Assembly (NCBI RefSeq): GCF_000407185.1 | Contig: NZ_KE136483.1 | Location: forward strand, 496,001 to 560,000 | Reading direction: 5' to 3' | Source: Enterococcus malodoratus ATCC 43197 | GTDB taxonomy: Bacteria > Bacillota > Bacilli > Lactobacillales > Enterococcaceae | Length of the DNA: 64,000 nucleotides | In this document: one piece after another, positions 1-64,000 of the stretch | Numbering within the stretch: position 1 is the stretch's first letter | Layout: each line of letters starts with the position of its first letter | The notes under the pieces: model-generated | Databases searched by the model: none | Told to the model about the DNA's origin: nothing | Seen by the model: the letters and a program-made list of their open reading frames with translations, nothing else | Translations under genes and position numbers: made by a program

Positions 1-1
1 G

Positions 2-1837
2 GAAGCATCAACATCAACGGCTGCGATTAAAGAGAAAGTCAAAGAAATCGGGAAAAATTTTGATGTGATTGAGGACAATATCGTTGAAAATAGCGACTAT
101 CTTTTTGCTAACTATATTGATCCGGCCTTTTATTCAGGGATGGCGATCATTATTGCAGTCATTCTCGTGGCGGGCGCATTAACAATTTATAGTATTTATT
201 ATGTGTCTCTGATCAATAAAGTTCAGGACTTCGGGAAGCTGGCTGCCTTAGGGGCGACAAAACGTCAAACGCGCCAAATCATTTTGAGAGAAAATTTGAT
301 CGTGGCAGGAATTTCGATCCCAATTGGCCTGTTGATCGGGATTGCTACCGTTAAATTTGTCTTCTTCCAACTGATGTCAACGATTGAAAATGAGGTTGCC
401 ACGATCAAAGTCATGCGGGAGGTTCTTGAAAAAGGAGAAGTATCTTTGGTTCTTCCATGGATTGTTGGCATGACGATCGGGGTTACGTTATTGACGGTCA
501 TTTTAGCTTCATTGAAGCCTATGCGACAAGCAAGTAAAATTATGCCGATCGAGGCAATGCGTTACACCGGACAGACACAAAGTAAGAAAAAACAACGGAA
601 GGGTTTCATCGATCTTAATTTACAAAGACTAGCCCGTGCAAATCTTTCAAGAAATAAAAAACGGACCTTTATCACTATTTTTTCACTTGGCATGATTGGG
701 ATACTATTTGTTGTCATTTCAACTGTCTTTAGCTGTACGAATCCCAAGCAGATCGCCCGAGATACGATCGCGGAAGATTATCGAATTAGTATCAAATCTG
801 TTTCCAATGACAAAATGCGTCCAGAACGTGAGTGGACAGCGATCCAGCAAAATAATCCGCTGAACGATGAAATGATTGATAGAATCAAGTCAATTAAAGG
901 TGTTGAGAAAGTGGATACGTTTCAATCAATAACCGGGGAAACACCGGACCTTAAGGAGATTGGGTCGGATGATCCGATGGGATTATCTGTCGGCGGGATT
1001 TCGAAAGAGCAGATGGACTTGATCGAAAAAGATATCAAGAAAGGCAGCGCTACCTACGATGAACTAGACTCTGGCGATAAAGTGATTGCCACAGGCTATT
1101 TTATCGCTAATTATCCAGAGATCAAGATAGGGGACAAATTGACCTTTAAATTTTTTGATGGGGACCGTTCGTTTGAAAAAGAAATGACCATTATCGCAGG
1201 TGGAAATTTTTCAGAGTCTGTTAGTAATTACGATAATTTCTTAATGAGTAATGAAGCTTTGAAAAAAATGTCCAAAAACAATCTGACTTACTATGTCAAT
1301 ATCAAAGCAGCGAAAGGACAGGCTAAAGCCATTCAACCAGCAATTGAAAACCTTGTAGCAGAAAATGAACTCTTCAATCTTGAAAGTTATGAAGAAATTT
1401 TGGCACAGTGGGAAGGGTCCATGCAAATGATGACCGGCGCAGGCTATGCGATTATGCTGGTCCTAGCAATCGTTGGAATCATGAACTTGATCAATACGAC
1501 CATCGATAGTATTTTGAGTCGCAAAAAGGAGTTGGGCGTCATGCAGGCGCTTGGTATGTCTAACCGTCAAATGAAACGAATGCTGCAAACAGAAGGCTTG
1601 GTTTATGCCGGAGGAATCCTTCTAATGGGTGTAGGAATAGGTAGCATCTTAGGCTACTTGGTCTACGTATACGCTGAAAGCAATGCCTTGATGCAGATCA
1701 AAGTTTATCAATACCCGTTGATCCAAGTCCTGTTAATGATACTGTTAGTGGTTATAGTTCAGCTGATTCTGACCTATGCGACTACGACGATCGTTAATAA
1801 AGAGACAGTGATCAAACGAATTCAAGCGTCAGAATAA
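2..1837 (+). CDS. ABC transporter permease, FtsX/MacB type (5' end cut off)
   Basis: The frame is open from the first bases of the window, so the gene begins upstream and only the C-terminal part is seen. Two FtsX-like blocks of membrane helices are visible. The first (from about residue 40 of the visible part) carries the ALGATKRQ coupling segment. The second, near the C-terminus, carries MQALGMSNRQ and is followed by three helices. Between them is an extracellular domain of roughly 240 residues. This is the usual plan of permeases that work with a cytosolic ATPase to move peptides, lipids or lipoproteins; the ATPase gene would lie outside the window. The substrate cannot be read. A bidirectional terminator follows the stop. 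Confidence 0.85.
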   Translation, partial: EASTSTAAIKEKVKEIGKNFDVIEDNIVENSDYLFANYIDPAFYSGMAIIIAVILVAGALTIYSIYYVSLINKVQDFGKLAALGATKRQTRQIILRENLIVAGISIPIGLLIGIATVKFVFFQLMSTIENEVATIKVMREVLEKGEVSLVLPWIVGMTIGVTLLTVILASLKPMRQASKIMPIEAMRYTGQTQSKKKQRKGFIDLNLQRLARANLSRNKKRTFITIFSLGMIGILFVVISTVFSCTNPKQIARDTIAEDYRISIKSVSNDKMRPEREWTAIQQNNPLNDEMIDRIKSIKGVEKVDTFQSITGETPDLKEIGSDDPMGLSVGGISKEQMDLIEKDIKKGSATYDELDSGDKVIATGYFIANYPEIKIGDKLTFKFFDGDRSFEKEMTIIAGGNFSESVSNYDNFLMSNEALKKMSKNNLTYYVNIKAAKGQAKAIQPAIENLVAENELFNLESYEEILAQWEGSMQMMTGAGYAIMLVLAIVGIMNLINTTIDSILSRKKELGVMQALGMSNRQMKRMLQTEGLVYAGGILLMGVGIGSILGYLVYVYAESNALMQIKVYQYPLIQVLLMILLVVIVQLILTYATTTIVNKETVIKRIQASE

Positions 1838-1844
1838 AAAAAAG

Positions 1845-1876
1845 AGCTGCCGGCAAATACGCCGGCAGCTTTCGTT
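1845..1876. terminator. Bidirectional rho-independent terminator
   Basis: A perfect 10-bp stem (AGCTGCCGGC / GCCGGCAGCT) with a 6-base loop sits between two convergent genes. Runs of A on the left and T on the right make it usable from both strands: for the permease on plus and nrdF on minus. Confidence 0.85.
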
Positions 1877-2842
1877 TTATTCTAAACCAATCAAATAATC
1901 ATCATCATTCATTGCTTCAACTTGACCTAAAAGATAGCCGTTACCGACTTGCGAGAAGAAGTCATGATTGCTGGTTCCGGTTGAGATTCCGTTCATGACA
2001 ATTGGATTTACGTCATCCGCGGTGTCTGGGAACAATGGATCCATACCCAAATTCATTAACGCTTTGTTTGCGTTGTAACGCAAGAAAGTTTTTACTTCTT
2101 CCGTCCAACCAATTTCATCGTATAACTCTTCAGTATAACGTTCTTCATTTTCGTACAATTCATACAATAAATCGTACATCCATTCCTTCAAACGTTCTTG
2201 CTCCGCTTCCGGTTGTTCATTAAAACCACGCTGGAATTTATAACCAATGTAGGTTCCGTGAACCGATTCGTCACGGATAATTAATTTAATGATTTCCGCT
2301 ACGTTGGCTAATTTGTTATTCCCTAAATAATAAAGCGGGGTATAGAAACCAGAATAGAAAAGAAATGTTTCTAAAAAGACACTGGCGATTTTCTTTTCCA
2401 AAGGAGTGCCATTTTTATAGATTTCGTTGATCCGTTCTGCTTTTTTTTGCAGATAAGGATTCGTGTTGGTCCATTCAAAAATCTCGTTGATTTCAGTTTT
2501 TGTATTTAATGTACTAAAAATAGATGAATAGCTTTTGGCATGGACAGATTCCATAAATTGGATATTGTTCAGCACAGCTTCTTCGTGTGGGGTACGAACA
2601 TCTTTGCGTAGTTGATCCATTCCACTTTCTGATTGAACAGTATCTAGCAATGTTAAACCGCCGAAAACATGTCCTACGACATCCTTTTCCAAAGATGATA
2701 ATTTGCGCCAATCATCTAAGTCATTAGATAGCGGGATCCGTGTATCCAACCAAAATTGTTCCGTTAATTTTTCCCACGTCGATTTATCGATGACGTCTTC
2801 GATTTCATTCCAGTTAATGGCTTCGTAATAAGTTTCTGCCAT
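1877..2842 (-). CDS. nrdF: Class Ib ribonucleotide reductase, small (radical) subunit
   Basis: NrdF holds the dimetal-tyrosyl radical that drives reduction of ribonucleotides by NrdE; it is cytosolic. At 321 residues it has the usual length. The metal ligands are all present at Asp67, Glu98, His101, Glu158, Glu192 and His195, with the radical tyrosine at Tyr105 in HAKSYSS. These are the same positions as in enterobacterial NrdF. The start follows a clear GGAGGA-type ribosome site. It is last in the nrdH-nrdE-nrdF run, 170 bases after nrdE, with a hairpin in the gap. The flavodoxin NrdI, needed to build the Mn cofactor in this class, is not in the window. Confidence 0.97.
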   Translation of the reverse strand: MAETYYEAINWNEIEDVIDKSTWEKLTEQFWLDTRIPLSNDLDDWRKLSSLEKDVVGHVFGGLTLLDTVQSESGMDQLRKDVRTPHEEAVLNNIQFMESVHAKSYSSIFSTLNTKTEINEIFEWTNTNPYLQKKAERINEIYKNGTPLEKKIASVFLETFLFYSGFYTPLYYLGNNKLANVAEIIKLIIRDESVHGTYIGYKFQRGFNEQPEAEQERLKEWMYDLLYELYENEERYTEELYDEIGWTEEVKTFLRYNANKALMNLGMDPLFPDTADDVNPIVMNGISTGTSNHDFFSQVGNGYLLGQVEAMNDDDYLIGLE

Positions 2843-2972
2843 GAATATTCCTCCTACTTCGCTTCAAGGTAATTATTTTTCAAAAAACGAAAAATAAATT
2901 TGATTTTCAACTGTATATCATTCTGTTAACGTACTAAAGGCACGAAAGGAACTTGATAAATTACGCATAGCA

Positions 2973-3002
2973 TTACCTCTCGAACAAAAGTACGAGAGGT
3001 AA
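2973..3002 (-). other. Intercistronic hairpin between nrdE and nrdF
   Basis: A perfect 10-bp stem (TTACCTCTCG / CGAGAGGTAA) with a 10-base loop lies just after the nrdE stop. On the minus strand it is not followed by a T run, so it is not a good intrinsic terminator. It may act in mRNA processing or in setting the E:F ratio; that role is inference. Confidence 0.5.
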
Positions 3003-3012
3003 AAGATAGTTC

Positions 3013-5172
3013 TTAAATTACGCAGCTTTCACATTGGTTAGAACCGATTTCTTCGGCGTCATCGGTAAATGTACGAACGTAGTAAATCGATTTGCAGCCT
3101 TTATAAAAGGCATAGTTGCGCAAGATATTCAAATCACGTGTTGTTTGTTTGCTTTCTTTTTTCCATTCATATAAGCCTTCAGGAATTTCAGAACGCATAA
3201 ACAACGTCAAACTCATTCCTTGGTCGATATGCTGCTGCGCAGTCGCATAAACATCAATGACTTTCCGCATATCCATATCGTAAGCAGAAGTATAATAAGG
3301 CAACGTTTCATTATTCAAATAAGGCGCTGGATAATAAATCTTACCAATTTTCTTTTCTTGACGTTCTTCGATCAAACGAGTGATTGGGTGCAGGCTGGCA
3401 CTTGTATCATTGATATAAGAAATCGAGCCATTCGGTGCAACAGCTAAACGATTTTGGTGATACAAACCATCTTTTTGAACGGCTTCTTTTAGTGCTTGCC
3501 AGTCCTCAGCAGTCGGAATAAAGATATCTTTGAAGATTTCTTTGACTTTATCTGTTTTAGGTAAAAATTCGTTTGTCGTATATTTATCGAAATAAGAACC
3601 ATCAGCATAAGCTGATTTTTCGAAGTTATGGAAAACAGTCTTGCGTTCTTTCGCCATCTCGTTGCTTTCCATTAATGTCCAATAGTTTAACAAAGTGAAA
3701 TAGATATTAGTGAAATCAATTGATTCCTCAGAGCCGTATTCCATCAAGTGTTTTGCAAAGAAGCTGTGCAAGCCCATTGCGCCTAAACCAATCGTGTGAT
3801 TCAAGTTGTTTCCGTTTTGAATAGAAGGAACAACTTCGATATCGGATTCGTCTGTAACGAAAGTCAAGGCACGAACCATCGTCCGGACGGATTGACCAAA
3901 GTCAGGACTTTCCATTAAGTTGACGATGTTGGTTGAACCTAAGTTACATGAAATGTCCGTTCCCAATACATCGTATTCTTGACGACCATTGATAGTAGAA
4001 GGCGTTTGAACTTGTAAGATCTCAGAACACAGATTACTCATAACGATTTTACCATCGACAGGGTTGGCACGGTTTGCCGTATCGATATTGATGATATATG
4101 GATAGCCAGATTCTTGCTGTAATTTAGAGATTTCATTTTCTAAATCACGAGCGCGGATTTTCTTTTTACGAATATTAGGATTCGCCACTAAATTATCGTA
4201 TTCTTTTGTGATATCGACGTAAGAATAAGGTACGCCATATTCACGTTCAACACCGTAAGGGCTGAATAAATACATGTCTTCATTTTTACGAGCCAACTCG
4301 TAAAATTTATCAGGAACAGTCACACCAAGTGAAAGTGTTTTTACCCGGATTTTTTCGTCGGCATTTTCTTTTTTAGCAGATAGGAACATCTCAATATCAG
4401 GATGGAAGACGTCTAAATAAACGACACCGGCCCCTTGACGTTGACCTAACTGATTAGAATAAGAGAAGCTATCTTCAAATAATTTCATGACTGGAACGAC
4501 ACCGCTAGCCGCACCGTCGTAGCCTTTGATTGGTGAGCCGGCCTCACGCAAGTTTGAAAGGTTGATTCCTACGCCGCCGCCAATTCTTGATAATTGCAAA
4601 GCGGAATTGATTGAGCGTCCGATACTATTCATATCATCTGTTACTTGAATCAAGAAACAGGAAACCAATTCACCGCGGCGTTTACGTCCCGCATTTAAGA
4701 AGGATGGCGTAGCTGGTTGGTAACGTTGATGAATCATTTCGTCGGCTAATGATAATGCCAGCGCTTCATCACCGTCCGCAAAATACAACGCATTGAAAGC
4801 CACACGATCTTCGTAGCTTTCTAAATATTCTGTCCCTGCATTGTTTTTCAACGCATATTGAGAATAAAATTTATAAGCCGCCATGAATGACTTGAAAGTA
4901 AAGTTTTGCTCCGCTAAGTAATTGAAGAGTTTCTCGATAAAAGCAGTCGTGTATTTGCCGATGAACGCCGCTTCTATAAAATCTTCTTCTACTAAATAGT
5001 CGATCTTTTCTTGTACAGAAGAAAATGCATGGGTATTTGGTTCCACATTTTCTTTGAAGAAGGCATCCAAAGCCTCTTTGTCTTTATTTAGTGGGATCTG
5101 TCCATTTACTGGACGGTTAATTTCATTGTTCAGCTTGAAGTAGGATACTTCACCTAGGTCTTTTAAACTCAT
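3013..5172 (-). CDS. nrdE: Class Ib ribonucleotide reductase, large (catalytic) subunit
   Basis: NrdE reduces ribonucleoside diphosphates to deoxy forms using the radical from NrdF and electrons from NrdH. Seen in the sequence, counting from the start used here: the redox cysteine pair at about Cys172 and Cys409, the NLCSE active-site triad (Asn380, Cys382, Glu384), and the shuttle pair CESC in the last six residues. Length is 719 residues. A start 18 bases further upstream (5190) is possible but has no ribosome site; the chosen ATG has GGAAAG ten bases ahead. It lies 74 bases after nrdH and appears co-transcribed with it. Confidence 0.97.
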   Translation of the reverse strand: MSLKDLGEVSYFKLNNEINRPVNGQIPLNKDKEALDAFFKENVEPNTHAFSSVQEKIDYLVEEDFIEAAFIGKYTTAFIEKLFNYLAEQNFTFKSFMAAYKFYSQYALKNNAGTEYLESYEDRVAFNALYFADGDEALALSLADEMIHQRYQPATPSFLNAGRKRRGELVSCFLIQVTDDMNSIGRSINSALQLSRIGGGVGINLSNLREAGSPIKGYDGAASGVVPVMKLFEDSFSYSNQLGQRQGAGVVYLDVFHPDIEMFLSAKKENADEKIRVKTLSLGVTVPDKFYELARKNEDMYLFSPYGVEREYGVPYSYVDITKEYDNLVANPNIRKKKIRARDLENEISKLQQESGYPYIINIDTANRANPVDGKIVMSNLCSEILQVQTPSTINGRQEYDVLGTDISCNLGSTNIVNLMESPDFGQSVRTMVRALTFVTDESDIEVVPSIQNGNNLNHTIGLGAMGLHSFFAKHLMEYGSEESIDFTNIYFTLLNYWTLMESNEMAKERKTVFHNFEKSAYADGSYFDKYTTNEFLPKTDKVKEIFKDIFIPTAEDWQALKEAVQKDGLYHQNRLAVAPNGSISYINDTSASLHPITRLIEERQEKKIGKIYYPAPYLNNETLPYYTSAYDMDMRKVIDVYATAQQHIDQGMSLTLFMRSEIPEGLYEWKKESKQTTRDLNILRNYAFYKGCKSIYYVRTFTDDAEEIGSNQCESCVI

Positions 5173-5246
5173 CTCGTCACATCTTTCCATTTTTTCTATC
5201 TATAATAAAGAAGAAACTTTGCAATCGTGGATCGCAAAGTTTCGAA

Positions 5247-5465
5247 TTACGCTAATGCTTTCAATTGATCTGGACGGAAACCGATGATGGCTTGCTGTCC
5301 GCCGAAAATAACTGGGACACTTTGGAAACCTTGATCTTTTAGAAAACCTAGTGCTTCGGGTTCATTGTCGATATTGACTTCTTCAAATGAAATTTGATTC
5401 TCAGTTAAATAACGTTTGGCCATTTTGCATTGCATGCAATTATTTTTAGAATAGACTTTTACCAT
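5247..5465 (-). CDS. nrdH: Glutaredoxin-like NrdH, electron donor to NrdEF
   Basis: A 72-residue thioredoxin-fold redox protein. The active site is Cys10-Met-Gln-Cys13, and the C-terminal half has the cis-Pro segment SVPVIF, as expected for NrdH. It re-reduces NrdE. The frame can be extended upstream to 5612, but the ATG at 5465 has a near-perfect GAGGAGGT ribosome site and gives the normal length. It is the first gene of the operon, and its promoter region contains two NrdR-like boxes. Confidence 0.93.
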   Translation of the reverse strand: MVKVYSKNNCMQCKMAKRYLTENQISFEEVNIDNEPEALGFLKDQGFQSVPVIFGGQQAIIGFRPDQLKALA

Positions 5466-5531
5466 AAGACTACCTCCTCTGATTTCTACAATTACTAGTA
5501 TAAAAGATGTGGGAGAAAAGTCAATCGTTAA

Positions 5532-5598
5532 ACACCATATATTGTGGTGTAGTTTTAGTGGTATACTACTCTTTGTGTTTTTTGCAAAAACGTTGAAA
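5532..5598 (-). promoter_or_regulatory. nrd promoter with two NrdR-like boxes
   Basis: Box 1 is 5532-5547 (ACACCATATATTGTGG), 14 of 16 matches to the NrdR box consensus acaCwAtATaTwGtgt. Box 2 is 5563-5578 (ATACTACTCTTTGTGT), 11 of 16, with the conserved C-w-A and T-w-G positions kept. The two are exactly 31 bp apart, the spacing known for NrdR pairs. On the minus strand a -35-like TTGCAA followed after 16 bases by TATACC overlaps box 2. NrdR is an ATP/dATP-sensing repressor of nrd genes. The remaining 5599-5766 stretch is AT-rich and holds nothing I recognise. Confidence 0.7.
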
Positions 5599-5766
5599 AC
5601 GGACGACCGCAAAGAAAAATCCCTTTACAAAGTAGATAAAAAGCTCAAATGATGTTTTTTTTCGGAAAATAAGTTTTTTTAATAACGAAAAATCCGGATT
5701 TAAAACAAATAAATCAGTGATTGTCAAACAAATTGCTCGGAAAAGGCAAAAATCTTCGACCATTTA

Positions 5767-5813
5767 TTGACTTTGCTATCAAATGAAGCTATTCTTAGTG
5801 AGAAAGATTCTCA
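5767..5813 (+). promoter_or_regulatory. feo promoter with Fur-like box
   Basis: The -35 TTGACT (5767-5772) and -10 TATTCT (5790-5795) are 17 bp apart. The palindrome TGAGAAAGATTCTCA (5799-5813) covers the expected start site and matches the 7-1-7 Fur consensus TGATAATnATTATCA at all but a few positions. Iron-dependent repression of feoAB is the natural reading. A DtxR-family metalloregulator is the alternative. Confidence 0.7.
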
Positions 5814-5857
5814 TTATTAATTAGATACAGAAGTCGAACAGTAAGGTGGAGAAAGAT

Positions 5858-6328
5858 ATGACAACTTTGGCAGATGTCTCATTGAACCATGTCGTTCAAA
5901 TTGACGAAATGACTTTAGAAAATGAGTTAAAGCATCGACTGCAAGATTTGGGAATGATTGTCGGTTCAAAAGTTGCCGTCGTGAATCATTCTGGGGATAA
6001 CGGAATTATTTTATTACATAATACACGGCTGGCTTTATCCCAGTCTTTATTAAAGAAAATACTTGTGAAAGACCTAACGGAAGATCAGCAGACGTGGATT
6101 TCATTGGATCAATTAAAAGCTGGTGAACAAGGAGTCGTCGTGAACGTTCACGGAAGCGGATCAATCAAAAGACGTCTTATGGACATGGGTCTAACTAAGG
6201 GAACTGAGGTCAAGGTCGTTAAACTGGCTCCTTTAGGTGATCCAATAGAGCTTCGGGTTCGCGGCTATGAACTAAGTTTACGGAAAAGCGAATCAGAAAT
6301 GGTTGTCGTATCGAAGGAGGCGGAATAG
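5858..6328 (+). CDS. feoA: FeoA, ferrous iron transport protein with two FeoA domains
   Basis: FeoA is a small SH3-like cytosolic partner of the Fe(II) transporter FeoB. Here 156 residues hold two FeoA domains in tandem: about residues 3-70 (with HRLQDLGMIVGS) and about 85-153 (with KRRLMDMGLTKGT). Typical FeoA is about 75-80 residues, so this is a doubled form. The chosen ATG has GGTGGAG at good spacing; a GTG 12 bases upstream would overlap that ribosome site. It ends directly against the feoB start and lies behind a Fur-like operator. Confidence 0.9.
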   Translation: MTTLADVSLNHVVQIDEMTLENELKHRLQDLGMIVGSKVAVVNHSGDNGIILLHNTRLALSQSLLKKILVKDLTEDQQTWISLDQLKAGEQGVVVNVHGSGSIKRRLMDMGLTKGTEVKVVKLAPLGDPIELRVRGYELSLRKSESEMVVVSKEAE

Positions 6329-8491
6329 ATGGCGAAGACCCATATTGCTTTAGCAGGAAATCCCAACAGTGGAAAAACGAGTACCTTCAATGTCCTAACA
6401 GGAACCAATCAATTTGTTGGAAATTGGCCTGGGGTGACCGTTGAGCGTAAAGAAGGGGTCTACAAAAAGGATTCTGAAGTAATCATCGATGATCTGCCTG
6501 GGATATACTCTCTTTCACCGTACTCACCGGAAGAGGTAGTGGCGCGGGACTATCTGCTATCAGGTACACCGGACGCCATCGTCAATATTATCGATGGAAC
6601 AAACCTTGAACGTAATCTTTATTTGACGACGCAGCTGATTGAGACAGGAATTCCTGTTGTTGTTGCTGTAAATATGATGGATATCATCAAGAAAAGCGGC
6701 AAGCAAATTAATTTAGATAAATTGTCTTATGCCTTGGGGGTTCCGGTCGTTGGAATCAGTGCGTTAAAAAATTGGGGCTTGGATAAAGCAGTTAATGAAG
6801 CCCTTCATCTAGTTAAAAAAGGTGTGGAGGAAATCAATTTTCCTCATTATGATAAGCGATTAGAAGCCGCACTTAGTGAAATCGAAGAAGTTCTTGGCAG
6901 TACCGCGGTTGCTAAATACAGTCGTTGGTATAGTTTGAAATTATTTGAACGAGATGAACGTGCGCAAAGTGATCTAGATTTAAGTTCAATCCAACAAAAA
7001 GAGCTGCAGGAAATCATCAAGATTACAGAAAAAATCTTTGGTGAAGATGCGGAAAGCTTAGTTATCAACGAACGTTATAATTTTATTACGGATTTAAAAA
7101 CGTTATGCGTAGTTGATGAGGATCAATTTAAATTATCGATCTCGGATAAAATTGACCGTATTGTCACGAATCGTTTCTTAGCGTTGCCGATCTTTGCTTT
7201 GGTAATGTGGCTGATTTATTACATCGCTATCCAAACAATCGGGGCGATGGGAACCGATTGGGTGAATGAGAATTTGTTTGGGGACATCGTGCCTAACTTT
7301 GTCAGCACGACACTGCAATCTTGGAATGTGGCTGAGTGGATGCAAAACTTGATTTTAGATGGAATCATTGCCGGGGTTGGGGCTGTTTTAGGCTTCCTTC
7401 CGCAATTAATGGTCCTTTTCCTGTGTTTGGCGCTATTGGAAGACTGCGGTTATATGTCTCGAATCGCCTTCGTTATGGATCGGATTTTCCGTAAGTTTGG
7501 CTTGTCTGGTAAATCATTTATTCCGATGTTGATCGCGACAGGGTGTGGGGTGCCCGGCGTTATGGCAAGTCGGACGATCGAGAATGAAAAAGATCGGCGG
7601 ATGACTGCGATGCTGACGACCTTTATGCCTTGTTCGGCGAAATTGCCGATTATCGCTTTAATTGCCGGCGCCTTTTTCCCAAATAGCAGCTGGGTAGCAC
7701 CGTCTGCTTACTTTATTGGAATGGGAGCCATCGTCTTATCGGGGATTGCATTAAAGAAAACAAAACTATTTTCGGGAGATCCTGCACCCTTTATCATGGA
7801 ACTTCCGTTGTATCATATGCCTCGAATCGGCAATACGATCCGCTATACTTACGACCATAGCAAGGCGTTTGTTAAGCGTGCAGGAACGATCATTTTTGTT
7901 TCTAGTATCGTAATCTGGTTTATTTCTAGCTACAACTTCACCTTACAAGCGGTGAACGAAAATGACAGTATTTTGGCAGCGTTGGGCGGTTTGATTGCTC
8001 CGTTGTTCGCACCATTAGGCTGGGGCGATTGGCGCGGGGCAGTTGCGGCCATTACAGGTTTAGTAGCAAAAGAAAATGTAATCGGCACTTTTGGTATCTT
8101 ATATCGTCATGCTGAAGTCGCAGAAAATGGTGTTGAAATCTGGAAATCATTGCAAGCGGCTTACACACCAATCGCTGGTTATTCATTCTTAGTCTTTAAC
8201 TTGCTGTGTGCACCATGTTTTGCGGCAATCGGCGCGATTCATCGTGAAATGGGCGATATCAAATGGACTTGGCGTGCAATTGGCTACCAATGCGGATTAG
8301 CGTATGCGGTAAGCTTCATTGTTTATCAATTTGGCCATGTGATTTTCGAGAATGGTGAGATCGGTATTGGATTTATTTTAGCGGCCCTTGTACTTATTGC
8401 GATGATTTACTTTGTCGTTAGAAGACCTGCTAAACAAACACCGACAGTTACGATTGAAGAGATCAAAGAGGTGAAAGAATGGCAACTATAA
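6329..8491 (+). CDS. feoB: FeoB, ferrous iron transporter with N-terminal G domain
   Basis: This membrane protein imports Fe(II) and has a GTPase-like N-terminus. Visible G motifs are G1 GNPNSGKT (residues 10-17), G3 DLPG (55-58), G4 NMMD (115-118) and G5 SAL. A helical linker follows, then the polytopic core from about residue 285 with the conserved Gate segments, including CGVPGVM and the PCSAKLP motif. The 720-residue length is normal. The ATG follows the feoA TAG without a gap, with an AAGGAGG ribosome site inside the end of feoA. Confidence 0.97.
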   Translation: MAKTHIALAGNPNSGKTSTFNVLTGTNQFVGNWPGVTVERKEGVYKKDSEVIIDDLPGIYSLSPYSPEEVVARDYLLSGTPDAIVNIIDGTNLERNLYLTTQLIETGIPVVVAVNMMDIIKKSGKQINLDKLSYALGVPVVGISALKNWGLDKAVNEALHLVKKGVEEINFPHYDKRLEAALSEIEEVLGSTAVAKYSRWYSLKLFERDERAQSDLDLSSIQQKELQEIIKITEKIFGEDAESLVINERYNFITDLKTLCVVDEDQFKLSISDKIDRIVTNRFLALPIFALVMWLIYYIAIQTIGAMGTDWVNENLFGDIVPNFVSTTLQSWNVAEWMQNLILDGIIAGVGAVLGFLPQLMVLFLCLALLEDCGYMSRIAFVMDRIFRKFGLSGKSFIPMLIATGCGVPGVMASRTIENEKDRRMTAMLTTFMPCSAKLPIIALIAGAFFPNSSWVAPSAYFIGMGAIVLSGIALKKTKLFSGDPAPFIMELPLYHMPRIGNTIRYTYDHSKAFVKRAGTIIFVSSIVIWFISSYNFTLQAVNENDSILAALGGLIAPLFAPLGWGDWRGAVAAITGLVAKENVIGTFGILYRHAEVAENGVEIWKSLQAAYTPIAGYSFLVFNLLCAPCFAAIGAIHREMGDIKWTWRAIGYQCGLAYAVSFIVYQFGHVIFENGEIGIGFILAALVLIAMIYFVVRRPAKQTPTVTIEEIKEVKEWQL

Positions 8492-8613
8492 TATTAAGTG
8501 TTTTGATTTTCGGCGGTGCCGGAGTGATTGTTTATCGCCGGATCAAAAATGGCAGTTCTTGTGAAGATTGCGATAGCGGTTGTCCGGTAAAAGAAGAACA
8601 ACACAAACATTAA
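8479..8613 (+). CDS. Small FeoB-associated Cys-rich membrane protein
   Basis: A 44-residue frame overlaps the last 13 bases of feoB. It has one membrane helix (residues 2-18), a short basic RRIK stretch, then a Cys motif of the form C-x2-C-x4-C (Cys28, Cys31, Cys36) and a His-rich tail. This matches the small FeoB-associated protein family (Pfam FeoB_associated) that often follows feoB in Firmicutes. Its role in ferrous uptake is not defined; the cysteines could bind iron. A terminator follows eight bases after its stop, closing the operon. Confidence 0.8.
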   Translation: MATIILSVLIFGGAGVIVYRRIKNGSSCEDCDSGCPVKEEQHKH

Positions 8614-8620
8614 ATCATAG

Positions 8621-8651
8621 GATTCGGCGAATTTCGCCGGGTCTTTTTTTT
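8621..8651 (+). terminator. Rho-independent terminator of the feo operon
   Basis: A 9-bp stem (GATTCGGCG / CGCCGGGTC, two G-U pairs) with a 5-base loop is followed by eight T. Confidence 0.85.
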
Positions 8652-8758
8652 GACCTTTTCAACTGGTAAGACTAGAAAAATGATATGGATGAAACAGTTC
8701 GTAATAGTTGAGACAACTGGTTCTATAAAAATATTTAAAAAAAAGAGCAACATAGTTG

Positions 8759-8816
8759 TTGACAATAGTTCGGTACCGAACTATAATTACAAACGAAATA
8801 AGGTTCGGTACCGAAC
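8759..8816 (+). promoter_or_regulatory. Consensus promoter with twin palindromic operators
   Basis: TTGACA (8759-8764) and TATAAT (8782-8787) are both full consensus and 17 bp apart. The perfect palindrome AGTTCGGTACCGAACT (8767-8782) fills the spacer. A second perfect copy of its 14-bp core (8803-8816) lies downstream of the start site, with centres 35 bp apart. This arrangement fits repression by the adjacent MarR protein, which would block polymerase at both sites. Confidence 0.85.
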
Positions 8817-8871
8817 TTTATCAAATGGAAACGACTATTGGTCCAATATTAAAAGTTAGGAGATCTTTATA

Positions 8872-9573
8872 ATGAGTGAATTTACCAAAGACTTGATGCG
8901 TCAATTACGTTTTATCAGTTCAGCAAGCAATGCCTTTATGAATAAAAGACAGAAATTAAATGGTCAGCAGCGGGTCTTAGCGATTTTAGCTAAAGAAGAC
9001 GGGTTGATCCAAAGCCAGTTAGCTGAAATTTTAGACATTCGACCAAGTTCATTGGCTGAATTAATGAAGAAGATGGAAAAAAGCGGCGATGTCTTACGAA
9101 AAGAAGAAGAACAGGATAAGCGAATCAAACGGGTCTATTTAACCGAAAAGGGAAAGAAAAAAGCCCAGAAATTTAGTTTTGCTGGCGAAGATATGAGTGA
9201 AGCTTTTTTTGCAGGCCTAACGGATGAAGAACAGCAAAACTTTAGTGAGTATCTGCAAAAGATTTCTGCAGGTTGGCAAGAAGAAGTCCAAAAACAAGCA
9301 GGACGTTTTGTTGATCCAATGGAGCGTCTGCGTCAAATGCAGGCGATGCGTGATCAATTTGCTGGAAACTGGCAAGAGGACTGGCAAAATCTTTCTCGCG
9401 AAGAGCAGCATCGGATGCGCAATCAAATGAAACGTGAGATGCGTAATGCTTCAAGAGATTTTTCTCGCAATTTCAAACATGATTTCCGTCCAAATTTTTG
9501 GGACAATCGTGATTGCTTTGAAGAACCAGAAAAAACCAAAGACCACGATGACAAAGAATGGGAAGATTTTTAA
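8872..9573 (+). CDS. MarR-family transcriptional regulator with long charged C-terminal tail
   Basis: Residues 1-110 form a MarR winged-helix domain, with recognition region QSQLAEILDIRPSSLAELMKKME and a wing rich in Lys/Arg (KRIKRVYLTEKG). The protein is 233 residues, while typical MarR proteins are about 140-160. The last 90 residues are extremely rich in Arg, Asp, Trp and Met and are probably helical or disordered. AGGAG precedes the ATG. It lies 87 bases ahead of an ABC exporter gene and behind two perfect palindromes, so it most likely represses itself and the exporter in response to a toxic ligand. The ligand is unknown. Confidence 0.85.
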   Translation: MSEFTKDLMRQLRFISSASNAFMNKRQKLNGQQRVLAILAKEDGLIQSQLAEILDIRPSSLAELMKKMEKSGDVLRKEEEQDKRIKRVYLTEKGKKKAQKFSFAGEDMSEAFFAGLTDEEQQNFSEYLQKISAGWQEEVQKQAGRFVDPMERLRQMQAMRDQFAGNWQEDWQNLSREEQHRMRNQMKREMRNASRDFSRNFKHDFRPNFWDNRDCFEEPEKTKDHDDKEWEDF

Positions 9574-9660
9574 TACCCATCGAAATAATCATAAGAAATG
9601 GGTAGTGAAATAATTAATGGAGAATTTAATTTCATTACAACGAACTAGGAGGAACCAACT

Positions 9661-11439
9661 ATGGATCGGGATATGAGTATGGCGCCTGAACAAACAGGTG
9701 AAGGCGACAATAAGAAAAGTACCTACAAATTGAAAGATTTCATTCGATTGATCATGAGTGTCAATCCTAAGAAAACACTTTTTGCGATTGGATTGTTTTT
9801 GAGTTTATTGACAAGTGGTGCTAGTTTGATCGTACCGCAATTAACAAAAGGGTTGATCGATACCAGCAAATTAGCACAAATCGATAAGAAAATGCTGATT
9901 GTTTTAGTACTCGCTTTTGTAGCACAATTAGCATTTGGTGCAATTGGCAGCTTCTTGTTACGTTTTGTCGGGGAAAGTGCCGTTAAAACATTGCGGGAGA
10001 AATTATGGGGACATTTGCTTCAAATGCCTGTCGATTATTATGATGACCATAAATCAGGTGAAAGCAGTTCGCGTTTGGTTAATGATACGACTGTGATTAA
10101 AGAATTAGTAGCCACTCAATTTCCAAACTTTATTACTGGTGCAATCCAACTTGTTGGATCAATGATCATTTTGTTTGTAATGGATTGGAGAATGGCAGCG
10201 ATGATGTTTTTGGCTGTTCCGATCATGGCATTGATCATGATGCCGATCGGCCGGATTATGTCGCGTCTAGGACGTCAGCTGCAAGCAGCAACGGCCGACT
10301 TTAATGCAGAAGCTAGTGAAAAGTTATCAGAAATTCGTTTGATCAAGTCAAGTAATGGTGAGACTTTTGAAAAAACCAGCGGTGGTTCATTTATCAATAA
10401 GATCTTTAATTTAGGAATCAAAGATGCAAAGGTTGAAGCGATGCTGCAACCGATCATCACGACCGTTATGTTAGGTTTATTCGTAGGGATTTTGGGCTAC
10501 GGCGCCGTTCGTGTTCAAGCGGGCACATTAACTAGTGGGGATTTAGTTGCTTTCCTATTGTATCTATTTAATATTATGATGCCGGCAGCCAGCTTCGCGA
10601 TGTTCTTCTCGCAAGTCCAAAAAGCGATGGGGGCGACAGAACGGATTGAGCAAATCTTGGAAACAGAATTAGAACCAATCGAAACTGGGAAAACGGTTGA
10701 TGTTGCAGGCAAAACGATTCAAGCGAAAAATCTTTCCTTCCATTATGTGGCTGATCGCCCAATCTTGAAGAATGTTTCGTTTGAAGCTAAACCGAATACG
10801 GTGATTGCTTTTGCTGGACCAAGCGGTGGCGGAAAATCTACAATCTTTGCATTGTTAGAACGATTCTATCAACCGTCAGAGGGCATAGTTAAAATTGGTG
10901 AGGATGCGATTGATGATCTCAGCCTAACCAATTGGCGTTCGCAAATCGGGTATGTTTCACAAGACAGTGCTGTTTTTGCCGGAAGTATTCGTGAGAACCT
11001 TCAATACGGGTTGGATCGGACATTAACTGAGGATGAGCTATGGCACGGTTTGGAATTAGCGTACGCCGATCAATTTGTCCGTGATTTTCCTGATCAATTG
11101 GAAACAGAGCTAGGGGAACGCGGAGTGAAATTATCCGGCGGGCAAAAACAACGGATCGCTATCGCTCGAGCTTTCTTACGAGATCCAAAAATCTTGATGC
11201 TGGATGAAGCGACGGCCAGTCTAGACTCACAATCTGAAGAAAAAGTTCAACGCGCTTTGGATCAATTGATGGAAGGACGGACAACCTTAGTTATTGCTCA
11301 CCGCCTATCAACGATCGTAGATGCCGATCACATTTACTTCATTGAAAAAGGTGAAGTAACAGGTCATGGAACTCATAGCGAATTGATTGCTACGCATCCT
11401 TTATACGCACAATATGTACAAGAACAAGTTGTGAATTAA
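9661..11439 (+). CDS. ABC multidrug exporter half transporter (LmrA/BmrA-like)
   Basis: A 592-residue fusion of a six-helix exporter domain (about residues 40-325) and an ATPase domain (about 355-590). Walker A is GPSGGGKST, the signature is LSGGQKQR, Walker B is ILMLDEATA and the switch His lies in AHRLST. This is the organisation of homodimeric drug or lipid exporters such as LmrA and BmrA. The start has an AGGAGGA ribosome site. It lies just downstream of a MarR regulator and shares its promoter, which supports a drug or stress efflux role. The substrate is unknown. A strong terminator follows. Confidence 0.9.
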   Translation: MDRDMSMAPEQTGEGDNKKSTYKLKDFIRLIMSVNPKKTLFAIGLFLSLLTSGASLIVPQLTKGLIDTSKLAQIDKKMLIVLVLAFVAQLAFGAIGSFLLRFVGESAVKTLREKLWGHLLQMPVDYYDDHKSGESSSRLVNDTTVIKELVATQFPNFITGAIQLVGSMIILFVMDWRMAAMMFLAVPIMALIMMPIGRIMSRLGRQLQAATADFNAEASEKLSEIRLIKSSNGETFEKTSGGSFINKIFNLGIKDAKVEAMLQPIITTVMLGLFVGILGYGAVRVQAGTLTSGDLVAFLLYLFNIMMPAASFAMFFSQVQKAMGATERIEQILETELEPIETGKTVDVAGKTIQAKNLSFHYVADRPILKNVSFEAKPNTVIAFAGPSGGGKSTIFALLERFYQPSEGIVKIGEDAIDDLSLTNWRSQIGYVSQDSAVFAGSIRENLQYGLDRTLTEDELWHGLELAYADQFVRDFPDQLETELGERGVKLSGGQKQRIAIARAFLRDPKILMLDEATASLDSQSEEKVQRALDQLMEGRTTLVIAHRLSTIVDADHIYFIEKGEVTGHGTHSELIATHPLYAQYVQEQVVN

Positions 11440-11440
11440 A

Positions 11441-11477
11441 AAATACCCTTCGAAAATTTTTCGAAGGGTATTTCTTT
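11441..11477. terminator. Bidirectional rho-independent terminator
   Basis: Long stem AAATACCCTTCGAAA / TTTCGAAGGGTATTT between convergent genes, with T-rich flank on the right and A-rich flank on the left. It serves the ABC exporter (plus) and leuD (minus). Confidence 0.85.
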
Positions 11478-12061
11478 TATGAATAATTCGGCATTTTGTT
11501 TTCGTAGGCCGTAATTTCATCTTCGTATTGCATGGTGATACTGATATCATCCAAACCGTTGACCAATTTCTCTTTCCAAGTTGGATCAATTTGAAAGGCG
11601 TAGTTAGCCTCTTCGGTTCGAATCTCCTGTTTTGGCAAATCGATCGTGATTGACTGATCCGCAGGGAGCTGGCTCAAAATTTTCCGAACCTCTTGATCTA
11701 GGCGAATCGGCAACAGTCCATTTTTTAGCGCGTTCATATAAAAAATGTCGCTGTAACTGCCGGCAATTACTGCTTTAAATCCATAGTCTTGAATGGCCCA
11801 GGCTGCGTGTTCGCGCGAAGAGCCGGAACCAAAGTTTTCACCAGAGATCAAGATCGTCGCGTCTTTGCGTTCCTCTTTGTTTAAAATGAACTCGGGGTTA
11901 GGCGAGCCGTCTTCTAAAAAACGCCACTCATCAAAAAGATGTTTACCAAAACCGGCCTTATCTACTTGCTTCAAAAAGCCTTTTGGAATGATTTGATCCG
12001 TATCAATATTATCATTCATTAGAGGAACGGATTTTCCTGTATAGATCGTAAATTTTTCCAT
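11477..12061 (-). CDS. leuD: 3-isopropylmalate dehydratase, small subunit
   Basis: LeuD supplies the swivel domain of isopropylmalate isomerase, which converts 2- to 3-isopropylmalate with LeuC. The substrate-loop motif GSGSSREHAAW is present, preceded by the DQIIPK segment near the N-terminus. Length of 194 residues is typical. The ATG shares one base with the leuC stop (TAATG), with an AAGGAGG site, so the two subunits are translationally coupled. It is the last gene of leuABCD. Confidence 0.96.
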   Translation of the reverse strand: MEKFTIYTGKSVPLMNDNIDTDQIIPKGFLKQVDKAGFGKHLFDEWRFLEDGSPNPEFILNKEERKDATILISGENFGSGSSREHAAWAIQDYGFKAVIAGSYSDIFYMNALKNGLLPIRLDQEVRKILSQLPADQSITIDLPKQEIRTEEANYAFQIDPTWKEKLVNGLDDISITMQYEDEITAYENKMPNYS

Positions 12062-13434
12062 TAGATGACCTCCTTGCGGCTATCGACGAAATTTCCATGA
12101 ACGGCGGCCAAGGCGGCCATTACCGGGCTGCAAAGATGTGTACGAGCATCCTTGCCTTGACGCCCTTGAAAATTACGATTAGACGTTGAAGCACAATGAA
12201 CTCCTGCCGGGACACGGTCAGGGTTCATACCGAGACACATGGAACAGCCAGGTTCGCGCCATTCAAAGCCAGCTTCTTTAAACACTTTATCGAGCCCAAT
12301 TTTTTCTGCAGCCTTGCGAACAGGGCGTGAGCCGGGAACTACAATAGCTGTGACGTTGTCGTGAACTTTCTTGCCTTGCACGATTTTGGCGGCTTCCTGC
12401 AAATCTGAAAGACGTCCGTTTGTACATGAGCCGATAAATACATAGCCGACTGGGATATCTGCGGGTGTCTGCCCTGGTTTTAGATCCATATAGTCGTAGG
12501 CCTTTTGCAGTTCAGGGGAAGTTGCTGCCGGGAATGCACCATCGAAAGGAACGCCCATCTCAGGGTTGGTGCCCCATGTTACAAATGGAACCAAGTCGCT
12601 AACTTCCAATGTTAGTTCTTTATCGTACACGGCATCCTCATCGGTATATAGTTCCTTCCAATCCTTGATGGCTGCCTCCATATTCTTCGGAGCGTATTCG
12701 CGACCTGCGACATAATCAAAAGTTTTGTCGTCAGGGGCGATCAGGCCGATTTTCGCGCCGCCTTCGATCGCCATATTACAAATCGTCATACGTTCTTCCA
12801 TTGATAGACTTTCGATAGTTTCTCCATAAAACTCTGCTCCGTAACCTACGCCGAAATCCGTGCCGTATTTTGCGATCAATGCCAAAATAATGTCTTTTGC
12901 ATAAACGCCTTTTGGCAGTTTTCCGGTAATTTTGATTCCCATATTTTTCGGTTTATTTTGCCAAAGCGTTTGAGTGGCAAAAACATGTTCCACTTCGCTA
13001 GTGCCGATACCAAAGGACAAGGCACCAAATGCACCGTGTGTCGCAGTATGAGAATCGCCGCAGACGATCGTTTTGCCGGGCTGAGTCAAACCAGTTTCTG
13101 GTCCGACCATATGAACGATCCCTTGACGATCACTGCCGTTGTCACACAGTCGGACATTAAATTCTTGGCAATTATCTCTTAAGGTGTCGATTTGTTTTTT
13201 TGCTACTAGATCACTGAAATTAAAAATATCAACAGTCGGTGTGTTGTGATCCATCGTTGCAAAAGTCCGTTCTGGATGGCGCAATGTTCGGCCAGCTTCA
13301 CGAATGCCCGCAAAAGCTTGCGGAGAAGTAACTTCATGGATCAAATGCAGATCGATGTAAAGTAATTGTGGAGCACCTTCTTCGCCGTGGACGACATGGC
13401 GATTCCATAGTTTATCAAATAGTGTTTTTCCCAT
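12061..13434 (-). CDS. leuC: 3-isopropylmalate dehydratase, large subunit
   Basis: LeuC is the [4Fe-4S] subunit of isopropylmalate isomerase in leucine synthesis. Diagnostic motifs are [13 protein letters not shown], the first cluster Cys in GSCTNGR and the other two in [10 protein letters not shown]. Length of 457 residues is normal. It begins three bases after leuB with an AAAGGAGC ribosome site. Confidence 0.97.
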
Positions 13435-13437
13435 CGT

Positions 13438-14487
13438 TTATGCTCCTTTCAATTCTTGAATCACAGCGTCGGTAAATTCTGCTGTTGATGCTTGACCACC
13501 TAGGTCATGGGTAAATAATCCGTTTGACAGCACTGCATCGCAGGCCTTTTCAATTGCTTGAGCGGCCTGTTCTTCTTGGAATGATTGACGCAGCATCATA
13601 GCCACAGACAAGATCATCGAGATCGGGTTTGCGATTCCTTTACCTGCAATATCTGGTGCTGAGCCGTGAATCGGCTCGTAAAGAGATGGTCCGCCATCAC
13701 TGTGACTAGCACTCGGCAATACCCCTAACGATCCTGGCAGTACCGAAGCTTCATCACTTAAGATATCGCCAAAAAGATTTTCTGTGACGATTACGTCAAA
13801 GGCTTTAGGATTTTGGATTAATTTCATTGCCGCAGAGTCTACGTATTGATGCTCCAGTTGACAATCAGGATATTCCTTCGCGATTTCCTCTGCGGTTGCT
13901 CGCCATAGTTTACTCGAAGCTAATACATTCGCTTTATCTACAGAAGTGACTTTTTTACTGCGTCCTTGAGCAATTTTGAAAGCAGAGTGGATGATTCGTT
14001 CGATCTCGTCTTTTTGATAGCGAGCTGTATCGAAAGCCATTGTTTCTGTTAGCTCTCGCGGCTCCCCAAAGTAAATACCGCTGCTCAGTTCCCGAACGAT
14101 GATCAAATCTGTTCCTTCAATAATCTCCGGTTTTAAAGGGGAGAGATGCAGCAAAGCGGAGGAGACGGAAACGGGTCGAATATTCGCAAATAGGTTCAAT
14201 GTTTTCCGCAAAGCCAACAACCCTTTTTCTGGTGTATCCTGCATTTTTTCCCACTTAGGTCCGCCAATTGCTCCTAGTAAGATCGCATCGGCGGTTTGAC
14301 AGGCGGCTAAAGTTTCTTCAGGTAGTGAGGCACCAGCTTCGTCGATTCCAGCACCGCCGAAAGGAAATTTTTCAAGTTTGAATGTTTTGCCGCAGGTATC
14401 TTCGACAGCTCTCAATACCTTCAATCCGCTATCCATAATCTCTGGTCCAATGCCATCACCGGCTAATACAACAATTTTACTATTCAT
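13438..14487 (-). CDS. leuB: 3-isopropylmalate dehydrogenase
   Basis: LeuB oxidises and decarboxylates 3-isopropylmalate to 2-ketoisocaproate using NAD. Visible features are the nucleotide segment GDGIGPEIM at the N-terminus, GAIGGPKW, the Mg/substrate segment VTENLFGDILSDEAS and the NAD-binding GSAPDIAGKGIANP. At 349 residues it has the family length. It lies 58 bases after leuA and three before leuC in the leuABCD operon. Confidence 0.97.
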   Translation of the reverse strand: MNSKIVVLAGDGIGPEIMDSGLKVLRAVEDTCGKTFKLEKFPFGGAGIDEAGASLPEETLAACQTADAILLGAIGGPKWEKMQDTPEKGLLALRKTLNLFANIRPVSVSSALLHLSPLKPEIIEGTDLIIVRELSSGIYFGEPRELTETMAFDTARYQKDEIERIIHSAFKIAQGRSKKVTSVDKANVLASSKLWRATAEEIAKEYPDCQLEHQYVDSAAMKLIQNPKAFDVIVTENLFGDILSDEASVLPGSLGVLPSASHSDGGPSLYEPIHGSAPDIAGKGIANPISMILSVAMMLRQSFQEEQAAQAIEKACDAVLSNGLFTHDLGGQASTAEFTDAVIQELKGA

Positions 14488-14545
14488 TTACATACTCCTA
14501 TCTTCTTTTTAAGTTTAACTAGATATTGCTACGCATGCTATTGTG

Positions 14546-16060
14546 TTATACATTTTGTTTTAAGTGATTACTTGCTTGGACATAGGCTTTAGCTGAGGCT
14601 TGTAAAACGTCAAAGTCTACACCAATTCCGCGATAATCGTTTTTTGTTTTTTCATCCCATAAAGTAACTCGAACTTCTGCCTGGGCATCTTCACCGCCGG
14701 TTAATGCCTGAATTTCATATTCGGTTAATTCGGGATTTTGCTGGAACAATTCATCGATCGCGTTGTAAATGGCCTGAATACTGCCTGATCCGATTCGCGA
14801 CGCAACTTTTGTTTCGTCCTCTTCATTCACGATCGAAACGATCGCTCCTTGATACCCATTTGAACTGTATTGAACTTGCACGTCTGCCAGTTTATATGTC
14901 TCGGTTTCTTCTCTATATTGATCGGCAAGCAAAGCGACCAAATCTTTGTCAGTAATTTGTTTTTTCTTATCGGCTAAAGCTTTGAAACGTTTGAAGGCTT
15001 CTTTACTGTCGGCATCATTTAATTGGTAGCCCAATTCTTCTAATTTTGCATTAAAGGCATGACGTCCCGATAGTTTTCCTAGCGGTAGAGAATTTTGATT
15101 GACGCCTACAAGGGTAGGGGTGATGATCTCGTAAGTCTCAGGATTTTTTAGTACTCCATCTTGGTGAATCCCAGATTCATGGGCGTACGCATTGTCACCA
15201 ACGATCGCTTTATTTTTCGGAACAGGAATTCCAGAGAGCCGAGAAACCAGTTCGCTGGTTCGTTTTGTTTCATTTAAAACAATATTTGCTTCGCATTGAT
15301 AGAAGTCTTTGCGGATCGCAAGTGCCAACGCAACTTCTTCCAAAGCAGTGTTGCCTGCACGTTCCCCAATCCCATTTACGGCTCCTTCTACACGATTTGC
15401 TCCGTTTTCGATGGCTGCCAGTGCGTTTGCAGTCGCCATTCCCAAGTCATCATGGCAATGAGAAGAAAAGCTGATTTCTTCTTCACTTCGAATGTTTTCA
15501 ATCAGCGATTTAAAAATTCCACCGTATTCAGTTGGATTAGAATAGCCGACGGTGTCAGGAACATTAATAATTGTTGCTCCTGCATCAATCGCCGTTTGTA
15601 CAGCTTCTAATAGGAAGTCTTTTTCTGTTCGCGAAGCATCCTCTGGTGAGAATTGGACTTTCTTAAACAAACTGCGAGCATAACCAACATGCTCTTTAAT
15701 AGAAGAAAGGACTTCTTCTCTTGTCATTTTCAGCTTGTATTGCATGTGGACATCACTCGTCGCTAAGAAAACATGAATCTGCGGATCAACGGCATCTTTT
15801 AATGCTTCATACGCTCGATCGATATCTTTTTTCTGGCAGCGAGCCAAACCTGTAACGGTCATGGACTTTACTTGACGAGCAATTTGTTGAACGGCTTCGA
15901 AATCACCAGAGGAGGCAATTGGAAATCCGGCCTCGATGACATCGATTCCCCATTTTTCTAATTGAAGTGCAATTTGAACCTTCTCTTTAGTATTAAAATT
16001 TACTCCTGGGGTTTGTTCACCATCTCTTAATGTGGTGTCAAAAAACTGGATACTTCTCAT
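14546..16060 (-). CDS. leuA: 2-isopropylmalate synthase
   Basis: LeuA condenses acetyl-CoA with 2-ketoisovalerate, the first committed step to leucine. The TIM-barrel motif [15 protein letters not shown] is at residue 8, the metal-binding HCHDDLGMA lies near residue 200, and the C-terminal 110 residues form the allosteric leucine-binding domain. The start chosen (16060) has a GGAGGAG site and gives 504 residues. A longer frame from 16156 would start inside the attenuator hairpins and is rejected. Expression is probably set by leader-peptide attenuation and by CodY. Confidence 0.96.
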
Positions 16061-16091
16061 TTTTGCTCCTCCTTCGTTTAAAAACGGGTAT

Positions 16092-16135
16092 AAAAAAAGC
16101 ACCCCATCGGAAAAGAACCATTTTCTTCTCCGATG
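16092..16135 (-). terminator. leu operon attenuator terminator
   Basis: On the minus strand a 12-bp stem (CATCGGAGAAGA / TCTTTTCCGATG, one G-U pair) is followed by seven T, just before leuA. It lies between the leader peptide and leuA, so it is an attenuator rather than an operon end. Confidence 0.8.
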
Positions 16136-16146
16136 CAATGCGAATA

Positions 16147-16178
16147 GGGACTTCATGAAATAATTTTCAGAAAGTCCC
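16147..16178 (-). other. Upstream hairpin of the leu attenuator
   Basis: A 7-bp stem (GGGACTT / AAGTCCC) starts a few bases after the leader stop codon. Its internal ATTTCAT can also pair with ATGAAAT at the beginning of the leader peptide, giving an alternative fold. The mutually exclusive pairing is my inference from by-eye complementarity. Confidence 0.5.
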
Positions 16179-16180
16179 AG

Positions 16181-16225
16181 CTATAATAATAAAGTTGCGT
16201 TGAAAGATATGCTTGATTTCATCAT
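16181..16225 (-). CDS. Leu leader peptide (14 residues, three terminal Leu codons)
   Basis: The short frame encodes MMKSSISFNATLLL and ends with TTA TTA TTA TAG. A GGGTGG ribosome site precedes the first ATG. Three successive Leu codons directly before the hairpins is the classic layout of leucine attenuation: ribosome stalling at low Leu-tRNA would prevent formation of the terminator upstream of leuA. A similar arrangement is known for the Lactococcus leu operon. Confidence 0.8.
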   Translation of the reverse strand: MMKSSISFNATLLL

Positions 16226-16239
16226 GGCAACCACCCGTT

Positions 16240-16301
16240 TATTTTCAGAATTTTTAAAAAATTGTTGTAATCATCGTATAAAGAAAAGGCTGAAATGTCA
16301 A
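16240..16301 (-). promoter_or_regulatory. leu promoter with CodY-like site
   Basis: On the minus strand TTGACA (16301-16296) and TACGAT (16278-16273) are 17 bp apart. Just downstream of the expected start, TATTTTCAGAATTTT (16240-16254) matches 12 of 15 bases of the CodY consensus AATTTTCWGAAAATT. A second match, 13 of 15, is AATTTTCAGAAAGTC at 16162-16176 within the leader. Roadblock repression by CodY in rich medium is likely. The rest of the gap, 16302-16575, is AT-rich with no gene visible. Confidence 0.65.
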
Positions 16302-16575
16302 TGACATTATGAAAAAAAGATGAGAAATTCTTTTAATAAATTTCAGTCGTTATAAAAAGGTGCCAAATGAAAGGCTGAAATTTATGATTTCACAAATTTT
16401 TCCTACTATATAAGGGGAGTGGAATAACTAACATGAATATGTCAGTAAAAGTATGCCTAACAAAATATTTCGTCGTTTTTATCAAAATAAAAAATTTTTT
16501 TTAGTCTAATTGTTGAATCTACAAGTTTTCTTAGGTTTTTTTCATAAAAGTAAAAATTTCATTAGAGCATATGTG

Positions 16576-16643
16576 TTGATTTATTAAAAACAAATGATTA
16601 AACTACTCGACATATTCAGAACTTCGTAATTAATCTGAAAATT
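16576..16643 (+). promoter_or_regulatory. Probable oppA promoter with CodY-like site
   Basis: TTGATT (16576-16581) and TAAACT (16599-16604) are 17 bp apart. ATTAATCTGAAAATT (16629-16643) matches 12 of 15 bases of the CodY consensus and lies between the start site and the oppA ribosome site. CodY control of opp genes is well established in lactococci; its action here is inferred. Confidence 0.5.
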
Positions 16644-16664
16644 GAATCAAAAGGGGAAAAAGAT

Positions 16665-18326
16665 ATGAGGAACAAATTAGCTTATGGTATCATCGCGGTT
16701 TGCGGGCTCGCCTTGGCGGGGTGTTATGGCGGCAGCAGTGCTTCAACTGATGAGAGCAGTTCAAGCACGAAAGCAAAAGATAATGGCACTTTTAATTTAG
16801 TGGTTCAACAAGAAATGCCTACTGCAGACCTATCTGTAGCGACCGACACAATTAGTTTTACTGCACTAAATAATGTTTATGAAGGTATCTACCGTCTAGA
16901 CAAAGATAATAAGCCTCAACCAGCTGGCGCGAGTGAAAAAGTCAAAGTCAGTGATGACGGCAAGACCTATACTGTTAAATTACGTAAAGATGCAAAATGG
17001 TCCAATGGTGATCCAGTAACAGCAAAAGATTATGTCTTTGGTTGGCAGCGTACGGTTAAACCAGAAACAGCCTCAGAATATGCATATCTTTTCGAACCTG
17101 TTGAAAATGCAGCTGATATTTCAGCTGGCAAAAAGGCACCAGATGAACTAGGGATCAAAGCCGTTAATGATCACGAACTAGAAATCAAGTTATCGAAACC
17201 AACACCATATTTTGATTACTTATTAGCCTTTCCTTCATTCTTCCCACAAAATCAAAAAGTCGTGGAAGCAAACGGAAAAGAATATGCGACTAAGAGTGAC
17301 AAGTCAGTTTACAATGGTCCGTTCACATTAGAAGGCTTTGATGGTCCGGGTACAGATACTGAGTGGGAATATAAGAAAAATGATACTTATTGGGATAAAG
17401 ACGAAGTGAAATTATCCAAAGTTAAAGTCAATGTAGTAAAAGAATCTTCCACTTCATTGAACTTGTTCAAAGACGGCGAAGCGGATGACGTGATTCTATC
17501 TGGTGAGTTAGCGCAGCAAAACGCCAATGATCCAGCATACAAATCATTTAAAGAAGCGCGTACAAGCTATCTTGAATACAACCAGCGGAAAGAAGATTCA
17601 CCGTTTAAAAATGAAAACCTGCGTAAAGCAATCTCTTATGCAATCAATCGTAAATCATTAGTCAATCAAGTTCTAGGTGACGGTTCAGTGGTTTCTACTG
17701 GTCTAGTGCCATCAGGGATGTCAAAAAATCCTAAGACTGATGAAGATTTTGCTAAAGAAGCAGGCAACTTAGCACCTTATGATAAGAAAAAAGCGAAAGA
17801 GTATTGGGATAAAGCTAAGAAAGAATTGAAAATCGATTCACTTTCATTTGAATTGATGGCTTCCGATACCGACTCGTCTAAGAAAGTTATTGAATATATG
17901 CAAAGTGCGTTAGAAGAAACCTTGCCGGGTATCAAAGTGAAACCAACACCTGTACCATTCTCTGTTCGTTTGGATCGTTCAAATGCGGGCGACTTTGATG
18001 TTCTACTTGGCGGTTGGGGAGCTGACTATGCCGATCCATCTAGCTTCACTGACTTGTTCGTAACAGGAAACTCTTATAACCGTGGCCGTTGGAGCAATGA
18101 AGAGTACGACAAAGCAGTGGATGCTTCTGGTAACAAAGACGCAAGTAACGAAGAAGCACGCTGGGACGATTTACAAAAAGCGAACGAGCTTATTTCTAAA
18201 GAATCCGGTGTCGCACCATTGTATCAACTATCTGAAGCTCATTTGGTCAATAAGAAAGTCAAAGGCATCGTTCACCATCCAGCCGGCGCTTCTTGGGATT
18301 ACAAATGGACTTACGTAGAAAAATAG
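16665..18326 (+). CDS. oppA: Oligopeptide-binding lipoprotein
   Basis: This is the extracellular receptor of the Opp importer. It has a signal peptide with lipobox LAGC, so Cys20 would be lipidated and membrane-anchored, followed by a Gly/Ser-rich linker. The rest is a family 5 solute-binding domain with the family signature around VKLRKDAKWSNGDPVTAKDY. At 553 residues it is full length, with an AAAGGGGAAA ribosome site. It is separated from oppBCDF by a terminator and an inverted gene, so the receptor can be made in excess from its own transcript. Confidence 0.93.
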   Translation: MRNKLAYGIIAVCGLALAGCYGGSSASTDESSSSTKAKDNGTFNLVVQQEMPTADLSVATDTISFTALNNVYEGIYRLDKDNKPQPAGASEKVKVSDDGKTYTVKLRKDAKWSNGDPVTAKDYVFGWQRTVKPETASEYAYLFEPVENAADISAGKKAPDELGIKAVNDHELEIKLSKPTPYFDYLLAFPSFFPQNQKVVEANGKEYATKSDKSVYNGPFTLEGFDGPGTDTEWEYKKNDTYWDKDEVKLSKVKVNVVKESSTSLNLFKDGEADDVILSGELAQQNANDPAYKSFKEARTSYLEYNQRKEDSPFKNENLRKAISYAINRKSLVNQVLGDGSVVSTGLVPSGMSKNPKTDEDFAKEAGNLAPYDKKKAKEYWDKAKKELKIDSLSFELMASDTDSSKKVIEYMQSALEETLPGIKVKPTPVPFSVRLDRSNAGDFDVLLGGWGADYADPSSFTDLFVTGNSYNRGRWSNEEYDKAVDASGNKDASNEEARWDDLQKANELISKESGVAPLYQLSEAHLVNKKVKGIVHHPAGASWDYKWTYVEK

Positions 18327-18341
18327 TTTGCTAAATGAAAA

Positions 18342-18376
18342 GAAGTTGGAACGTTTATCGTTCCAACTTCCTTTTA
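18342..18376. terminator. Bidirectional terminator after oppA
   Basis: A 12-bp perfect stem (GAAGTTGGAACG / CGTTCCAACTTC) is followed by CTTTT. It also overlaps the stop codon of the convergent minus-strand gene. Confidence 0.8.
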
Positions 18377-18718
18377 AATGATTGTTAACAAAGCACAGAT
18401 GATCGAAGCACCGATTAAGATGGCTGCGATGATCAACCAAAAAGAATAACGTCCTTGACCAACATGGGAAAGGGACTGGAATTCTGATTTTTTCTTTTGT
18501 TTTCTGCTAAACGCTTGGTGCATCGAATGCTGAAAGTGATCGAAGAAGCCTGAAGAAAAAATCCAAAGCAGGATACCGATAATAAGAAAAGGTAATCCGG
18601 TCAAGAAAAATCGGTTTGATAAGGCCAGTGGAGAGACAGTTCCTTGAATGATCGAGTAGATCACAACGATCACCAATAAGCCGCCACCGATTCCAATGGG
18701 AAATAATTTATTTTTCAT
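18374..18718 (-). CDS. Small membrane protein, DUF3899-like
   Basis: 114 residues with three predicted membrane helices (about 6-26, 36-55 and 92-112) and a Lys-rich cytosolic loop between the second and third. The segment WIFSSGFFDHFQHS resembles the DUF3899 family of Firmicutes. No function is known. The start has GGAGTG ahead. It sits inverted between oppA and oppBCDF and is the only gene of that orientation in the locus. Confidence 0.6.
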   Translation of the reverse strand: MKNKLFPIGIGGGLLVIVVIYSIIQGTVSPLALSNRFFLTGLPFLIIGILLWIFSSGFFDHFQHSMHQAFSRKQKKKSEFQSLSHVGQGRYSFWLIIAAILIGASIICALLTII

Positions 18719-18886
18719 ACATACACTCCAATAATTAATAGCTTAACAAAGCTATCCAGATAAAAATTCAAACGCAATGTCTTTCTACTCTAAACCATAA
18801 CAAAAGTAGAAGTCAAAATTTAAGAACGAATCACTGAAATCATTTTTATAAAAATGAATACATTGAAGCGAATTAGGAGGCACCTC

Positions 18887-19828
18887 ATGGGCAGTTATTT
18901 GAAATATTTTTTAAAGCGTGTCTTTTTCATGGTGATAACACTATGGTTGATTGCAACGATCACTTTCTTCTTGATGCAATTATTACCTGGTACACCATAT
19001 ACCAACCAAGAACGATTAAGTCCTGAAACGATCGCGATGCTGAATAAACAAGTTGGTTTAGATAAACCAGTGATCGTTCAATATGGAATTTACTTATCGA
19101 ACCTCGTACAAGGAAACTTCGGAATTTCTTTCCAATTCAAAAACCAAGCGGTTGCTGCATTATTGGCTGGCCGAATTGGACCTTCATTACAATTAGGGGT
19201 TCAAGCGATTATCTTCGGAACCTTCGTTGGGATCGTATTAGGAACCATTTCTGCCATGAAACAAAATTCATGGGCAGATACGGCTTCAACATTAGTTGCG
19301 ATTTTAGGACGTTCTATTCCCAACTTCGTCTTCGCCGTACTACTACAATATATTTTCGCTATGAAATTGCAAATCTTGCCTATCGCAAAATGGGAAGGTT
19401 TCGCGTATACGATCCTGCCGACCCTGGCATTAGCCATGTCGCCGCTAGCCGACTCGGCTCGTTTTATTCGAACCGAGATGGTGGAAGTTCTGCATAGCGA
19501 CTATGTCGAACTGGCTCGTGCGAAAGGCTTAAGTCGTTGGGAGATCGCATTTAAACATGGGTTGCGGAATAGTTTGATCCCATTGATGACCTTGCTTGGA
19601 CCATTAGCAGTTGCTTTGATGACCGGCTCGCTTGTAGTAGAAAATATTTTTGCGATTCCTGGTATCGGAGAACAGTTCGTTAAATCAATCATGACTAATG
19701 ATTATCCAACGATTATGGCCGTGACGATTCTTTATTCGTTCATGCTGGTTTTCGTCATTTTAGTTGTCGATTTATTATATGGTCTGGTTGATCCTCGGAT
19801 TCGTCTATCAGAAGGGAGTAAAAGCTAA
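18887..19828 (+). CDS. oppB: Oligopeptide ABC transporter permease OppB
   Basis: First inner membrane subunit of the Opp importer: 313 residues, about six helices, with the EAA loop ARAKGLSRWEIAFKHGLRNS that contacts the ATPases. The chosen ATG (18887) has GGAGG at good spacing; an ATG at 18854 has no ribosome site. Its stop overlaps the oppC start (TAATG), so the two permeases are coupled. Confidence 0.95.
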   Translation: MGSYLKYFLKRVFFMVITLWLIATITFFLMQLLPGTPYTNQERLSPETIAMLNKQVGLDKPVIVQYGIYLSNLVQGNFGISFQFKNQAVAALLAGRIGPSLQLGVQAIIFGTFVGIVLGTISAMKQNSWADTASTLVAILGRSIPNFVFAVLLQYIFAMKLQILPIAKWEGFAYTILPTLALAMSPLADSARFIRTEMVEVLHSDYVELARAKGLSRWEIAFKHGLRNSLIPLMTLLGPLAVALMTGSLVVENIFAIPGIGEQFVKSIMTNDYPTIMAVTILYSFMLVFVILVVDLLYGLVDPRIRLSEGSKS

Positions 19829-20862
19829 TGGAAATGAAATATCCTTCAATCGTTGATATTCCCGCTGATGAATTTCAACCTTTACAAAAAAATACCGAAG
19901 AGGAACGCGAGGAAATCGCGGCCCCTTCGCTGAACTTCCTGCAAGACTCATGGCGCCGTTTGAAAAAAAATAAAGCGGCAGTCATTTCAATGATCCTATT
20001 AGCAGTGATCATTATAGTTTCGATCGTAACAATTTTTATTTCACCACAAGACCCAAGTAAACAAAATGTCGATTACATTAATTTACCGCCGCGGGTGCCT
20101 GGTTTAAACATTGATGGGTTAAACGGGAAAACCATGGTCGCCGGTGAACTAGTAGATAAATACGCGCAGGCTGATGTTCCCGGTAATGTAAATTATTTGT
20201 TAGGGACAGATGGTTTGGGGCGTGATGTGTTAAGCCGTTTGTTTATGGGGACGCGAATCTCATTATTGATCGCCTTTATCGCAGCACTATTTGATATCAC
20301 TCTAGGTGTTGCTTATGGCTTGATTTCCGGAATGTTAGGCGGCAAAGTCGATAATGCGATGCAGCGTTTCTTAGAAATTCTTTCTGGTATTCCAAACTTA
20401 GTTGTAATGATTTTGATGCTGGTCGTTTTTGAACCAGGAATTTTCTCGATTGTGGCGGCCATGGCTATCACGAACTGGATACCGATGGCGCGGATCGTCC
20501 GAGCCCAAACCCTCAAACTAAAAGACCAAGAATATGTTTTGGCAGGAATGACTTTGGGTGAATCGAAATGGAAAATCGCATTTAAACACATTATCCCCAA
20601 TATTTCCAGTGTGATTATCATTCAAATGATGTTCAGTATCCCAACGGCGATTTTCTTCGAGGCTTTCTTAAGTTTCATCGGGCTTGGATTGACACCGCCG
20701 GCTGCTTCACTAGGTACTTTATTGAACGATGGATACAAAACATTCTTGTATTTGCCATACTTATTGTGGATTCCTGCAGTGACGATCTCACTGATTATGA
20801 TCTGTTTCAATCTGTTAGCCGATGGTCTACGTGACGCATTCGATCCGAAAATGAAAGAGTGA
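19828..20862 (+). CDS. oppC: Oligopeptide ABC transporter permease OppC
   Basis: Second permease of the Opp importer, 344 residues. It has the OppC N-terminal cytosolic segment, a first helix at about residues 50-72, a large external loop containing LGTDGLGRDVLSR, and the EAA loop LAGMTLGESKWKIAFKHIIP. It overlaps oppB by one base and is followed six bases later by oppD. Confidence 0.95.
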   Translation: MEMKYPSIVDIPADEFQPLQKNTEEEREEIAAPSLNFLQDSWRRLKKNKAAVISMILLAVIIIVSIVTIFISPQDPSKQNVDYINLPPRVPGLNIDGLNGKTMVAGELVDKYAQADVPGNVNYLLGTDGLGRDVLSRLFMGTRISLLIAFIAALFDITLGVAYGLISGMLGGKVDNAMQRFLEILSGIPNLVVMILMLVVFEPGIFSIVAAMAITNWIPMARIVRAQTLKLKDQEYVLAGMTLGESKWKIAFKHIIPNISSVIIIQMMFSIPTAIFFEAFLSFIGLGLTPPAASLGTLLNDGYKTFLYLPYLLWIPAVTISLIMICFNLLADGLRDAFDPKMKE

Positions 20863-20868
20863 CGAATT

Positions 20869-21915
20869 ATGGAAAAAATTTTAGAAGTGAACAATTTAAA
20901 TATTTCGTTTGATACCTATGCTGGGAAGGTTCGAGCAATTCGAGGTGTAGATTTTGATTTAAACAAAGGTGAGACATTAGCCATCGTAGGGGAGTCTGGT
21001 AGCGGAAAATCAGTTACCACCCGCACGATTATGCGTTTGCTATCTAGTAACGCCAATATCGACGAGGGGCAAATTTTATTCAAAGGGCAAAACATCGTCG
21101 ATAAAACTGAAAAGGAAATGCAAAAGATCCGTGGTCGCGAAATCGCGATGATTTTTCAAGATCCGATGACTTCTCTGGATCCAACAATGACAATTGGGAA
21201 ACAAGTAGCGGAATCTTTACGGAAACATAAAAATGTTTCTAAAAAGGAAAGCTTAAAGGCAGCATTAGATTTACTGAATCTGGTTGGTATTCCAGAGGCT
21301 GAAAAACGGCTGAAAAACTATCCGCACCAATTCTCTGGCGGACAACGCCAACGGATCGTGATCGCCATTGCGCTGATTTGTAATCCTGAGATCTTGATTG
21401 CTGATGAACCGACGACCGCACTTGATGTAACGATTCAAGCACAAATTCTTGAATTGCTAAAAGAAATTCAAGAAAAAATTGAAACATCGATCATTTTTAT
21501 TACGCATGATTTGGGTGTTGTGGCGAATGTCGCAGACCGAGTAGCTGTAATGTATGCTGGGAAAATCGTAGAAGTGGGAACAGCAGAAGAAATCTTCTAT
21601 AACCCGCAGCACCCATATACATGGGGATTACTGGGCTCGATGCCGACATTAGAAAGTGAAAACGATCGTTTATACGCGATCCCAGGTTCACCGCCGGATT
21701 TGTTGAACCCGCCTAAAGGAGATGCCTTTTATCCACGAAATGAGTTTGCGTTAAAAATAGACGCGGAAATGGAACCGCCTTTCTTTGAACTTTCTGACAC
21801 ACATAAAGCAGCGACTTGGCTGCTGGCACCTCAGGTAGCAGCAGTTACACCTCCAGCTGAGATTCAACGACGTTGGGATATTTTTCGCAAGAAACAAAGT
21901 CAATATTCCGCTTAA
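20869..21915 (+). CDS. oppD: Oligopeptide ABC transporter ATPase OppD
   Basis: One of two ATPases powering Opp. Walker A is GESGSGKS, the signature FSGGQRQR, Walker [14 protein letters not shown] and the switch His lies in ITHDLGVV. The C-terminal oligopeptide-transport extension with [13 protein letters not shown] is present. It has 348 residues and lies directly downstream of oppC. Confidence 0.96.
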
Positions 21916-21942
21916 TTTTAGTGAAGAAAATGGAGGGTTACG

Positions 21943-22896
21943 ATGGAGAAACGACTACTAGAAGTAAATAATTTAAAACAATATTTTAATACTGGCACTA
22001 AAAATGAAGTCCGTGCCGTAAATGATGTAAGCTTCCATATTAATGAAGGGGAGACCTTTGGCTTGGTTGGAGAATCAGGTAGTGGAAAATCAACGACAGG
22101 TCGTACGATTATTCGGCTGAATCAGCCGACCGATGGTGAGATTCTTTTTGATGGTGAGGATGTTACGAAGATTCATGGGAAGACAGCATTGAGCGAATTT
22201 CGCAGAGATGTCCAAATGATCTTTCAAGATCCCTATGCTTCGTTGAACCCTAGAATGAAGGTAAAGGATATTATTGCAGAGGGTATCGATGTGAATGGCT
22301 TAGCGCGAACACCAAAAGAACGGGACAAGATAGTCAACGAATTATTAGAAACGGTGGGGCTAAACCCAAGCCATGGGACGCGTTACCCGCATGAATTTTC
22401 CGGCGGACAGCGCCAACGAATCGGAATCGCTCGTGCCTTGGCCGTACGTCCACGTTTTATTATCTGTGATGAACCAATCTCTGCACTAGATGTATCGATT
22501 CAGGCGCAGGTCGTGAATCTATTACAGGATTTGCAAAAAGAGCATAACCTAACCTATTTGTTTATTGCCCATGACCTTTCAATGGTGAAACACATCAGTG
22601 ATCGAATCGGTGTTATGAATAATGGTCATTTATTGGAAGTCGGAACGAGTGATGAAATTTATCATTATGGGGTACATCCATATACCGAAAGCTTGTTGTC
22701 GGCAATTCCAATGCCAGATCCTGATCATGAACGCCAACGTCGACGGATCAAATATCAAACAGAACCGCATGACGGAAAAGCTCGTTCATTGCGAGAAATT
22801 GCACCAGGCCATTTCATTTATTCTTCGGAAGACGAAGTTGCCTACTATAGGAAAAAATTGCAGCATTTAAAAAATGAGAAAGCCGTAGCGGTTTAA
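21943..22896 (+). CDS. oppF: Oligopeptide ABC transporter ATPase OppF
   Basis: The second Opp ATPase, 317 residues. Motifs are [17 protein letters not shown] and FIICDEPISALDVSIQ, with the switch His in AHDLSMV. The GGAGGG ribosome site lies in the 27-base gap after oppD. It closes the oppBCDF operon; a long hairpin follows. Confidence 0.96.
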   Translation: MEKRLLEVNNLKQYFNTGTKNEVRAVNDVSFHINEGETFGLVGESGSGKSTTGRTIIRLNQPTDGEILFDGEDVTKIHGKTALSEFRRDVQMIFQDPYASLNPRMKVKDIIAEGIDVNGLARTPKERDKIVNELLETVGLNPSHGTRYPHEFSGGQRQRIGIARALAVRPRFIICDEPISALDVSIQAQVVNLLQDLQKEHNLTYLFIAHDLSMVKHISDRIGVMNNGHLLEVGTSDEIYHYGVHPYTESLLSAIPMPDPDHERQRRRIKYQTEPHDGKARSLREIAPGHFIYSSEDEVAYYRKKLQHLKNEKAVAV

Positions 22897-22903
22897 CTTG
22901 ATA

Positions 22904-22950
22904 AAGAGGAGCCAAGACAGAGATTAATTCTGCCTCGGCTCCTCTTATGT
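22904..22950 (+). terminator. Terminator-like hairpin after oppF
   Basis: Outer 10-bp stem AAGAGGAGCC / GGCTCCTCTT encloses a shorter inner GACAGA/TTCTG pairing. The T run after it is weak (TTATGTTG). Confidence 0.65.
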
Positions 22951-22972
22951 TGATTGAGAGAGAGTTTATTTA

Positions 22973-24094
22973 TTATAAACGCACGCGTCTTCTTAAAATC
23001 ACGACACCTGCAATAATAAATAATGTAATTCCAGTGAAAGTGAGAGCTAGATTACGATTTTCACCGGTTTTAGGGTATTCTTTTTGACTAGCTTGTGCTG
23101 ACAGATTCTTTTGATCTGTTGGAACGTTAGCGACATTTTCAACAATTGGTTTAGTCGCTGTCGCCGTATTTTGAATTGGCGGAACAGGTCTAGAGCCATT
23201 CTCGATTGGACCATTTCCTTCTTGAGAGTTGTACAGCCAGTGGACCAGACCAGAGAACAATCCATTTGCAGCACTTAGTTCGTCTTCTGCACCGCTAAGA
23301 TGATTTAAAATATGAAGCATTTCTTCATTTGTGAAATGACGAAGCGGCAAGAAGCCTTCTTTACTTGAATAAAGAATTCTCAGATAGGCCTGCAACTGAT
23401 CGACATTATTAGCTAACTCCGCAGTTGTCGTGTAATTATTTGGATTGAAGGCCAATGCTTTCTCAGCGTCTGCCCAGGAAATTACTTGATCTTTATAAAC
23501 CATCCGCAGAACCCGCACATAGCTGCCAAAATCCATACCAGTAATGTCGAAATTATAACGTGCGAATAACTTGAAAGCATTCGTTAGTTCTTGATCAGTG
23601 TATCCCTTCAATTCTGTTTGATTCATACCAAAATCAGCACTGGTTAAATTTTTACGAATATCTTCAGCGGTCCATTCATTAATGATTTTTTCTTCGAGCG
23701 TTGCTGGTGATTTTGCTGCTTCTCCCGTCGTCTGCTGAGGTGCAACGGTAGAAGCATTTTTTTCAACTGTGTTCGAGTTTGTTGTCTTTTCAACTTCTGC
23801 AAACTCGTTAGTGGCTGTTTTGGCTGTTGGATCTTCTTTCATCGTCTTGTCCGCTGCTGAAACTTCTTCATTTGAGTTTTTTTTACTTTCGACTGTTCCT
23901 TCTTCGGAAGACTGAGTTTTACTTGAATCTGCTACTGGTTTTTCAGCTATTGCCTCATTAGTAACAGAGGCGCTATCAACCACTTGTTCTTGACTGGAAG
24001 CAGTGGGAACATCTAAGACACTATCAGAAGTGTCGGCAAATGCGACAAGGGGGAAGCTCAAGACCAACAAACTAAACACAACCATTTTTTTCAC
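22973..24094 (-). CDS. LPXTG-like cell-wall-anchored surface protein
   Basis: A secreted protein anchored to the wall, probably by a sortase. The N-terminus has a signal peptide ending near LVAFA|DT. Residues 30-130 are a Ser/Thr/Glu/Lys-rich linker; about 135-280 is a soluble domain (with WTAEDIRKNL and YTDQELTNAFKLFARY) that I do not recognise. The C-terminus has the sorting signal YPKTGE, a hydrophobic helix and RRRVRL. The first sorting residue is Tyr instead of Leu. The GTG at 24094 lies eight bases after GGAG; the frame's upstream GTG overlaps that site. A decayed paralogue lies just upstream. Confidence 0.8.
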   Translation of the reverse strand: MKKMVVFSLLVLSFPLVAFADTSDSVLDVPTASSQEQVVDSASVTNEAIAEKPVADSSKTQSSEEGTVESKKNSNEEVSAADKTMKEDPTAKTATNEFAEVEKTTNSNTVEKNASTVAPQQTTGEAAKSPATLEEKIINEWTAEDIRKNLTSADFGMNQTELKGYTDQELTNAFKLFARYNFDITGMDFGSYVRVLRMVYKDQVISWADAEKALAFNPNNYTTTAELANNVDQLQAYLRILYSSKEGFLPLRHFTNEEMLHILNHLSGAEDELSAANGLFSGLVHWLYNSQEGNGPIENGSRPVPPIQNTATATKPIVENVANVPTDQKNLSAQASQKEYPKTGENRNLALTFTGITLFIIAGVVILRRRVRL

Positions 24095-24125
24095 AATAAT
24101 CACTCCTTAATATTTATGTAACACA

Positions 24126-24153
24126 ATTGTAACATAAGAAATATTTTTGTAAA
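24126..24153 (-). promoter_or_regulatory. Probable promoter of the surface protein gene
   Basis: On the minus strand TTTACA (24153-24148) and TACAAT (24131-24126) are 16 bp apart, about 30 bases before the start codon. Confidence 0.5.
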
Positions 24154-24208
24154 CTAGGAAAGTAAAAAAAGTTTTTTTTAGGACAAACATATAATTGTAG
24201 TTTAATTG

Positions 24209-24250
24209 AAAAAGCCAAAGCAATTTAAAAGAAATCTGCTTTGGCTTTTT
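24209..24250. terminator. Terminator after the decayed surface protein gene
   Basis: A 14-bp stem (AAAAAGCCAAAGCA / TGCTTTGGCTTTTT) with A and T runs on both sides. It separates the pseudogene from the intact surface protein gene. Confidence 0.8.
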
Positions 24251-24305
24251 ATTTATTGGTGAAGTACATTCAATTTAATTCAGTAACAATAGAAAATACT
24301 GTGCT

Positions 24306-24590
24306 TTATTTTAAATGAACACGTCGTTTTAGGATAACTAAACTTGCAATTAAGAATACAATGCTTCCAATGATCGTCAAGAATGCAAGTTCTGCGTTCA
24401 CCGGTTTTTGGATACTCTTTTTGAGATGCGGAGTTTGTTTGTTCCTTTCATTTTTTCTATGATCGGAGCAATAGGAGCTGTAGCTACATTTTTGATAAGC
24501 GGTTTAACAAATATGATTAGGTAAGTGTTGTTTTTATCGGCCATTTTAAAGAAAAATGATTTTCCGTTTTTAAAACCTGCCCCTGAAACA
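24306..24590 (-). pseudogene. C-terminal remnant of a second LPXTG-like surface protein
   Basis: On the minus strand three frames together spell the end of a wall-anchored protein. One frame reads ...NGKSFFFKMADKNNT... to KPLIKNVATAPIAP. A second frame reads SASQKEYPKTGE, matching the intact neighbour's SQKEYPKTGE. A third reads a hydrophobic helix (ELAFLTIIGSIVFLIASLVI) and KRRVHLK before a TAA. At least two frameshifts separate them, and no start region is visible. It is a decayed paralogue of the gene at 22973-24094, perhaps left by gene duplication and loss. Confidence 0.75.
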
Positions 24591-24666
24591 AAAAAATGCC
24601 ACCACGCGCATTCTTTTCTAAACTACCGAAGTAGCCAAGAATGCACTGGTGACGTGGGTTTGGCAC
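24590..24666 (-). terminator. Terminator after tRNA-Lys
   Basis: On the minus strand, TGCC...CCACG and GAATGC from the left half pair with GCATTC...CGTGG.GGCA on the right half, forming a long interrupted hairpin followed by seven T (plus-strand A run from 24590). Confidence 0.65.
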
Positions 24667-24670
24667 CCAA

Positions 24671-24743
<73 letters not shown>

Positions 24744-24900
24744 AAACAAAGTACTTTCATATGTTAGCACTGAGAAAATAAAAAAGCAAGAATAAACTAA
24801 AAAAAATTTTATCAAAAAGAACGGCAATTATCTAGTTTTTGAAACTATATTGTATAATTATCGTGATTTTGTTAAACTATCGATGAAAGGGGTGCAAATA

Positions 24901-25449
24901 ATGGAAGAAACGAGACTCAGATCATGGGCAGAAGGATTAAAAGATTTACGCTTGCCTCGCTGGGAAGAGTTACCTGAATTGGAATTGTACATGGATCAAG
25001 TTATTACTCTTGTTGATCGTTACTTATCACCATTGATAGAAGACGAGAAACATCAGCTTCTATCGAGCGCGATGGTCAACAATTACGTTAAGCATAAATT
25101 AGTACCACCGCCAGTAAAAAAGAGATACAATCGTAATCATCTGGCATATTTGATAGCGATTACTTTGTTAAAACAGGTTTTTGCGATTCCAGATATCAAT
25201 GAGTTGATACGCATGCAATTAGCAATCAACGAACCTAAAGATGCTTACAACAGCTTTTGTACCGTCCAGGAAGAATCACTTGTACAAATAGCTAAAATTA
25301 CTTTAGGCGAAGAGGTTAAATTGACAAGAAGCAACAAAGATTTTTACTATTTAGCTATGGAAGGCGCTGTCGCATCGTTTACACAAAAGATGCTGGCTGA
25401 AAAAATAATTCAATTGGATAAAGAGAAAGAAGGCGAAAATGATGAGTGA
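24901..25449 (+). CDS. DUF1836 protein, probable DNA-binding
   Basis: 182 residues matching the DUF1836 family, with the conserved stretch MVNNYVKHKLVPPPVKKRYN followed by HLAYLIAITLLKQVF. Family members have a MerR-like helix-turn-helix character and are thought to be regulators. The start chosen has AAAGGGGTG ahead; an upstream ATG at 24850 has none. It overlaps the following DegV gene, so they are co-translated. No target is known. Confidence 0.75.
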   Translation: MEETRLRSWAEGLKDLRLPRWEELPELELYMDQVITLVDRYLSPLIEDEKHQLLSSAMVNNYVKHKLVPPPVKKRYNRNHLAYLIAITLLKQVFAIPDINELIRMQLAINEPKDAYNSFCTVQEESLVQIAKITLGEEVKLTRSNKDFYYLAMEGAVASFTQKMLAEKIIQLDKEKEGENDE

Positions 25450-26296
25450 AAAAATTGCGATCCTAGTTGACTCTGGGACAGATGTACCCCAAGAAGTCAT
25501 CGACAATGGGCCATTTTTTATGGTACCGCTGCGAATAATTTTTAGTGACCGAGAATATAGAGATGGAATTGATATCAGTTCGGATACGATTTTTCCATTG
25601 ATCAAAAAAGAATTACCAACAACTTCATTACCTGATGGTGAGTTGATTCATAAAGTGTTTGATGAAATCAAAGCACAAGGGTACACACATGTTGTCATCG
25701 TAACGATTTCTAGCGGATTGAGCGGAACGTACAATGCATTGCGTGTGTTAGGTGAACATTACGAAGGCTTGATTTTCCAATCAATCGACACGAAAAATGT
25801 TGGGATCGGTGCCGGAATTTTAGCGATTTATGCCGGAGACTTGGTTAAGCAGGGAAAATCCTTCACAGAAGTTATTGCTGAAGTCGAAAGTAAAATTACG
25901 AAAACGAAAATCTTTTTTAATGTGGACACCCTAGAGTATTTACAAAAGGGCGGCCGAATCGGTCTAGTTTCTTCCTTGCTAGGGAGCGCTTTAAAATTGA
26001 AACCGATCATTTCGTGTAATTCTGATGGGATTTATTACACTGTTGCGAAGGTACGGGGGTTAAATAAGAGTCTCGACAAAACCATTCAACTGGTAAAAGA
26101 ACATGTTGGGAATCATAAGCGTTTTAATTTGGCGGTGACTCAAGCGGATGCTTTGGAAACAGCCGAAAAGATTCGAGCGCGATTGCAGGAAATCTTTCCA
26201 ACAGCTGAAAATATTTATTTTGGTAAGGTTTCACCGGCATTGTCGGTACACACGGGGCCTGGGTCGCTAGGTGTTGTCTGTCAAGTACTTGATTAA
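25442..26296 (+). CDS. DegV-family fatty-acid-binding protein (FakB-like)
   Basis: A 284-residue DegV protein. The family binds a fatty acid and presents it to the kinase FakA for entry into phospholipid synthesis. Conserved parts seen are VDSGTDVP at the start, the TISSGLSGTYN loop that contacts the carboxylate, and GGRIGLVSSLLGSALKLKP. The ATG at 25442 (or the one three bases before it) overlaps the end of the DUF1836 gene. FakA is not in the window. A terminator follows. Confidence 0.88.
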   Translation: MSEKIAILVDSGTDVPQEVIDNGPFFMVPLRIIFSDREYRDGIDISSDTIFPLIKKELPTTSLPDGELIHKVFDEIKAQGYTHVVIVTISSGLSGTYNALRVLGEHYEGLIFQSIDTKNVGIGAGILAIYAGDLVKQGKSFTEVIAEVESKITKTKIFFNVDTLEYLQKGGRIGLVSSLLGSALKLKPIISCNSDGIYYTVAKVRGLNKSLDKTIQLVKEHVGNHKRFNLAVTQADALETAEKIRARLQEIFPTAENIYFGKVSPALSVHTGPGSLGVVCQVLD

Positions 26297-26301
26297 TCTA
26301 C

Positions 26302-26334
26302 AAAAGAGATGAGCAGAGCTCATCTCTTTTTTTC
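26302..26334 (+). terminator. Rho-independent terminator
   Basis: Stem AAAGAGATGAG / CTCATCTCTTT with a 5-base loop, then a T run. Confidence 0.85.
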
Positions 26335-26457
26335 ATTTTTTCTTAAGTAATAGTTGTAAAAAAATCGTTGCCTGTTTGAAAAGATGAAACACCATTGAAA
26401 TTATTGTATAATGGTAAGGCGTACATACAATCTTATAAAGGTATGAGGTGACTCTTA

Positions 26458-27162
26458 GTGAAAAAAATTCTAGTAGTTGACGATGAAAAACCGATTTCGG
26501 ACATCGTGAAATTCAATTTAACCAAAGAAGGCTACGAAGTCTTTACTGCATATGATGGTGAAGAAGCCTTAGAAAAAGTCGAAGAAGTCAATCCAGATTT
26601 GATTTTATTAGATTTGATGTTGCCTAAAAAGGACGGTTTGGAAGTGGCTCGTGAAGTACGCAAGACCCATGAAATGCCGATCATTATGGTTACGGCCAAA
26701 GATTCTGAGATCGATAAAGTTTTAGGTTTGGAATTAGGGGCAGATGACTATGTGACAAAACCGTTTTCCAATCGGGAATTAGTCGCTCGTGTAAAAGCAA
26801 ATTTACGTCGCGGCGGACAAGCACCGAAGGAAGAAGAACAAACAACGCAAAGTGATTTGACGATTGGTGATTTGACGATCCATCCAGATGCTTACATGGT
26901 AACTAAGCACGGTGATACGATCGAATTGACCCATCGTGAATTTGAATTGCTACATTATTTAGCAAAACATATTGGTCAAGTGATGACTCGTGAACACCTG
27001 CTGCAAACAGTGTGGGGGTACGATTATTTTGGAGATGTTCGAACAGTTGATGTAACGGTGCGCCGTCTGCGTGAGAAAATTGAAGACAATCCAAGCCATC
27101 CAACCTATTTAGTAACGAGACGTGGCGTAGGCTATTACTTACGCAACCCTGAACAGGAGTAA
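26458..27162 (+). CDS. walR: Essential cell-wall response regulator WalR
   Basis: OmpR-type response regulator controlling murein hydrolases and wall turnover. The receiver domain (1-120) has Asp8/Asp9, phosphoacceptor Asp52 in LLDLMLP, Thr79 and Lys101. The winged-helix DNA-binding domain spans about 135-232, with the recognition region [16 protein letters not shown]. The GTG start follows a GAGGTGA site. A TATAAT (26408-26413) lies 45 bases upstream and is the likely operon -10. It heads walRKHIJ. Confidence 0.96.
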
Positions 27163-27173
27163 AGAGAGTAAGT

Positions 27174-29003
27174 ATGGAAAAAAAAGTCCGTTTTTACCGA
27201 TCAGTCAATTTCAAGATCGCTTTTTCATTTATCTTGATCTTGTTGATTTCGATAGAGATCATCGGTGCTTATTTTATTCGAGGACTTGAAAAATCAACAA
27301 TCGATAACTTTACTAAAGACATGAATCAGCGAGTTTCACTTCTTAGTACGACTCTCGGTGCGACAATGGCAGAGGATAGTGAAAATGAAGCGGATCAATT
27401 GCAGCGTATTCTTGAAAATAATACGGCTTCTGATATTACTGATATGTGGGTAGTCGACGACAAGGGAATCGTTGTTGCCACCAATGACGTGGGACAAAAA
27501 GATTCTATCGTTGGTAAGAAAAATGAGTACAGCGATATCGATGATTTTTCAATGAAACAATATGTAACGCTTGATGACAATAACAAACGGGTATATATCA
27601 ATGTCCAACCTATTCAGTCCCCGACCGGCGATTCGGCTGTGATCGGGGCTCTTTATGTTAAGAGCGACATTGAGCAAAAATATACCGAAATTGGCAATAC
27701 TGCCTTGATCTTTTTCTCGGCCTCTTTGATTGCAGGATTAATTTCGATCGTGGTGGCATTGTTGGTGGCTCGTTCCATCACCAAGCCCATCAAGGAGATG
27801 CAGAAACAGGCGGTTCGTATTGCACAGGGCGATTATTCTGAAAAGGTTGATGTGCAAGGCCACGATGAATTGAGCCAATTAGCCAAAACCTTCAATAAAT
27901 TATCCGATCGAGTAGAGGATGCTCAAGATACGATGGAAGCCGAGCGAAATCGATTAGGTAGCGTTTTGACTCATATGACCGATGGGGTTATTGCTACAGA
28001 TCGGCGTGGTAAAGTTATTACTATTAATGAGATGGCTTTGTCGCTTTTGGACACTACGAATGAACAGGCAATCGGCCAATCAATTTTAACCTTGCTTGAT
28101 TTAGAGGAAGAATATACACTGCGTAAATTATTAGAAACACCAGAAGAGATTTTGATTGATCGTTCGAAATCTGATTCTGATGAAGATCGCAGAACTTTAC
28201 GGTCAGACTTTGCCATGATTCGCCGTGAATCGGGCTTTATCAGCGGACTAGTAGTTGTTTTACATGATGTTACCGAGCAGGAAAAGACGGCAGAAGAACG
28301 TCGACAATTCGTTTCAAATGTTTCTCATGAATTACGGACACCGTTAACCAGTGTTCGCAGTTATTTAGAAGCGCTAGAAGAAGGTGCTTGGCAAGATAAG
28401 GCGGTTGCACCGGAATTTATCCATGTGACATTAGGTGAGACAGACCGGATGATTCGCATGATCAATGATCTGCTGAATCTTTCCCGCATGGATTCGGGTG
28501 CACAGCAAATGGATCTTGAATTGGTCAATTTCAATGAACTCGTCGATTACATTTTGGATCGTTTCGATATGATGGTGAATAGCCAAGAGAAAAATTATCG
28601 GATTGTCCGCGAATTTACGGAACGTGATCTGTGGGTTGAGATTGATACGGATAAGATCATGCAGGTGCTTGATAATATCATGAACAATGCTATTAAGTAT
28701 TCACCAGATGGCGGCAAAATCGAAGTCCATTTGATGGAAACTCATAACAATGTCGTCTTAAGCGTTTCTGATGAGGGCTTAGGAATTCCGAAGAAAGATT
28801 TGGAAAAAGTCTTTGAGCGTTTTTATCGGGTAGATAAGGCGAGGGCACGTCAACAAGGCGGAACTGGACTTGGTCTGGCAATCTCTAAAGAAGTCATGAA
28901 GGCCCATAAAGGTCAAATCTGGGTCGAAAGTGTCGAAGGAAAAGGGTCGACCTTCTATATTTCTTTACCATATGAACCTTATGAGGAGGATATTTGGGAA
29001 TGA
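27174..29003 (+). CDS. walK: Cell-wall sensor histidine kinase WalK
   Basis: The 609-residue partner kinase of WalR. Domains in order: helix 1 (about 13-35), an extracellular Cache/PAS-like domain, helix 2 (about 180-202), HAMP (203-255), a cytosolic PAS (about 260-370), HisKA with His385 in VSHELRTP, and the ATPase domain with NAIKYSPDGG, DEGLGIP and GGTGLGLAI. This is the standard WalK plan. It starts 11 bases after walR and overlaps walH. Confidence 0.96.
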   Translation: MEKKVRFYRSVNFKIAFSFILILLISIEIIGAYFIRGLEKSTIDNFTKDMNQRVSLLSTTLGATMAEDSENEADQLQRILENNTASDITDMWVVDDKGIVVATNDVGQKDSIVGKKNEYSDIDDFSMKQYVTLDDNNKRVYINVQPIQSPTGDSAVIGALYVKSDIEQKYTEIGNTALIFFSASLIAGLISIVVALLVARSITKPIKEMQKQAVRIAQGDYSEKVDVQGHDELSQLAKTFNKLSDRVEDAQDTMEAERNRLGSVLTHMTDGVIATDRRGKVITINEMALSLLDTTNEQAIGQSILTLLDLEEEYTLRKLLETPEEILIDRSKSDSDEDRRTLRSDFAMIRRESGFISGLVVVLHDVTEQEKTAEERRQFVSNVSHELRTPLTSVRSYLEALEEGAWQDKAVAPEFIHVTLGETDRMIRMINDLLNLSRMDSGAQQMDLELVNFNELVDYILDRFDMMVNSQEKNYRIVREFTERDLWVEIDTDKIMQVLDNIMNNAIKYSPDGGKIEVHLMETHNNVVLSVSDEGLGIPKKDLEKVFERFYRVDKARARQQGGTGLGLAISKEVMKAHKGQIWVESVEGKGSTFYISLPYEPYEEDIWE

Positions 29004-30313
29004 AATTATCAGAAAAAATCATTCGCGTAGCGCTTTTTGCTCTGATCTTGCTCAGTCTCGTCCTCACTTATGCCATTTGGCTTAGTCCTACCTCAAAAAC
29101 AGCAGAGGTCAATACCAGTAAACAGACGGTGAAGAATGACCAAAGTTATGCGAAAGCAACAGATGCTTTTTTGCCGATTCGCGGTATTTGGGATTTAGCA
29201 GAAGGCAAGTTTCAAACCAGCAGTGAGAATTTATTAGCTACAACCCAAGCTCGTTTGACGGAAAGTACGTATGGTCAGCTGCAAGAAGTTGCTCAAGGCG
29301 AAGAAGAGATCAAAAACTATTATAGTTTAGACAACGGAATTGAGCTTAATTACGAAGGGGGCTTTTCTTTAACCGAGTACATCAAGGTTTTTGATATGCC
29401 GATCAATTTAAATTCACTGAAGGAATCAGATAAGATTACTTTTTCAAAAATTCAAATTGATTTTTCTAAAAAGAAAATTCGTTTTTTAAGTTACAGTAAA
29501 GATACGGTGTACGAAGCGACGATCTCCGCAGATTTTACCGGCCTCGAAACGATTTATCAAAAAAATCAAAGCCGCTATTTGCCGATGTCTGATGAGAATC
29601 CATTAGTTCCGCGCTTGCTGCGTACAAAGGATCGTGTTCGTTTAAAGAAATACAGCTATATCTTGACGACACAATCCTATTCGCTGTTCCGCAATTCTTT
29701 TTTCCAAAATCCTGATCAAGCAAAAGGTGAAGAGGAAGAACAGGGATCGCGTTCTTTTGTCAGCGGGCATGAGGAACTTATGATGGACGAGCAAAAACGT
29801 TTGGTTACATTTGATGGCGAACTGCCTGAGGACTTAGCGAAGGAAAGCGTCTATAGCCAAAGTTTTAATTATGTTAGTCGTTTAGGTACAGCGGTGGGAA
29901 ATCTGCGCTATTTTGATCACCATGATGGACAGGTCAATTATCGAATATTTGTTGAAGGCTATCCTATTTTTAGTCAATCATCGAAGGGCAAAATGAGTGT
30001 GAAGATCGAGCATGCACCCAATGCGTCGCTGCCGCAGGTTAAGATCGAAACAAGTATGGATACGGTCCAAGTACCAATTCCTTCTGACGAAGAGGTGGAA
30101 TTGCCGAGCACTTTAGAAATTGAAAACAATTTGGCCGCAGTAGGGATTGATCTTGATAAAATTCAGAGCTTTATCATCGGTTATACATGGCAAGATATCG
30201 ATGGTGTAAATAAATTAGTTGCCTTGACTCCAGAATGGTTTGTTAAGTATGACAACACTTGGTATTCAGCTAATCAGCTGATGCAGGGAAACCTAGAAAC
30301 GGAGGCGAGCTAA
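29000..30313 (+). CDS. walH: WalH (YycH), negative regulator of WalK
   Basis: A membrane-anchored protein with one N-terminal helix (about residues 8-28) and a large external domain. In the family it forms a complex with WalI and WalK to tune kinase activity. The ATG at 29000 overlaps the walK stop as ATGA and has GAGGA upstream; a TTG six bases earlier is possible. The 437-residue length and position between walK and walI support the call more than any short motif. Confidence 0.88.
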   Translation: MKLSEKIIRVALFALILLSLVLTYAIWLSPTSKTAEVNTSKQTVKNDQSYAKATDAFLPIRGIWDLAEGKFQTSSENLLATTQARLTESTYGQLQEVAQGEEEIKNYYSLDNGIELNYEGGFSLTEYIKVFDMPINLNSLKESDKITFSKIQIDFSKKKIRFLSYSKDTVYEATISADFTGLETIYQKNQSRYLPMSDENPLVPRLLRTKDRVRLKKYSYILTTQSYSLFRNSFFQNPDQAKGEEEEQGSRSFVSGHEELMMDEQKRLVTFDGELPEDLAKESVYSQSFNYVSRLGTAVGNLRYFDHHDGQVNYRIFVEGYPIFSQSSKGKMSVKIEHAPNASLPQVKIETSMDTVQVPIPSDEEVELPSTLEIENNLAAVGIDLDKIQSFIIGYTWQDIDGVNKLVALTPEWFVKYDNTWYSANQLMQGNLETEAS

Positions 30314-31165
30314 TTGGATTTTAGAAAAATCGAATGGATCTTTTTTCTCGTCTTTATCGGGTTGAACATTTTTCTTTTCAGTATTTACTGGAATAACCAG
30401 CATGAGCAAAGTCTTGTTACAAATTCAAATCAACGGGAGGATATCATTCACCGGTTGGAAAACGATGATATAGAAGTTAAGGGACAAGTTTCTGATAAAC
30501 AACAAGAAGGCTATTATCTAAGTGCTGAACAGGATACCTTTGATTCATTATTGAATGAAGGAGCGAATCCAACGATTAAAGGCAATTGGAGTATTTCAGA
30601 TAAAGTTTTGACGAACAGTTATCCCAATGCAGACACAGAGTTTGATTTGAAAAAATCTACCAGCAGTTTTAATCGACTGATGAAAAATAAGGAATTTATC
30701 ATGGACGGCGAAGAGTACACTTACATGCCGGATATTTCAAAGAAGGATGACGAGCTGGGTAAAATTATCGGTGCGCAATCTTACGAAGGGATTCCTTTTA
30801 TTGATGAGACTTCTCGAGTGACGTTGGACATCGTCAAAAGTGATGATGATCAGGAACGAGTTTCGAAATATACTCAAACTCGTTTGAAAGAGATCGAGCC
30901 GTTACGGGAAAAAATGACGCTTTATTCTGAAAAAGAAATTTTAAATACGTTATACATCAATAACAATATTCCCAGCAAATCAACGATTACAAATATTTAT
31001 CTAGGTTACTTCCGAACACTTGAGGTGCGGGAAAAGAATGTGTATGTCCCGGTCTGGTTTGTGAAAATAAAAGCCTCTGACAAGACGACCCAGATTGAAA
31101 AGGTCAATGCATTGAACAATCAAGTGATTACGAATAATTTAGTTCCAAAGGTGGAAAATCCATAA
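30314..31165 (+). CDS. walI: WalI (YycI), WalK-associated regulator
   Basis: 283 residues with one N-terminal helix (about 7-24) and an external YycI domain; it works with WalH. The start is TTG directly after the walH TAA, with GGAGG eight bases ahead inside the end of walH, which decides this unusual start. The C-terminal half has the YycI-type segment YLGYFRTLEVREKNVYVPVW. Confidence 0.88.
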   Translation: MDFRKIEWIFFLVFIGLNIFLFSIYWNNQHEQSLVTNSNQREDIIHRLENDDIEVKGQVSDKQQEGYYLSAEQDTFDSLLNEGANPTIKGNWSISDKVLTNSYPNADTEFDLKKSTSSFNRLMKNKEFIMDGEEYTYMPDISKKDDELGKIIGAQSYEGIPFIDETSRVTLDIVKSDDDQERVSKYTQTRLKEIEPLREKMTLYSEKEILNTLYINNNIPSKSTITNIYLGYFRTLEVREKNVYVPVWFVKIKASDKTTQIEKVNALNNQVITNNLVPKVENP

Positions 31166-31213
31166 AAAGGGTTGTATACTGAGGACAGTTTTAAAAGAGG
31201 GGACCAATTGCTC

Positions 31214-32023
31214 ATGTTAGAAATGAATAACGCATTCAATATCAGCATTTTAGCTAGCGGAAGTACAGGGAATTCTTTGTATTTAGAGAGTCCGCAAAAA
31301 AGAATTTTGATTGATGCTGGGTTGAGTGGGAAAAAAATCACTTCACTATTAGCAGAGGTCGATCGAAAACCTGAGGATTTAGATGCAATCTTAGTCACCC
31401 ACGAACATCGCGACCATATACATGGTGTTGGGGTTTTGGCACGAAAATACAAATTACCTGTCTATGCCAATGAAAAAACGTGGGAAGCGATGGCTCCCTT
31501 GATTGGAAAAGTGGATGTAGAGCAGAAACATATTTTTGAAATGGGAAAAGTACTAACTTTTGGTGATTTAGACATCGAGAGTTTTGGTGTTTCTCATGAT
31601 GCGGCCGCACCGCAGTTTTACCGTTTCTATAAAGATGGTCATTCGTTTGTGATGCTGACGGATACGGGGTATGCCAGCGAACATGTCAGAGGAACGATTC
31701 GTGATGCAGATGCTTACTTAGTCGAGAGTAATCACGATTTAGAGATGTTGCGGATGGGCGCTTATCCTTGGAGTTTGAAGCAGCGGATTTTAGGTGATCG
31801 CGGGCATCTATCCAATGATGACGGAGCATTAGTGATGACTGATATTCTTGGAGATCGGACAAAGCGAATTTACTTAGGACACTTAAGTAAAGAGAATAAT
31901 ATGAAAGAGTTGGCACATATGACGATGGAAGAAACTTTGACACGTTATGATTTAGGGGTAAATTATCAATTTCAAATCTTCGATACCGACCCTGATAGTG
32001 CAACGGAATTATTTGCGATCTAA
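31214..32023 (+). CDS. walJ: WalJ (YycJ), metallo-beta-lactamase-fold hydrolase
   Basis: A cytosolic metal-dependent hydrolase of the YycJ family, a DNA exonuclease in Bacillus-type organisms. The metal site THEHRDHIHG, the segment LTDTGYAS with a ligand Asp, and LGHLSKENN are all visible. Three starts are possible: TTG 31208, ATG 31214 and ATG 31223; AGAGGGGA fits the first two. It is the last wal gene; the htrA-type protease that often follows is absent here. Confidence 0.9.
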   Translation: MLEMNNAFNISILASGSTGNSLYLESPQKRILIDAGLSGKKITSLLAEVDRKPEDLDAILVTHEHRDHIHGVGVLARKYKLPVYANEKTWEAMAPLIGKVDVEQKHIFEMGKVLTFGDLDIESFGVSHDAAAPQFYRFYKDGHSFVMLTDTGYASEHVRGTIRDADAYLVESNHDLEMLRMGAYPWSLKQRILGDRGHLSNDDGALVMTDILGDRTKRIYLGHLSKENNMKELAHMTMEETLTRYDLGVNYQFQIFDTDPDSATELFAI

Positions 32024-32064
32024 AAAATGGCAAGCTTGTTTATTGCAGGCTTGCCATTTTTTTG
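32024..32064. terminator. Bidirectional terminator after walJ
   Basis: A 12-bp stem (AAAATGGCAAGC / GCTTGCCATTTT) with A and T flanks lies between the convergent walJ and the minus-strand NAD(P)-binding gene. Confidence 0.88.
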
Positions 32065-32685
32065 TTAACTATACACACTAAAATGTTGGTTCAAATGTCT
32101 TGGTTCGATGATTTCATCGACCAGCGCGATGGCGTAATCTGCCATGCTGATCTCGCTTTTACCTTCCGCATTCTTTTGCAGATGGTCATCACTGACCTGA
32201 TAATGTCCAGTACGTTTGCCGTCAGGTACAAAGTTTGCGGCAGGACTTAAATAGGTCCAGTTCAACTGCTGTGCTGCTTTTAAATCTAAAAATGCTTGAT
32301 ACATGTTATAGGCAGTTGGATAATAAATGGCATTGGGATCAGAGACATCAATCATGCGATGAGCTTCATCAATAAATAATGAGGATGCTCCTCCAACAAC
32401 GATCAAGCGGGTGTCGGTTCCACGTAAAAGACTGATGAGATGCTTTAGAGAAGTTTGATGCAGTTCTTCTTGGCCTGCTGGTGGGCGAAAGGCGTCAACT
32501 ACCACATCAAAGAATTCGATATCCTTTTTTGTCAGTTCAAATAAATCCTTCACTAAAATAGGAACTTTTGTCGTTAATTTTTCTGGATGGCGTACAATCG
32601 CTGTGACCGCTAAATCACGGTCTAAAGCTTCTTTTAGGATTAGTGATCCGGCGTTTCCAGTAGCGCCGATAATTGCTACTTTCAT
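32065..32685 (-). CDS. NAD(P)-binding Rossmann protein (NmrA/SDR-a5-like)
   Basis: A 206-residue atypical SDR with the nucleotide motif IGATGNAGSL at the N-terminus, an acidic/basic segment AIVRHPEKL that suggests NADP preference, and a central DAFRPPAG turn. Relatives are flavin reductase- or NmrA-like redox sensors; the substrate is unknown. The ATG follows a perfect AAGGAGGT ribosome site that is itself part of a 40-base inverted repeat, so translation or transcription may be controlled there. Confidence 0.8.
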   Translation of the reverse strand: MKVAIIGATGNAGSLILKEALDRDLAVTAIVRHPEKLTTKVPILVKDLFELTKKDIEFFDVVVDAFRPPAGQEELHQTSLKHLISLLRGTDTRLIVVGGASSLFIDEAHRMIDVSDPNAIYYPTAYNMYQAFLDLKAAQQLNWTYLSPAANFVPDGKRTGHYQVSDDHLQKNAEGKSEISMADYAIALVDEIIEPRHLNQHFSVYS

Positions 32686-32690
32686 TTAAA

Positions 32691-32730
32691 AACCTCCTTA
32701 AACTGATAGTACTTTCAGTCTAAGGAGGTT
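32691..32730. promoter_or_regulatory. 40-base inverted repeat covering a ribosome site
   Basis: AACCTCCTTA...TAAGGAGGTT flanks ACTGA-t-AGTACT-t-TCAGT. Only two symmetric pairs of positions break the palindrome. On the minus strand the right-hand copy of AAGGAGG is the ribosome site of the NmrA-like gene, and the left-hand half is its exact anti-complement. The inner 18 bp (32702-32719) could also be a dimer operator. Confidence 0.7.
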
Positions 32731-32755
32731 TCTCTAAAAAGGCAAAAGATTCGTT

Positions 32756-33397
32756 TTAAGATTGAAGGGCTAGCTGAGTCAGAATAACCAGCAGATTCAT
32801 TCCGACATGCGTAATCATTGATGTCCAAATACGTCCGCTATAGCGATACATGCCGCAGAATAGGAAACCTAGTCCAGCATACAAAAGATAATGCCCATCG
32901 TTGTGAGCGAAAGCGAAGAGAACAGAACTTAGCAACGCAGGCAGAATGAAGCCAAATCGTTTTTCCAGTGAACCAAAAATCGCACGCCGAAAAACGAATT
33001 CTTCCATAATTGGCCCAGCAATTGTTGTCGCTAAAATAAAAATCATATTGTTCATGATCAGTTGAACGATATTTTGCGTATTTTGTGAAGCAACTGATTG
33101 ACCTAGCAAGCGCTGCTCGATCTGTAAAATGAGCATTTGCAGTAATAAGGAAGCAGGAATGCCTACGATTCCGATCAAAATAGAGATAAGCAGGCTTTTT
33201 TTGCGGCCTTCTAACTCAAACGACTGTGATTTGATGCGATAAAAGATCATCAAGACAGCTCCAATAAAATAAGACAGTGTGGTTAACTGAATAATCTGCG
33301 ATGAACTTGCCTGAAAAACACGTAAAAATAATAGTGGAGAAAACAGAACTAATCCGTAAGTAAAGATGGTAATAAAGCTATATTTTTTTTCGTTCAT
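32756..33397 (-). CDS. CPBP-family intramembrane metalloprotease
   Basis: A 213-residue membrane protein with about six helices. The conserved CPBP (Abi) motifs are present: MEEFVFR (EExxxR), FAFAHNDGH and THVGMN, which supply the metal site in the membrane. Bacterial members act as CAAX-like proteases or bacteriocin-immunity proteins; the substrate here is unknown. The ATG has GGAAGG ahead. It is 70 bases upstream of the NmrA-like gene, on the same strand, and may be cotranscribed. Confidence 0.85.
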   Translation of the reverse strand: MNEKKYSFITIFTYGLVLFSPLLFLRVFQASSSQIIQLTTLSYFIGAVLMIFYRIKSQSFELEGRKKSLLISILIGIVGIPASLLLQMLILQIEQRLLGQSVASQNTQNIVQLIMNNMIFILATTIAGPIMEEFVFRRAIFGSLEKRFGFILPALLSSVLFAFAHNDGHYLLYAGLGFLFCGMYRYSGRIWTSMITHVGMNLLVILTQLALQS

Positions 33398-33490
33398 TAT
33401 TTTTCCTTCCTAAACTTTTATTGTTCCCAAGTATACCATAATTCTCTTAAAAACTAAGTGGAAGAAAAATCAAAAAAGCAAACGAAGGAC

Positions 33491-33557
33491 TTGCAAAAAG
33501 AAACAAAAATGGTATGATAATACATGTGAGTTAGCACTCTTGGCTATCGAGTGCTAA
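33491..33557 (+). promoter_or_regulatory. groESL promoter with CIRCE operator
   Basis: TTGCAA (33491-33496) and TATGAT (33513-33518) are 16 bp apart. The CIRCE element TTAGCACTC-N9-GAGTGCTAA is perfect at 33531-33557. It is the binding site of the heat-shock repressor HrcA. Confidence 0.95.
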
Positions 33558-33594
33558 CGATTTGAAAAATCATTACTAGTTGGAGGGATTTATC

Positions 33595-33879
33595 GTGTTA
33601 AAACCATTAGGTGATCGTGTCATTCTTGAAGTCACTCAAGAAGAAGAAAAAACAGTTGGAGGTTTAGTCTTAGCTTCTGCAGCAAAAGAAAAACCACAAA
33701 CTGCTAAAATCGTAGCAGTTGGCGAAGGCAATGTACTGGAAAACGGTCAAAAAAGTCCAATGCCAGTAGCTGTTGGTGATATGGTAATGTTTGAAAAATA
33801 CGCAGGTACAGAAGTGAAATATGAAGGCAGTGAATACTTGATTATTGCTGCTAAAGATATTATGGCAATCGTAGAATAA
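33595..33879 (+). CDS. groES: Co-chaperonin GroES
   Basis: A 94-residue lid of the GroEL chamber. The N-terminus [12 protein letters not shown], the mobile loop around [17 protein letters not shown], and the C-terminal [14 protein letters not shown] are typical. The GTG at 33595 is the start, because TGGAGGGA lies at good spacing and family members begin just here; the frame itself is open further upstream. It is controlled by the CIRCE site and is followed by groEL. Confidence 0.96.
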
Positions 33880-33889
33880 AAAATAATGA

Positions 33890-35530
<1,641 letters not shown>

Positions 35531-35547
35531 ACCAGTTATAAACAATG

Positions 35548-35578
35548 AGCCATCGGAAAAATTTCCGATGGCTTTTTT
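35548..35578 (+). terminator. Rho-independent terminator after groEL
   Basis: Stem GCCATCGGAAA / TTTCCGATGGC followed by six T. Confidence 0.9.
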
Positions 35579-35903
35579 GTGTGCAGTTAGTTTGAATTTA
35601 TATAGAAGCACCTGCTTATCATATAATATCTAAGTTGACTAATATATGTATAAAATTTATTGATTTTATGAAAATAAACTATTGGAATTTATCGATTAAA
35701 TTTCTTACAATGAGCGTAAGAAGGAACTAGAGATCCTTGTTCAGAAATTATCAAAGAAATGATTAGATACAAATGGAACATTCCTAGTGAGGATGAATGA
35801 TAACAACGTATAGAATTTGTCACACGTAGAGGCACTCATGTGAAATTTGTTACATATCAAGCGGAATTGATGAATAGAGCGTTCATTTTGAAAGGAGAAC
35901 CAC
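35579..35903. other. Intergenic region, no gene seen
   Basis: AT-rich gap of 325 bases before the large reductase gene. A 20-codon frame near 35669 has no ribosome site. A TATAAT at about 35622 lacks a convincing -35. The ribosome site AAAGGAGAA at the right edge belongs to the next gene. I see no repeat or structured element. Confidence 0.5.
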
Positions 35904-38819
35904 ATGTTAAGAAATTTATTTGATGAGATTCCATTAGCATCGGGAGCAAGCTTTAAGAATCGTTTGTTTATGTCGCCGATGACAACCCAATCAGCCTTTT
36001 ATGATGGGGAGATCACACAGCAAATTATTGATTACTATGCGTTTCGTTCTGGCGATGCGGCAGCGGTTATCGTTGAAAGCTGTTTTGTTGAAGATAAAGG
36101 ACGCGGGTTTCCGGGAGCCTTAGGAGTCGATACGGATAAGAAAGTTGCGGGACTGACCGAATTAGCCACGGCAATTAAATCAAAAGGTTCGAAAGCAATC
36201 ATGCAGATTTATCATGCGGGACGGATGGCTTGGCCAGAAATCAATGGTGGGGCGACACCAATCTCAGCAAGTCCAGTTGCGGCATTGCGGCCAAACGCTC
36301 CGGTTCCTCGAGAAATGACTGAAGAACAAATCTTAGAAATGATCACGATGTTTGGTGATGCAACGCGTCGTGCGATTGAGGCTGGCTTTGACGGCGTCGA
36401 AATTCACGGAGCCAATACGTTTATCTTGCAGCAATTCTTTTCCCCTCACTCAAATCGCAGAACGGATCAATGGGGCGGCAGTCGTGAAAAACGGGCGAAG
36501 TTTCCTTTAGAAGTGATGAAAGAGGTTCAACGGGTCGCCGAAGCACAAAAAGCGGAAAACTTTATCATTGGTTATCGTTTTTCACCGGAAGAGTTAGAAG
36601 AACCGGGAATTCATTTTGAAGACACGATGTATTTATTGAATACGCTTGCAGAGTTGAAGCCAGATTATTTCCATTTCTCAATGGGAGCATATACACGCCC
36701 ATCGATCGTTGATTCGGACAATCCGGAACCGTTGATCACGAAATATTTAGCGCATCGTTCCTCTGCCTTGGCACAAATTCCAATCATGGGTGTCGGATCG
36801 ATCTTGCAGCGAACAGATGCGGAAGATGCACTGAAATTAGGTTATGATCTTCTAGCAGTTGGAAAAGGATTCTTGATCGAGCCTAACTGGGTCAATTTGA
36901 TCAAAGAAGACCAAGAAGTAAACGATTATGCCCACATCAATGCTCAACGGAAATTACTGATACCTACACCATTATGGGATTTCATGGCATACATGGTTAT
37001 CGATCCCGAAGAGGAAAAACGCAAGCACGAACGGTTAAAAGAATTACAAAAAGTAAAATTGACCTTCAAACCTGGGACATACACGGTTGAAGCAAAGGGA
37101 CATAATAGCGAGCTGGCTATGAATGTGACCTTCTCGGAAGAACGGATCGAAAAAATTGAAGCAGATCAAAGCAATGAATCAGAAGGCTTATCTGATCAGG
37201 TATTTATTCGTTTGCCGCAGCAAATAATTGATAGTCAAACGCTGAATGTTGATGTAATCTCAGGTGCTTCAGCATCCAGTCAAGGATTGATCGATGGTGT
37301 GGCAGAGGCAGTCGAACTGGCGGGAGCCAGCTCTGAAGTCTTGAAGGCGCGTCCGAAACCGACTGTTCAATGGTCTAAGGAAGTCGTTGAAGAAGAAGCC
37401 GATGTGGTGATTGTTGGCTCTGGTGCTGCGGGTATCTCTGCGGCATTGCGAGCGGACCAAATGGGTCTAAAAACAATTTTGCTAGAAAAATTAAGCTTTG
37501 TCGGCGGAGCAATCTCTATCAGCGGCGGAAACCAAGTAGTGATGGGCTCGAAATTGCAAGCACGTGCAGGTGTTTGTGACGATACAGTAGAATCTATGGT
37601 CGAAGACTTCTTAGCGAATGGGAGCGGCTTAAATGTTCCTGAACTTCTGACAACCTTGGCAGAAAATGTGGGCGAGGCAACAGACTGGGTCCACGAGTAC
37701 ATGGGTGTTGAATACGACATGGAGAATGGGCTGCACATTTTAGCAGAATACCGTAAAAATCGCGAGTTAGCCTACGAAGATGGCGGTCACGGATTTGCAG
37801 CGAGTGCTAGAAAGGCCTTAGAGCGAAGCAATGTAACGATTTATCTGCAAACTAAGGCAGAAAGTTTGTTAACTGATGGGAATGGGAAGGTCACTGGGTT
37901 AACAGCAGTTGAAGATACCGGCAAGCGTCATAATATTCATGCACAGGCAGTGGTCTTGACGACTGGCGGCTATGGCAACAATTCCAATTTATTGAACCAC
38001 GAATTAAATAATATCTTATTCTATGGGACGAAATCGTCAACAGGCGATGGGATTCTGATGGCGACGACTCCAGAATTGAATGCGACAACGCGTTTGATGG
38101 AATATGGAAAGATTTATCCAAATGGTGTGGAGGTTTCGCAAGGGTATGCGAAATCGACGATCGGCGGAAATATCGAAGTAATGAAACGCAGCGGTTTATT
38201 AGTGAATACGGCTGGAGAACGAATAATCAATGAACGAGCAAGTAATAAGGAAATTCTGAACGTGCTTTTGAAGCAAGATCCGCAAATGCTGTTCTTGCTT
38301 ATGGATGCGAAAAACTTTGAGATCTTTACAGAGGCAGTCGAAGAGGGTGGAATTACGCGGGAAGATTTGGCCCGGTGGATCGAAAATGAAAATGAGACGC
38401 CGCAAATTTTCCGCGCAGACACGCTAGCTGAATTGGCAGAAAAAGCTGGGATGGCTCGTGAAAGCTTAGTGAATACGGTCGCTCGCTATAATGGCTGGGT
38501 AGAAAAACAAACGGACGAAGATTTTGATCGTCAATTGAAGTTTTTACAGGAAAAGGTCGGTGAAGGTCCCTATTACATGATTGAACAGAAACCGCGGTTT
38601 GCGACTACGATGGGTGGTTTGGTCGCAAATAGCCAACTGCAAGTGTTGAACCGTAACGATCAAGTGATCGAAGGCCTTTATGCTGCTGGAGAATTGGTCG
38701 GCGGCGTGATGGGAAGCGACTCCCCTTCTGGCGCAAATAACGCATGGGCATTAACTTCTGGAAAATTGGCAGCAGAAAATGTTCATAAAACAGTCGCAGT
38801 TGAGTATGTCGTACAATAA
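35904..38819 (+). CDS. Three-domain flavin enoate reductase (OYE + FMN_bind + FAD_binding_2)
   Basis: A 971-residue soluble fusion. Residues 1-370 are an Old-Yellow-Enzyme NADH:flavin oxidoreductase barrel (MSPMTTQSAF, IYHAGRM, GVEIHGANTFILQQFFSP). About 390-485 is an FMN-binding domain with D450-VI-SGASA-S458, matching the covalent flavinylation motif DxxSGAxxS/T. About 495-970 is a fumarate-reductase-type FAD domain (VIVGSGAAGISAAL). This architecture is known for NADH-dependent fumarate, acrylate and hydroxycinnamate reductases. Where fumarate reductases have HHTMGG and an Arg before GGNA, this protein has ATTMGG and SDSPSGANNA, so the electron acceptor is probably not fumarate. No signal peptide. 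The flavin transferase ApbE is not in the window. Confidence 0.88.
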   Translation: MLRNLFDEIPLASGASFKNRLFMSPMTTQSAFYDGEITQQIIDYYAFRSGDAAAVIVESCFVEDKGRGFPGALGVDTDKKVAGLTELATAIKSKGSKAIMQIYHAGRMAWPEINGGATPISASPVAALRPNAPVPREMTEEQILEMITMFGDATRRAIEAGFDGVEIHGANTFILQQFFSPHSNRRTDQWGGSREKRAKFPLEVMKEVQRVAEAQKAENFIIGYRFSPEELEEPGIHFEDTMYLLNTLAELKPDYFHFSMGAYTRPSIVDSDNPEPLITKYLAHRSSALAQIPIMGVGSILQRTDAEDALKLGYDLLAVGKGFLIEPNWVNLIKEDQEVNDYAHINAQRKLLIPTPLWDFMAYMVIDPEEEKRKHERLKELQKVKLTFKPGTYTVEAKGHNSELAMNVTFSEERIEKIEADQSNESEGLSDQVFIRLPQQIIDSQTLNVDVISGASASSQGLIDGVAEAVELAGASSEVLKARPKPTVQWSKEVVEEEADVVIVGSGAAGISAALRADQMGLKTILLEKLSFVGGAISISGGNQVVMGSKLQARAGVCDDTVESMVEDFLANGSGLNVPELLTTLAENVGEATDWVHEYMGVEYDMENGLHILAEYRKNRELAYEDGGHGFAASARKALERSNVTIYLQTKAESLLTDGNGKVTGLTAVEDTGKRHNIHAQAVVLTTGGYGNNSNLLNHELNNILFYGTKSSTGDGILMATTPELNATTRLMEYGKIYPNGVEVSQGYAKSTIGGNIEVMKRSGLLVNTAGERIINERASNKEILNVLLKQDPQMLFLLMDAKNFEIFTEAVEEGGITREDLARWIENENETPQIFRADTLAELAEKAGMARESLVNTVARYNGWVEKQTDEDFDRQLKFLQEKVGEGPYYMIEQKPRFATTMGGLVANSQLQVLNRNDQVIEGLYAAGELVGGVMGSDSPSGANNAWALTSGKLAAENVHKTVAVEYVVQ

Positions 38820-38827
38820 GAAAAATG

Positions 38828-38858
38828 ATCCTGAGACAGTTGTCTCGGGATTTTTTTC
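38828..38858 (+). terminator. Rho-independent terminator
   Basis: Stem ATCCTGAGACA / TGTCTCGGGAT with a G-U pair, followed by seven T. Confidence 0.85.
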
Positions 38859-38974
38859 TTTTTTGCAAAATTATTTTCTTTCTACACAAAAATTTTTCTT
38901 CGCTATGTTAAAATATTTATTGGAAACCAAATCTTTTTACTTTAAAAAAATACATAGAGATAGGAGATAGTTAA

Positions 38975-39337
38975 ATGAAATTAATCGAAACACCCTTGAA
39001 TAGTAACGTTAACTTAGAAACTTTATATCCTAATCTAACAAAATATTTTTTTGATAAACGTCAGGCTGTGAAGCTGCTTAAACTATATGCTTATGACCGG
39101 ACAAAGATCATTTATGCTGATCGATTTGATACGATCGATTTGTTGTTGTTAAATCGCCATCGTAAAATCAGCCACAAAGAAGTCGATACGATCATCCGTC
39201 GTCTGTTGAAGGTCGAACGTAAAGATGTCGTCGTAGATGTTGGTTACAAGAAACAGATCATGGAAGCCGGTTTGCGGCCGAAAGAGTCATATAAAGATAT
39301 CATTGCGGTGGAATACAAAGTACCGAAAGAAGAATAA
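38975..39337 (+). CDS. Small conserved protein, DUF1827-like
   Basis: 120 residues, no signal peptide or membrane helix, with a basic middle (NRHRKISHKEVDTIIRRLL). The opening MKLIETPLNSNVNLETLYPN resembles the DUF1827 family of Lactobacillales, function unknown. AGGAGA precedes the ATG. It is a single-gene unit between two terminators, upstream of pncB-nadE. Confidence 0.6.
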   Translation: MKLIETPLNSNVNLETLYPNLTKYFFDKRQAVKLLKLYAYDRTKIIYADRFDTIDLLLLNRHRKISHKEVDTIIRRLLKVERKDVVVDVGYKKQIMEAGLRPKESYKDIIAVEYKVPKEE

Positions 39338-39342
39338 TAAAT

Positions 39343-39371
39343 GAAGAAAGGTCGCTGACCTTTCTTTTTTT
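39343..39371 (+). terminator. Rho-independent terminator
   Basis: Stem AGAAAGGTC / GACCTTTCT with a 3-base loop, then seven T. Confidence 0.85.
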
Positions 39372-39514
39372 GTAGAAAATCGATTGATCTTTTTCCGAAC
39401 GAGAGTACCGAGAATTTCAACGATTGTAAGGAGACTAAGAGTACTCCCTCAAAGCTCTTGTGATATAATAAATGAAATAGTTTAAATTACTAAAAACAAA
39501 TGAGGAGCATGACT

Positions 39515-40987
39515 ATGAAAAAGTTGTACGAAGATGACAGTTTAACGCTTCATACGGATCTGTATCAAATCAATATGATGAAAACGTATTGGGAGACGGG
39601 CCGCGCGGATCTTCATGCCGTATTTGAGTGTTATTTCCGTAATATGCCGTTTGATAACGGTTATGTCATCTTTGCTGGATTAGAGCGTCTGGTTAAGTAT
39701 TTGGAAAAATTGACCTTTAGCGAAAGTGATTTGGCGTACTTATCTGAGGTAGAGGAGTACCCGGCAGATTTTATCGCGTATTTGCGAGATTTCAAATTTG
39801 CCTGCACGGTTCGTTCAGCGGTGGAAGGGGAGTTAGTCTTCAATAATGAGCCGATTATCCAAGTGGAAGGCCCATTACTGCAATGTCAATTAGTCGAAAC
39901 AGCGCTTTTAAACATCGTTAATTTCCAAACGCTGATCGCTACTAAAGCCGCCCGTATCAAATCGGTAATTGGTGATGATCCATTGTTAGAATTTGGTACA
40001 CGCCGTGCCCAGGAAATGGATGCGGCACTTTGGGGAACTAGAGCCGCGTATATCGGTGGGGCTGATGCGACGAGCAATGTGCGCGCAGGCAAAATTTTTG
40101 GAATTCCTGACAGCGGCACCCATGCTCATTCCTTGATCCAATCTTATGGCAACGATTATGATGGATTTAAAGCCTATGCGGAGACCCATCGTGACTGTGT
40201 CTTCTTAGTGGATACTTACGATACTATTCGCTCAGGGGTACCGAATGCGATTAAAGTCGCGAAGGAAATGGGCGATAAAATCAATTTCTTAGGTGTCCGG
40301 ATCGATAGCGGAGATATGGCTTATATTTCAAAACGTGTGCGTCAGCAATTGGATGAAGCAGGTTTCCCGGATGCGAAAATCTATGCTTCTAATGATTTGG
40401 ATGAAAGTACCATTCAAAACTTGAAAATGCAGCATGCTAAAATCGATGTTTGGGGTGTCGGAACGAAGTTGATCACTGCTTACGATCAACCGGCGCTTGG
40501 CGCAGTCTTCAAGCTGGTCTCAATCGAAAATGAGCAAGGCGAGATGGTTGATACAATCAAACTTTCCAGCAATGCGGAAAAAGTTACCACACCAGGGAAG
40601 AAGCAAGTTTGGCGGATTACTCGTAAATCTGATGGCAAGTCAGAAGGGGATTACGTGACCTTGTGGGATGAAGATCCAAGAGAAGAAAAGGAAATCTTCA
40701 TGTTCCATCCAGTGTATCCCTACATTAATAAAACAGTGAAAAATTTTGAGGCGCGTCCTGTTCTAAAAGATATTTTTGTAAAAGGCCAACGTGTCTACGA
40801 ATTACCGGATCTAGAAATGGTTAAACAAGCGGCTAAGGACCATTTGGATTCCTTATGGGAAGAATACAAACGTGACCTTAATCCACAAAAATATCCAGTC
40901 GATCTTTCTACGGATTGTTGGAACCATAAAAACAAAATTATGGACCAAGTACGTAAATCTGTGGTAAAAACGGAACAAGAAGATTAA
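39515..40987 (+). CDS. pncB: Nicotinate phosphoribosyltransferase
   Basis: PncB makes nicotinate mononucleotide from nicotinic acid and PRPP for NAD salvage. The family opening LHTDLYQINMMKTYW, the central FGTRRAQEMDAALWGTRAAY and the phosphate-binding GVRIDSGDMAY are all visible. Length is 490 residues. The third ATG in the frame (39515) has GAGGAG at seven bases; the ATG at 39500 overlaps the ribosome site. It is 15 bases ahead of nadE, forming an NAD salvage operon. Confidence 0.96.
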   Translation: MKKLYEDDSLTLHTDLYQINMMKTYWETGRADLHAVFECYFRNMPFDNGYVIFAGLERLVKYLEKLTFSESDLAYLSEVEEYPADFIAYLRDFKFACTVRSAVEGELVFNNEPIIQVEGPLLQCQLVETALLNIVNFQTLIATKAARIKSVIGDDPLLEFGTRRAQEMDAALWGTRAAYIGGADATSNVRAGKIFGIPDSGTHAHSLIQSYGNDYDGFKAYAETHRDCVFLVDTYDTIRSGVPNAIKVAKEMGDKINFLGVRIDSGDMAYISKRVRQQLDEAGFPDAKIYASNDLDESTIQNLKMQHAKIDVWGVGTKLITAYDQPALGAVFKLVSIENEQGEMVDTIKLSSNAEKVTTPGKKQVWRITRKSDGKSEGDYVTLWDEDPREEKEIFMFHPVYPYINKTVKNFEARPVLKDIFVKGQRVYELPDLEMVKQAAKDHLDSLWEEYKRDLNPQKYPVDLSTDCWNHKNKIMDQVRKSVVKTEQED

Positions 40988-41002
40988 AGGAGTGGATGTG
41001 TC

Positions 41003-41827
41003 ATGACGCTACAAGCAGAAATCATTAAAGAATTAGGGGTCAATCCCGTAATCGATCCGCAAGCAGAAATTCGGAAAAGTATCGAATTTTTGAAAGCATA
41101 TCTTAAGAAATATCCGTTTTTAAAAACGTTTGTCTTAGGAATCAGCGGCGGACAAGATTCTTCATTGGCTGGTCGGCTTGCACAGCTTACAATGGAAGAA
41201 ATGCGCCAGGAAACGGGCGATGATACGTACAAATTTATCGCGGTCCGCCTGCCGTATGGTGCTCAAGCGGATGAAGCCGATGCCAAAAGAGCGTTGGATT
41301 TTATCAAACCTGACGTTAGTTTGAGTGTGAATATCAAAGGTGCGGTTGATGCGGAGGTTGCGGCATTAGAAGAAGCCGGTGTAACGATCAGCGACTTCAA
41401 CAAGGGCAATATCAAGGCGCGTCAACGTATGATCACTCAATACGGGATCGCCGGCGATAATCAAGGCGCTGTTATCGGAACGGATCATGCCGCTGAAAAT
41501 ATCACTGGATTTTTTACAAAATTTGGTGATGGCGGAGCAGATATTTTGCCGTTGTTCCGATTAAACAAACGTCAAGGGAAAATGTTGCTGAAGGAATTAG
41601 AGGCACCTGAAGCCTTGTATTTGAAAATTCCTACAGCCGATTTAGAAGATGGCAAACCATTGATCGCGGACGAAGTGGCCTTGGGTGTAACGTATGATGA
41701 TATCGACGATTACTTAGAAGGTAAGACGATCGATGCGAAAGCACAAGCTACAATCGAAAACTGGTGGAACAAGACGCAGCATAAGCGCCATTTGCCAATC
41801 ACAATTTTCGATGATTTTTGGAAATAA
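41003..41827 (+). CDS. nadE: NH3-dependent NAD synthetase
   Basis: NadE amidates nicotinate adenine dinucleotide to NAD, the last step of the pathway begun by PncB. The PP-loop SGGQDSS is at about residue 49, [20 protein letters not shown] in the middle, and the KxQHKRHLP region at the C-terminus. It has 274 residues, no glutaminase domain, and an AAAGGAGTG ribosome site. The intermediate enzyme NadD is elsewhere. Confidence 0.97.
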
Positions 41828-41838
41828 TCGATTCATGC

Positions 41839-41875
41839 AGTCTAGCGAGACTCTGTCTTTGCTAGACTTTTTTTG
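41839..41875 (+). terminator. Rho-independent terminator after nadE
   Basis: Stem AGTCTAGC / GCTAGACT with a 14-base loop that holds a further GAGAC/GTCT pairing, then seven T. Confidence 0.8.
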
Positions 41876-41994
41876 TGCATTTATTGATGCGGAAGAGCAA
41901 CTTTCTTTTCAATGGTTAAGGTTCGTTGTGGACTTCTTTACATTCTTCTGTTTTCTCGCTAAACTATTTAGGAGTTCATGAATAGGAGAGGTTT

Positions 41995-43797
41995 ATGCAA
42001 AAATTTCGCAAGCTTCCTTGGCGCCCGATTTTGACAATTTTCGGCGTACTAGGCTTAATTATAGTTTCAAATCTTTTTTTCCAATTAACACAAAACGAGT
42101 TTTCATTCGATCTCGCGTTTAAATTCGCTTTTTCATGGCACACGGAAAAGTTTTTCTTGGGCTGTCTGGTACTGCTTATTTTTTATGTTTGGATCAGCAG
42201 TTTCTTAGGTTCGCTAAAAACCGGCAGTTTGTTTTATGTGCTGGTAGTGATTGGCGTGGGGATCGCTAATTTCTTGAAAATGAAATATCGGATGGAGCCG
42301 ATCTATCCAGATGATTTGAAGATGATCACTGAATTTGGAATGATCCGTGATATGGTCGGGACGCTAGTATTTTTATTATTCCTTCTGCTTTTGGCGGCTG
42401 GAATCTTTTTAATCATTTTTAGCTTGAGGAAAAGTTTGAAGCTAGGAAAGAAACAACAATGGGTTCGTGTCGGCCTTTTCGTTTTAGCTAGCGGTCTGCT
42501 GCTGTATATCGGAAGCTTTAACCAGCAGAACAATTTATTACGCAAAGCCTACAATAAAACGGCTTTGTGGATTCCTTACAGTCAGAAGATGAACTATTAC
42601 AATACCGGTTTTATGGGAGGATTCCTCTATAATCTGCCCGTCGATGCGATGGAAAAGCCGGAGAATTATTCTGAGGCCAATGTTAAAAAAATCACCAAAG
42701 AGTATCAAGGAACCAATGAAACTTCGGATGAAAAGCCGAATATCGTTTACGTCATGAGTGAAAGTTTTTCCGACCCTAGTCGTTTGAGCGGCTTAGAGGT
42801 ATTGGGCGGTGATCCTTTGGAGGCTTATCGTGAAGTCGCGGATCGAACCTATAGCGGGCAAATGCTGTCGCAAAACTATGGCGGTGGGACCGCAAATATC
42901 GAATTTGAGGCTTTGACGGGTTTCTCGATGGAATTGTTTAATGCACAAATGACCACGCCGTATACAATGCTGATGTCAGAATTCAAGTCGTTTCCCTCAA
43001 TGGTATCGACATTGAAGGAACGCGGCTATGAAGCAACGGCGATCCATCCGTACAATACTTCGATGTATAAACGAAAAGACGTGTATAAAACGTTTGGATT
43101 TGATCAGTTTTTAGATGAGAGCAGTATGAAGCATACGGATAAGCTTGAAAATAATCCGTACATCTCGGATGCAGCGGCGTATCAAGAAATCTTTGATCAA
43201 TTGGAAAAGAATAAAAAGCCGCAATTTCTGCATCTCGTAACGATGCAGACGCATATGCCTTATGAGAACAAATATGCGGACCTGCCTTATATGGTCAAAG
43301 GTGATAACAGCCTGTCGGTGCAAAGCTATCTACAGGATATTGCCTATAGCAGTGAAGCCTTGAAAAACTTTTTAAACGAGTTGGATGAGCTGCCGGAAAG
43401 AACATTGGTCGTATTTTGGGGCGATCATTTGCCGGGGATTTATTCGGATGAGATCCAAAAAGAAAACCAAGGGCATCAATTGCATGAGACGGAGTTTCTA
43501 ATGTATGACAATCGCCACGAATTGAACAATCAACAGGTTACGACTAGTCCGTTTTATTTTGGAGCCGACCTATTTCAACAAGCCCGCCTGCAAACAACTG
43601 GCTTTCAAACCTTATTGAGCGATCTGCAAAAGGAGCTGCCGGCTTTTGAAAAAGGGATGTACTATCAAGCTGGTCAGTGGTCCAAAGAGGCTCGGCTGAA
43701 TAAGAAACAGGAAAAAATCTATCAAGATTATCAAATGATCCAATACGATATCACGGCTGGCAATCAGTACAGCCTAAAAGAAAAATTCTTTGAATAA
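41995..43797 (+). CDS. LTA synthase-family membrane sulfatase-fold protein
   Basis: 600 residues: five membrane helices in the first 180 residues and an extracellular sulfatase-fold domain from about 245. Metal-site parts are IVYVMSESFSDPS, the catalytic Thr in YGGGTANIEFE, and FWGDHLPGIY. The family transfers glycerol-phosphate to make lipoteichoic acid or related polymers. The catalytic context (GGGTANIEFE) is that of the divergent LtaS paralogues rather than the main synthase, so its acceptor is unclear. AGGAGAGG precedes the ATG. It lies 23 bases ahead of a PP-loop gene. Confidence 0.85.
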   Translation: MQKFRKLPWRPILTIFGVLGLIIVSNLFFQLTQNEFSFDLAFKFAFSWHTEKFFLGCLVLLIFYVWISSFLGSLKTGSLFYVLVVIGVGIANFLKMKYRMEPIYPDDLKMITEFGMIRDMVGTLVFLLFLLLLAAGIFLIIFSLRKSLKLGKKQQWVRVGLFVLASGLLLYIGSFNQQNNLLRKAYNKTALWIPYSQKMNYYNTGFMGGFLYNLPVDAMEKPENYSEANVKKITKEYQGTNETSDEKPNIVYVMSESFSDPSRLSGLEVLGGDPLEAYREVADRTYSGQMLSQNYGGGTANIEFEALTGFSMELFNAQMTTPYTMLMSEFKSFPSMVSTLKERGYEATAIHPYNTSMYKRKDVYKTFGFDQFLDESSMKHTDKLENNPYISDAAAYQEIFDQLEKNKKPQFLHLVTMQTHMPYENKYADLPYMVKGDNSLSVQSYLQDIAYSSEALKNFLNELDELPERTLVVFWGDHLPGIYSDEIQKENQGHQLHETEFLMYDNRHELNNQQVTTSPFYFGADLFQQARLQTTGFQTLLSDLQKELPAFEKGMYYQAGQWSKEARLNKKQEKIYQDYQMIQYDITAGNQYSLKEKFFE

Positions 43798-43820
43798 ACA
43801 GATGAACTAAGGGAGCACAC

Positions 43821-44594
43821 ATGGGATTTAAAAAGAAAGACAATCAAAATTATTACAATCCGCTGCGCCGCGCAGTACTGAATCATCAAATGATCGAACC
43901 GGGCGATAAGGTAGCGGTTGGTATGAGCGGCGGGAAAGACAGCACGACATTACTTTATTTATTGGACCGGATTCGGCGGCAAAGACGATTAGGCTTTGAT
44001 TTTGAGATTGTGCCGATTTCTCTAGATATGGGGTTTGAAGGCTGCGATATCACACCGATGAAGCAATTCGTCGAAAGTTTGGGCTATCAATTAGAGATCG
44101 TACCGACCAATATCGCCAAGGTCGTTTTTGATATTCGTGAAGAAAAGTCGCCTTGTTCGTTATGTGCAAAGCTACGTCGAGGCATCTTGTACAATCGAGC
44201 TAGTCAACTAGGTTGTCAAAAGGTCGCTTTAGGTCACCACATCGATGATGCGATCGAAACGTACTTTATGAACTTTTTGTTTCACGGACGGTTAAACAGT
44301 TTTGAACCGAAAAGTTATTTATCTAAAACAAACGTGACGTTAATCCGTCCGATGATCTATTTGGAGGAAAAACAAATCATTCGTCTTGTGAAACGCGAAG
44401 AGCTGCCGGTGATTTTCAATCCTTGTCCTGTGGATAAAAAGACAAAGCGGGAAGAGATCAAACATTTGGTGACTGGGCTTGCGAATTACTACCCAGATAT
44501 CCGGGAAAAGTTTATAATGGGCATGGAACAAGGAACAGCTGAAGATTTTTGGATAAAAGTCTCTGATGGAAACTCTTACAACCCATTAATTTGA
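43821..44594 (+). CDS. TtcA-like PP-loop ATP pyrophosphatase
   Basis: 257 residues with the PP-loop MSGGKDSTTLLYLL near residue 35, the CSLC pair near residue 113 and a further Cys in NPCPVD. This Cys pattern is that of the TtcA/TtuA group, which holds an iron-sulfur cluster and thiolates tRNA. True TtcA makes 2-thiocytidine 32; whether this Firmicute homologue does the same is not known. The start has AAGGGAG ahead. Confidence 0.85.
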   Translation: MGFKKKDNQNYYNPLRRAVLNHQMIEPGDKVAVGMSGGKDSTTLLYLLDRIRRQRRLGFDFEIVPISLDMGFEGCDITPMKQFVESLGYQLEIVPTNIAKVVFDIREEKSPCSLCAKLRRGILYNRASQLGCQKVALGHHIDDAIETYFMNFLFHGRLNSFEPKSYLSKTNVTLIRPMIYLEEKQIIRLVKREELPVIFNPCPVDKKTKREEIKHLVTGLANYYPDIREKFIMGMEQGTAEDFWIKVSDGNSYNPLI

Positions 44595-44603
44595 AAGTAG
44601 TGA

Positions 44604-44633
44604 TTGTATTCCAGCCTTTTCTCATGCTATAAT
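44604..44633 (+). promoter_or_regulatory. Promoter of the riboswitch/P-type ATPase unit
   Basis: TTGTAT (44604-44609) and consensus TATAAT (44628-44633), 18 bp apart, directly before the riboswitch. Confidence 0.75.
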
Positions 44634-44644
44634 TCGTTTTGTAT

Positions 44645-44770
44645 TCATGAGGGAGTAACTAGCAGCGCAAGCTGTGGCAACGCCACCAGCAAGAAAAAAT
44701 ATTTTCTGGTGTTGTCTTAAATAGTGAGACTTATGTATGTGTTTTTCGCATACACAAGTCTATTTTTTTT
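44645..44770 (+). ncRNA. yybP-ykoY-type (manganese) riboswitch with terminator
   Basis: The leader begins ATGAGGGAGTAACTAGC and carries hairpins AGCGCAAGCT, CACCAGC.../GCTGGTG-like pairing, and then the expression-platform terminator GACTT-TGTATG / CATACA-AAGTC (44728-44760) followed by eight T. The GGGAGTA start, overall plan and position before a cation P-type ATPase fit the Mn2+-sensing yybP-ykoY class, known ahead of such exporters in lactococci. In that class metal binding favours readthrough. Confidence 0.75.
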
Positions 44771-44807
44771 ATTCCCAAAAGGAACGCTAATTTTAAGGAG
44801 GATAATA

Positions 44808-47483
44808 ATGTCGGAGGAGAAAAAACAACAACTGATAAAACCTTTTTACTCAGAAGAAACAGAACAGGTTTTAGCGGAAGTTCAAACGACGGAAGAAGGG
44901 CTGACATCTGCTGAGGCAGAAAAACGCCTAGGCGAGTTTGGTTTGAACGAATTAGAAGAGGGCGAAAAGAAAAGTATGCTCGCTCGCTTCTTGGAGCAGT
45001 TTAAAGATTTAATGATTATTGTCTTATTGTTTGCGGCAATCATCTCTGCTGTCGTCTCTCACGAAGTAGTGGATTCAATCATTATCTTAGCCGTTGTTAT
45101 CATTAATGCGGTGATGGGTGTGGTACAAGAATCTAAAGCGGAAGAAGCCATTGAAGCTTTACGTGAAATGTCGACACCAAATGCGAATGTTCTGCGTGAT
45201 GGTCATATCAGTTCTGTGAAATCAACGGATCTAGTTCCTGGTGATATCGTGATGCTGGAAGCAGGCGATGTCGTGCCGGCGGATTTACGTTTGATCGAAG
45301 TGGCTTCATTGAAGATCGAAGAAGCTGCGTTGACCGGTGAATCGGTACCAGTCGAAAAAGAACTGATCGTTATTGATGAAGGCGAAGTCGCTATTGGGGA
45401 TCGCGTCAATATGGCTTATTCAAATAGTAATGTGACTTACGGCCGAGGAAAAGGTGTTGTCGTTAATACGGGGATGACCACCGAAGTCGGAAAAATTGCC
45501 GGTATGCTGGCGCAAGCGGATGAAACTGAAACGCCGCTTAAAACGAATCTGAACCAATTGAGCAAATTCTTGACCTTTGCAATTATTATCATCGCTGTTG
45601 TGATGTTCTTCGTAGGGATTTTCTTCAATAATACTTCTTGGGTTGATATGTTATTGACGTCTATCTCATTAGCTGTTGCTGCGATTCCAGAAGGTTTGCC
45701 GGCGATCGTGACAATTATCTTGGCTTTAGGTACTCAGGTAATGGCAAAACGGAACTCTGTGATCCGCAAGCTGCCTGCTGTTGAAACATTAGGTTCGACA
45801 GACATTATCGCTTCTGATAAAACTGGGACTTTGACACTGAACCAAATGACCGTTGAAAAATTATATGTTGATAACAAACAATATGCCGCAAGCGGCGAAG
45901 TACCTGTCGACAGCATGGCGATGAAAGTTATGAACTATGCGAATGATACGAAATTTACGCAAGAGGGCGGCTTGATCGGTGATCCGACAGAAACAGCGTT
46001 GGTGCAATTTGGTTTAAACAATGCTTTCGACGTGCGTGAAAAAGTAGCAGAAGAACCTCGTGTAGGTGAACTGCCTTTCGACTCAGATCGTAAATTAATG
46101 AGTACCTTGCATGAAGAAAAAGATGGAAAAATCTTAGTCGCCGTGAAAGGTGCACCGGATGTTCTATTGAATCGTGCGTCACAAATTTTATTGAACGGTC
46201 AAGTTGTTCCAATGACCGAAAAAGAAAAACAAGACATTTTAGCTAACAACAAAGACATGGCGCAACAAGCGCTGCGTGTTCTTGGGATGGCCTATAAATA
46301 CGTAGATCAAGTGCCGGTTGAGTTAGAATCGGAAATGGTTGAAAATGATTTGATCTTTGCTGGTTTAGTCGGCATGATCGATCCAGAACGGGCGGAAGCT
46401 GCTGAAGCGGTACGTGTCGCTAAAGAAGCTGGTGTTCGTCCAATCATGATTACTGGTGACCATAAGGATACAGCTGAAGCAATTGCTGCTCGTTTAGGAA
46501 TCATTGAAAAAGGTGATGATGATTCTGTTTTAACCGGAGCACAATTAAATGAAATGTCCGATGATGAGTTCGCACAAAAAGTGGAACACTATTCTGTTTA
46601 TGCGCGGGTTTCTCCAGAACATAAAGTACGAATCGTAAAAGCATGGCAAAAAGAAGGTAAAGTAGTTGCCATGACCGGTGATGGTGTTAACGATGCGCCT
46701 GCATTGAAACAAGCGGATATCGGTATCGGTATGGGGATCACAGGGACGGAAGTTTCTAAAGGCGCTTCTGATATGGTTCTTGCTGATGACAACTTCGCGA
46801 CAATCGTTGTTGCGGTGGAAGAAGGACGTAAAGTCTTCTCAAATATCCAAAAAGCGGTTCAATATCTATTAGCAGCCAATTTGGGTGAAGTATTGACCCT
46901 GTTTATCGCGACACTACTTGGCTGGGATACATTGCTGCCAATTCACTTATTGTGGATCAACTTAGTAACGGATACGTTCCCAGCGATCGCGCTAGGGATG
47001 GAACCAGCAGAAAAAGATTTGATGCAGCATAAACCACGCGGCCGCAGCTCAAACTTATTCTCAGGCGGCGTCTTCTCAAGTATCATTTATCAAGGGATCT
47101 TAGAAGCTGCAACGGTCTTGTTCGTTTACTGGTCTGCGATTCAATGGCCAGTTCACACAAGCTACGGCGACATTCACTCAGACGCGTTGACGATGGCATT
47201 TGCGACATTAGGATTAATGCAGCTTTTCCATGCCTTCAACGTGAAATCTGTTCACCAATCATTATTTAAAGTTGGACCTTTCCGCAATAAGAGCTTCAAC
47301 TGGGCGATCTTACTGTCCTTTGCATTGATGATGATCATCATCATTGTACCGGGGCTAAATGATATCTTCCGAGTTGCTCATCTTGATTTATATCAATGGG
47401 GAATCGTGATCGGAGCGTCATTTGCGATCATTCCAATCGTTGAAATCGTAAAAGTTTTCCAACGAAGTGCACTAAAAAAATAA
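44808..47483 (+). CDS. Cation P-type ATPase (Ca2+/Mn2+ type), probable Mn exporter
   Basis: 891 residues with the P2-type plan: N-terminal cation-ATPase domain, LTGES in the actuator domain, the PEGL membrane motif, phosphorylation Asp337 in DKTGTLT, and the hinge TGDGVNDAPAL. The C-terminal helices have the cation-binding NLVTD segment. The start at 44808 has AAGGAGG; the frame is open upstream into the riboswitch but that is not coding. Sitting behind a manganese-type riboswitch makes Mn2+ efflux the best guess; Ca2+ transport is the alternative. Confidence 0.9.
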   Translation: MSEEKKQQLIKPFYSEETEQVLAEVQTTEEGLTSAEAEKRLGEFGLNELEEGEKKSMLARFLEQFKDLMIIVLLFAAIISAVVSHEVVDSIIILAVVIINAVMGVVQESKAEEAIEALREMSTPNANVLRDGHISSVKSTDLVPGDIVMLEAGDVVPADLRLIEVASLKIEEAALTGESVPVEKELIVIDEGEVAIGDRVNMAYSNSNVTYGRGKGVVVNTGMTTEVGKIAGMLAQADETETPLKTNLNQLSKFLTFAIIIIAVVMFFVGIFFNNTSWVDMLLTSISLAVAAIPEGLPAIVTIILALGTQVMAKRNSVIRKLPAVETLGSTDIIASDKTGTLTLNQMTVEKLYVDNKQYAASGEVPVDSMAMKVMNYANDTKFTQEGGLIGDPTETALVQFGLNNAFDVREKVAEEPRVGELPFDSDRKLMSTLHEEKDGKILVAVKGAPDVLLNRASQILLNGQVVPMTEKEKQDILANNKDMAQQALRVLGMAYKYVDQVPVELESEMVENDLIFAGLVGMIDPERAEAAEAVRVAKEAGVRPIMITGDHKDTAEAIAARLGIIEKGDDDSVLTGAQLNEMSDDEFAQKVEHYSVYARVSPEHKVRIVKAWQKEGKVVAMTGDGVNDAPALKQADIGIGMGITGTEVSKGASDMVLADDNFATIVVAVEEGRKVFSNIQKAVQYLLAANLGEVLTLFIATLLGWDTLLPIHLLWINLVTDTFPAIALGMEPAEKDLMQHKPRGRSSNLFSGGVFSSIIYQGILEAATVLFVYWSAIQWPVHTSYGDIHSDALTMAFATLGLMQLFHAFNVKSVHQSLFKVGPFRNKSFNWAILLSFALMMIIIIVPGLNDIFRVAHLDLYQWGIVIGASFAIIPIVEIVKVFQRSALKK

Positions 47484-47490
47484 AGAAATA

Positions 47491-47537
47491 AAAACTTCGC
47501 ATGCGATCAGCTGTTGATCGCCATGCGAAGTTTTTTT
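47491..47537. terminator. Bidirectional terminator
   Basis: Long stem AAACTTCGCATG / CATGCGAAGTTT with inner CGATCA/TGATCG, A and T runs on both flanks, between convergent genes. Confidence 0.88.
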
Positions 47538-48042
47538 ATTTGATTAAAGCATACATGCACATATCTTTTATTTCACCATTCTTCACCGCATTTTTACGCA
47601 ACGTCCCTTCTAATTGGAAGCCGCATTTTTCTAGTAGGCGACAAGAAGCTCGGTTGGTTGTAAAAGGTTCCGCAAAAATACGCATAATATCAGTCGCTTT
47701 AAAAACGTAGTCTGTCAGCTGCTTCACAGCGCTTGTCCCAAGGCCCTGTCCCCAGTAATCCTCAGCTAAATAGTAGCCCATTTCGGCCGTTTGGCGATGA
47801 ATATTCTCACAGCGAAAGGCCCCGATGCTGCCAATTACCTGATCCTTTTTGTTAACAATCGCAAAGGCGAATGTTTTTGTCGCATCGCTTTCCAGCATGC
47901 TGTTAATGAAGTCCTGCGCGTCCTTTTCTGTATACGGGTAGGAAAGGCCGTCACGCAGATTATCCTGAATTTTTTTATTACTCAGAATTTTCGCTAATTG
48001 CTCCGCATCTTCAGCACGCCATTTTCTGATAATCTTATCCAT
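47536..48042 (-). CDS. GNAT-family N-acetyltransferase (RimJ/RimL-like)
   Basis: 168 residues with the acetyl-CoA-binding segment EDYWGQGLGTSAV (motif A) and the family C-terminal NRASCRLLEKCGFQLEGTLR. This pattern is that of RimJ/RimL-type and spermidine acetyltransferase-like enzymes; the acceptor is unknown. The start at 48042 has a strong AGGAGGA site; an upstream in-frame ATG at 48075 has none. Single-gene unit. Confidence 0.88.
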   Translation of the reverse strand: MDKIIRKWRAEDAEQLAKILSNKKIQDNLRDGLSYPYTEKDAQDFINSMLESDATKTFAFAIVNKKDQVIGSIGAFRCENIHRQTAEMGYYLAEDYWGQGLGTSAVKQLTDYVFKATDIMRIFAEPFTTNRASCRLLEKCGFQLEGTLRKNAVKNGEIKDMCMYALIK

Positions 48043-48169
48043 AGTCGTTCCTCCTATAAAAGCTGTTACTTTCACCGTAACATCAAATAAATCAAAAATG
48101 AAGGAAAGTTTTAATATTTTCTGAGCAGCTTTGCATATTGGCGGAAAATCGGTAAAATGAAGGTATCAA

Positions 48170-48619
48170 ATGAAAGAAAGTAGGAATCGATCAATGCGAT
48201 CTAACACAGGTTTTTATGCGAGAGAAATAAATGAAATCGTCCAAAATACAGAAAAAATGGGTGAGCGTCTGCACCCAAGTTATGAAGAAATCCGTACGGC
48301 TTTAGATGAAAAGAAAATGGCCGACTTTGATCAAGAACATTTATCTGAAATTCATGAACTGTTCAAAGAGGGGACTCAATTTTACCAATTAAATCTGGAA
48401 AAAATCGGTATGTTAAAAGCACCGGCCAAAGTGATGGGAAATCACAAAAGCTTCCAGAAAGCTTATACTCAATATGTAGCCGGCTGCCAAGAAATGACGG
48501 ATAGTTTGTTGCCGGAAGTAAACGAAGAAGCCTTTAATGCTGCTGAAAAAAAACAAGACGCTGCAACGGATATCATTTATAAAACAATTCAAAAAATCAC
48601 TAATTTGTTATTGAAATAG
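48170..48619 (+). CDS. Small helical protein of unknown function
   Basis: 149 residues, strongly helical and charged, without signal peptide or membrane helix. Heptad-like stretches (about residues 55-80 and 120-148) suggest a helical bundle. I do not recognise a family. Two starts are possible: ATG 48170 (GAAGG ahead) and ATG 48194 (TAGGAA ahead). It is followed by about 650 bases without a long gene, containing a terminator and the repeat array. Confidence 0.6.
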   Translation: MKESRNRSMRSNTGFYAREINEIVQNTEKMGERLHPSYEEIRTALDEKKMADFDQEHLSEIHELFKEGTQFYQLNLEKIGMLKAPAKVMGNHKSFQKAYTQYVAGCQEMTDSLLPEVNEEAFNAAEKKQDAATDIIYKTIQKITNLLLK

Positions 48620-48765
48620 TAAACAAACCAAAATCCAAAGAGAACAAAGGTTTTCTAATTTTATTATAACGTTATTTTAAATACAAATGAAAAGGAATCG
48701 AGTATGATTAACTCATAACCAATAACGACCTTTTCTTTTTCATTGCATTTAGGTAATACTCCTTT

Positions 48766-48794
48766 AGCACCGATTTGCCGATCGGTGCTTTTTT
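48766..48794 (+). terminator. Rho-independent terminator
   Basis: Perfect 9-bp stem AGCACCGAT / ATCGGTGCT, 6-base loop, then T run. The stretch before it (48620-48765) includes ATGAAAAGG...CCTTTTCTTTTTCAT, another inverted pairing, so a short RNA could end here; I see no firm promoter for one. Confidence 0.8.
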
Positions 48795-49182
48795 GTGAGT
48801 TCTACTGCCAGCTTCAGCTGGCTAAGTAGAATCATATGCGTAACGAGAATAAATTCATTTTTCCGGTTTTCGGGGAAAATGATTTCCTTGTAAACGAGAT
48901 AGCTGTCAGTTCTGCTTTTCGCAGTTTATCAATTTTGATCCGTGATTATAAAGTTTAATGTTTATTGAGCATGGGCAGTTTAGCAGAATGATATGCGAAA
49001 TGACAATCAGACTCATTTTTCTATAAGAAAAATGAATCCTTTAGTAGGAAATAGCTGTGAGTTCTACTGCCAGCTTCAACGGGGCTAAGTAGAATCATAT
49101 GCGCAACGAGAATAAATTTTTTTCCGGTTTTTGGGGAAAATGATTTCCTTGTAAACGAGATAGCTGTCAGTTCTGCTTTTCG
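48795..49182. repeat. Three-unit structured intergenic repeat array
   Basis: Unit 1 (48795-48921) and unit 3 (49057-49182) are about 127 bases long and nearly identical. Between them a diverged unit (about 48909-49056) keeps the same order of elements. Each unit has an inverted repeat TTCTACT/AGTAGAA (TTCTGCT/AGCAGAA in the middle one), then ATATGCG, a second hairpin TCATTTTTC.../GAAAATGA, then CCTT...ATAGCTGT, which leads into the next unit. The array ends with an unpaired TTCTGCT, as if a fourth unit were cut off. No coding frame runs through it. Confidence 0.8.
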
Positions 49183-49227
49183 ATGCAAAGATAATCTGAG
49201 CTAAGGGAATTATATAGATCAACAAAA

Positions 49228-49262
49228 GAAGCGGCCGAATTTTAAATTCAGCCGCTTCTTTG
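49228..49262. terminator. Bidirectional terminator
   Basis: Stem GAAGCGGC-GAATTT / AAATTC-GCCGCTTC with a short loop; T run on the right, A-rich flank on the left. On the minus strand it closes the lactonase/53-residue protein unit. Confidence 0.8.
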
Positions 49263-49267
49263 TATTC

Positions 49268-49429
49268 CTAATTTTCGATATTTCGTACATAATTCTCAAA
49301 GTAATCGTTCAGATCTTTTTTGATTTTCTGATACTCTTCTTCGGTATATTCTTTTTCCTCTAGTCGACCTTTAAAATTTGGCAAATCCAAATCTTTTTTC
49401 AGGCGTTCGATGACTGCTTCTTTATCCAT
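49268..49429 (-). CDS. 53-residue charged protein of unknown function
   Basis: The frame starts MDKEAVIERLKKDLDLPNFK and ends NYVRNIEN. It is rich in Glu, Lys and Tyr and probably helical. The ATG has AAAGGAG six bases ahead, and a terminator follows the stop, so it looks like a real gene despite its size. It lies 38 bases after the lactonase gene on the same strand and is probably cotranscribed. I recognise no family. Confidence 0.7.
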   Translation of the reverse strand: MDKEAVIERLKKDLDLPNFKGRLEEKEYTEEEYQKIKKDLNDYFENYVRNIEN

Positions 49430-49467
49430 AGACATCTCCTTTCTGCTGCGACGTCAATGACAAACTT

Positions 49468-50487
49468 TTAGTTGAAAGAAACACAAACCGCTTCTGGTGC
49501 GAAAACATCTTTTTGGATCATCGTCAATAAGCCAGTCTCGCTATCACGACGATAAAGTGTTAAGTTGTCGCTGTTTTGGTTGGCGGCAACGACATAAGCA
49601 TCATCTGGACTCAAAGCGAAATCTCTTGGGAAGTCGCCTTCTGTTGCAATCGATTGGATCAAGTCAATGCTCAAGCCGTCTTCGTCAATAGAGAAGACAG
49701 CGATCGAGTTGTGGCCACGATTTGACGCATACAAGAAGCGACCATCAGCGGATACACGAATCGCTGCGCCGCCATTTTCACCGTCAAAATCTTTTGGCAA
49801 GGTAGAAATTTTTTGTTTTTGAGTAAAGCTGCCATCAGTCTCGTCATAGGTCAAGACGCTGACGCTGCTGTCTAATTCACCAAAAAGATAAGCGATTCTT
49901 TTCGTTGGATGAAAAACTAAATGACGAGGGCCAGTCCCTGGCTCTGCCACGTAGACAGCGACTTCTTCGACTTCGCCCGCTTCGGTCACATCATAAGTGT
50001 AAACCCGATCCGTTCCAAGATCGCAGACAACTAAGCGCTGATCTGGAGCAAGGTCTGTATAGTGTGTATGAGCCTTGTCTTGGTTTTTATGAGGTCCAGT
50101 CGGTTCTTTATGGAAAAGAGTAGCCACGGCCTCAAGAGAGCCGTCAGGTTGGATCTTATAGGTATTCAGTTCGCCTTTGTGATAGTTGGCGCCATAGACT
50201 AATTGACGCGGTTCATCGACAGCGACGTAACAAGGCGAAGCGCCTTCTTCTGTCACCGCATTCAAAAATTTATTTTGGGGATCGTAACTCGCCATTCCAC
50301 CCTGACCTTCGCGACTTGTTACTGAGTAAAGAAAATTTTCATTACTTTTTGCAAGATAGGTCGGACTGTTTTCTTTTGTTACCAACTCCAAATTGTTTAA
50401 CGTTTCAGTCGCAGTATCTAAATCAATTTGATAGATGCCTTCGCTGACGCGTCGTGTGTAGGTTCCTAAGATTATTTTGTGGATCAT
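49468..50487 (-). CDS. 6-phosphogluconolactonase-like beta-propeller lactonase
   Basis: 339 residues forming a seven-bladed propeller of the YkgB/Pgl (lactonase 10) family. Repeated blade motifs are visible, such as YASNRGHNSIAVFS and VVAANQNSDNLTLYRRD. Members hydrolyse 6-phosphogluconolactone in the pentose phosphate route. Catalytic-region pieces GPHKNQDKAHTHYT and DLGTDRVYTYD are present. The start at 50487 has AAGGAGG; a longer frame to 50523 has no ribosome site. No other pentose phosphate gene is in the window. Confidence 0.85.
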   Translation of the reverse strand: MIHKIILGTYTRRVSEGIYQIDLDTATETLNNLELVTKENSPTYLAKSNENFLYSVTSREGQGGMASYDPQNKFLNAVTEEGASPCYVAVDEPRQLVYGANYHKGELNTYKIQPDGSLEAVATLFHKEPTGPHKNQDKAHTHYTDLAPDQRLVVCDLGTDRVYTYDVTEAGEVEEVAVYVAEPGTGPRHLVFHPTKRIAYLFGELDSSVSVLTYDETDGSFTQKQKISTLPKDFDGENGGAAIRVSADGRFLYASNRGHNSIAVFSIDEDGLSIDLIQSIATEGDFPRDFALSPDDAYVVAANQNSDNLTLYRRDSETGLLTMIQKDVFAPEAVCVSFN

Positions 50488-50535
50488 GGAAAAACCTCCT
50501 TCATTATAAGTCCATTTTAGCAAGTTTATTCCCGC

Positions 50536-50563
50536 TTGGATAGCGCTAACTTTATGATATAAT
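50536..50563 (+). promoter_or_regulatory. Promoter of the GutA-like/AI-2E unit
   Basis: TTGGAT (50536-50541) and consensus TATAAT (50558-50563) are 16 bp apart, 30 bases before the start codon. Confidence 0.7.
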
Positions 50564-50593
50564 TGAAAAATAAACTAGAAAAGAGCGTGACAT

Positions 50594-50935
50594 ATGACAG
50601 TAACAGAAATTACTCAAATTGGAAAAAATGCGGTTAATGATGAAAACATTTTAGTCCTTTTTGGTCAAACTATTACACCAGATTTGTTGGATGTTTCGAT
50701 CGTTCAAAAAACGATCAGCGATGAGCCAATTGCAATAGAAGAGGGCGGAGAACTGATTTTTGGCGACCAAACCTATCAAATAAACGGTGTAGGACCATTG
50801 GCTAATCAAAATTTAAATGAGATCGGACATGCGACCATTTTCTTTCAAGAAGAAGTTGGCGTAATTCCAAATGCGATCTATGTCACCCCAGAGGTACTTC
50901 CAGATTTGGAAGTCGGGATGAAAATTACATTTTAA
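50594..50935 (+). CDS. Stand-alone PTS glucitol/sorbitol IIA-like protein, active His missing
   Basis: 113 residues fitting the GutA/SrlB family: N-terminal TEITQIGKNA, central DQTYQINGVGPLANQNLNEIGHATIFF and C-terminal PDLEVGMKITF line up with the E. coli enzyme. In E. coli the phosphorylated His sits in FIHCHGEL; here the aligned region reads SIVQKTISDEP, with no His. It is therefore probably not a phosphocarrier. No sorbitol permease or dehydrogenase lies nearby. It is 15 bases ahead of an AI-2E family gene and likely in one transcript. Confidence 0.8.
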   Translation: MTVTEITQIGKNAVNDENILVLFGQTITPDLLDVSIVQKTISDEPIAIEEGGELIFGDQTYQINGVGPLANQNLNEIGHATIFFQEEVGVIPNAIYVTPEVLPDLEVGMKITF

Positions 50936-50950
50936 TAGGAGCGTGAGTGA

Positions 50951-52114
50951 GTGGATAAAAAGAAATTAACGCAAAAAACGTCTTGGTTTTGGAAATGGTT
51001 TTTAAACAGCCAAGTCGTCGTGGCACTGATCATTGTATTATTGCTGCTGTTGATCGCGTTGGTCTTCACAAAAGTATCCTACCTTTTTGAACCAGTCGGG
51101 CAATTTTTTGCGATCGTTGGACTGCCGATAGTGATTGCGGGAATCCTCTACTATTTGATGAACCCGGTAGTCAATTTCTTAGAGAAAAAAGGTCTAAATC
51201 GTACGTTAGCGATTATTTTGCTGTTTATTGTAGTGGTAGCATTGATCATTTGGGGAATCGTGGTAATTATTCCACAGATTCGCGAACAAATCGGTTCGAT
51301 GATCAAAAGCTTGCCAGGCTATTTCGATACGATCAGTGATAAAGCGAGTGAAATCTTCAAAGATCCATCTTTCAAGCCGTTCCAGCAGCACATTGACAAC
51401 AGCTTGCAGAAGATATTAGAGTCCTTGACAGAGACGGCGCAAAACATCTCTCGAGTGACCTTGCAAGGATTGGGCAGTGTCGTTTCGACATTAGCGACAG
51501 TAGTGATTGCTTTGATCACAGCACCAATCATTCTATTCTTCCTATTGAAAGACGGCGATCAATTGGCGCCTTATATTCTTAAATTTTTACCAACTAGAAC
51601 GCGGAAACCTACGCTGCGGGTCATGACTGAAATGAACTCGCAACTGGCTTCATATATTCGCGGACAGTTGACGGTCGCTTTTGCGGTGGCGGTGATGTTC
51701 ATTATCGGATTTTCACTGGTGGGCATGAATTATGCGATCACATTGGGGATTTTAGCGGGCTTCTTGAACTTGATTCCTTATCTAGGATCATTTTTAGCGA
51801 TGGTACCGGTGGTTTTTATCGCCATTGTTACTGGTCCAATCATGCTGGTCAAAGTTATTATCGTCTTTGCGATTGAACAAACGATTGAAGGACGGATCGT
51901 TTCACCACTTGTTTTAGGAAACCAATTAGAAATTCACCCAGTAACGATTATGTTTGTCTTACTGACAGCCGGAAAGATTTTCGGTATCGCTGGCGTGATT
52001 TTGGGGATTCCGTTTTATGCGGTGGCGAAGGTTATCGCGATCCATGTATTTGAGTGGTATAAAAGAGTCTCAAGGTTTTATGAAGACGACGAAAAAAATC
52101 CTGTCGATGAATAA
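50951..52114 (+). CDS. AI-2E transporter family membrane protein
   Basis: 387 residues with about eight helices and the PF01594 pattern: paired N-terminal helices, an amphipathic central segment, then LGILAGFLNLIPYLGSFLAMVPV and EGRIVSPLVLGNQLEIHPV near the end. Members include autoinducer-2 exporters and Na+(Li+)/H+ antiporters; which applies is open. The start is GTG with AGGAG nine bases ahead. Its last codons form one arm of the terminator. Confidence 0.88.
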   Translation: MDKKKLTQKTSWFWKWFLNSQVVVALIIVLLLLLIALVFTKVSYLFEPVGQFFAIVGLPIVIAGILYYLMNPVVNFLEKKGLNRTLAIILLFIVVVALIIWGIVVIIPQIREQIGSMIKSLPGYFDTISDKASEIFKDPSFKPFQQHIDNSLQKILESLTETAQNISRVTLQGLGSVVSTLATVVIALITAPIILFFLLKDGDQLAPYILKFLPTRTRKPTLRVMTEMNSQLASYIRGQLTVAFAVAVMFIIGFSLVGMNYAITLGILAGFLNLIPYLGSFLAMVPVVFIAIVTGPIMLVKVIIVFAIEQTIEGRIVSPLVLGNQLEIHPVTIMFVLLTAGKIFGIAGVILGIPFYAVAKVIAIHVFEWYKRVSRFYEDDEKNPVDE

Positions 52115-52130
52115 TCGACAGGATTTTTTT
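52092..52130. terminator. Terminator overlapping the end of the AI-2E family gene
   Basis: Stem AAAAATCCTGTCGAT / ATCGACAGGATTTTT; the left arm is coding and the stop codon lies in the loop/right arm. T run on the right, A run on the left. Confidence 0.88.
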
Positions 52131-52166
52131 CCGCAATCTGATTTTTCGTTTGAAAAATCAAGACTC

Positions 52167-52787
52167 CTAAAACTGTGCAGCCAATGATTTGGCTTTTTCT
52201 TTTGCCGCAGCCATAATCTCAGGTGCTCTAGCTGGATCATAATCCGCACCTTCGATATAAATGGAATCAAAATCAGAGATACCAATAAAATTCAAAATTC
52301 CTTTGACATATTGTGCTGAGAAATCTTGACCGTTATATGTACCGCCACTTGATTGTATGTGGAGAGCCTTTTTATCAGTAATCAAACCGGTAGGACCTTC
52401 TGCGGTATACTTGAAGGTTTTACCTGCAACGTTGATTGTATCGAACCAAGCTTTTAATTTCGTTGGAACATTCAGGTTCCATAAAGCATTGGCGATAACG
52501 ATTTTTTCACTAGCTAAAAATTGATCGGTAAATTCATTGAAAACACGAACTTTTTCTTGTTGAACATTACTCAAATCAGTAAAATCAGCACCCTTTTGCA
52601 ACGACTTCCAAGCTAATAGAAGATCGCCGTCGATCTCAGGGATATCTGTATAATACAAATCTAACATGGTGAAAACATCTTCCGGGTGACTTGCTTGATG
52701 TGCTTCAATAAAAGTATCCAAGATAGTTACAGTTTGTGAGTCTTCTGCGGCTAACGGGTGAGCATTCACTACTAGAACATTTGCCAA
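52167..52787 (-). CDS. azoR: FMN-dependent NADH azoreductase
   Basis: A flavodoxin-fold quinone/azo reductase of 206 residues. FMN-binding parts are VVNAHPL near the start (phosphate loop), ALWNLNVPTKLKAWFDTI, and HIQSSGGTYNG. Such enzymes reduce quinones and azo dyes with NADH. The start is a TTG eight bases after AGGAG; the GTG three codons earlier overlaps the ribosome site, so it is excluded. It lies 98 bases after a rhodanese-like gene on the same strand. Confidence 0.9.
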   Translation of the reverse strand: MANVLVVNAHPLAAEDSQTVTILDTFIEAHQASHPEDVFTMLDLYYTDIPEIDGDLLLAWKSLQKGADFTDLSNVQQEKVRVFNEFTDQFLASEKIVIANALWNLNVPTKLKAWFDTINVAGKTFKYTAEGPTGLITDKKALHIQSSGGTYNGQDFSAQYVKGILNFIGISDFDSIYIEGADYDPARAPEIMAAAKEKAKSLAAQF

Positions 52788-52885
52788 AACTAACACTCCT
52801 TAAATTTAGTTACAGACGAATCGTACACAATATAGTTAAAACAAACAATTTATCTGCTCAAAACAATCAATAAAAACAATTTTCA

Positions 52886-53194
52886 TTAACTAGCAAGGTA
52901 TTGCTTATACGCAGAAGTACCGCCAATGACATTGACCACTTGGAAGCCTTCGTTTCGTAAAAATTGCGCCATCGTTTTCGAACGACCACCGAATTGAGTA
53001 AATAGGTAATACGTTTTACCTCTGTCAAGTTGGCCTAAACGATTTGGCAATTGAGTTAGTGGGATATGGGTTACGTTCGATCCTTCTGATAAGTCAAAAG
53101 AATCAACAAATTCAGGGTCTCTCAAATCTAAAACATCCACGGGTTCTTTCGCAGCAAGCATCATAAATTCTTTCGTTGTAACTGAATAATTCAT
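52886..53194 (-). CDS. Rhodanese-like domain protein lacking the catalytic Cys
   Basis: A 102-residue single rhodanese domain with the CH2A-type start VDVLDLRDPEF and the active-site loop. Where sulfurtransferases have C-x-x-G-x-R-S, this protein has YLFTQFGGRSKT: the Cys position is Thr, while the GGRS turn is kept. The protein is therefore probably a sulfur-independent binding or regulatory module. The ribosome site is weak. It is immediately upstream of the azoreductase gene. Confidence 0.85.
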   Translation of the reverse strand: MNYSVTTKEFMMLAAKEPVDVLDLRDPEFVDSFDLSEGSNVTHIPLTQLPNRLGQLDRGKTYYLFTQFGGRSKTMAQFLRNEGFQVVNVIGGTSAYKQYLAS

Positions 53195-53501
53195 CTTTTT
53201 TCAACAGCCTTTTCTTTCTTAAGATTGATTCCAACTTTAATCTATTTATTGTCTGATTACAAGTGTTATCATAGATATTTTAAAGCATTTTGATGAAAAG
53301 TAAAGAAATCATTCAAAAAATTTTCAAATAAGGAAATTATTGATGATCTTTTTACTTGTAATGCGACGAAAATATCTATTTTTGTTAATTAAGTAATCAT
53401 TGTTGAATGAGCTGGTTTCAAAGTTGTTCAATAATAAAAGGATATTGCTTGCGCGAATCAATAGGCATCGTTAAAATAGTAGTGACGGAGGGAAGAGAAT
53501 A
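53195..53501 (+). promoter_or_regulatory. Intergenic region with promoter for the VOC gene
   Basis: TTGCGC (53449-53454) and TAAAAT (53472-53477) are 17 bp apart and 25 bases before the start codon of the VOC gene. The remainder is AT-rich; I see no gene or repeat. Confidence 0.55.
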
Positions 53502-54323
53502 ATGGGAAATTTTCATTTAGGGAAACTGAATTTAAAAACAATCGCTATTCGCGTTCGGGATCGTGATGGTATGATCCATTTCTACCGCGACATCATCGGA
53601 CTGCATCTATTGCGTGAAGAAAATGAATTAGCGATTCTAGGATACAAAGATCCAGCAAGTGAATTGCTTTGGCTTGAAGAAAGTCCAAGAGCCGATGAAC
53701 ACAATGGGGAAATCAAGAAAATGCAACGAGTTTCACTGGTTGTCCCTAATATCGAAGAATTAGCGAACGTGTATTACCGTGCAGAAAAAGAAGACTATCC
53801 AGTTAAATCGGCGCTACAAGCTGACGATGAAAAGGGACTGCTTTTTGAAGACCCTGAAGGAAATGAGATTGAGATTTTCTTTGCTCCTAGTAAAGAGCGT
53901 TCAACGTCTGAACCAATCAATATTGATTTTGCGGAATTAGCGAAGAAAGCAACGAAACGTGAAAAAATTCATGACGCGTATTTTGACAAAATTCATTTAA
54001 ATGTCAGCGACGTGAAAAAACAGCAAGCATTCCTCGCAGATATTCTAGGGTTGGAAGTGCATGATGAAAGTAAAGAGGAGCTATTGCTGAACCGCGGTGA
54101 ATTTAACGTGGGATTGACGAATGCGACAGGTGGCACGATCGATCTGCCAACAGATAAAGTGCTGGGGCTGGATTTTCTGCAATTCATCGTTTCAAAAGCA
54201 AAACTGCAAGAATTGTGTAAGCATCTAAGTGAAGAACAGTTAGACTATTTCTGCGACAAAAAGGAATCGTTGATCACACTTTATGATGCTGCCGGGATCG
54301 AATGGTGGTTCGTATTAAAATAG
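53502..54323 (+). CDS. Double VOC-domain protein (glyoxalase/CppA-like)
   Basis: 273 residues made of two vicinal-oxygen-chelate domains (about 8-128 and 160-272). The first has IRVRDRDGMIHFYRDIIGL and FEDPEGNEIEIFF; the second has HLNVSDVKKQQAFLADILGLE and DAAGIEWWF. The metal ligands usual in CatE dioxygenases (His at the domain start, Glu near the end) are only partly present: Ile replaces the first His, but His164 and the Glu of EIEIF are there. The CppA proteins of streptococci share this fold. The substrate is unknown. GGAGGGAAG precedes the ATG. Confidence 0.75.
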   Translation: MGNFHLGKLNLKTIAIRVRDRDGMIHFYRDIIGLHLLREENELAILGYKDPASELLWLEESPRADEHNGEIKKMQRVSLVVPNIEELANVYYRAEKEDYPVKSALQADDEKGLLFEDPEGNEIEIFFAPSKERSTSEPINIDFAELAKKATKREKIHDAYFDKIHLNVSDVKKQQAFLADILGLEVHDESKEELLLNRGEFNVGLTNATGGTIDLPTDKVLGLDFLQFIVSKAKLQELCKHLSEEQLDYFCDKKESLITLYDAAGIEWWFVLK

Positions 54324-54334
54324 TAATGGAGAAG

Positions 54335-54360
54335 GTCGCGAGAAATCGCGGCTTTTTTTT
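54335..54360 (+). terminator. Rho-independent terminator
   Basis: Stem GTCGCGA / TCGCGGC with GAAA loop, then eight T. Confidence 0.88.
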
Positions 54361-54404
54361 TCGATTAAAATGTGGAAGTGTCAGCTAGATATTGTAGTTG
54401 GCTG

Positions 54405-54782
54405 CTATTTTTCATCTATCAAGGTTACAAAAACAAAAAATAATTTTGTGAGCAGAAAAGGTAAATTCACATTGGAAAAGCGGCTGAAGGGAGAGAGCAG
54501 TTGGCTATAGTAAAGCGCCAGACAGATCAAGACATTACCAGCAAGACTTGCTACGAGGTTGTAGACTGGCACAGTAAAAATGCCGTCCTCGATAAAGTCG
54601 TCCGTGTAAAAATAGATGAACAGATTGTCACATACTAGCACTAGAAATAAACCTAGTGTTTGGAGCTGCCAGTCAGTTACGAATTGATGCAAAGAAAGAA
54701 GTGCTGACAAGGAAAGGGCGAGGAGCACTAGTCGTTGAGGCTGTGTGATTCGTTCTAAGAATTTTTTTCTTCTTCGTTTCAT
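54405..54782 (-). CDS. Small membrane protein of unknown function
   Basis: 125 residues: a very basic N-terminus (KRRRKKFLE) and about four hydrophobic helices (17-33, 40-58, 70-92 and 103-121). The positive start suggests the N-terminus is cytosolic. No family recognised. GGGAG precedes the ATG. It is alone between a plus-strand terminator and a divergent hydrolase gene. Confidence 0.65.
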   Translation of the reverse strand: MKRRRKKFLERITQPQRLVLLALSLSALLSLHQFVTDWQLQTLGLFLVLVCDNLFIYFYTDDFIEDGIFTVPVYNLVASLAGNVLICLALYYSQLLSPFSRFSNVNLPFLLTKLFFVFVTLIDEK

Positions 54783-54933
54783 AGCGAAGAGCTCCCTTTG
54801 AGAGAATGAGCTTTCTTAATAGTTTACGCCAAATTTTTTTCTCATTCGATTCATATTTTTTAAATACTCAAAAAGTTTTCATTTTCTCTTTTATGCTATA
54901 CTTTTTGAGGTACTATTTTTAAGGAGGATTGTC

Positions 54934-55965
54934 ATGTATCCTGAAACACTTCGATTGATTGAAAAAAAAATGCAAGAGGGCGTTTTTCCTGGTGCCGTCC
55001 TTGGTTTTATTGAAGGGCAAGAGGATGGAATTCATGTTTTAGGAAATGCACAGGTCGAGCCGACAACAGAAGCGATGCGAGAAGAAGATCTTTTTGACGT
55101 CGCCTCATTAACGAAAGTTGTCTGTACAACGACGGTTATGCTGAAATTAGAGGAAGCAGACAAACTTGCTTGGGATCAGCCGCTTCATGAGCTGCTGCCG
55201 GAATTTCAAAATGAAATAATTACTTTACGGCATTTATTGACTCATACGTCCGATATCCAGACGTATATTCCTAACCGTGATCAGTTGAATGCGGAGGAAT
55301 TGAGGGCGGCCTATTTGACTTTGCAGCCGGGCGCTGAACTTGGAACGGTTGTAAAATATACAGATGCAGGAACAATTTTATTGGGCTTTTTAATCGAGGA
55401 GCTTTATCAGAAAGACCTGATTGAAGTTTTCAAAGAAGAAGTTTTAGCACCTTTGGAGATGACTGACAGCGGCTTTTTACCTCAGCCGCCATATGATGGG
55501 ATCGTGCCAACGCAAAAACAAGCAGATGGTACGGTTCTAAAGGGCATAACTCATGATCCGAAAGCGCGAGTCTTAGCAGAACATGCTGGCAATGCGGGTC
55601 TTTTTACCAATCTGAAAGATTTAAGTAAATTTGCAAAAATGTATTTGAATCTTGGGCGCGTAAGAGATATGATTTATTTGCATGACAAGACAGTTCAAGA
55701 GCTGCTGAAGGATCAAACACCGACTGGAAAAGGAAAACGTTCAATCGGCTGGGATTTAAAAGCAAGTCCCGTTGATCAATCGCCTTTGCTTTTTCATACG
55801 GGCTATACGGGCACCTTTCTTTTGTTGGATGTCGTAAAGAAATCCGCATTCATTTTTCTGTCAAATCGCGTTCACCCCGAAGACCATCGGGCTAGCTATG
55901 TGGCCCAGCGGGATGAGATTTTAAGCTGCTATTTAAATGAGCGGGCAAGACTTTATCGAATATAA
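54934..55965 (+). CDS. Beta-lactamase-fold serine hydrolase
   Basis: 343 residues of the class C beta-lactamase/esterase superfamily. The nucleophile motif is Ser58-Leu-Thr-Lys61, the second motif is Tyr142-Thr-Asp in place of the usual YSN, and HTGYTG near residue 289 replaces KTG. No signal peptide is seen, so it is probably cytosolic. Relatives include esterases and D-amino-acid hydrolases; resistance to beta-lactams is not implied. A TAAGGAGG ribosome site precedes the ATG. Confidence 0.85.
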   Translation: MYPETLRLIEKKMQEGVFPGAVLGFIEGQEDGIHVLGNAQVEPTTEAMREEDLFDVASLTKVVCTTTVMLKLEEADKLAWDQPLHELLPEFQNEIITLRHLLTHTSDIQTYIPNRDQLNAEELRAAYLTLQPGAELGTVVKYTDAGTILLGFLIEELYQKDLIEVFKEEVLAPLEMTDSGFLPQPPYDGIVPTQKQADGTVLKGITHDPKARVLAEHAGNAGLFTNLKDLSKFAKMYLNLGRVRDMIYLHDKTVQELLKDQTPTGKGKRSIGWDLKASPVDQSPLLFHTGYTGTFLLLDVVKKSAFIFLSNRVHPEDHRASYVAQRDEILSCYLNERARLYRI

Positions 55966-56115
55966 AGGAACGTTTCTATAAAATAGTTGATCATTCTTTC
56001 GCCGGTTACTTAGCGCGAAGATAAAAATGTCTTCACAAATCAAGTCACAAAGACCTAATTGGATGATAGACGGCTTGAAAATAAAATACATTAAAACGAA
56101 AAAGGAGCAAGAAGC

Positions 56116-57066
56116 ATGGAACCATTATTTTTAAAACCAGTTTTTCAAGAAAAAATTTGGGGCGGCAATCAACTGCACACTGTATTTGGTTTTGATATTC
56201 CCAACGATAAAATCGGAGAAGATTGGGCGATCAGCGGCCATCCTCATGGGGTCAGTATCGTAGAAAACGGTCCATACAAAGGCTGGAAAGTCAGTGATCT
56301 TTGGAATGAACACCGTGAATTATTCGACAACGCGGAAGGAGATGTGTTCCCATTGTTGACCAAGATTTTGGATGCGGAAGATGATTTGTCTGTTCAAGTT
56401 CATCCAGACGATAGCTATGGATTGAAACATGAAGGCGAATTAGGAAAAACGGAATGCTGGTACATCATCAATGCTAAGCCCGGTTCAGAAATCGTTTATG
56501 GACACAATGCTAAGAATCGTGATGAATTAGCGGAAATGATTAAAGATGAACGCTGGGATGATCTATTACGTCATGTTCCAGTTAAAAAAGGCGACTTTTT
56601 CTATGTACCAAGCGGTACGATTCATGCCATTGGTAAAGGAATCATGATTTTAGAAACGCAGCAAAGTTCGGATACGACATACCGTGTCTATGATTACGAT
56701 CGTAAAGATGATCAAGGCAACACCCGTGAATTGCACATCCAACAATCAGTCGATGTGACTACCGTTCCGGCGATCAGTCCTGAGTTAGAAGTGTCTGAAA
56801 GTAAAAAAGGCGACTCCTCAGTGATCACTTACCTGAAGACAGACTTTTTCAATGTTTATGAATGGGATGTTGTTGGAGAACTTTCTCTTAAAAAAGCAGG
56901 GGACTATACTTTAGTAACGGTAGTTGAGGGCTATGGCAATCTGATCGTTGACGGTCAAAGCTACGAAATGAAACCAGGCACAAGCTGCATTTTGCCAGCA
57001 CAAGTAACGGAATGGACCGTTGAAGGTGAAATGAAGATCATTGCTTCCACTCCAGGCACAAAATAA
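56116..57066 (+). CDS. manA: Mannose-6-phosphate isomerase, class I
   Basis: ManA interconverts mannose-6-phosphate and fructose-6-phosphate. Metal ligands are visible in QVHPDD, GKTECWY and the IHAIGKG region, and the family opening is LKPVFQEKIWGG. At 316 residues it is the short Firmicute form. AAAGGAGC precedes the ATG. It is a single-gene unit with its own terminator. Confidence 0.95.
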   Translation: MEPLFLKPVFQEKIWGGNQLHTVFGFDIPNDKIGEDWAISGHPHGVSIVENGPYKGWKVSDLWNEHRELFDNAEGDVFPLLTKILDAEDDLSVQVHPDDSYGLKHEGELGKTECWYIINAKPGSEIVYGHNAKNRDELAEMIKDERWDDLLRHVPVKKGDFFYVPSGTIHAIGKGIMILETQQSSDTTYRVYDYDRKDDQGNTRELHIQQSVDVTTVPAISPELEVSESKKGDSSVITYLKTDFFNVYEWDVVGELSLKKAGDYTLVTVVEGYGNLIVDGQSYEMKPGTSCILPAQVTEWTVEGEMKIIASTPGTK

Positions 57067-57073
57067 AGCAATA

Positions 57074-57111
57074 AAAAATGCCCATCAGCCAGCAGCTGAT
57101 GGGCATTTTTG
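57074..57111. terminator. Bidirectional terminator between manA and gatD
   Basis: A 16-bp stem (AAAAATGCCCATCAGC / GCTGATGGGCATTTTT) with a 5-base loop. Confidence 0.9.
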
Positions 57112-57113
57112 TT

Positions 57114-57800
57114 TTATGGTAATTGCGGCAATTCTACTGATTCACCGTATTTATTTTTTAAAGCAGTGTGGAGTAAACGCACTGCCAAAGATTTGTTGCG
57201 GGCCAGGATTGGTCCGTGGAAGTAAGAACCATAGACGTTTTTATAAATGACGCCTTCACCTTGGTCCTCACCGTTATTGCCGTTGCCTTTGACGATTGTA
57301 CCCAGCGGACGTTCACCTTCACCTAAGAAGGTACGGCCATTATGATTTTCAAAACCATAGTAGGTTTCACCAAATTCTTCGTTGTGGATCTCGATGTCGC
57401 CGATAAAACGATGATTATCTTGGCTCAAGGTGTAGTGATCCAAAGCGCCGATACCATCGATTTTCTCGCCGTGAGCACCGATGTAATAGTGACCTAATAA
57501 TTGATAGCCACCGCAGATCGACAACAGCACACCGTCGTTTTCGATGTATTTAGTCAATGCTTCTTTTTTATCTTGAATATCTTTTGAGACGATAACTTGT
57601 TCATAATCTTGTCCGCCGCCGATAAAAACAAAATCGAATTTATCAGGATCGAAGTCCTGATAGATACTAACGATCTCTGAATGGATCTCGATGCCCATTT
57701 GTTTGGCGTAATAATTCAAGGTCAAGAGATTGCCGTTGTCGCCGTAAGTGTTTAATAAGTTTCCGTATAAATGAGCTAAGTTCAATTCGTATTTAGCCAC
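57114..57800 (-). CDS. gatD: Lipid II isoglutaminyl synthase, amidotransferase subunit
   Basis: GatD releases ammonia from glutamine so that MurT can amidate the D-Glu of lipid II. A CobB/CobQ-type amidotransferase of 228 residues, with catalytic Cys96 in SICGGYQ and His195 in [10 protein letters not shown]. The GTG at 57800 has GGGGG upstream and its frame overlaps the end of murT by eight bases; a 5-codon longer ATG start (57815) is possible. The pair is coupled, as in other Gram-positive cocci. Confidence 0.95.
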
Positions 57801-59148
57801 GATCCATACCCCCATCGATGTAGCCTTTTTGGGCCAATTCTTTCCGTAGTTGCAAGACGGCTGTGTAAGTCGCTAAGATATATACATGTTCCGTCGGCAA
57901 TAGTTTGATCTTTTCAATCACGTCCGTCAAGCTTTCTGTCTCGGTCAATTTTTCGCCAGGAATGCCCGCAACACGTAACCGCAGCGCCATATCTTCATGA
58001 CGATCGCCGCCTGCAATCACGGCTGGAATGTCCATGTCAGCGAAGGCTTCGTGATTACCGTCCCAGATCCAGCTGATGTCGATACCATCTGCGTAGTTCG
58101 CATTCAATAAGGAAACCAGTGAGAAAGGATAAGGAGCTAAACCAATCATATCGATGACTTGGTTCAGGCCGACCGGATTCTTAACTAAAACCAGCGTACA
58201 TTTTTTGCCTTCGATCTCAAACTCTTCTTGGCGGCCAAAGACTTTCTCATCGTAACCTAAACCACGTTTGATTTTATCCTTTGAAACGCCGTAGTATTCG
58301 GCCACTGCTGTTGCAGCCAGTGCATTGTAAACATTGTACATGCCGCCGACTTCAATTTTATAATCTTGCCCATCAATGACAAATTCAGAAGATTTATTGT
58401 CCATGGCCTTCATTTCGGTTAATTTATAATCCAATTCAGGACGGTGGAAACCGCAGTTTGGACAGTAATATTTTCCAAGATTGGCATAAGTGATCATCTT
58501 GTATTTTAAAATGTGCTGACAGTTTGGACAAAGCAGACCGTCTGTATTGTAGTGCGCGTCTTGTTCTTTATCCGGTAAATGATCGAAGCCGTAATATTTT
58601 CGCGGATTGACCGTTTCTAAGGAATTAAAAATTGGTGAGTCGCCGTTGCACAGAATCGGTGCACTCGGTGATTTCGCTGCACCGTCAACGATCAATTTGT
58701 AAGTCGTATAGATTTCACCATAACGATCCATTTGATCGCGGAAAATATTGGTAAATAGGAAAAGCTCCGGCTTGATATACTCTGTTACTTTACTTAAGCT
58801 GGCTTCATCGATTTCTAAAACAGCGATCTTTTTGCCGCCCTTTTTTCCTTTAGCATTCAAGAAAGTCGACACGATCCCTTGGACCATATTGGCGCCCGTA
58901 GGATTCGTTAGGACGTAATCAAACTCCTGCTTCAAAATATTAACGGTCAAGGCAGTCGTCAATGTTTTCCCATTGGTTCCTGTCACTACGACCACTTTAT
59001 AGTCTTTGACTAATGTGTCTAAAATTTTTGGATCCAGCTTCAAGGCCAGTTGACCGGGATAGCTTGATCCACCTTTAAAGAACGTTTTTAATACCCATTG
59101 GGCGGTCTTGCCGGCAGAGATTGCCAGTTGACTTCGTAACCCCATCAT
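57793..59148 (-). CDS. murT: Lipid II isoglutaminyl synthase, MurT subunit
   Basis: MurT is a Mur-ligase-like ATPase that activates lipid II D-glutamate for amidation with GatD ammonia. The ATP loop [13 protein letters not shown] is near residue 55. A four-Cys zinc ribbon (CPNCQH...CPNCGF, about residues 205-230) is inserted in the central domain, as typical for MurT. The C-terminal MurT domain follows. Two adjacent ATGs (59148 and 59145) follow GGAGG; the second has better spacing. Confidence 0.95.
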
Positions 59149-59272
59149 CCATCCTCCATGTCTGTAACAAATTTAATTTATCTTATCACACTTGAAAAAA
59201 AAGTTTAAACAGGTTTCCTTTTTCTTAAGATTTTTCGCAGCTGATGCCACTAAACCTGCTGAAAAATCTCAC

Positions 59273-59302
59273 AAAAAAAGACTGGAGCAAAGTTTCGCTC
59301 CT
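59273..59302 (-). terminator. Rho-independent terminator after ktrB
   Basis: On the minus strand stem GGAGC / GCTCC with loop GAAACTTT, then AGTCTTTTTTT. Confidence 0.75.
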
Positions 59303-60698
59303 AGCCAATAATAATCTTTTCTTCAGGAAATTCATAGCCTAAGTCTTGGGTTTCTTTCGGTACGAAGAGCATCAAGGTATACAGCATGCCGACACGACCG
59401 ATGAACATCAAGATAGCGATCATGATTTTACCAGTACTAGAGAGGTCATCGGTGATACCCAAAGAAAGTCCGGTTGTTCCGAAGGCCGAGGTGACTTCGA
59501 CGATGATCGAAATCAAGGAATGATCCTCTGTTGCGGTCAAAAAGAGAATACTAAACAGACACATTCCAGCGGAGAGCATAAAGACGACTACTGATTTTCG
59601 GACATCTTCTGGCGCGATTTTACGGCCAAAAATATTGATGTCATTCTCATTTTTCAAGAAAGAGTACAAGTACAAACCTATGATTGCGATAGTCGTGGTT
59701 CGAATCCCGCCGCCGACCGAACTAGGCGAACACCCAATGAACATCAACAAAGAGAAGATGATCAGGGTCGTATTTTGAAAGATATTCAAATCATGGATTT
59801 GCAGGCCGGCATTCCGTGTGGTCATGGAGTAAAAGGCGGAGTTGAACCACTGATCAAAGAGGTTCATATCGCCGAAACTATGATCTTTCTCTAATAACCA
59901 AATCGCTACTGCACCGCCGATAAAAAGCACGAAAAAGGCCAGTAACGCTATTTTAGAAAAGAGACTAAACCGAAAGGGCAGCCGTGCTTTCGCTTTTTTA
60001 TGATAGATCCAACCGTGAAAGTCCATCAAGACTGGAAACCCGATTCCGCCGATAAAAATTAGCACCATGATCGTGGTGAGGAAAAAGATATCATGAGAAA
60101 ACGGAATGATCGATTCTCCGGTGACATCAAAGCCGGAGTTGGTCACCGCCGAGATCGCTTGATAAAATCCAAAAAAGACGGCTTCAGAGATCTTGTGATA
60201 GTAGCCTGCCAGATAGAAATAAATTGAGAAAATCGTCCCAAAGAGGACTTCAATCGCCAGCAGCATCGTAAAGGTGATCCGAATCAAATTGACGATCCCG
60301 CTGAGCCGCGGCTGATTCATATCTGTCATGATTAGTTGTCGTTGCTTTAAGGTAATCCGTCGTTTGGAGACAATAAAAAAGAAGGTAGTGATCATCATGA
60401 TCCCCAAACCGCCGATGTGGAATAGAACTTCCAGCATCAACACACCCGCATCATTGAAGACCGAGTTGATGTCAAAAGTAGTTAAACCAGTCACTGAAAT
60501 TGTTGAAATAGCCATAAAGACCAGATCAAGAAAGGAAACATGCGAACCTGGTTCCCGAAAGATCGGCAAACTGAATAAAATCAATGAGAGAATCGTCATA
60601 GCTAAATAATAGAAGACGATGATCTGAATCGAAGAGAAGCGATTATTTAATTTGCGCCAATTTTTTCTAAAGAAACTTATTCGTCGATCAAAATTCAT
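59301..60698 (-). CDS. ktrB: Potassium uptake channel subunit KtrB (TrkH family)
   Basis: 465 residues with four repeated M1-P-M2 units. The filter loops are visible as SVTGLTTF, AVTNSGFD, MTTRNAGL and AFGTTGLS, each with its key Gly. This is the membrane subunit of Ktr, which with the cytosolic KtrA imports K+; ktrA is not in the window. The ATG at 60698 has AAGGAGTC; a slightly longer frame to 60713 has no ribosome site. Confidence 0.94.
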   Translation of the reverse strand: MNFDRRISFFRKNWRKLNNRFSSIQIIVFYYLAMTILSLILFSLPIFREPGSHVSFLDLVFMAISTISVTGLTTFDINSVFNDAGVLMLEVLFHIGGLGIMMITTFFFIVSKRRITLKQRQLIMTDMNQPRLSGIVNLIRITFTMLLAIEVLFGTIFSIYFYLAGYYHKISEAVFFGFYQAISAVTNSGFDVTGESIIPFSHDIFFLTTIMVLIFIGGIGFPVLMDFHGWIYHKKAKARLPFRFSLFSKIALLAFFVLFIGGAVAIWLLEKDHSFGDMNLFDQWFNSAFYSMTTRNAGLQIHDLNIFQNTTLIIFSLLMFIGCSPSSVGGGIRTTTIAIIGLYLYSFLKNENDINIFGRKIAPEDVRKSVVVFMLSAGMCLFSILFLTATEDHSLISIIVEVTSAFGTTGLSLGITDDLSSTGKIMIAILMFIGRVGMLYTLMLFVPKETQDLGYEFPEEKIIIG

Positions 60699-60762
60699 GG
60701 AAGACTCCTTCAAATGTCTGTACGAAAATTTTTAACAATAGAGATAGTATAGCATGCTTCCA

Positions 60763-60794
60763 TAAAAAAAACTCCCACCGTTCTGGCAGGAGTT
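60763..60794 (-). terminator. Terminator after the SDR gene
   Basis: On the minus strand AACTCC...GGAGTT with inner GCC/GGT pairing, followed by eight T. Confidence 0.8.
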
Positions 60795-60817
60795 AACAGG
60801 CTGATTTTCGCTAATGA

Positions 60818-61549
60818 TTAAGCATCTTGGGCAGTCGCGGCAATATCGATTTCACGAATATTTACTTCTTGAGGCATGTCGTAGATGAATTTGACACTTT
60901 CTGCAACATGAACAGGGTTCAGCGTGATGCCGCCCATGCTTTCCTTCCAAGCTTCATAGTCAGTCAACGCGCTTTGATCAGTAACGTGCGTTAATAATTC
61001 TGTTTCAGCAGCCCCTGGTGCAACTAATGAAACTCGGACGTTTGAACCAGAAACTTCTTCACGGATTGTTTCGCTCAAGCCATGTACACCAAATTTTGAA
61101 GCCACATAAGCTGCGTGGTTGGTGAAGGTTTTCTTACCTGCAAGTGAAGACATGTTGATGACAGTTCCATGATTACGTTCTTTCATGCCAGGCAGCACGA
61201 TTTGCATACCATTCAATACACCCATCACGTTGGTATTCATCATAGTTTGCCATTCTGCTGGATCTTGAGTCAAAACATTTCCTAACAACATTACACCAGC
61301 ATTGTTGACTAATAAATCGACCGGGCCATAAACGGCTTCGGCTTTTTTGATACTTGCCGCAAAGACTTTTTGATCTGTCACGTCGACTTTTTCGATCATG
61401 ACATTGTCAAAGTTTAAAGGCAAGGCCTCGATTTTTTCCACACGCCGTCCTAACAAAAGTAATGGGAACCCTGCTTGATTAAAAAGTTTGGCGATCTCCG
61501 CACTAAAACCTGAACTTGCACCTGTAATTACGACTAAAGATTTTTCCAT
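60818..61549 (-). CDS. Short-chain dehydrogenase/reductase
   Basis: 243 residues of the classical SDR fold. The cofactor motif is TGASSGFSA (usual TGxxxGxG, final Gly replaced by Ser-Ala), followed by NNAGVM and the catalytic Ser/Tyr/Lys in NMSSLAG...YVASK. The RR after LLLLG suggests NADP. The substrate is unknown. It is divergent from a MerR regulator and its promoter has the MerR-type 19-bp spacer, so it is likely the regulator's target. Confidence 0.9.
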   Translation of the reverse strand: MEKSLVVITGASSGFSAEIAKLFNQAGFPLLLLGRRVEKIEALPLNFDNVMIEKVDVTDQKVFAASIKKAEAVYGPVDLLVNNAGVMLLGNVLTQDPAEWQTMMNTNVMGVLNGMQIVLPGMKERNHGTVINMSSLAGKKTFTNHAAYVASKFGVHGLSETIREEVSGSNVRVSLVAPGAAETELLTHVTDQSALTDYEAWKESMGGITLNPVHVAESVKFIYDMPQEVNIREIDIAATAQDA

Positions 61550-61583
61550 TTAAATTGCCTTCTTTCAAATTTATGATAAACTA

Positions 61584-61614
61584 ACTGTACTACCTGGAGC
61601 TAACTCCAAGTCAA
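61584..61614 (-). promoter_or_regulatory. MerR-type promoter with 19-bp spacer
   Basis: On the minus strand TTGACT (61614-61609) and TACAGT (61589-61584) are separated by 19 bp instead of 17. The spacer holds the inverted repeat TGGAG-CTAA-CTCCA (61595-61608). MerR activators twist such over-long promoters into an active shape. The promoter reads into the SDR gene. Confidence 0.85.
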
Positions 61615-61632
61615 GAGAGAAGTTTGGAAAAG

Positions 61633-62088
61633 ATGAAAAAATTTTTGATCGGTGATATTACAGAGATGTACGGTATCTCGCAGGATACCTTGAGGTACTA
61701 TGATAAAGCGGGGTTGCTGCCGTTTGTTAAAAAAAATCAGGCAGGACGCAGAGTCTTCACGGAGGATGATCTGGGCTATATCGAAGTGATCGATTGTTTG
61801 AAACGCTCAGGGATTCCAGTCAAAGAAATCGCAAAATTCATGGATTGGTGTGTCGAGGGTGACAAATCATTGCCTCAGCGCTACGCCTTTATGGTGGAAC
61901 AAGAAGCCGTTTTGGAGAGAAAAATTCATGATTTGCAAGCGCAGCTCGATTTTCTACGATGGAAAAAGTGGTATTATCAAACAGCCAATGAGGCGCAAAC
62001 GGAAAAAATCTTCTTTAAAGAAGGTACCCGCCAAGTCGATGATAAGTGGCACCAAAAGTATTTAGAGGCAAAAGAACTTGAATCTTAA
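61633..62088 (+). CDS. MerR-family transcriptional regulator
   Basis: 151 residues: a MerR winged helix (FLIGDITEMYGISQDTLRYY, then GLLPFVKKNQAGRRVF), followed by a dimerisation coiled coil (about 85-115) and a short C-terminal tail without the Cys cluster of metal sensors. It groups by look with aldehyde/electrophile or drug-responsive members such as AdhR. The ATG at 61633 is preferred; a TTG nine bases upstream is possible. It is divergent from the SDR gene. Confidence 0.88.
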   Translation: MKKFLIGDITEMYGISQDTLRYYDKAGLLPFVKKNQAGRRVFTEDDLGYIEVIDCLKRSGIPVKEIAKFMDWCVEGDKSLPQRYAFMVEQEAVLERKIHDLQAQLDFLRWKKWYYQTANEAQTEKIFFKEGTRQVDDKWHQKYLEAKELES

Positions 62089-62110
62089 GCGGATTCAAGT
62101 TCTTTTATTT
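62071..62110 (+). terminator. Terminator overlapping the end of the MerR gene
   Basis: Stem AAGAACTTGAATC / GATTCAAGTTCTT spans the stop codon; TTTTATTTT follows. Confidence 0.8.
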
Positions 62111-62273
62111 TCTAAAGGAGGGTCGATTTAATGGCATGTTATATTTGATCTTTTAATAAAAATGAAAAAAACAGAGTAAATTATTCGCTTATTTTTGGAG
62201 TATATTAAAGTATAGCCAAAAACAATAAACCAAAAGATGGGGCCCATTTTTTGAATAAAAGGAGAGTACACTT
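62111..62273. other. Gap with a strong ribosome site and a 5-codon frame
   Basis: AAAGGAGGG (62114-62122) is followed eight bases later by ATG GCA TGT TAT ATT TGA (62131-62148). The good ribosome site with almost no frame after it suggests a leader peptide or a gene that has been lost. The rest is AT-rich up to the ribosome site of the next gene. Confidence 0.35.
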
Positions 62274-63356
62274 ATGCCAAAAATTTTGACGCAAATCACA
62301 CTTTTTACCATGGGAAAAACAAATCTTGAGAAACGTATTTTGAAAGCGCAAACAGAAACGCCCGATCCAGATATCATCGTTCAATACCTTGTGGCTGTGC
62401 TGATTCGCCAATGTTTATGCGTAAGCGACTTTGCGGGAATCTGCAGCGATTTAATCAGAGAAATCTTTCTATTTGCGGAGCCGACAGAGGTGATGCGCAA
62501 ATTTTGCCCGCTGTTTCGCCATGCCTTTAAAAGCGGCAAAGAGTGGGACCAAGTTCTTAAACGTTTATATAAAAATACGAAACAATACCATCGCTACAAC
62601 AATCGTTTAGGTGAAAGCAAGCGATATTTACGCGAAAAAACCACCCCAGTTGAAGAATTAGAAGGTCAGCAATATAAAATTGTCTCGACCTTTGAAGATG
62701 CGATTGGCAAAGTGCATACATGGAGTTTACGGGATGCCGACCCGAAATCCTCGGCAATAAAAATAGATTCTGTACTAGAGCTGATGTCCACTTTGACCAT
62801 TTTTGAAAAGGATGATGTTCGACGGTTTGTCAAAGTAGTGAATTCTGAGATCGATAACTGTACTCGTGATATCAAAATCAGAAATGGAGAAATCGTGGAG
62901 AATACTGATCCAGTCGATGAAGGTCAACCTGGAACAGGAATGTCGCCAGAAGCTGATTTGGATGATCTAAGTGAGGAAGAAAAACTGGAATTAGTAAAAT
63001 ACCTTCTACCTGAAGGCATTGTTTTAACCGATACTCGCATGGAAGAATTAAAGGATGACGTTTCAGCTAAAAAGGTGAGTAGTAATAGTACGCCAGAACA
63101 GTCCATTACCGCTACAGCCCCAAAAGCTGAATCAACTAGCGGATCAACAGCCTCCGCTGTCAAAGAACCGCCAAAAACCGAAGCCAAGAAACCCGCTGTA
63201 CAGAAACCGATGGCACTTTCCGCAGCAAAGAAAAGACCCTATGTAAATTATCAAAAGCCGAAAAGTAAGAAGCAAAAGGAGCGGGAATATGAGGAAAGCC
63301 TGCTGAAAAAAACCAAGAAGGGCAAAAGTGATTCGCGGAAAAGGAAGAAAAAATAA
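62274..63356 (+). CDS. Orphan protein with basic C-terminal tail
   Basis: 360 residues, preceded by AAAAGGAGAG at good spacing. The first 200 residues look folded and mostly helical, with a Cys-containing hydrophobic stretch (VQYLVAVLIRQCLCVSDF) and YHRYNNRLGESKRYLRE. Residues 210-250 are acidic (DLDDLSEEEKLELVKYLLP). About 260-320 is Ser/Thr/Pro/Ala-rich and probably disordered, and the last 45 residues are extremely Lys/Arg-rich. That tail suggests nucleic-acid or anionic-polymer binding. I recognise no family; it may be lineage-specific. Confidence 0.75.
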   Translation: MPKILTQITLFTMGKTNLEKRILKAQTETPDPDIIVQYLVAVLIRQCLCVSDFAGICSDLIREIFLFAEPTEVMRKFCPLFRHAFKSGKEWDQVLKRLYKNTKQYHRYNNRLGESKRYLREKTTPVEELEGQQYKIVSTFEDAIGKVHTWSLRDADPKSSAIKIDSVLELMSTLTIFEKDDVRRFVKVVNSEIDNCTRDIKIRNGEIVENTDPVDEGQPGTGMSPEADLDDLSEEEKLELVKYLLPEGIVLTDTRMEELKDDVSAKKVSSNSTPEQSITATAPKAESTSGSTASAVKEPPKTEAKKPAVQKPMALSAAKKRPYVNYQKPKSKKQKEREYEESLLKKTKKGKSDSRKRKKK

Positions 63357-63538
63357 GTCTGAATTTACAATAATTTGAAACGTTTCTTTGGTGCGGCCAG
63401 CAATTGAAATGGCCTCAGCACGAAGGTTTATTTGTTCTGCACAAATTACGGGATTTCTTACGTGCAAAAAATTGGATTGATAGATGAAAGAAAGGCGTGT
63501 AAAGTTGTTTTTATAAAACACTTTTGGAGGGAATCACA

Positions 63539-63781
63539 GTGCTGGAAGAGGAGATTGTCCCGCCGCTCCAACCTGCTGATTTTATTGACCCGGTCACTAG
63601 TACTCAACAGGCGGCTCAAAAGACTTCGATAGAGGATCAGCAGCGATAAAATATCGAAGTTAAAATGGGCAAGAACAAGTATGATCAAGAAGTCATGGTA
63701 GTCATTGCCGACCCTATACCTGTCGTGATTGATTTGGAAAAGGATTTAGTAACAAAGGAAAAAGGAAAGAAAATAAAGTAA
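63539..63781 (+). pseudogene. Small frame interrupted by one in-frame stop
   Basis: TTGGAGGG precedes a GTG start. The frame gives 36 residues (LEEEIVPPLQPADF...) to a TAA at 63647-63649, then continues open in the same frame for 43 more residues (NIEVKMGKNKYDQEVMVVIA...) to a second TAA. The simplest reading is an 80-codon gene broken by one nonsense change. Alternatives are a 36-residue gene plus a 38-residue gene from ATG 63665, or stop readthrough. It follows the orphan gene at 62274-63356 on the same strand and is closed by a strong terminator. Confidence 0.55.
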
Positions 63782-63812
63782 GCGAGTAATTTTTCAGTGC
63801 ATTACTATCGAT

Positions 63813-63858
63813 AAAAAACAGGAGACACCTTCAAATTCTGAGGGTGTCTCCTGTTTTT
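63813..63858. terminator. Bidirectional terminator
   Basis: Stem AAAAAACAGGAGACACC / GGTGTCTCCTGTTTTTT with a loop holding a weaker TTC/GAG pairing, between convergent genes. Confidence 0.88.
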
Positions 63859-63860
63859 TG

Positions 63861-64000
63861 TTAAGAAATCAATACGCCTACCGCTAAGAAGGCGAGGATC
63901 AAGATGATAATGGTAACCAGTAATTTGGTAACGAACTTGATCCATTTATCAAAGCCAACGTTTACTACTGACAGCGAAACGAGGATCAAACCTGTTGGGG
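63861..64000 (-). CDS. C-terminus of a membrane transporter (YfcC/DcuC-like), cut by the window end
   Basis: The minus-strand frame gives 45 residues ending VGVLIS and is open to the window edge. It shows a short loop NVGFDKWIKFVTKL and a last hydrophobic helix (LLVTIIILILAFLAVGVL). The D-K-W-x-K-F loop before a final helix resembles YfcC/DcuC-type anion transporters, but with so little sequence the family is uncertain. Confidence 0.5.
   Translation of the reverse strand, partial: PTGLILVSLSVVNVGFDKWIKFVTKLLVTIIILILAFLAVGVLIS

Follow-up and report, generated by a model that had tools for sequence, protein, structure and literature searches.

The EFAR repeats of enterococci, the subject of a 2009 paper, reportedly show variable assembly and stem-loop targets. 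Efa-1 of Enterococcus faecalis is 163 nt long and has a pair of adjacent hairpins (available part of PMC2267715). In mycobacteria, MIRU are mobile; they insert at start codons and affect the gene concerned only slightly (available part of PMC12548453), and their copy number varies between strains (available part of PMC4213456). The BOX, RUP and SPRITE repeats of Streptococcus pneumoniae are small, modular and structured, form tandem modules and have been judged parasitic; they are compared here by description, and the available part of that account describes no insertion in Shine-Dalgarno sequences or behind terminators (PMC3049150). REP/RAYT and other MITE families are small palindromic non-coding elements that spread in trans (available part of PMC3733652).

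The window analysed here, a 64,000-nt stretch of the Enterococcus malodoratus ATCC 43197 genome, contains an array of two-hairpin units that is one locus of a dispersed family with two subfamilies, type A and type B. We take the array, with a probability of roughly 0.7, to be a non-autonomous mobile interspersed repeat, at a locus of type A, that inserted at gene punctuation and was then tandemly amplified. On the best reading, by analogy, the family may work like mycobacterial MIRU or BOX. MIRU would be the closest functional parallel: both are mobile tandem repeats inside operons, placed at a translation-start feature, with the downstream gene little affected. MIRU differ in that they target the start codon itself and contain an open frame that is coupled to the following gene; the Enterococcus units have their type-B joints in the Shine-Dalgarno sequence and not at the start codon, possess covarying hairpins, remake the Shine-Dalgarno sequence and include a second subfamily at terminators. 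With EFAR/Efa-1 they share the character of interspersed enterococcal repeats with two adjacent stem-loops, here called H1 and H2. A literature search, in a coverage outside which most subscription journals lie, found nothing on this family or on enterococcal repeats that rebuild the Shine-Dalgarno sequence.

Direct reading and a repeat search resolve the array into three head-to-tail units (48796-49166, plus strand) followed by 16 bases of a fourth. Unit 1 (48796..48905, 110 nt, type A) has a short H1 (48800-48806 / 48825-48831), the linker ATATGCG, H2 (48855-48864 / 48874-48882) and the tail TAGCTG. Unit 2 (48906..49057, plus strand, 152 nt) is a long-H1 form, with H1 at 48910-48916 / 48982-48988, H2 at 49013-49021 / 49027-49035 and the same tail, and unit 3 (49058..49166, plus strand, 109 nt), again with a short H1, has an H2 whose 5' arm has been shortened by two bases. 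The 5' start of the fourth unit (TCAGTTCTGCTTTTCG) occupies 49167..49182 on the plus strand. The initial annotation gave units 1 and 3 a length of about 127 bases, which is a unit plus the start of the next one; it was right that they are nearly identical (95% match). Also read in the sequence as it had stated are the H1 arms TTCTACT/AGTAGAA in units 1 and 3 and TTCTGCT/AGCAGAA in unit 2, the perfect H2 pairing TCATTTTTC/GAAAAATGA of unit 2, the recurrence of ATATGCG and ATAGCTGT among the units, and the retention by the middle unit of the order seen in every unit of the array, namely H1, a linker with ATATGCG, H2 and a tail ending in TAGCTG.

Within the window, each of the three units matches, at E 1.6e-11 or better, a covariance model built from 23 sequences that include the units themselves. 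Rfam has no family scoring above the gathering score on the units of the window and of 12 loci. Compared with shuffled sequences, unit 1 has a strongly folding H1 (z -4.66), H1 of unit 3 folds weakly (z -1.94), and the long H1 of unit 2 is also weak, only a modest improvement on its shuffles (z -1.24). H2 folds moderately in units 1 and 2 (z -1.97 and -2.67), and the H2 stretch of unit 3 does no better than its shuffles (z -0.46).

The array begins one base past the T-run of an intrinsic terminator (48767..48794, plus strand; hairpin 48767-48788, T-run 48789-48794), which lies outside the element and was absent from the initial annotation. A borderline match to Rfam RF02846 (Ref84, an Enterococcus sRNA) at 48717..48796 on the plus strand, with a score of 52.1 against a cut-off of 52, ends in the same terminator. 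Of 103 Enterococcaceae genomes, 88 have a Ref84 match (68 of them above the cut-off), and in one genus the family occurs in several copies. At the orthologous site, E. hulanensis (L222) has the same terminator followed by the element, and the contig of E. raffinosus DSM 5633 (L221) begins within an element at this place, with the terminator side out of view. Seven species or strains have the terminator alone: E. avium, strains N17 and MJM16, E. pseudoavium, E. xiangfangensis, E. pingfangensis and E. dongliensis; JM4C was left out as not comparable.

Searched with the covariance model R1, which describes the H2 part and was built from 23 units, the E. malodoratus genome yields at least 124 units (E up to 0.01), grouped into 77 clusters; the figure is a lower bound because scoring covered 150 of 7085 candidates. 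Searching the same genome by DNA similarity gave 55 matches. Single units make up 45 clusters, and the other 32, with two to five units, are head-to-tail without exception (32/32). The clusters show a strong strand bias (33 of 39 on the minus strand of contig C1, 19 of 22 on the plus strand of C3), which could follow gene direction or replication. The further copies sought in related genomes exist: R1 matches all 20 genomes of the genus, 41 of 105 genomes of the family and 5 of 17 genera, in a family-wide search with strict filters and at most 45 candidates scored per genome, and DNA search alone matches 17 of the 20 genus genomes. Megaplasmids of E. raffinosus and E. gilvus carry copies; a single type-B query found no match in a phage collection.

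Tandem number varies between E. raffinosus strains, and five megaplasmids of this species have 12, 12, 14, 9 and 9 matches. There are 3 versus 1 units upstream of cydD, 4 versus 2 ahead of a gene taken to be trpB, 2 versus 1 at a third locus, 1 versus 2 behind a terminator, and 2 versus 1 before queG; at queG, the copy of three strains has its H2 deleted. In these queG leaders (L285, L286 and L287), a precise gap takes out H2 together with most of the H1 loop, as if hairpins had been deleted at the DNA level. At a proline-reductase locus, a length difference of 152 nt fits one unit.

The main finding, missed in the initial annotation, is the rule for insertion sites. The tail with which a cluster's final unit ends sets its type: 45 clusters are type B (AAGGA or TAGGA) and 32 are type A (31 with TAGCTG-like tails, one unclear); a few are mixed, for example L133 with one unit of each type. 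By a fixed criterion, 26 of the 32 type-A clusters start one base after a T-run that a hairpin precedes, an arrangement found at 11 of 2427 sites elsewhere in the same loci with the same start motif and in 17 of 2507 random 150-nt windows. In other genomes, from which overlapping loci were removed by hand, a terminator precedes 16 of 23 distinct type-A clusters, leaving 6/32 clusters of E. malodoratus and 7/23 of the other genomes without one by this criterion. One type-A element (L163) abuts a terminator that has a T-box leader directly upstream (1197-1438).

In E. malodoratus, 43 of 45 type-B clusters have, 3-15 nt past the tail, a start codon that opens a frame of at least 40 codons, and a start codon follows 27 of 28 distinct type-B clusters of other genomes. 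The same arrangement occurs at 45 of 3986 random positions; AGGAG sites elsewhere on the same strand of the same loci, a fair baseline, are followed by such a start codon in 101 of 192 cases, lower than 43/45. The AGGA-like tail is itself no independent evidence because type B is defined by it. A simple finder of upstream arms misplaced several H1 starts in degenerate copies, and its H1 columns were therefore left out of the statistics. The window holds a type-B unit core at 2851..2923 (minus strand), which ends TAGGAG before an ATG, and two degenerate type-B units outside the set of 124. These are weak matches on the plus strand, at 18824..18879 (E 0.0015; ending TTAGGAG, 9 nt before an ATG) and at 56061..56107 (E 0.0016; H2 missing, ending AAAGGAG before an ATG). 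The family settles exactly at gene boundaries, in the direction of transcription, and its spread appears to do adjoining genes little harm.

The unit at 2851..2923 lies between genes that we take, from their protein sequences, to be nrdE and nrdF. Six of 20 genomes have R1 units in this spacer, of type B in E. malodoratus, E. avium ATCC 14025 (G002) and G008 and of type A in G005, G010 and G012; G011 gives a weak match (E 0.027), and 13 of the 20 have no R1 unit there. The empty spacer of G016 reads ACTTTAGGGGGAAT, and the filled one of G002 has ACTTTAGGA on the left side, then the element, then TAGGGGGAAT. Between two further genes, presumably ylxM and ffh, an R1 unit is present in one of 19 genomes, that of E. 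malodoratus. Here an AAAGGA after the stop codon leads into the element, and a second AAAGGA comes behind it; empty relatives have just one, and G007, E. hulanensis (G009) and G014 have what by eye look like decayed copies. At both loci the Shine-Dalgarno core ([A/T]AGGA) thus stands on both sides of the type-B insertion, and the flanking copy could be a target duplication or the element's own end. No target-site duplication is evident for type A. The case for mobility compares filled and empty orthologous sites between species at three loci (the terminator of the window, nrdE-nrdF and ylxM-ffh), where joints are not base-precise because the flanks differ by 10% or more between species; the direct repeat is seen at two of them.

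Changes on both sides of H1 affect 10 of 16 pairs in 43 units with a short H1, and the covariation cells number 59 against 18.3 in shuffles, with none of 500 shuffles as high and each of the slid controls lower; the rows were picked partly on H1 pairing, and relatedness among the sequences raises such figures. Further pair types do not stand out from the shuffles in number (19 vs 17.2, 81 of 500). Because of the selection on pairing, the arms were retaken by position only. Fully complementary arms were then found in 121 of 196 pairs (shuffled mean 27.3, maximum 40 in 1000). The arm pairs are many and diverse, among them TTCCACT/AGTGGAA, TTCTGCT/AGCAGAA, TCCAACT/AGTTGGA and TTTTTCT/AGAAAAA. The covariation suggested by the initial annotation thus lies far above the shuffled controls when put to a statistical test. 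RNAalifold, applied to A2, recovers H1 and not H2. As to the proposed selection on RNA or cruciform structure, the arms do covary, but such counts cannot separate hairpins of RNA from those of single-stranded DNA, and the covariation could also arise when imperfect palindromes are corrected during replication.

The strong covariation of the arms, together with the fixed direction and place of the units in transcripts and the position of type-B copies before core genes (judged from first residues, the gene names being assumed), would suit regulatory RNAs of the host, that is leader or 3'-end elements that control translation, stability or termination and have spread because they are useful. Such a role is quite improbable: presence at the same gene differs between species, unit number differs between strains, decayed copies are plentiful and no Rfam family matches. 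In addition, Shine-Dalgarno accessibility near type-B units (median 0.47, n = 42) does not differ from that of other genes (median 0.40, n = 100; p 0.24), which lends no support to a translational switch. Among the options of the initial annotation, namely an RNA family, a MITE-like element and a protein-binding array, the MITE-like element fits best, with its filled and empty sites and varying tandem number, and an RNA family is not shown. The units do not appear to form a classical MITE, because by eye no terminal inverted repeats are seen; in this, and in the absence of a Y1 transposase from the E. malodoratus genome, they differ from REP/RAYT. Another explanation would place the units in the EFAR/Efa-1 family of E. 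faecalis or a diverged branch of it, and EFAR is indeed a mobile repeat of enterococci. The two adjacent hairpins and the 163-nt length of Efa-1 (available part of PMC2267715) speak for this relation, yet in 400 kb of G020, presumed, partly from its Ref84 score, to be E. faecalis, the unit profile finds nothing (best E 0.42), and R1 has no match in G020 among 45 of 4526 candidates scored. The same genome has a separate high-copy two-hairpin repeat (GAGCGTGGGACAAAAATC.., L290-L309), which probably is EFAR/Efa-1; within the 400 kb its sequence is unrelated to that of the units, and membership of the units in that family appears very unlikely.

Harmless positions can also be explained without any recognition of targets, if insertion is broad and the survivors are those that sit behind terminators or happen to restore a Shine-Dalgarno sequence, and the small share of type-A clusters elsewhere (6/32) would agree with this. 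We consider such a filter unlikely to be the whole explanation: most clusters share the exact base at which the joint falls with respect to the T-run or AGGA, harmlessness alone would not require AGGA on both sides at nrdE-nrdF and ylxM-ffh, and safe intergenic sites far from terminators ought to be filled too. Survival bias, with harmless insertions kept, could nevertheless sharpen the pattern without target choice. A tentative proposal, possible but below even odds in our estimation, is that of a mobile family that reads gene punctuation, with type A entering behind intrinsic terminators and type B entering Shine-Dalgarno sequences that are rebuilt, driven by a dedicated hairpin-recognising enzyme that is neither a Y1 transposase nor a reverse transcriptase.

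The search for a mobilising enzyme covered the Y1 transposase and reverse transcriptase families, and both were rejected as drivers. Y1 transposases are absent from the E. malodoratus genome and from the copy-rich genomes G003, G007, G014 and G018. E. malodoratus has one reverse transcriptase gene (two pieces of one 604-codon frame), and none is present in 5 of the 20 genus genomes (G004, G008, G013, G018 and G019), some of which are copy-rich.

For the mobile repeat that we prefer, the sequence comparisons suggest the following course. The element is a unit of H1 (short or long) and a T-rich H2, with a conserved linker, ATATGCG or ATATACG, and a tail. New copies would be inserted at a terminator or Shine-Dalgarno landmark by an enzyme supplied in trans. 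Type A would be placed behind the terminator, interrupting nothing; type B would enter the Shine-Dalgarno core ([A/T]AGGA) and leave a copy on each side, so that the downstream gene keeps its ribosome-binding site. The hairpins may be retained because they are needed by the mobilising machinery or by the RNA in which most copies must lie. Tandem arrays would then grow or shrink through slippage or recombination, and decaying copies would lose their hairpins.

If this is true, hundreds of enterococcal operons would have a leader built by a transposon, in which a mobile repeat provided or doubled the ribosome-binding site, and two related subfamilies would have shared out the safe places to land in a compact genome. 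The target choice of an orphan repeat would become directly testable, and tandem loci that vary by strain would be usable for typing. It would also call for caution in this group, where 5' leaders and the spacing of Shine-Dalgarno sequences would be mobile, and the family would stand beside MIRU as a second, independent case of mobile DNA that exploits translation-start signals.
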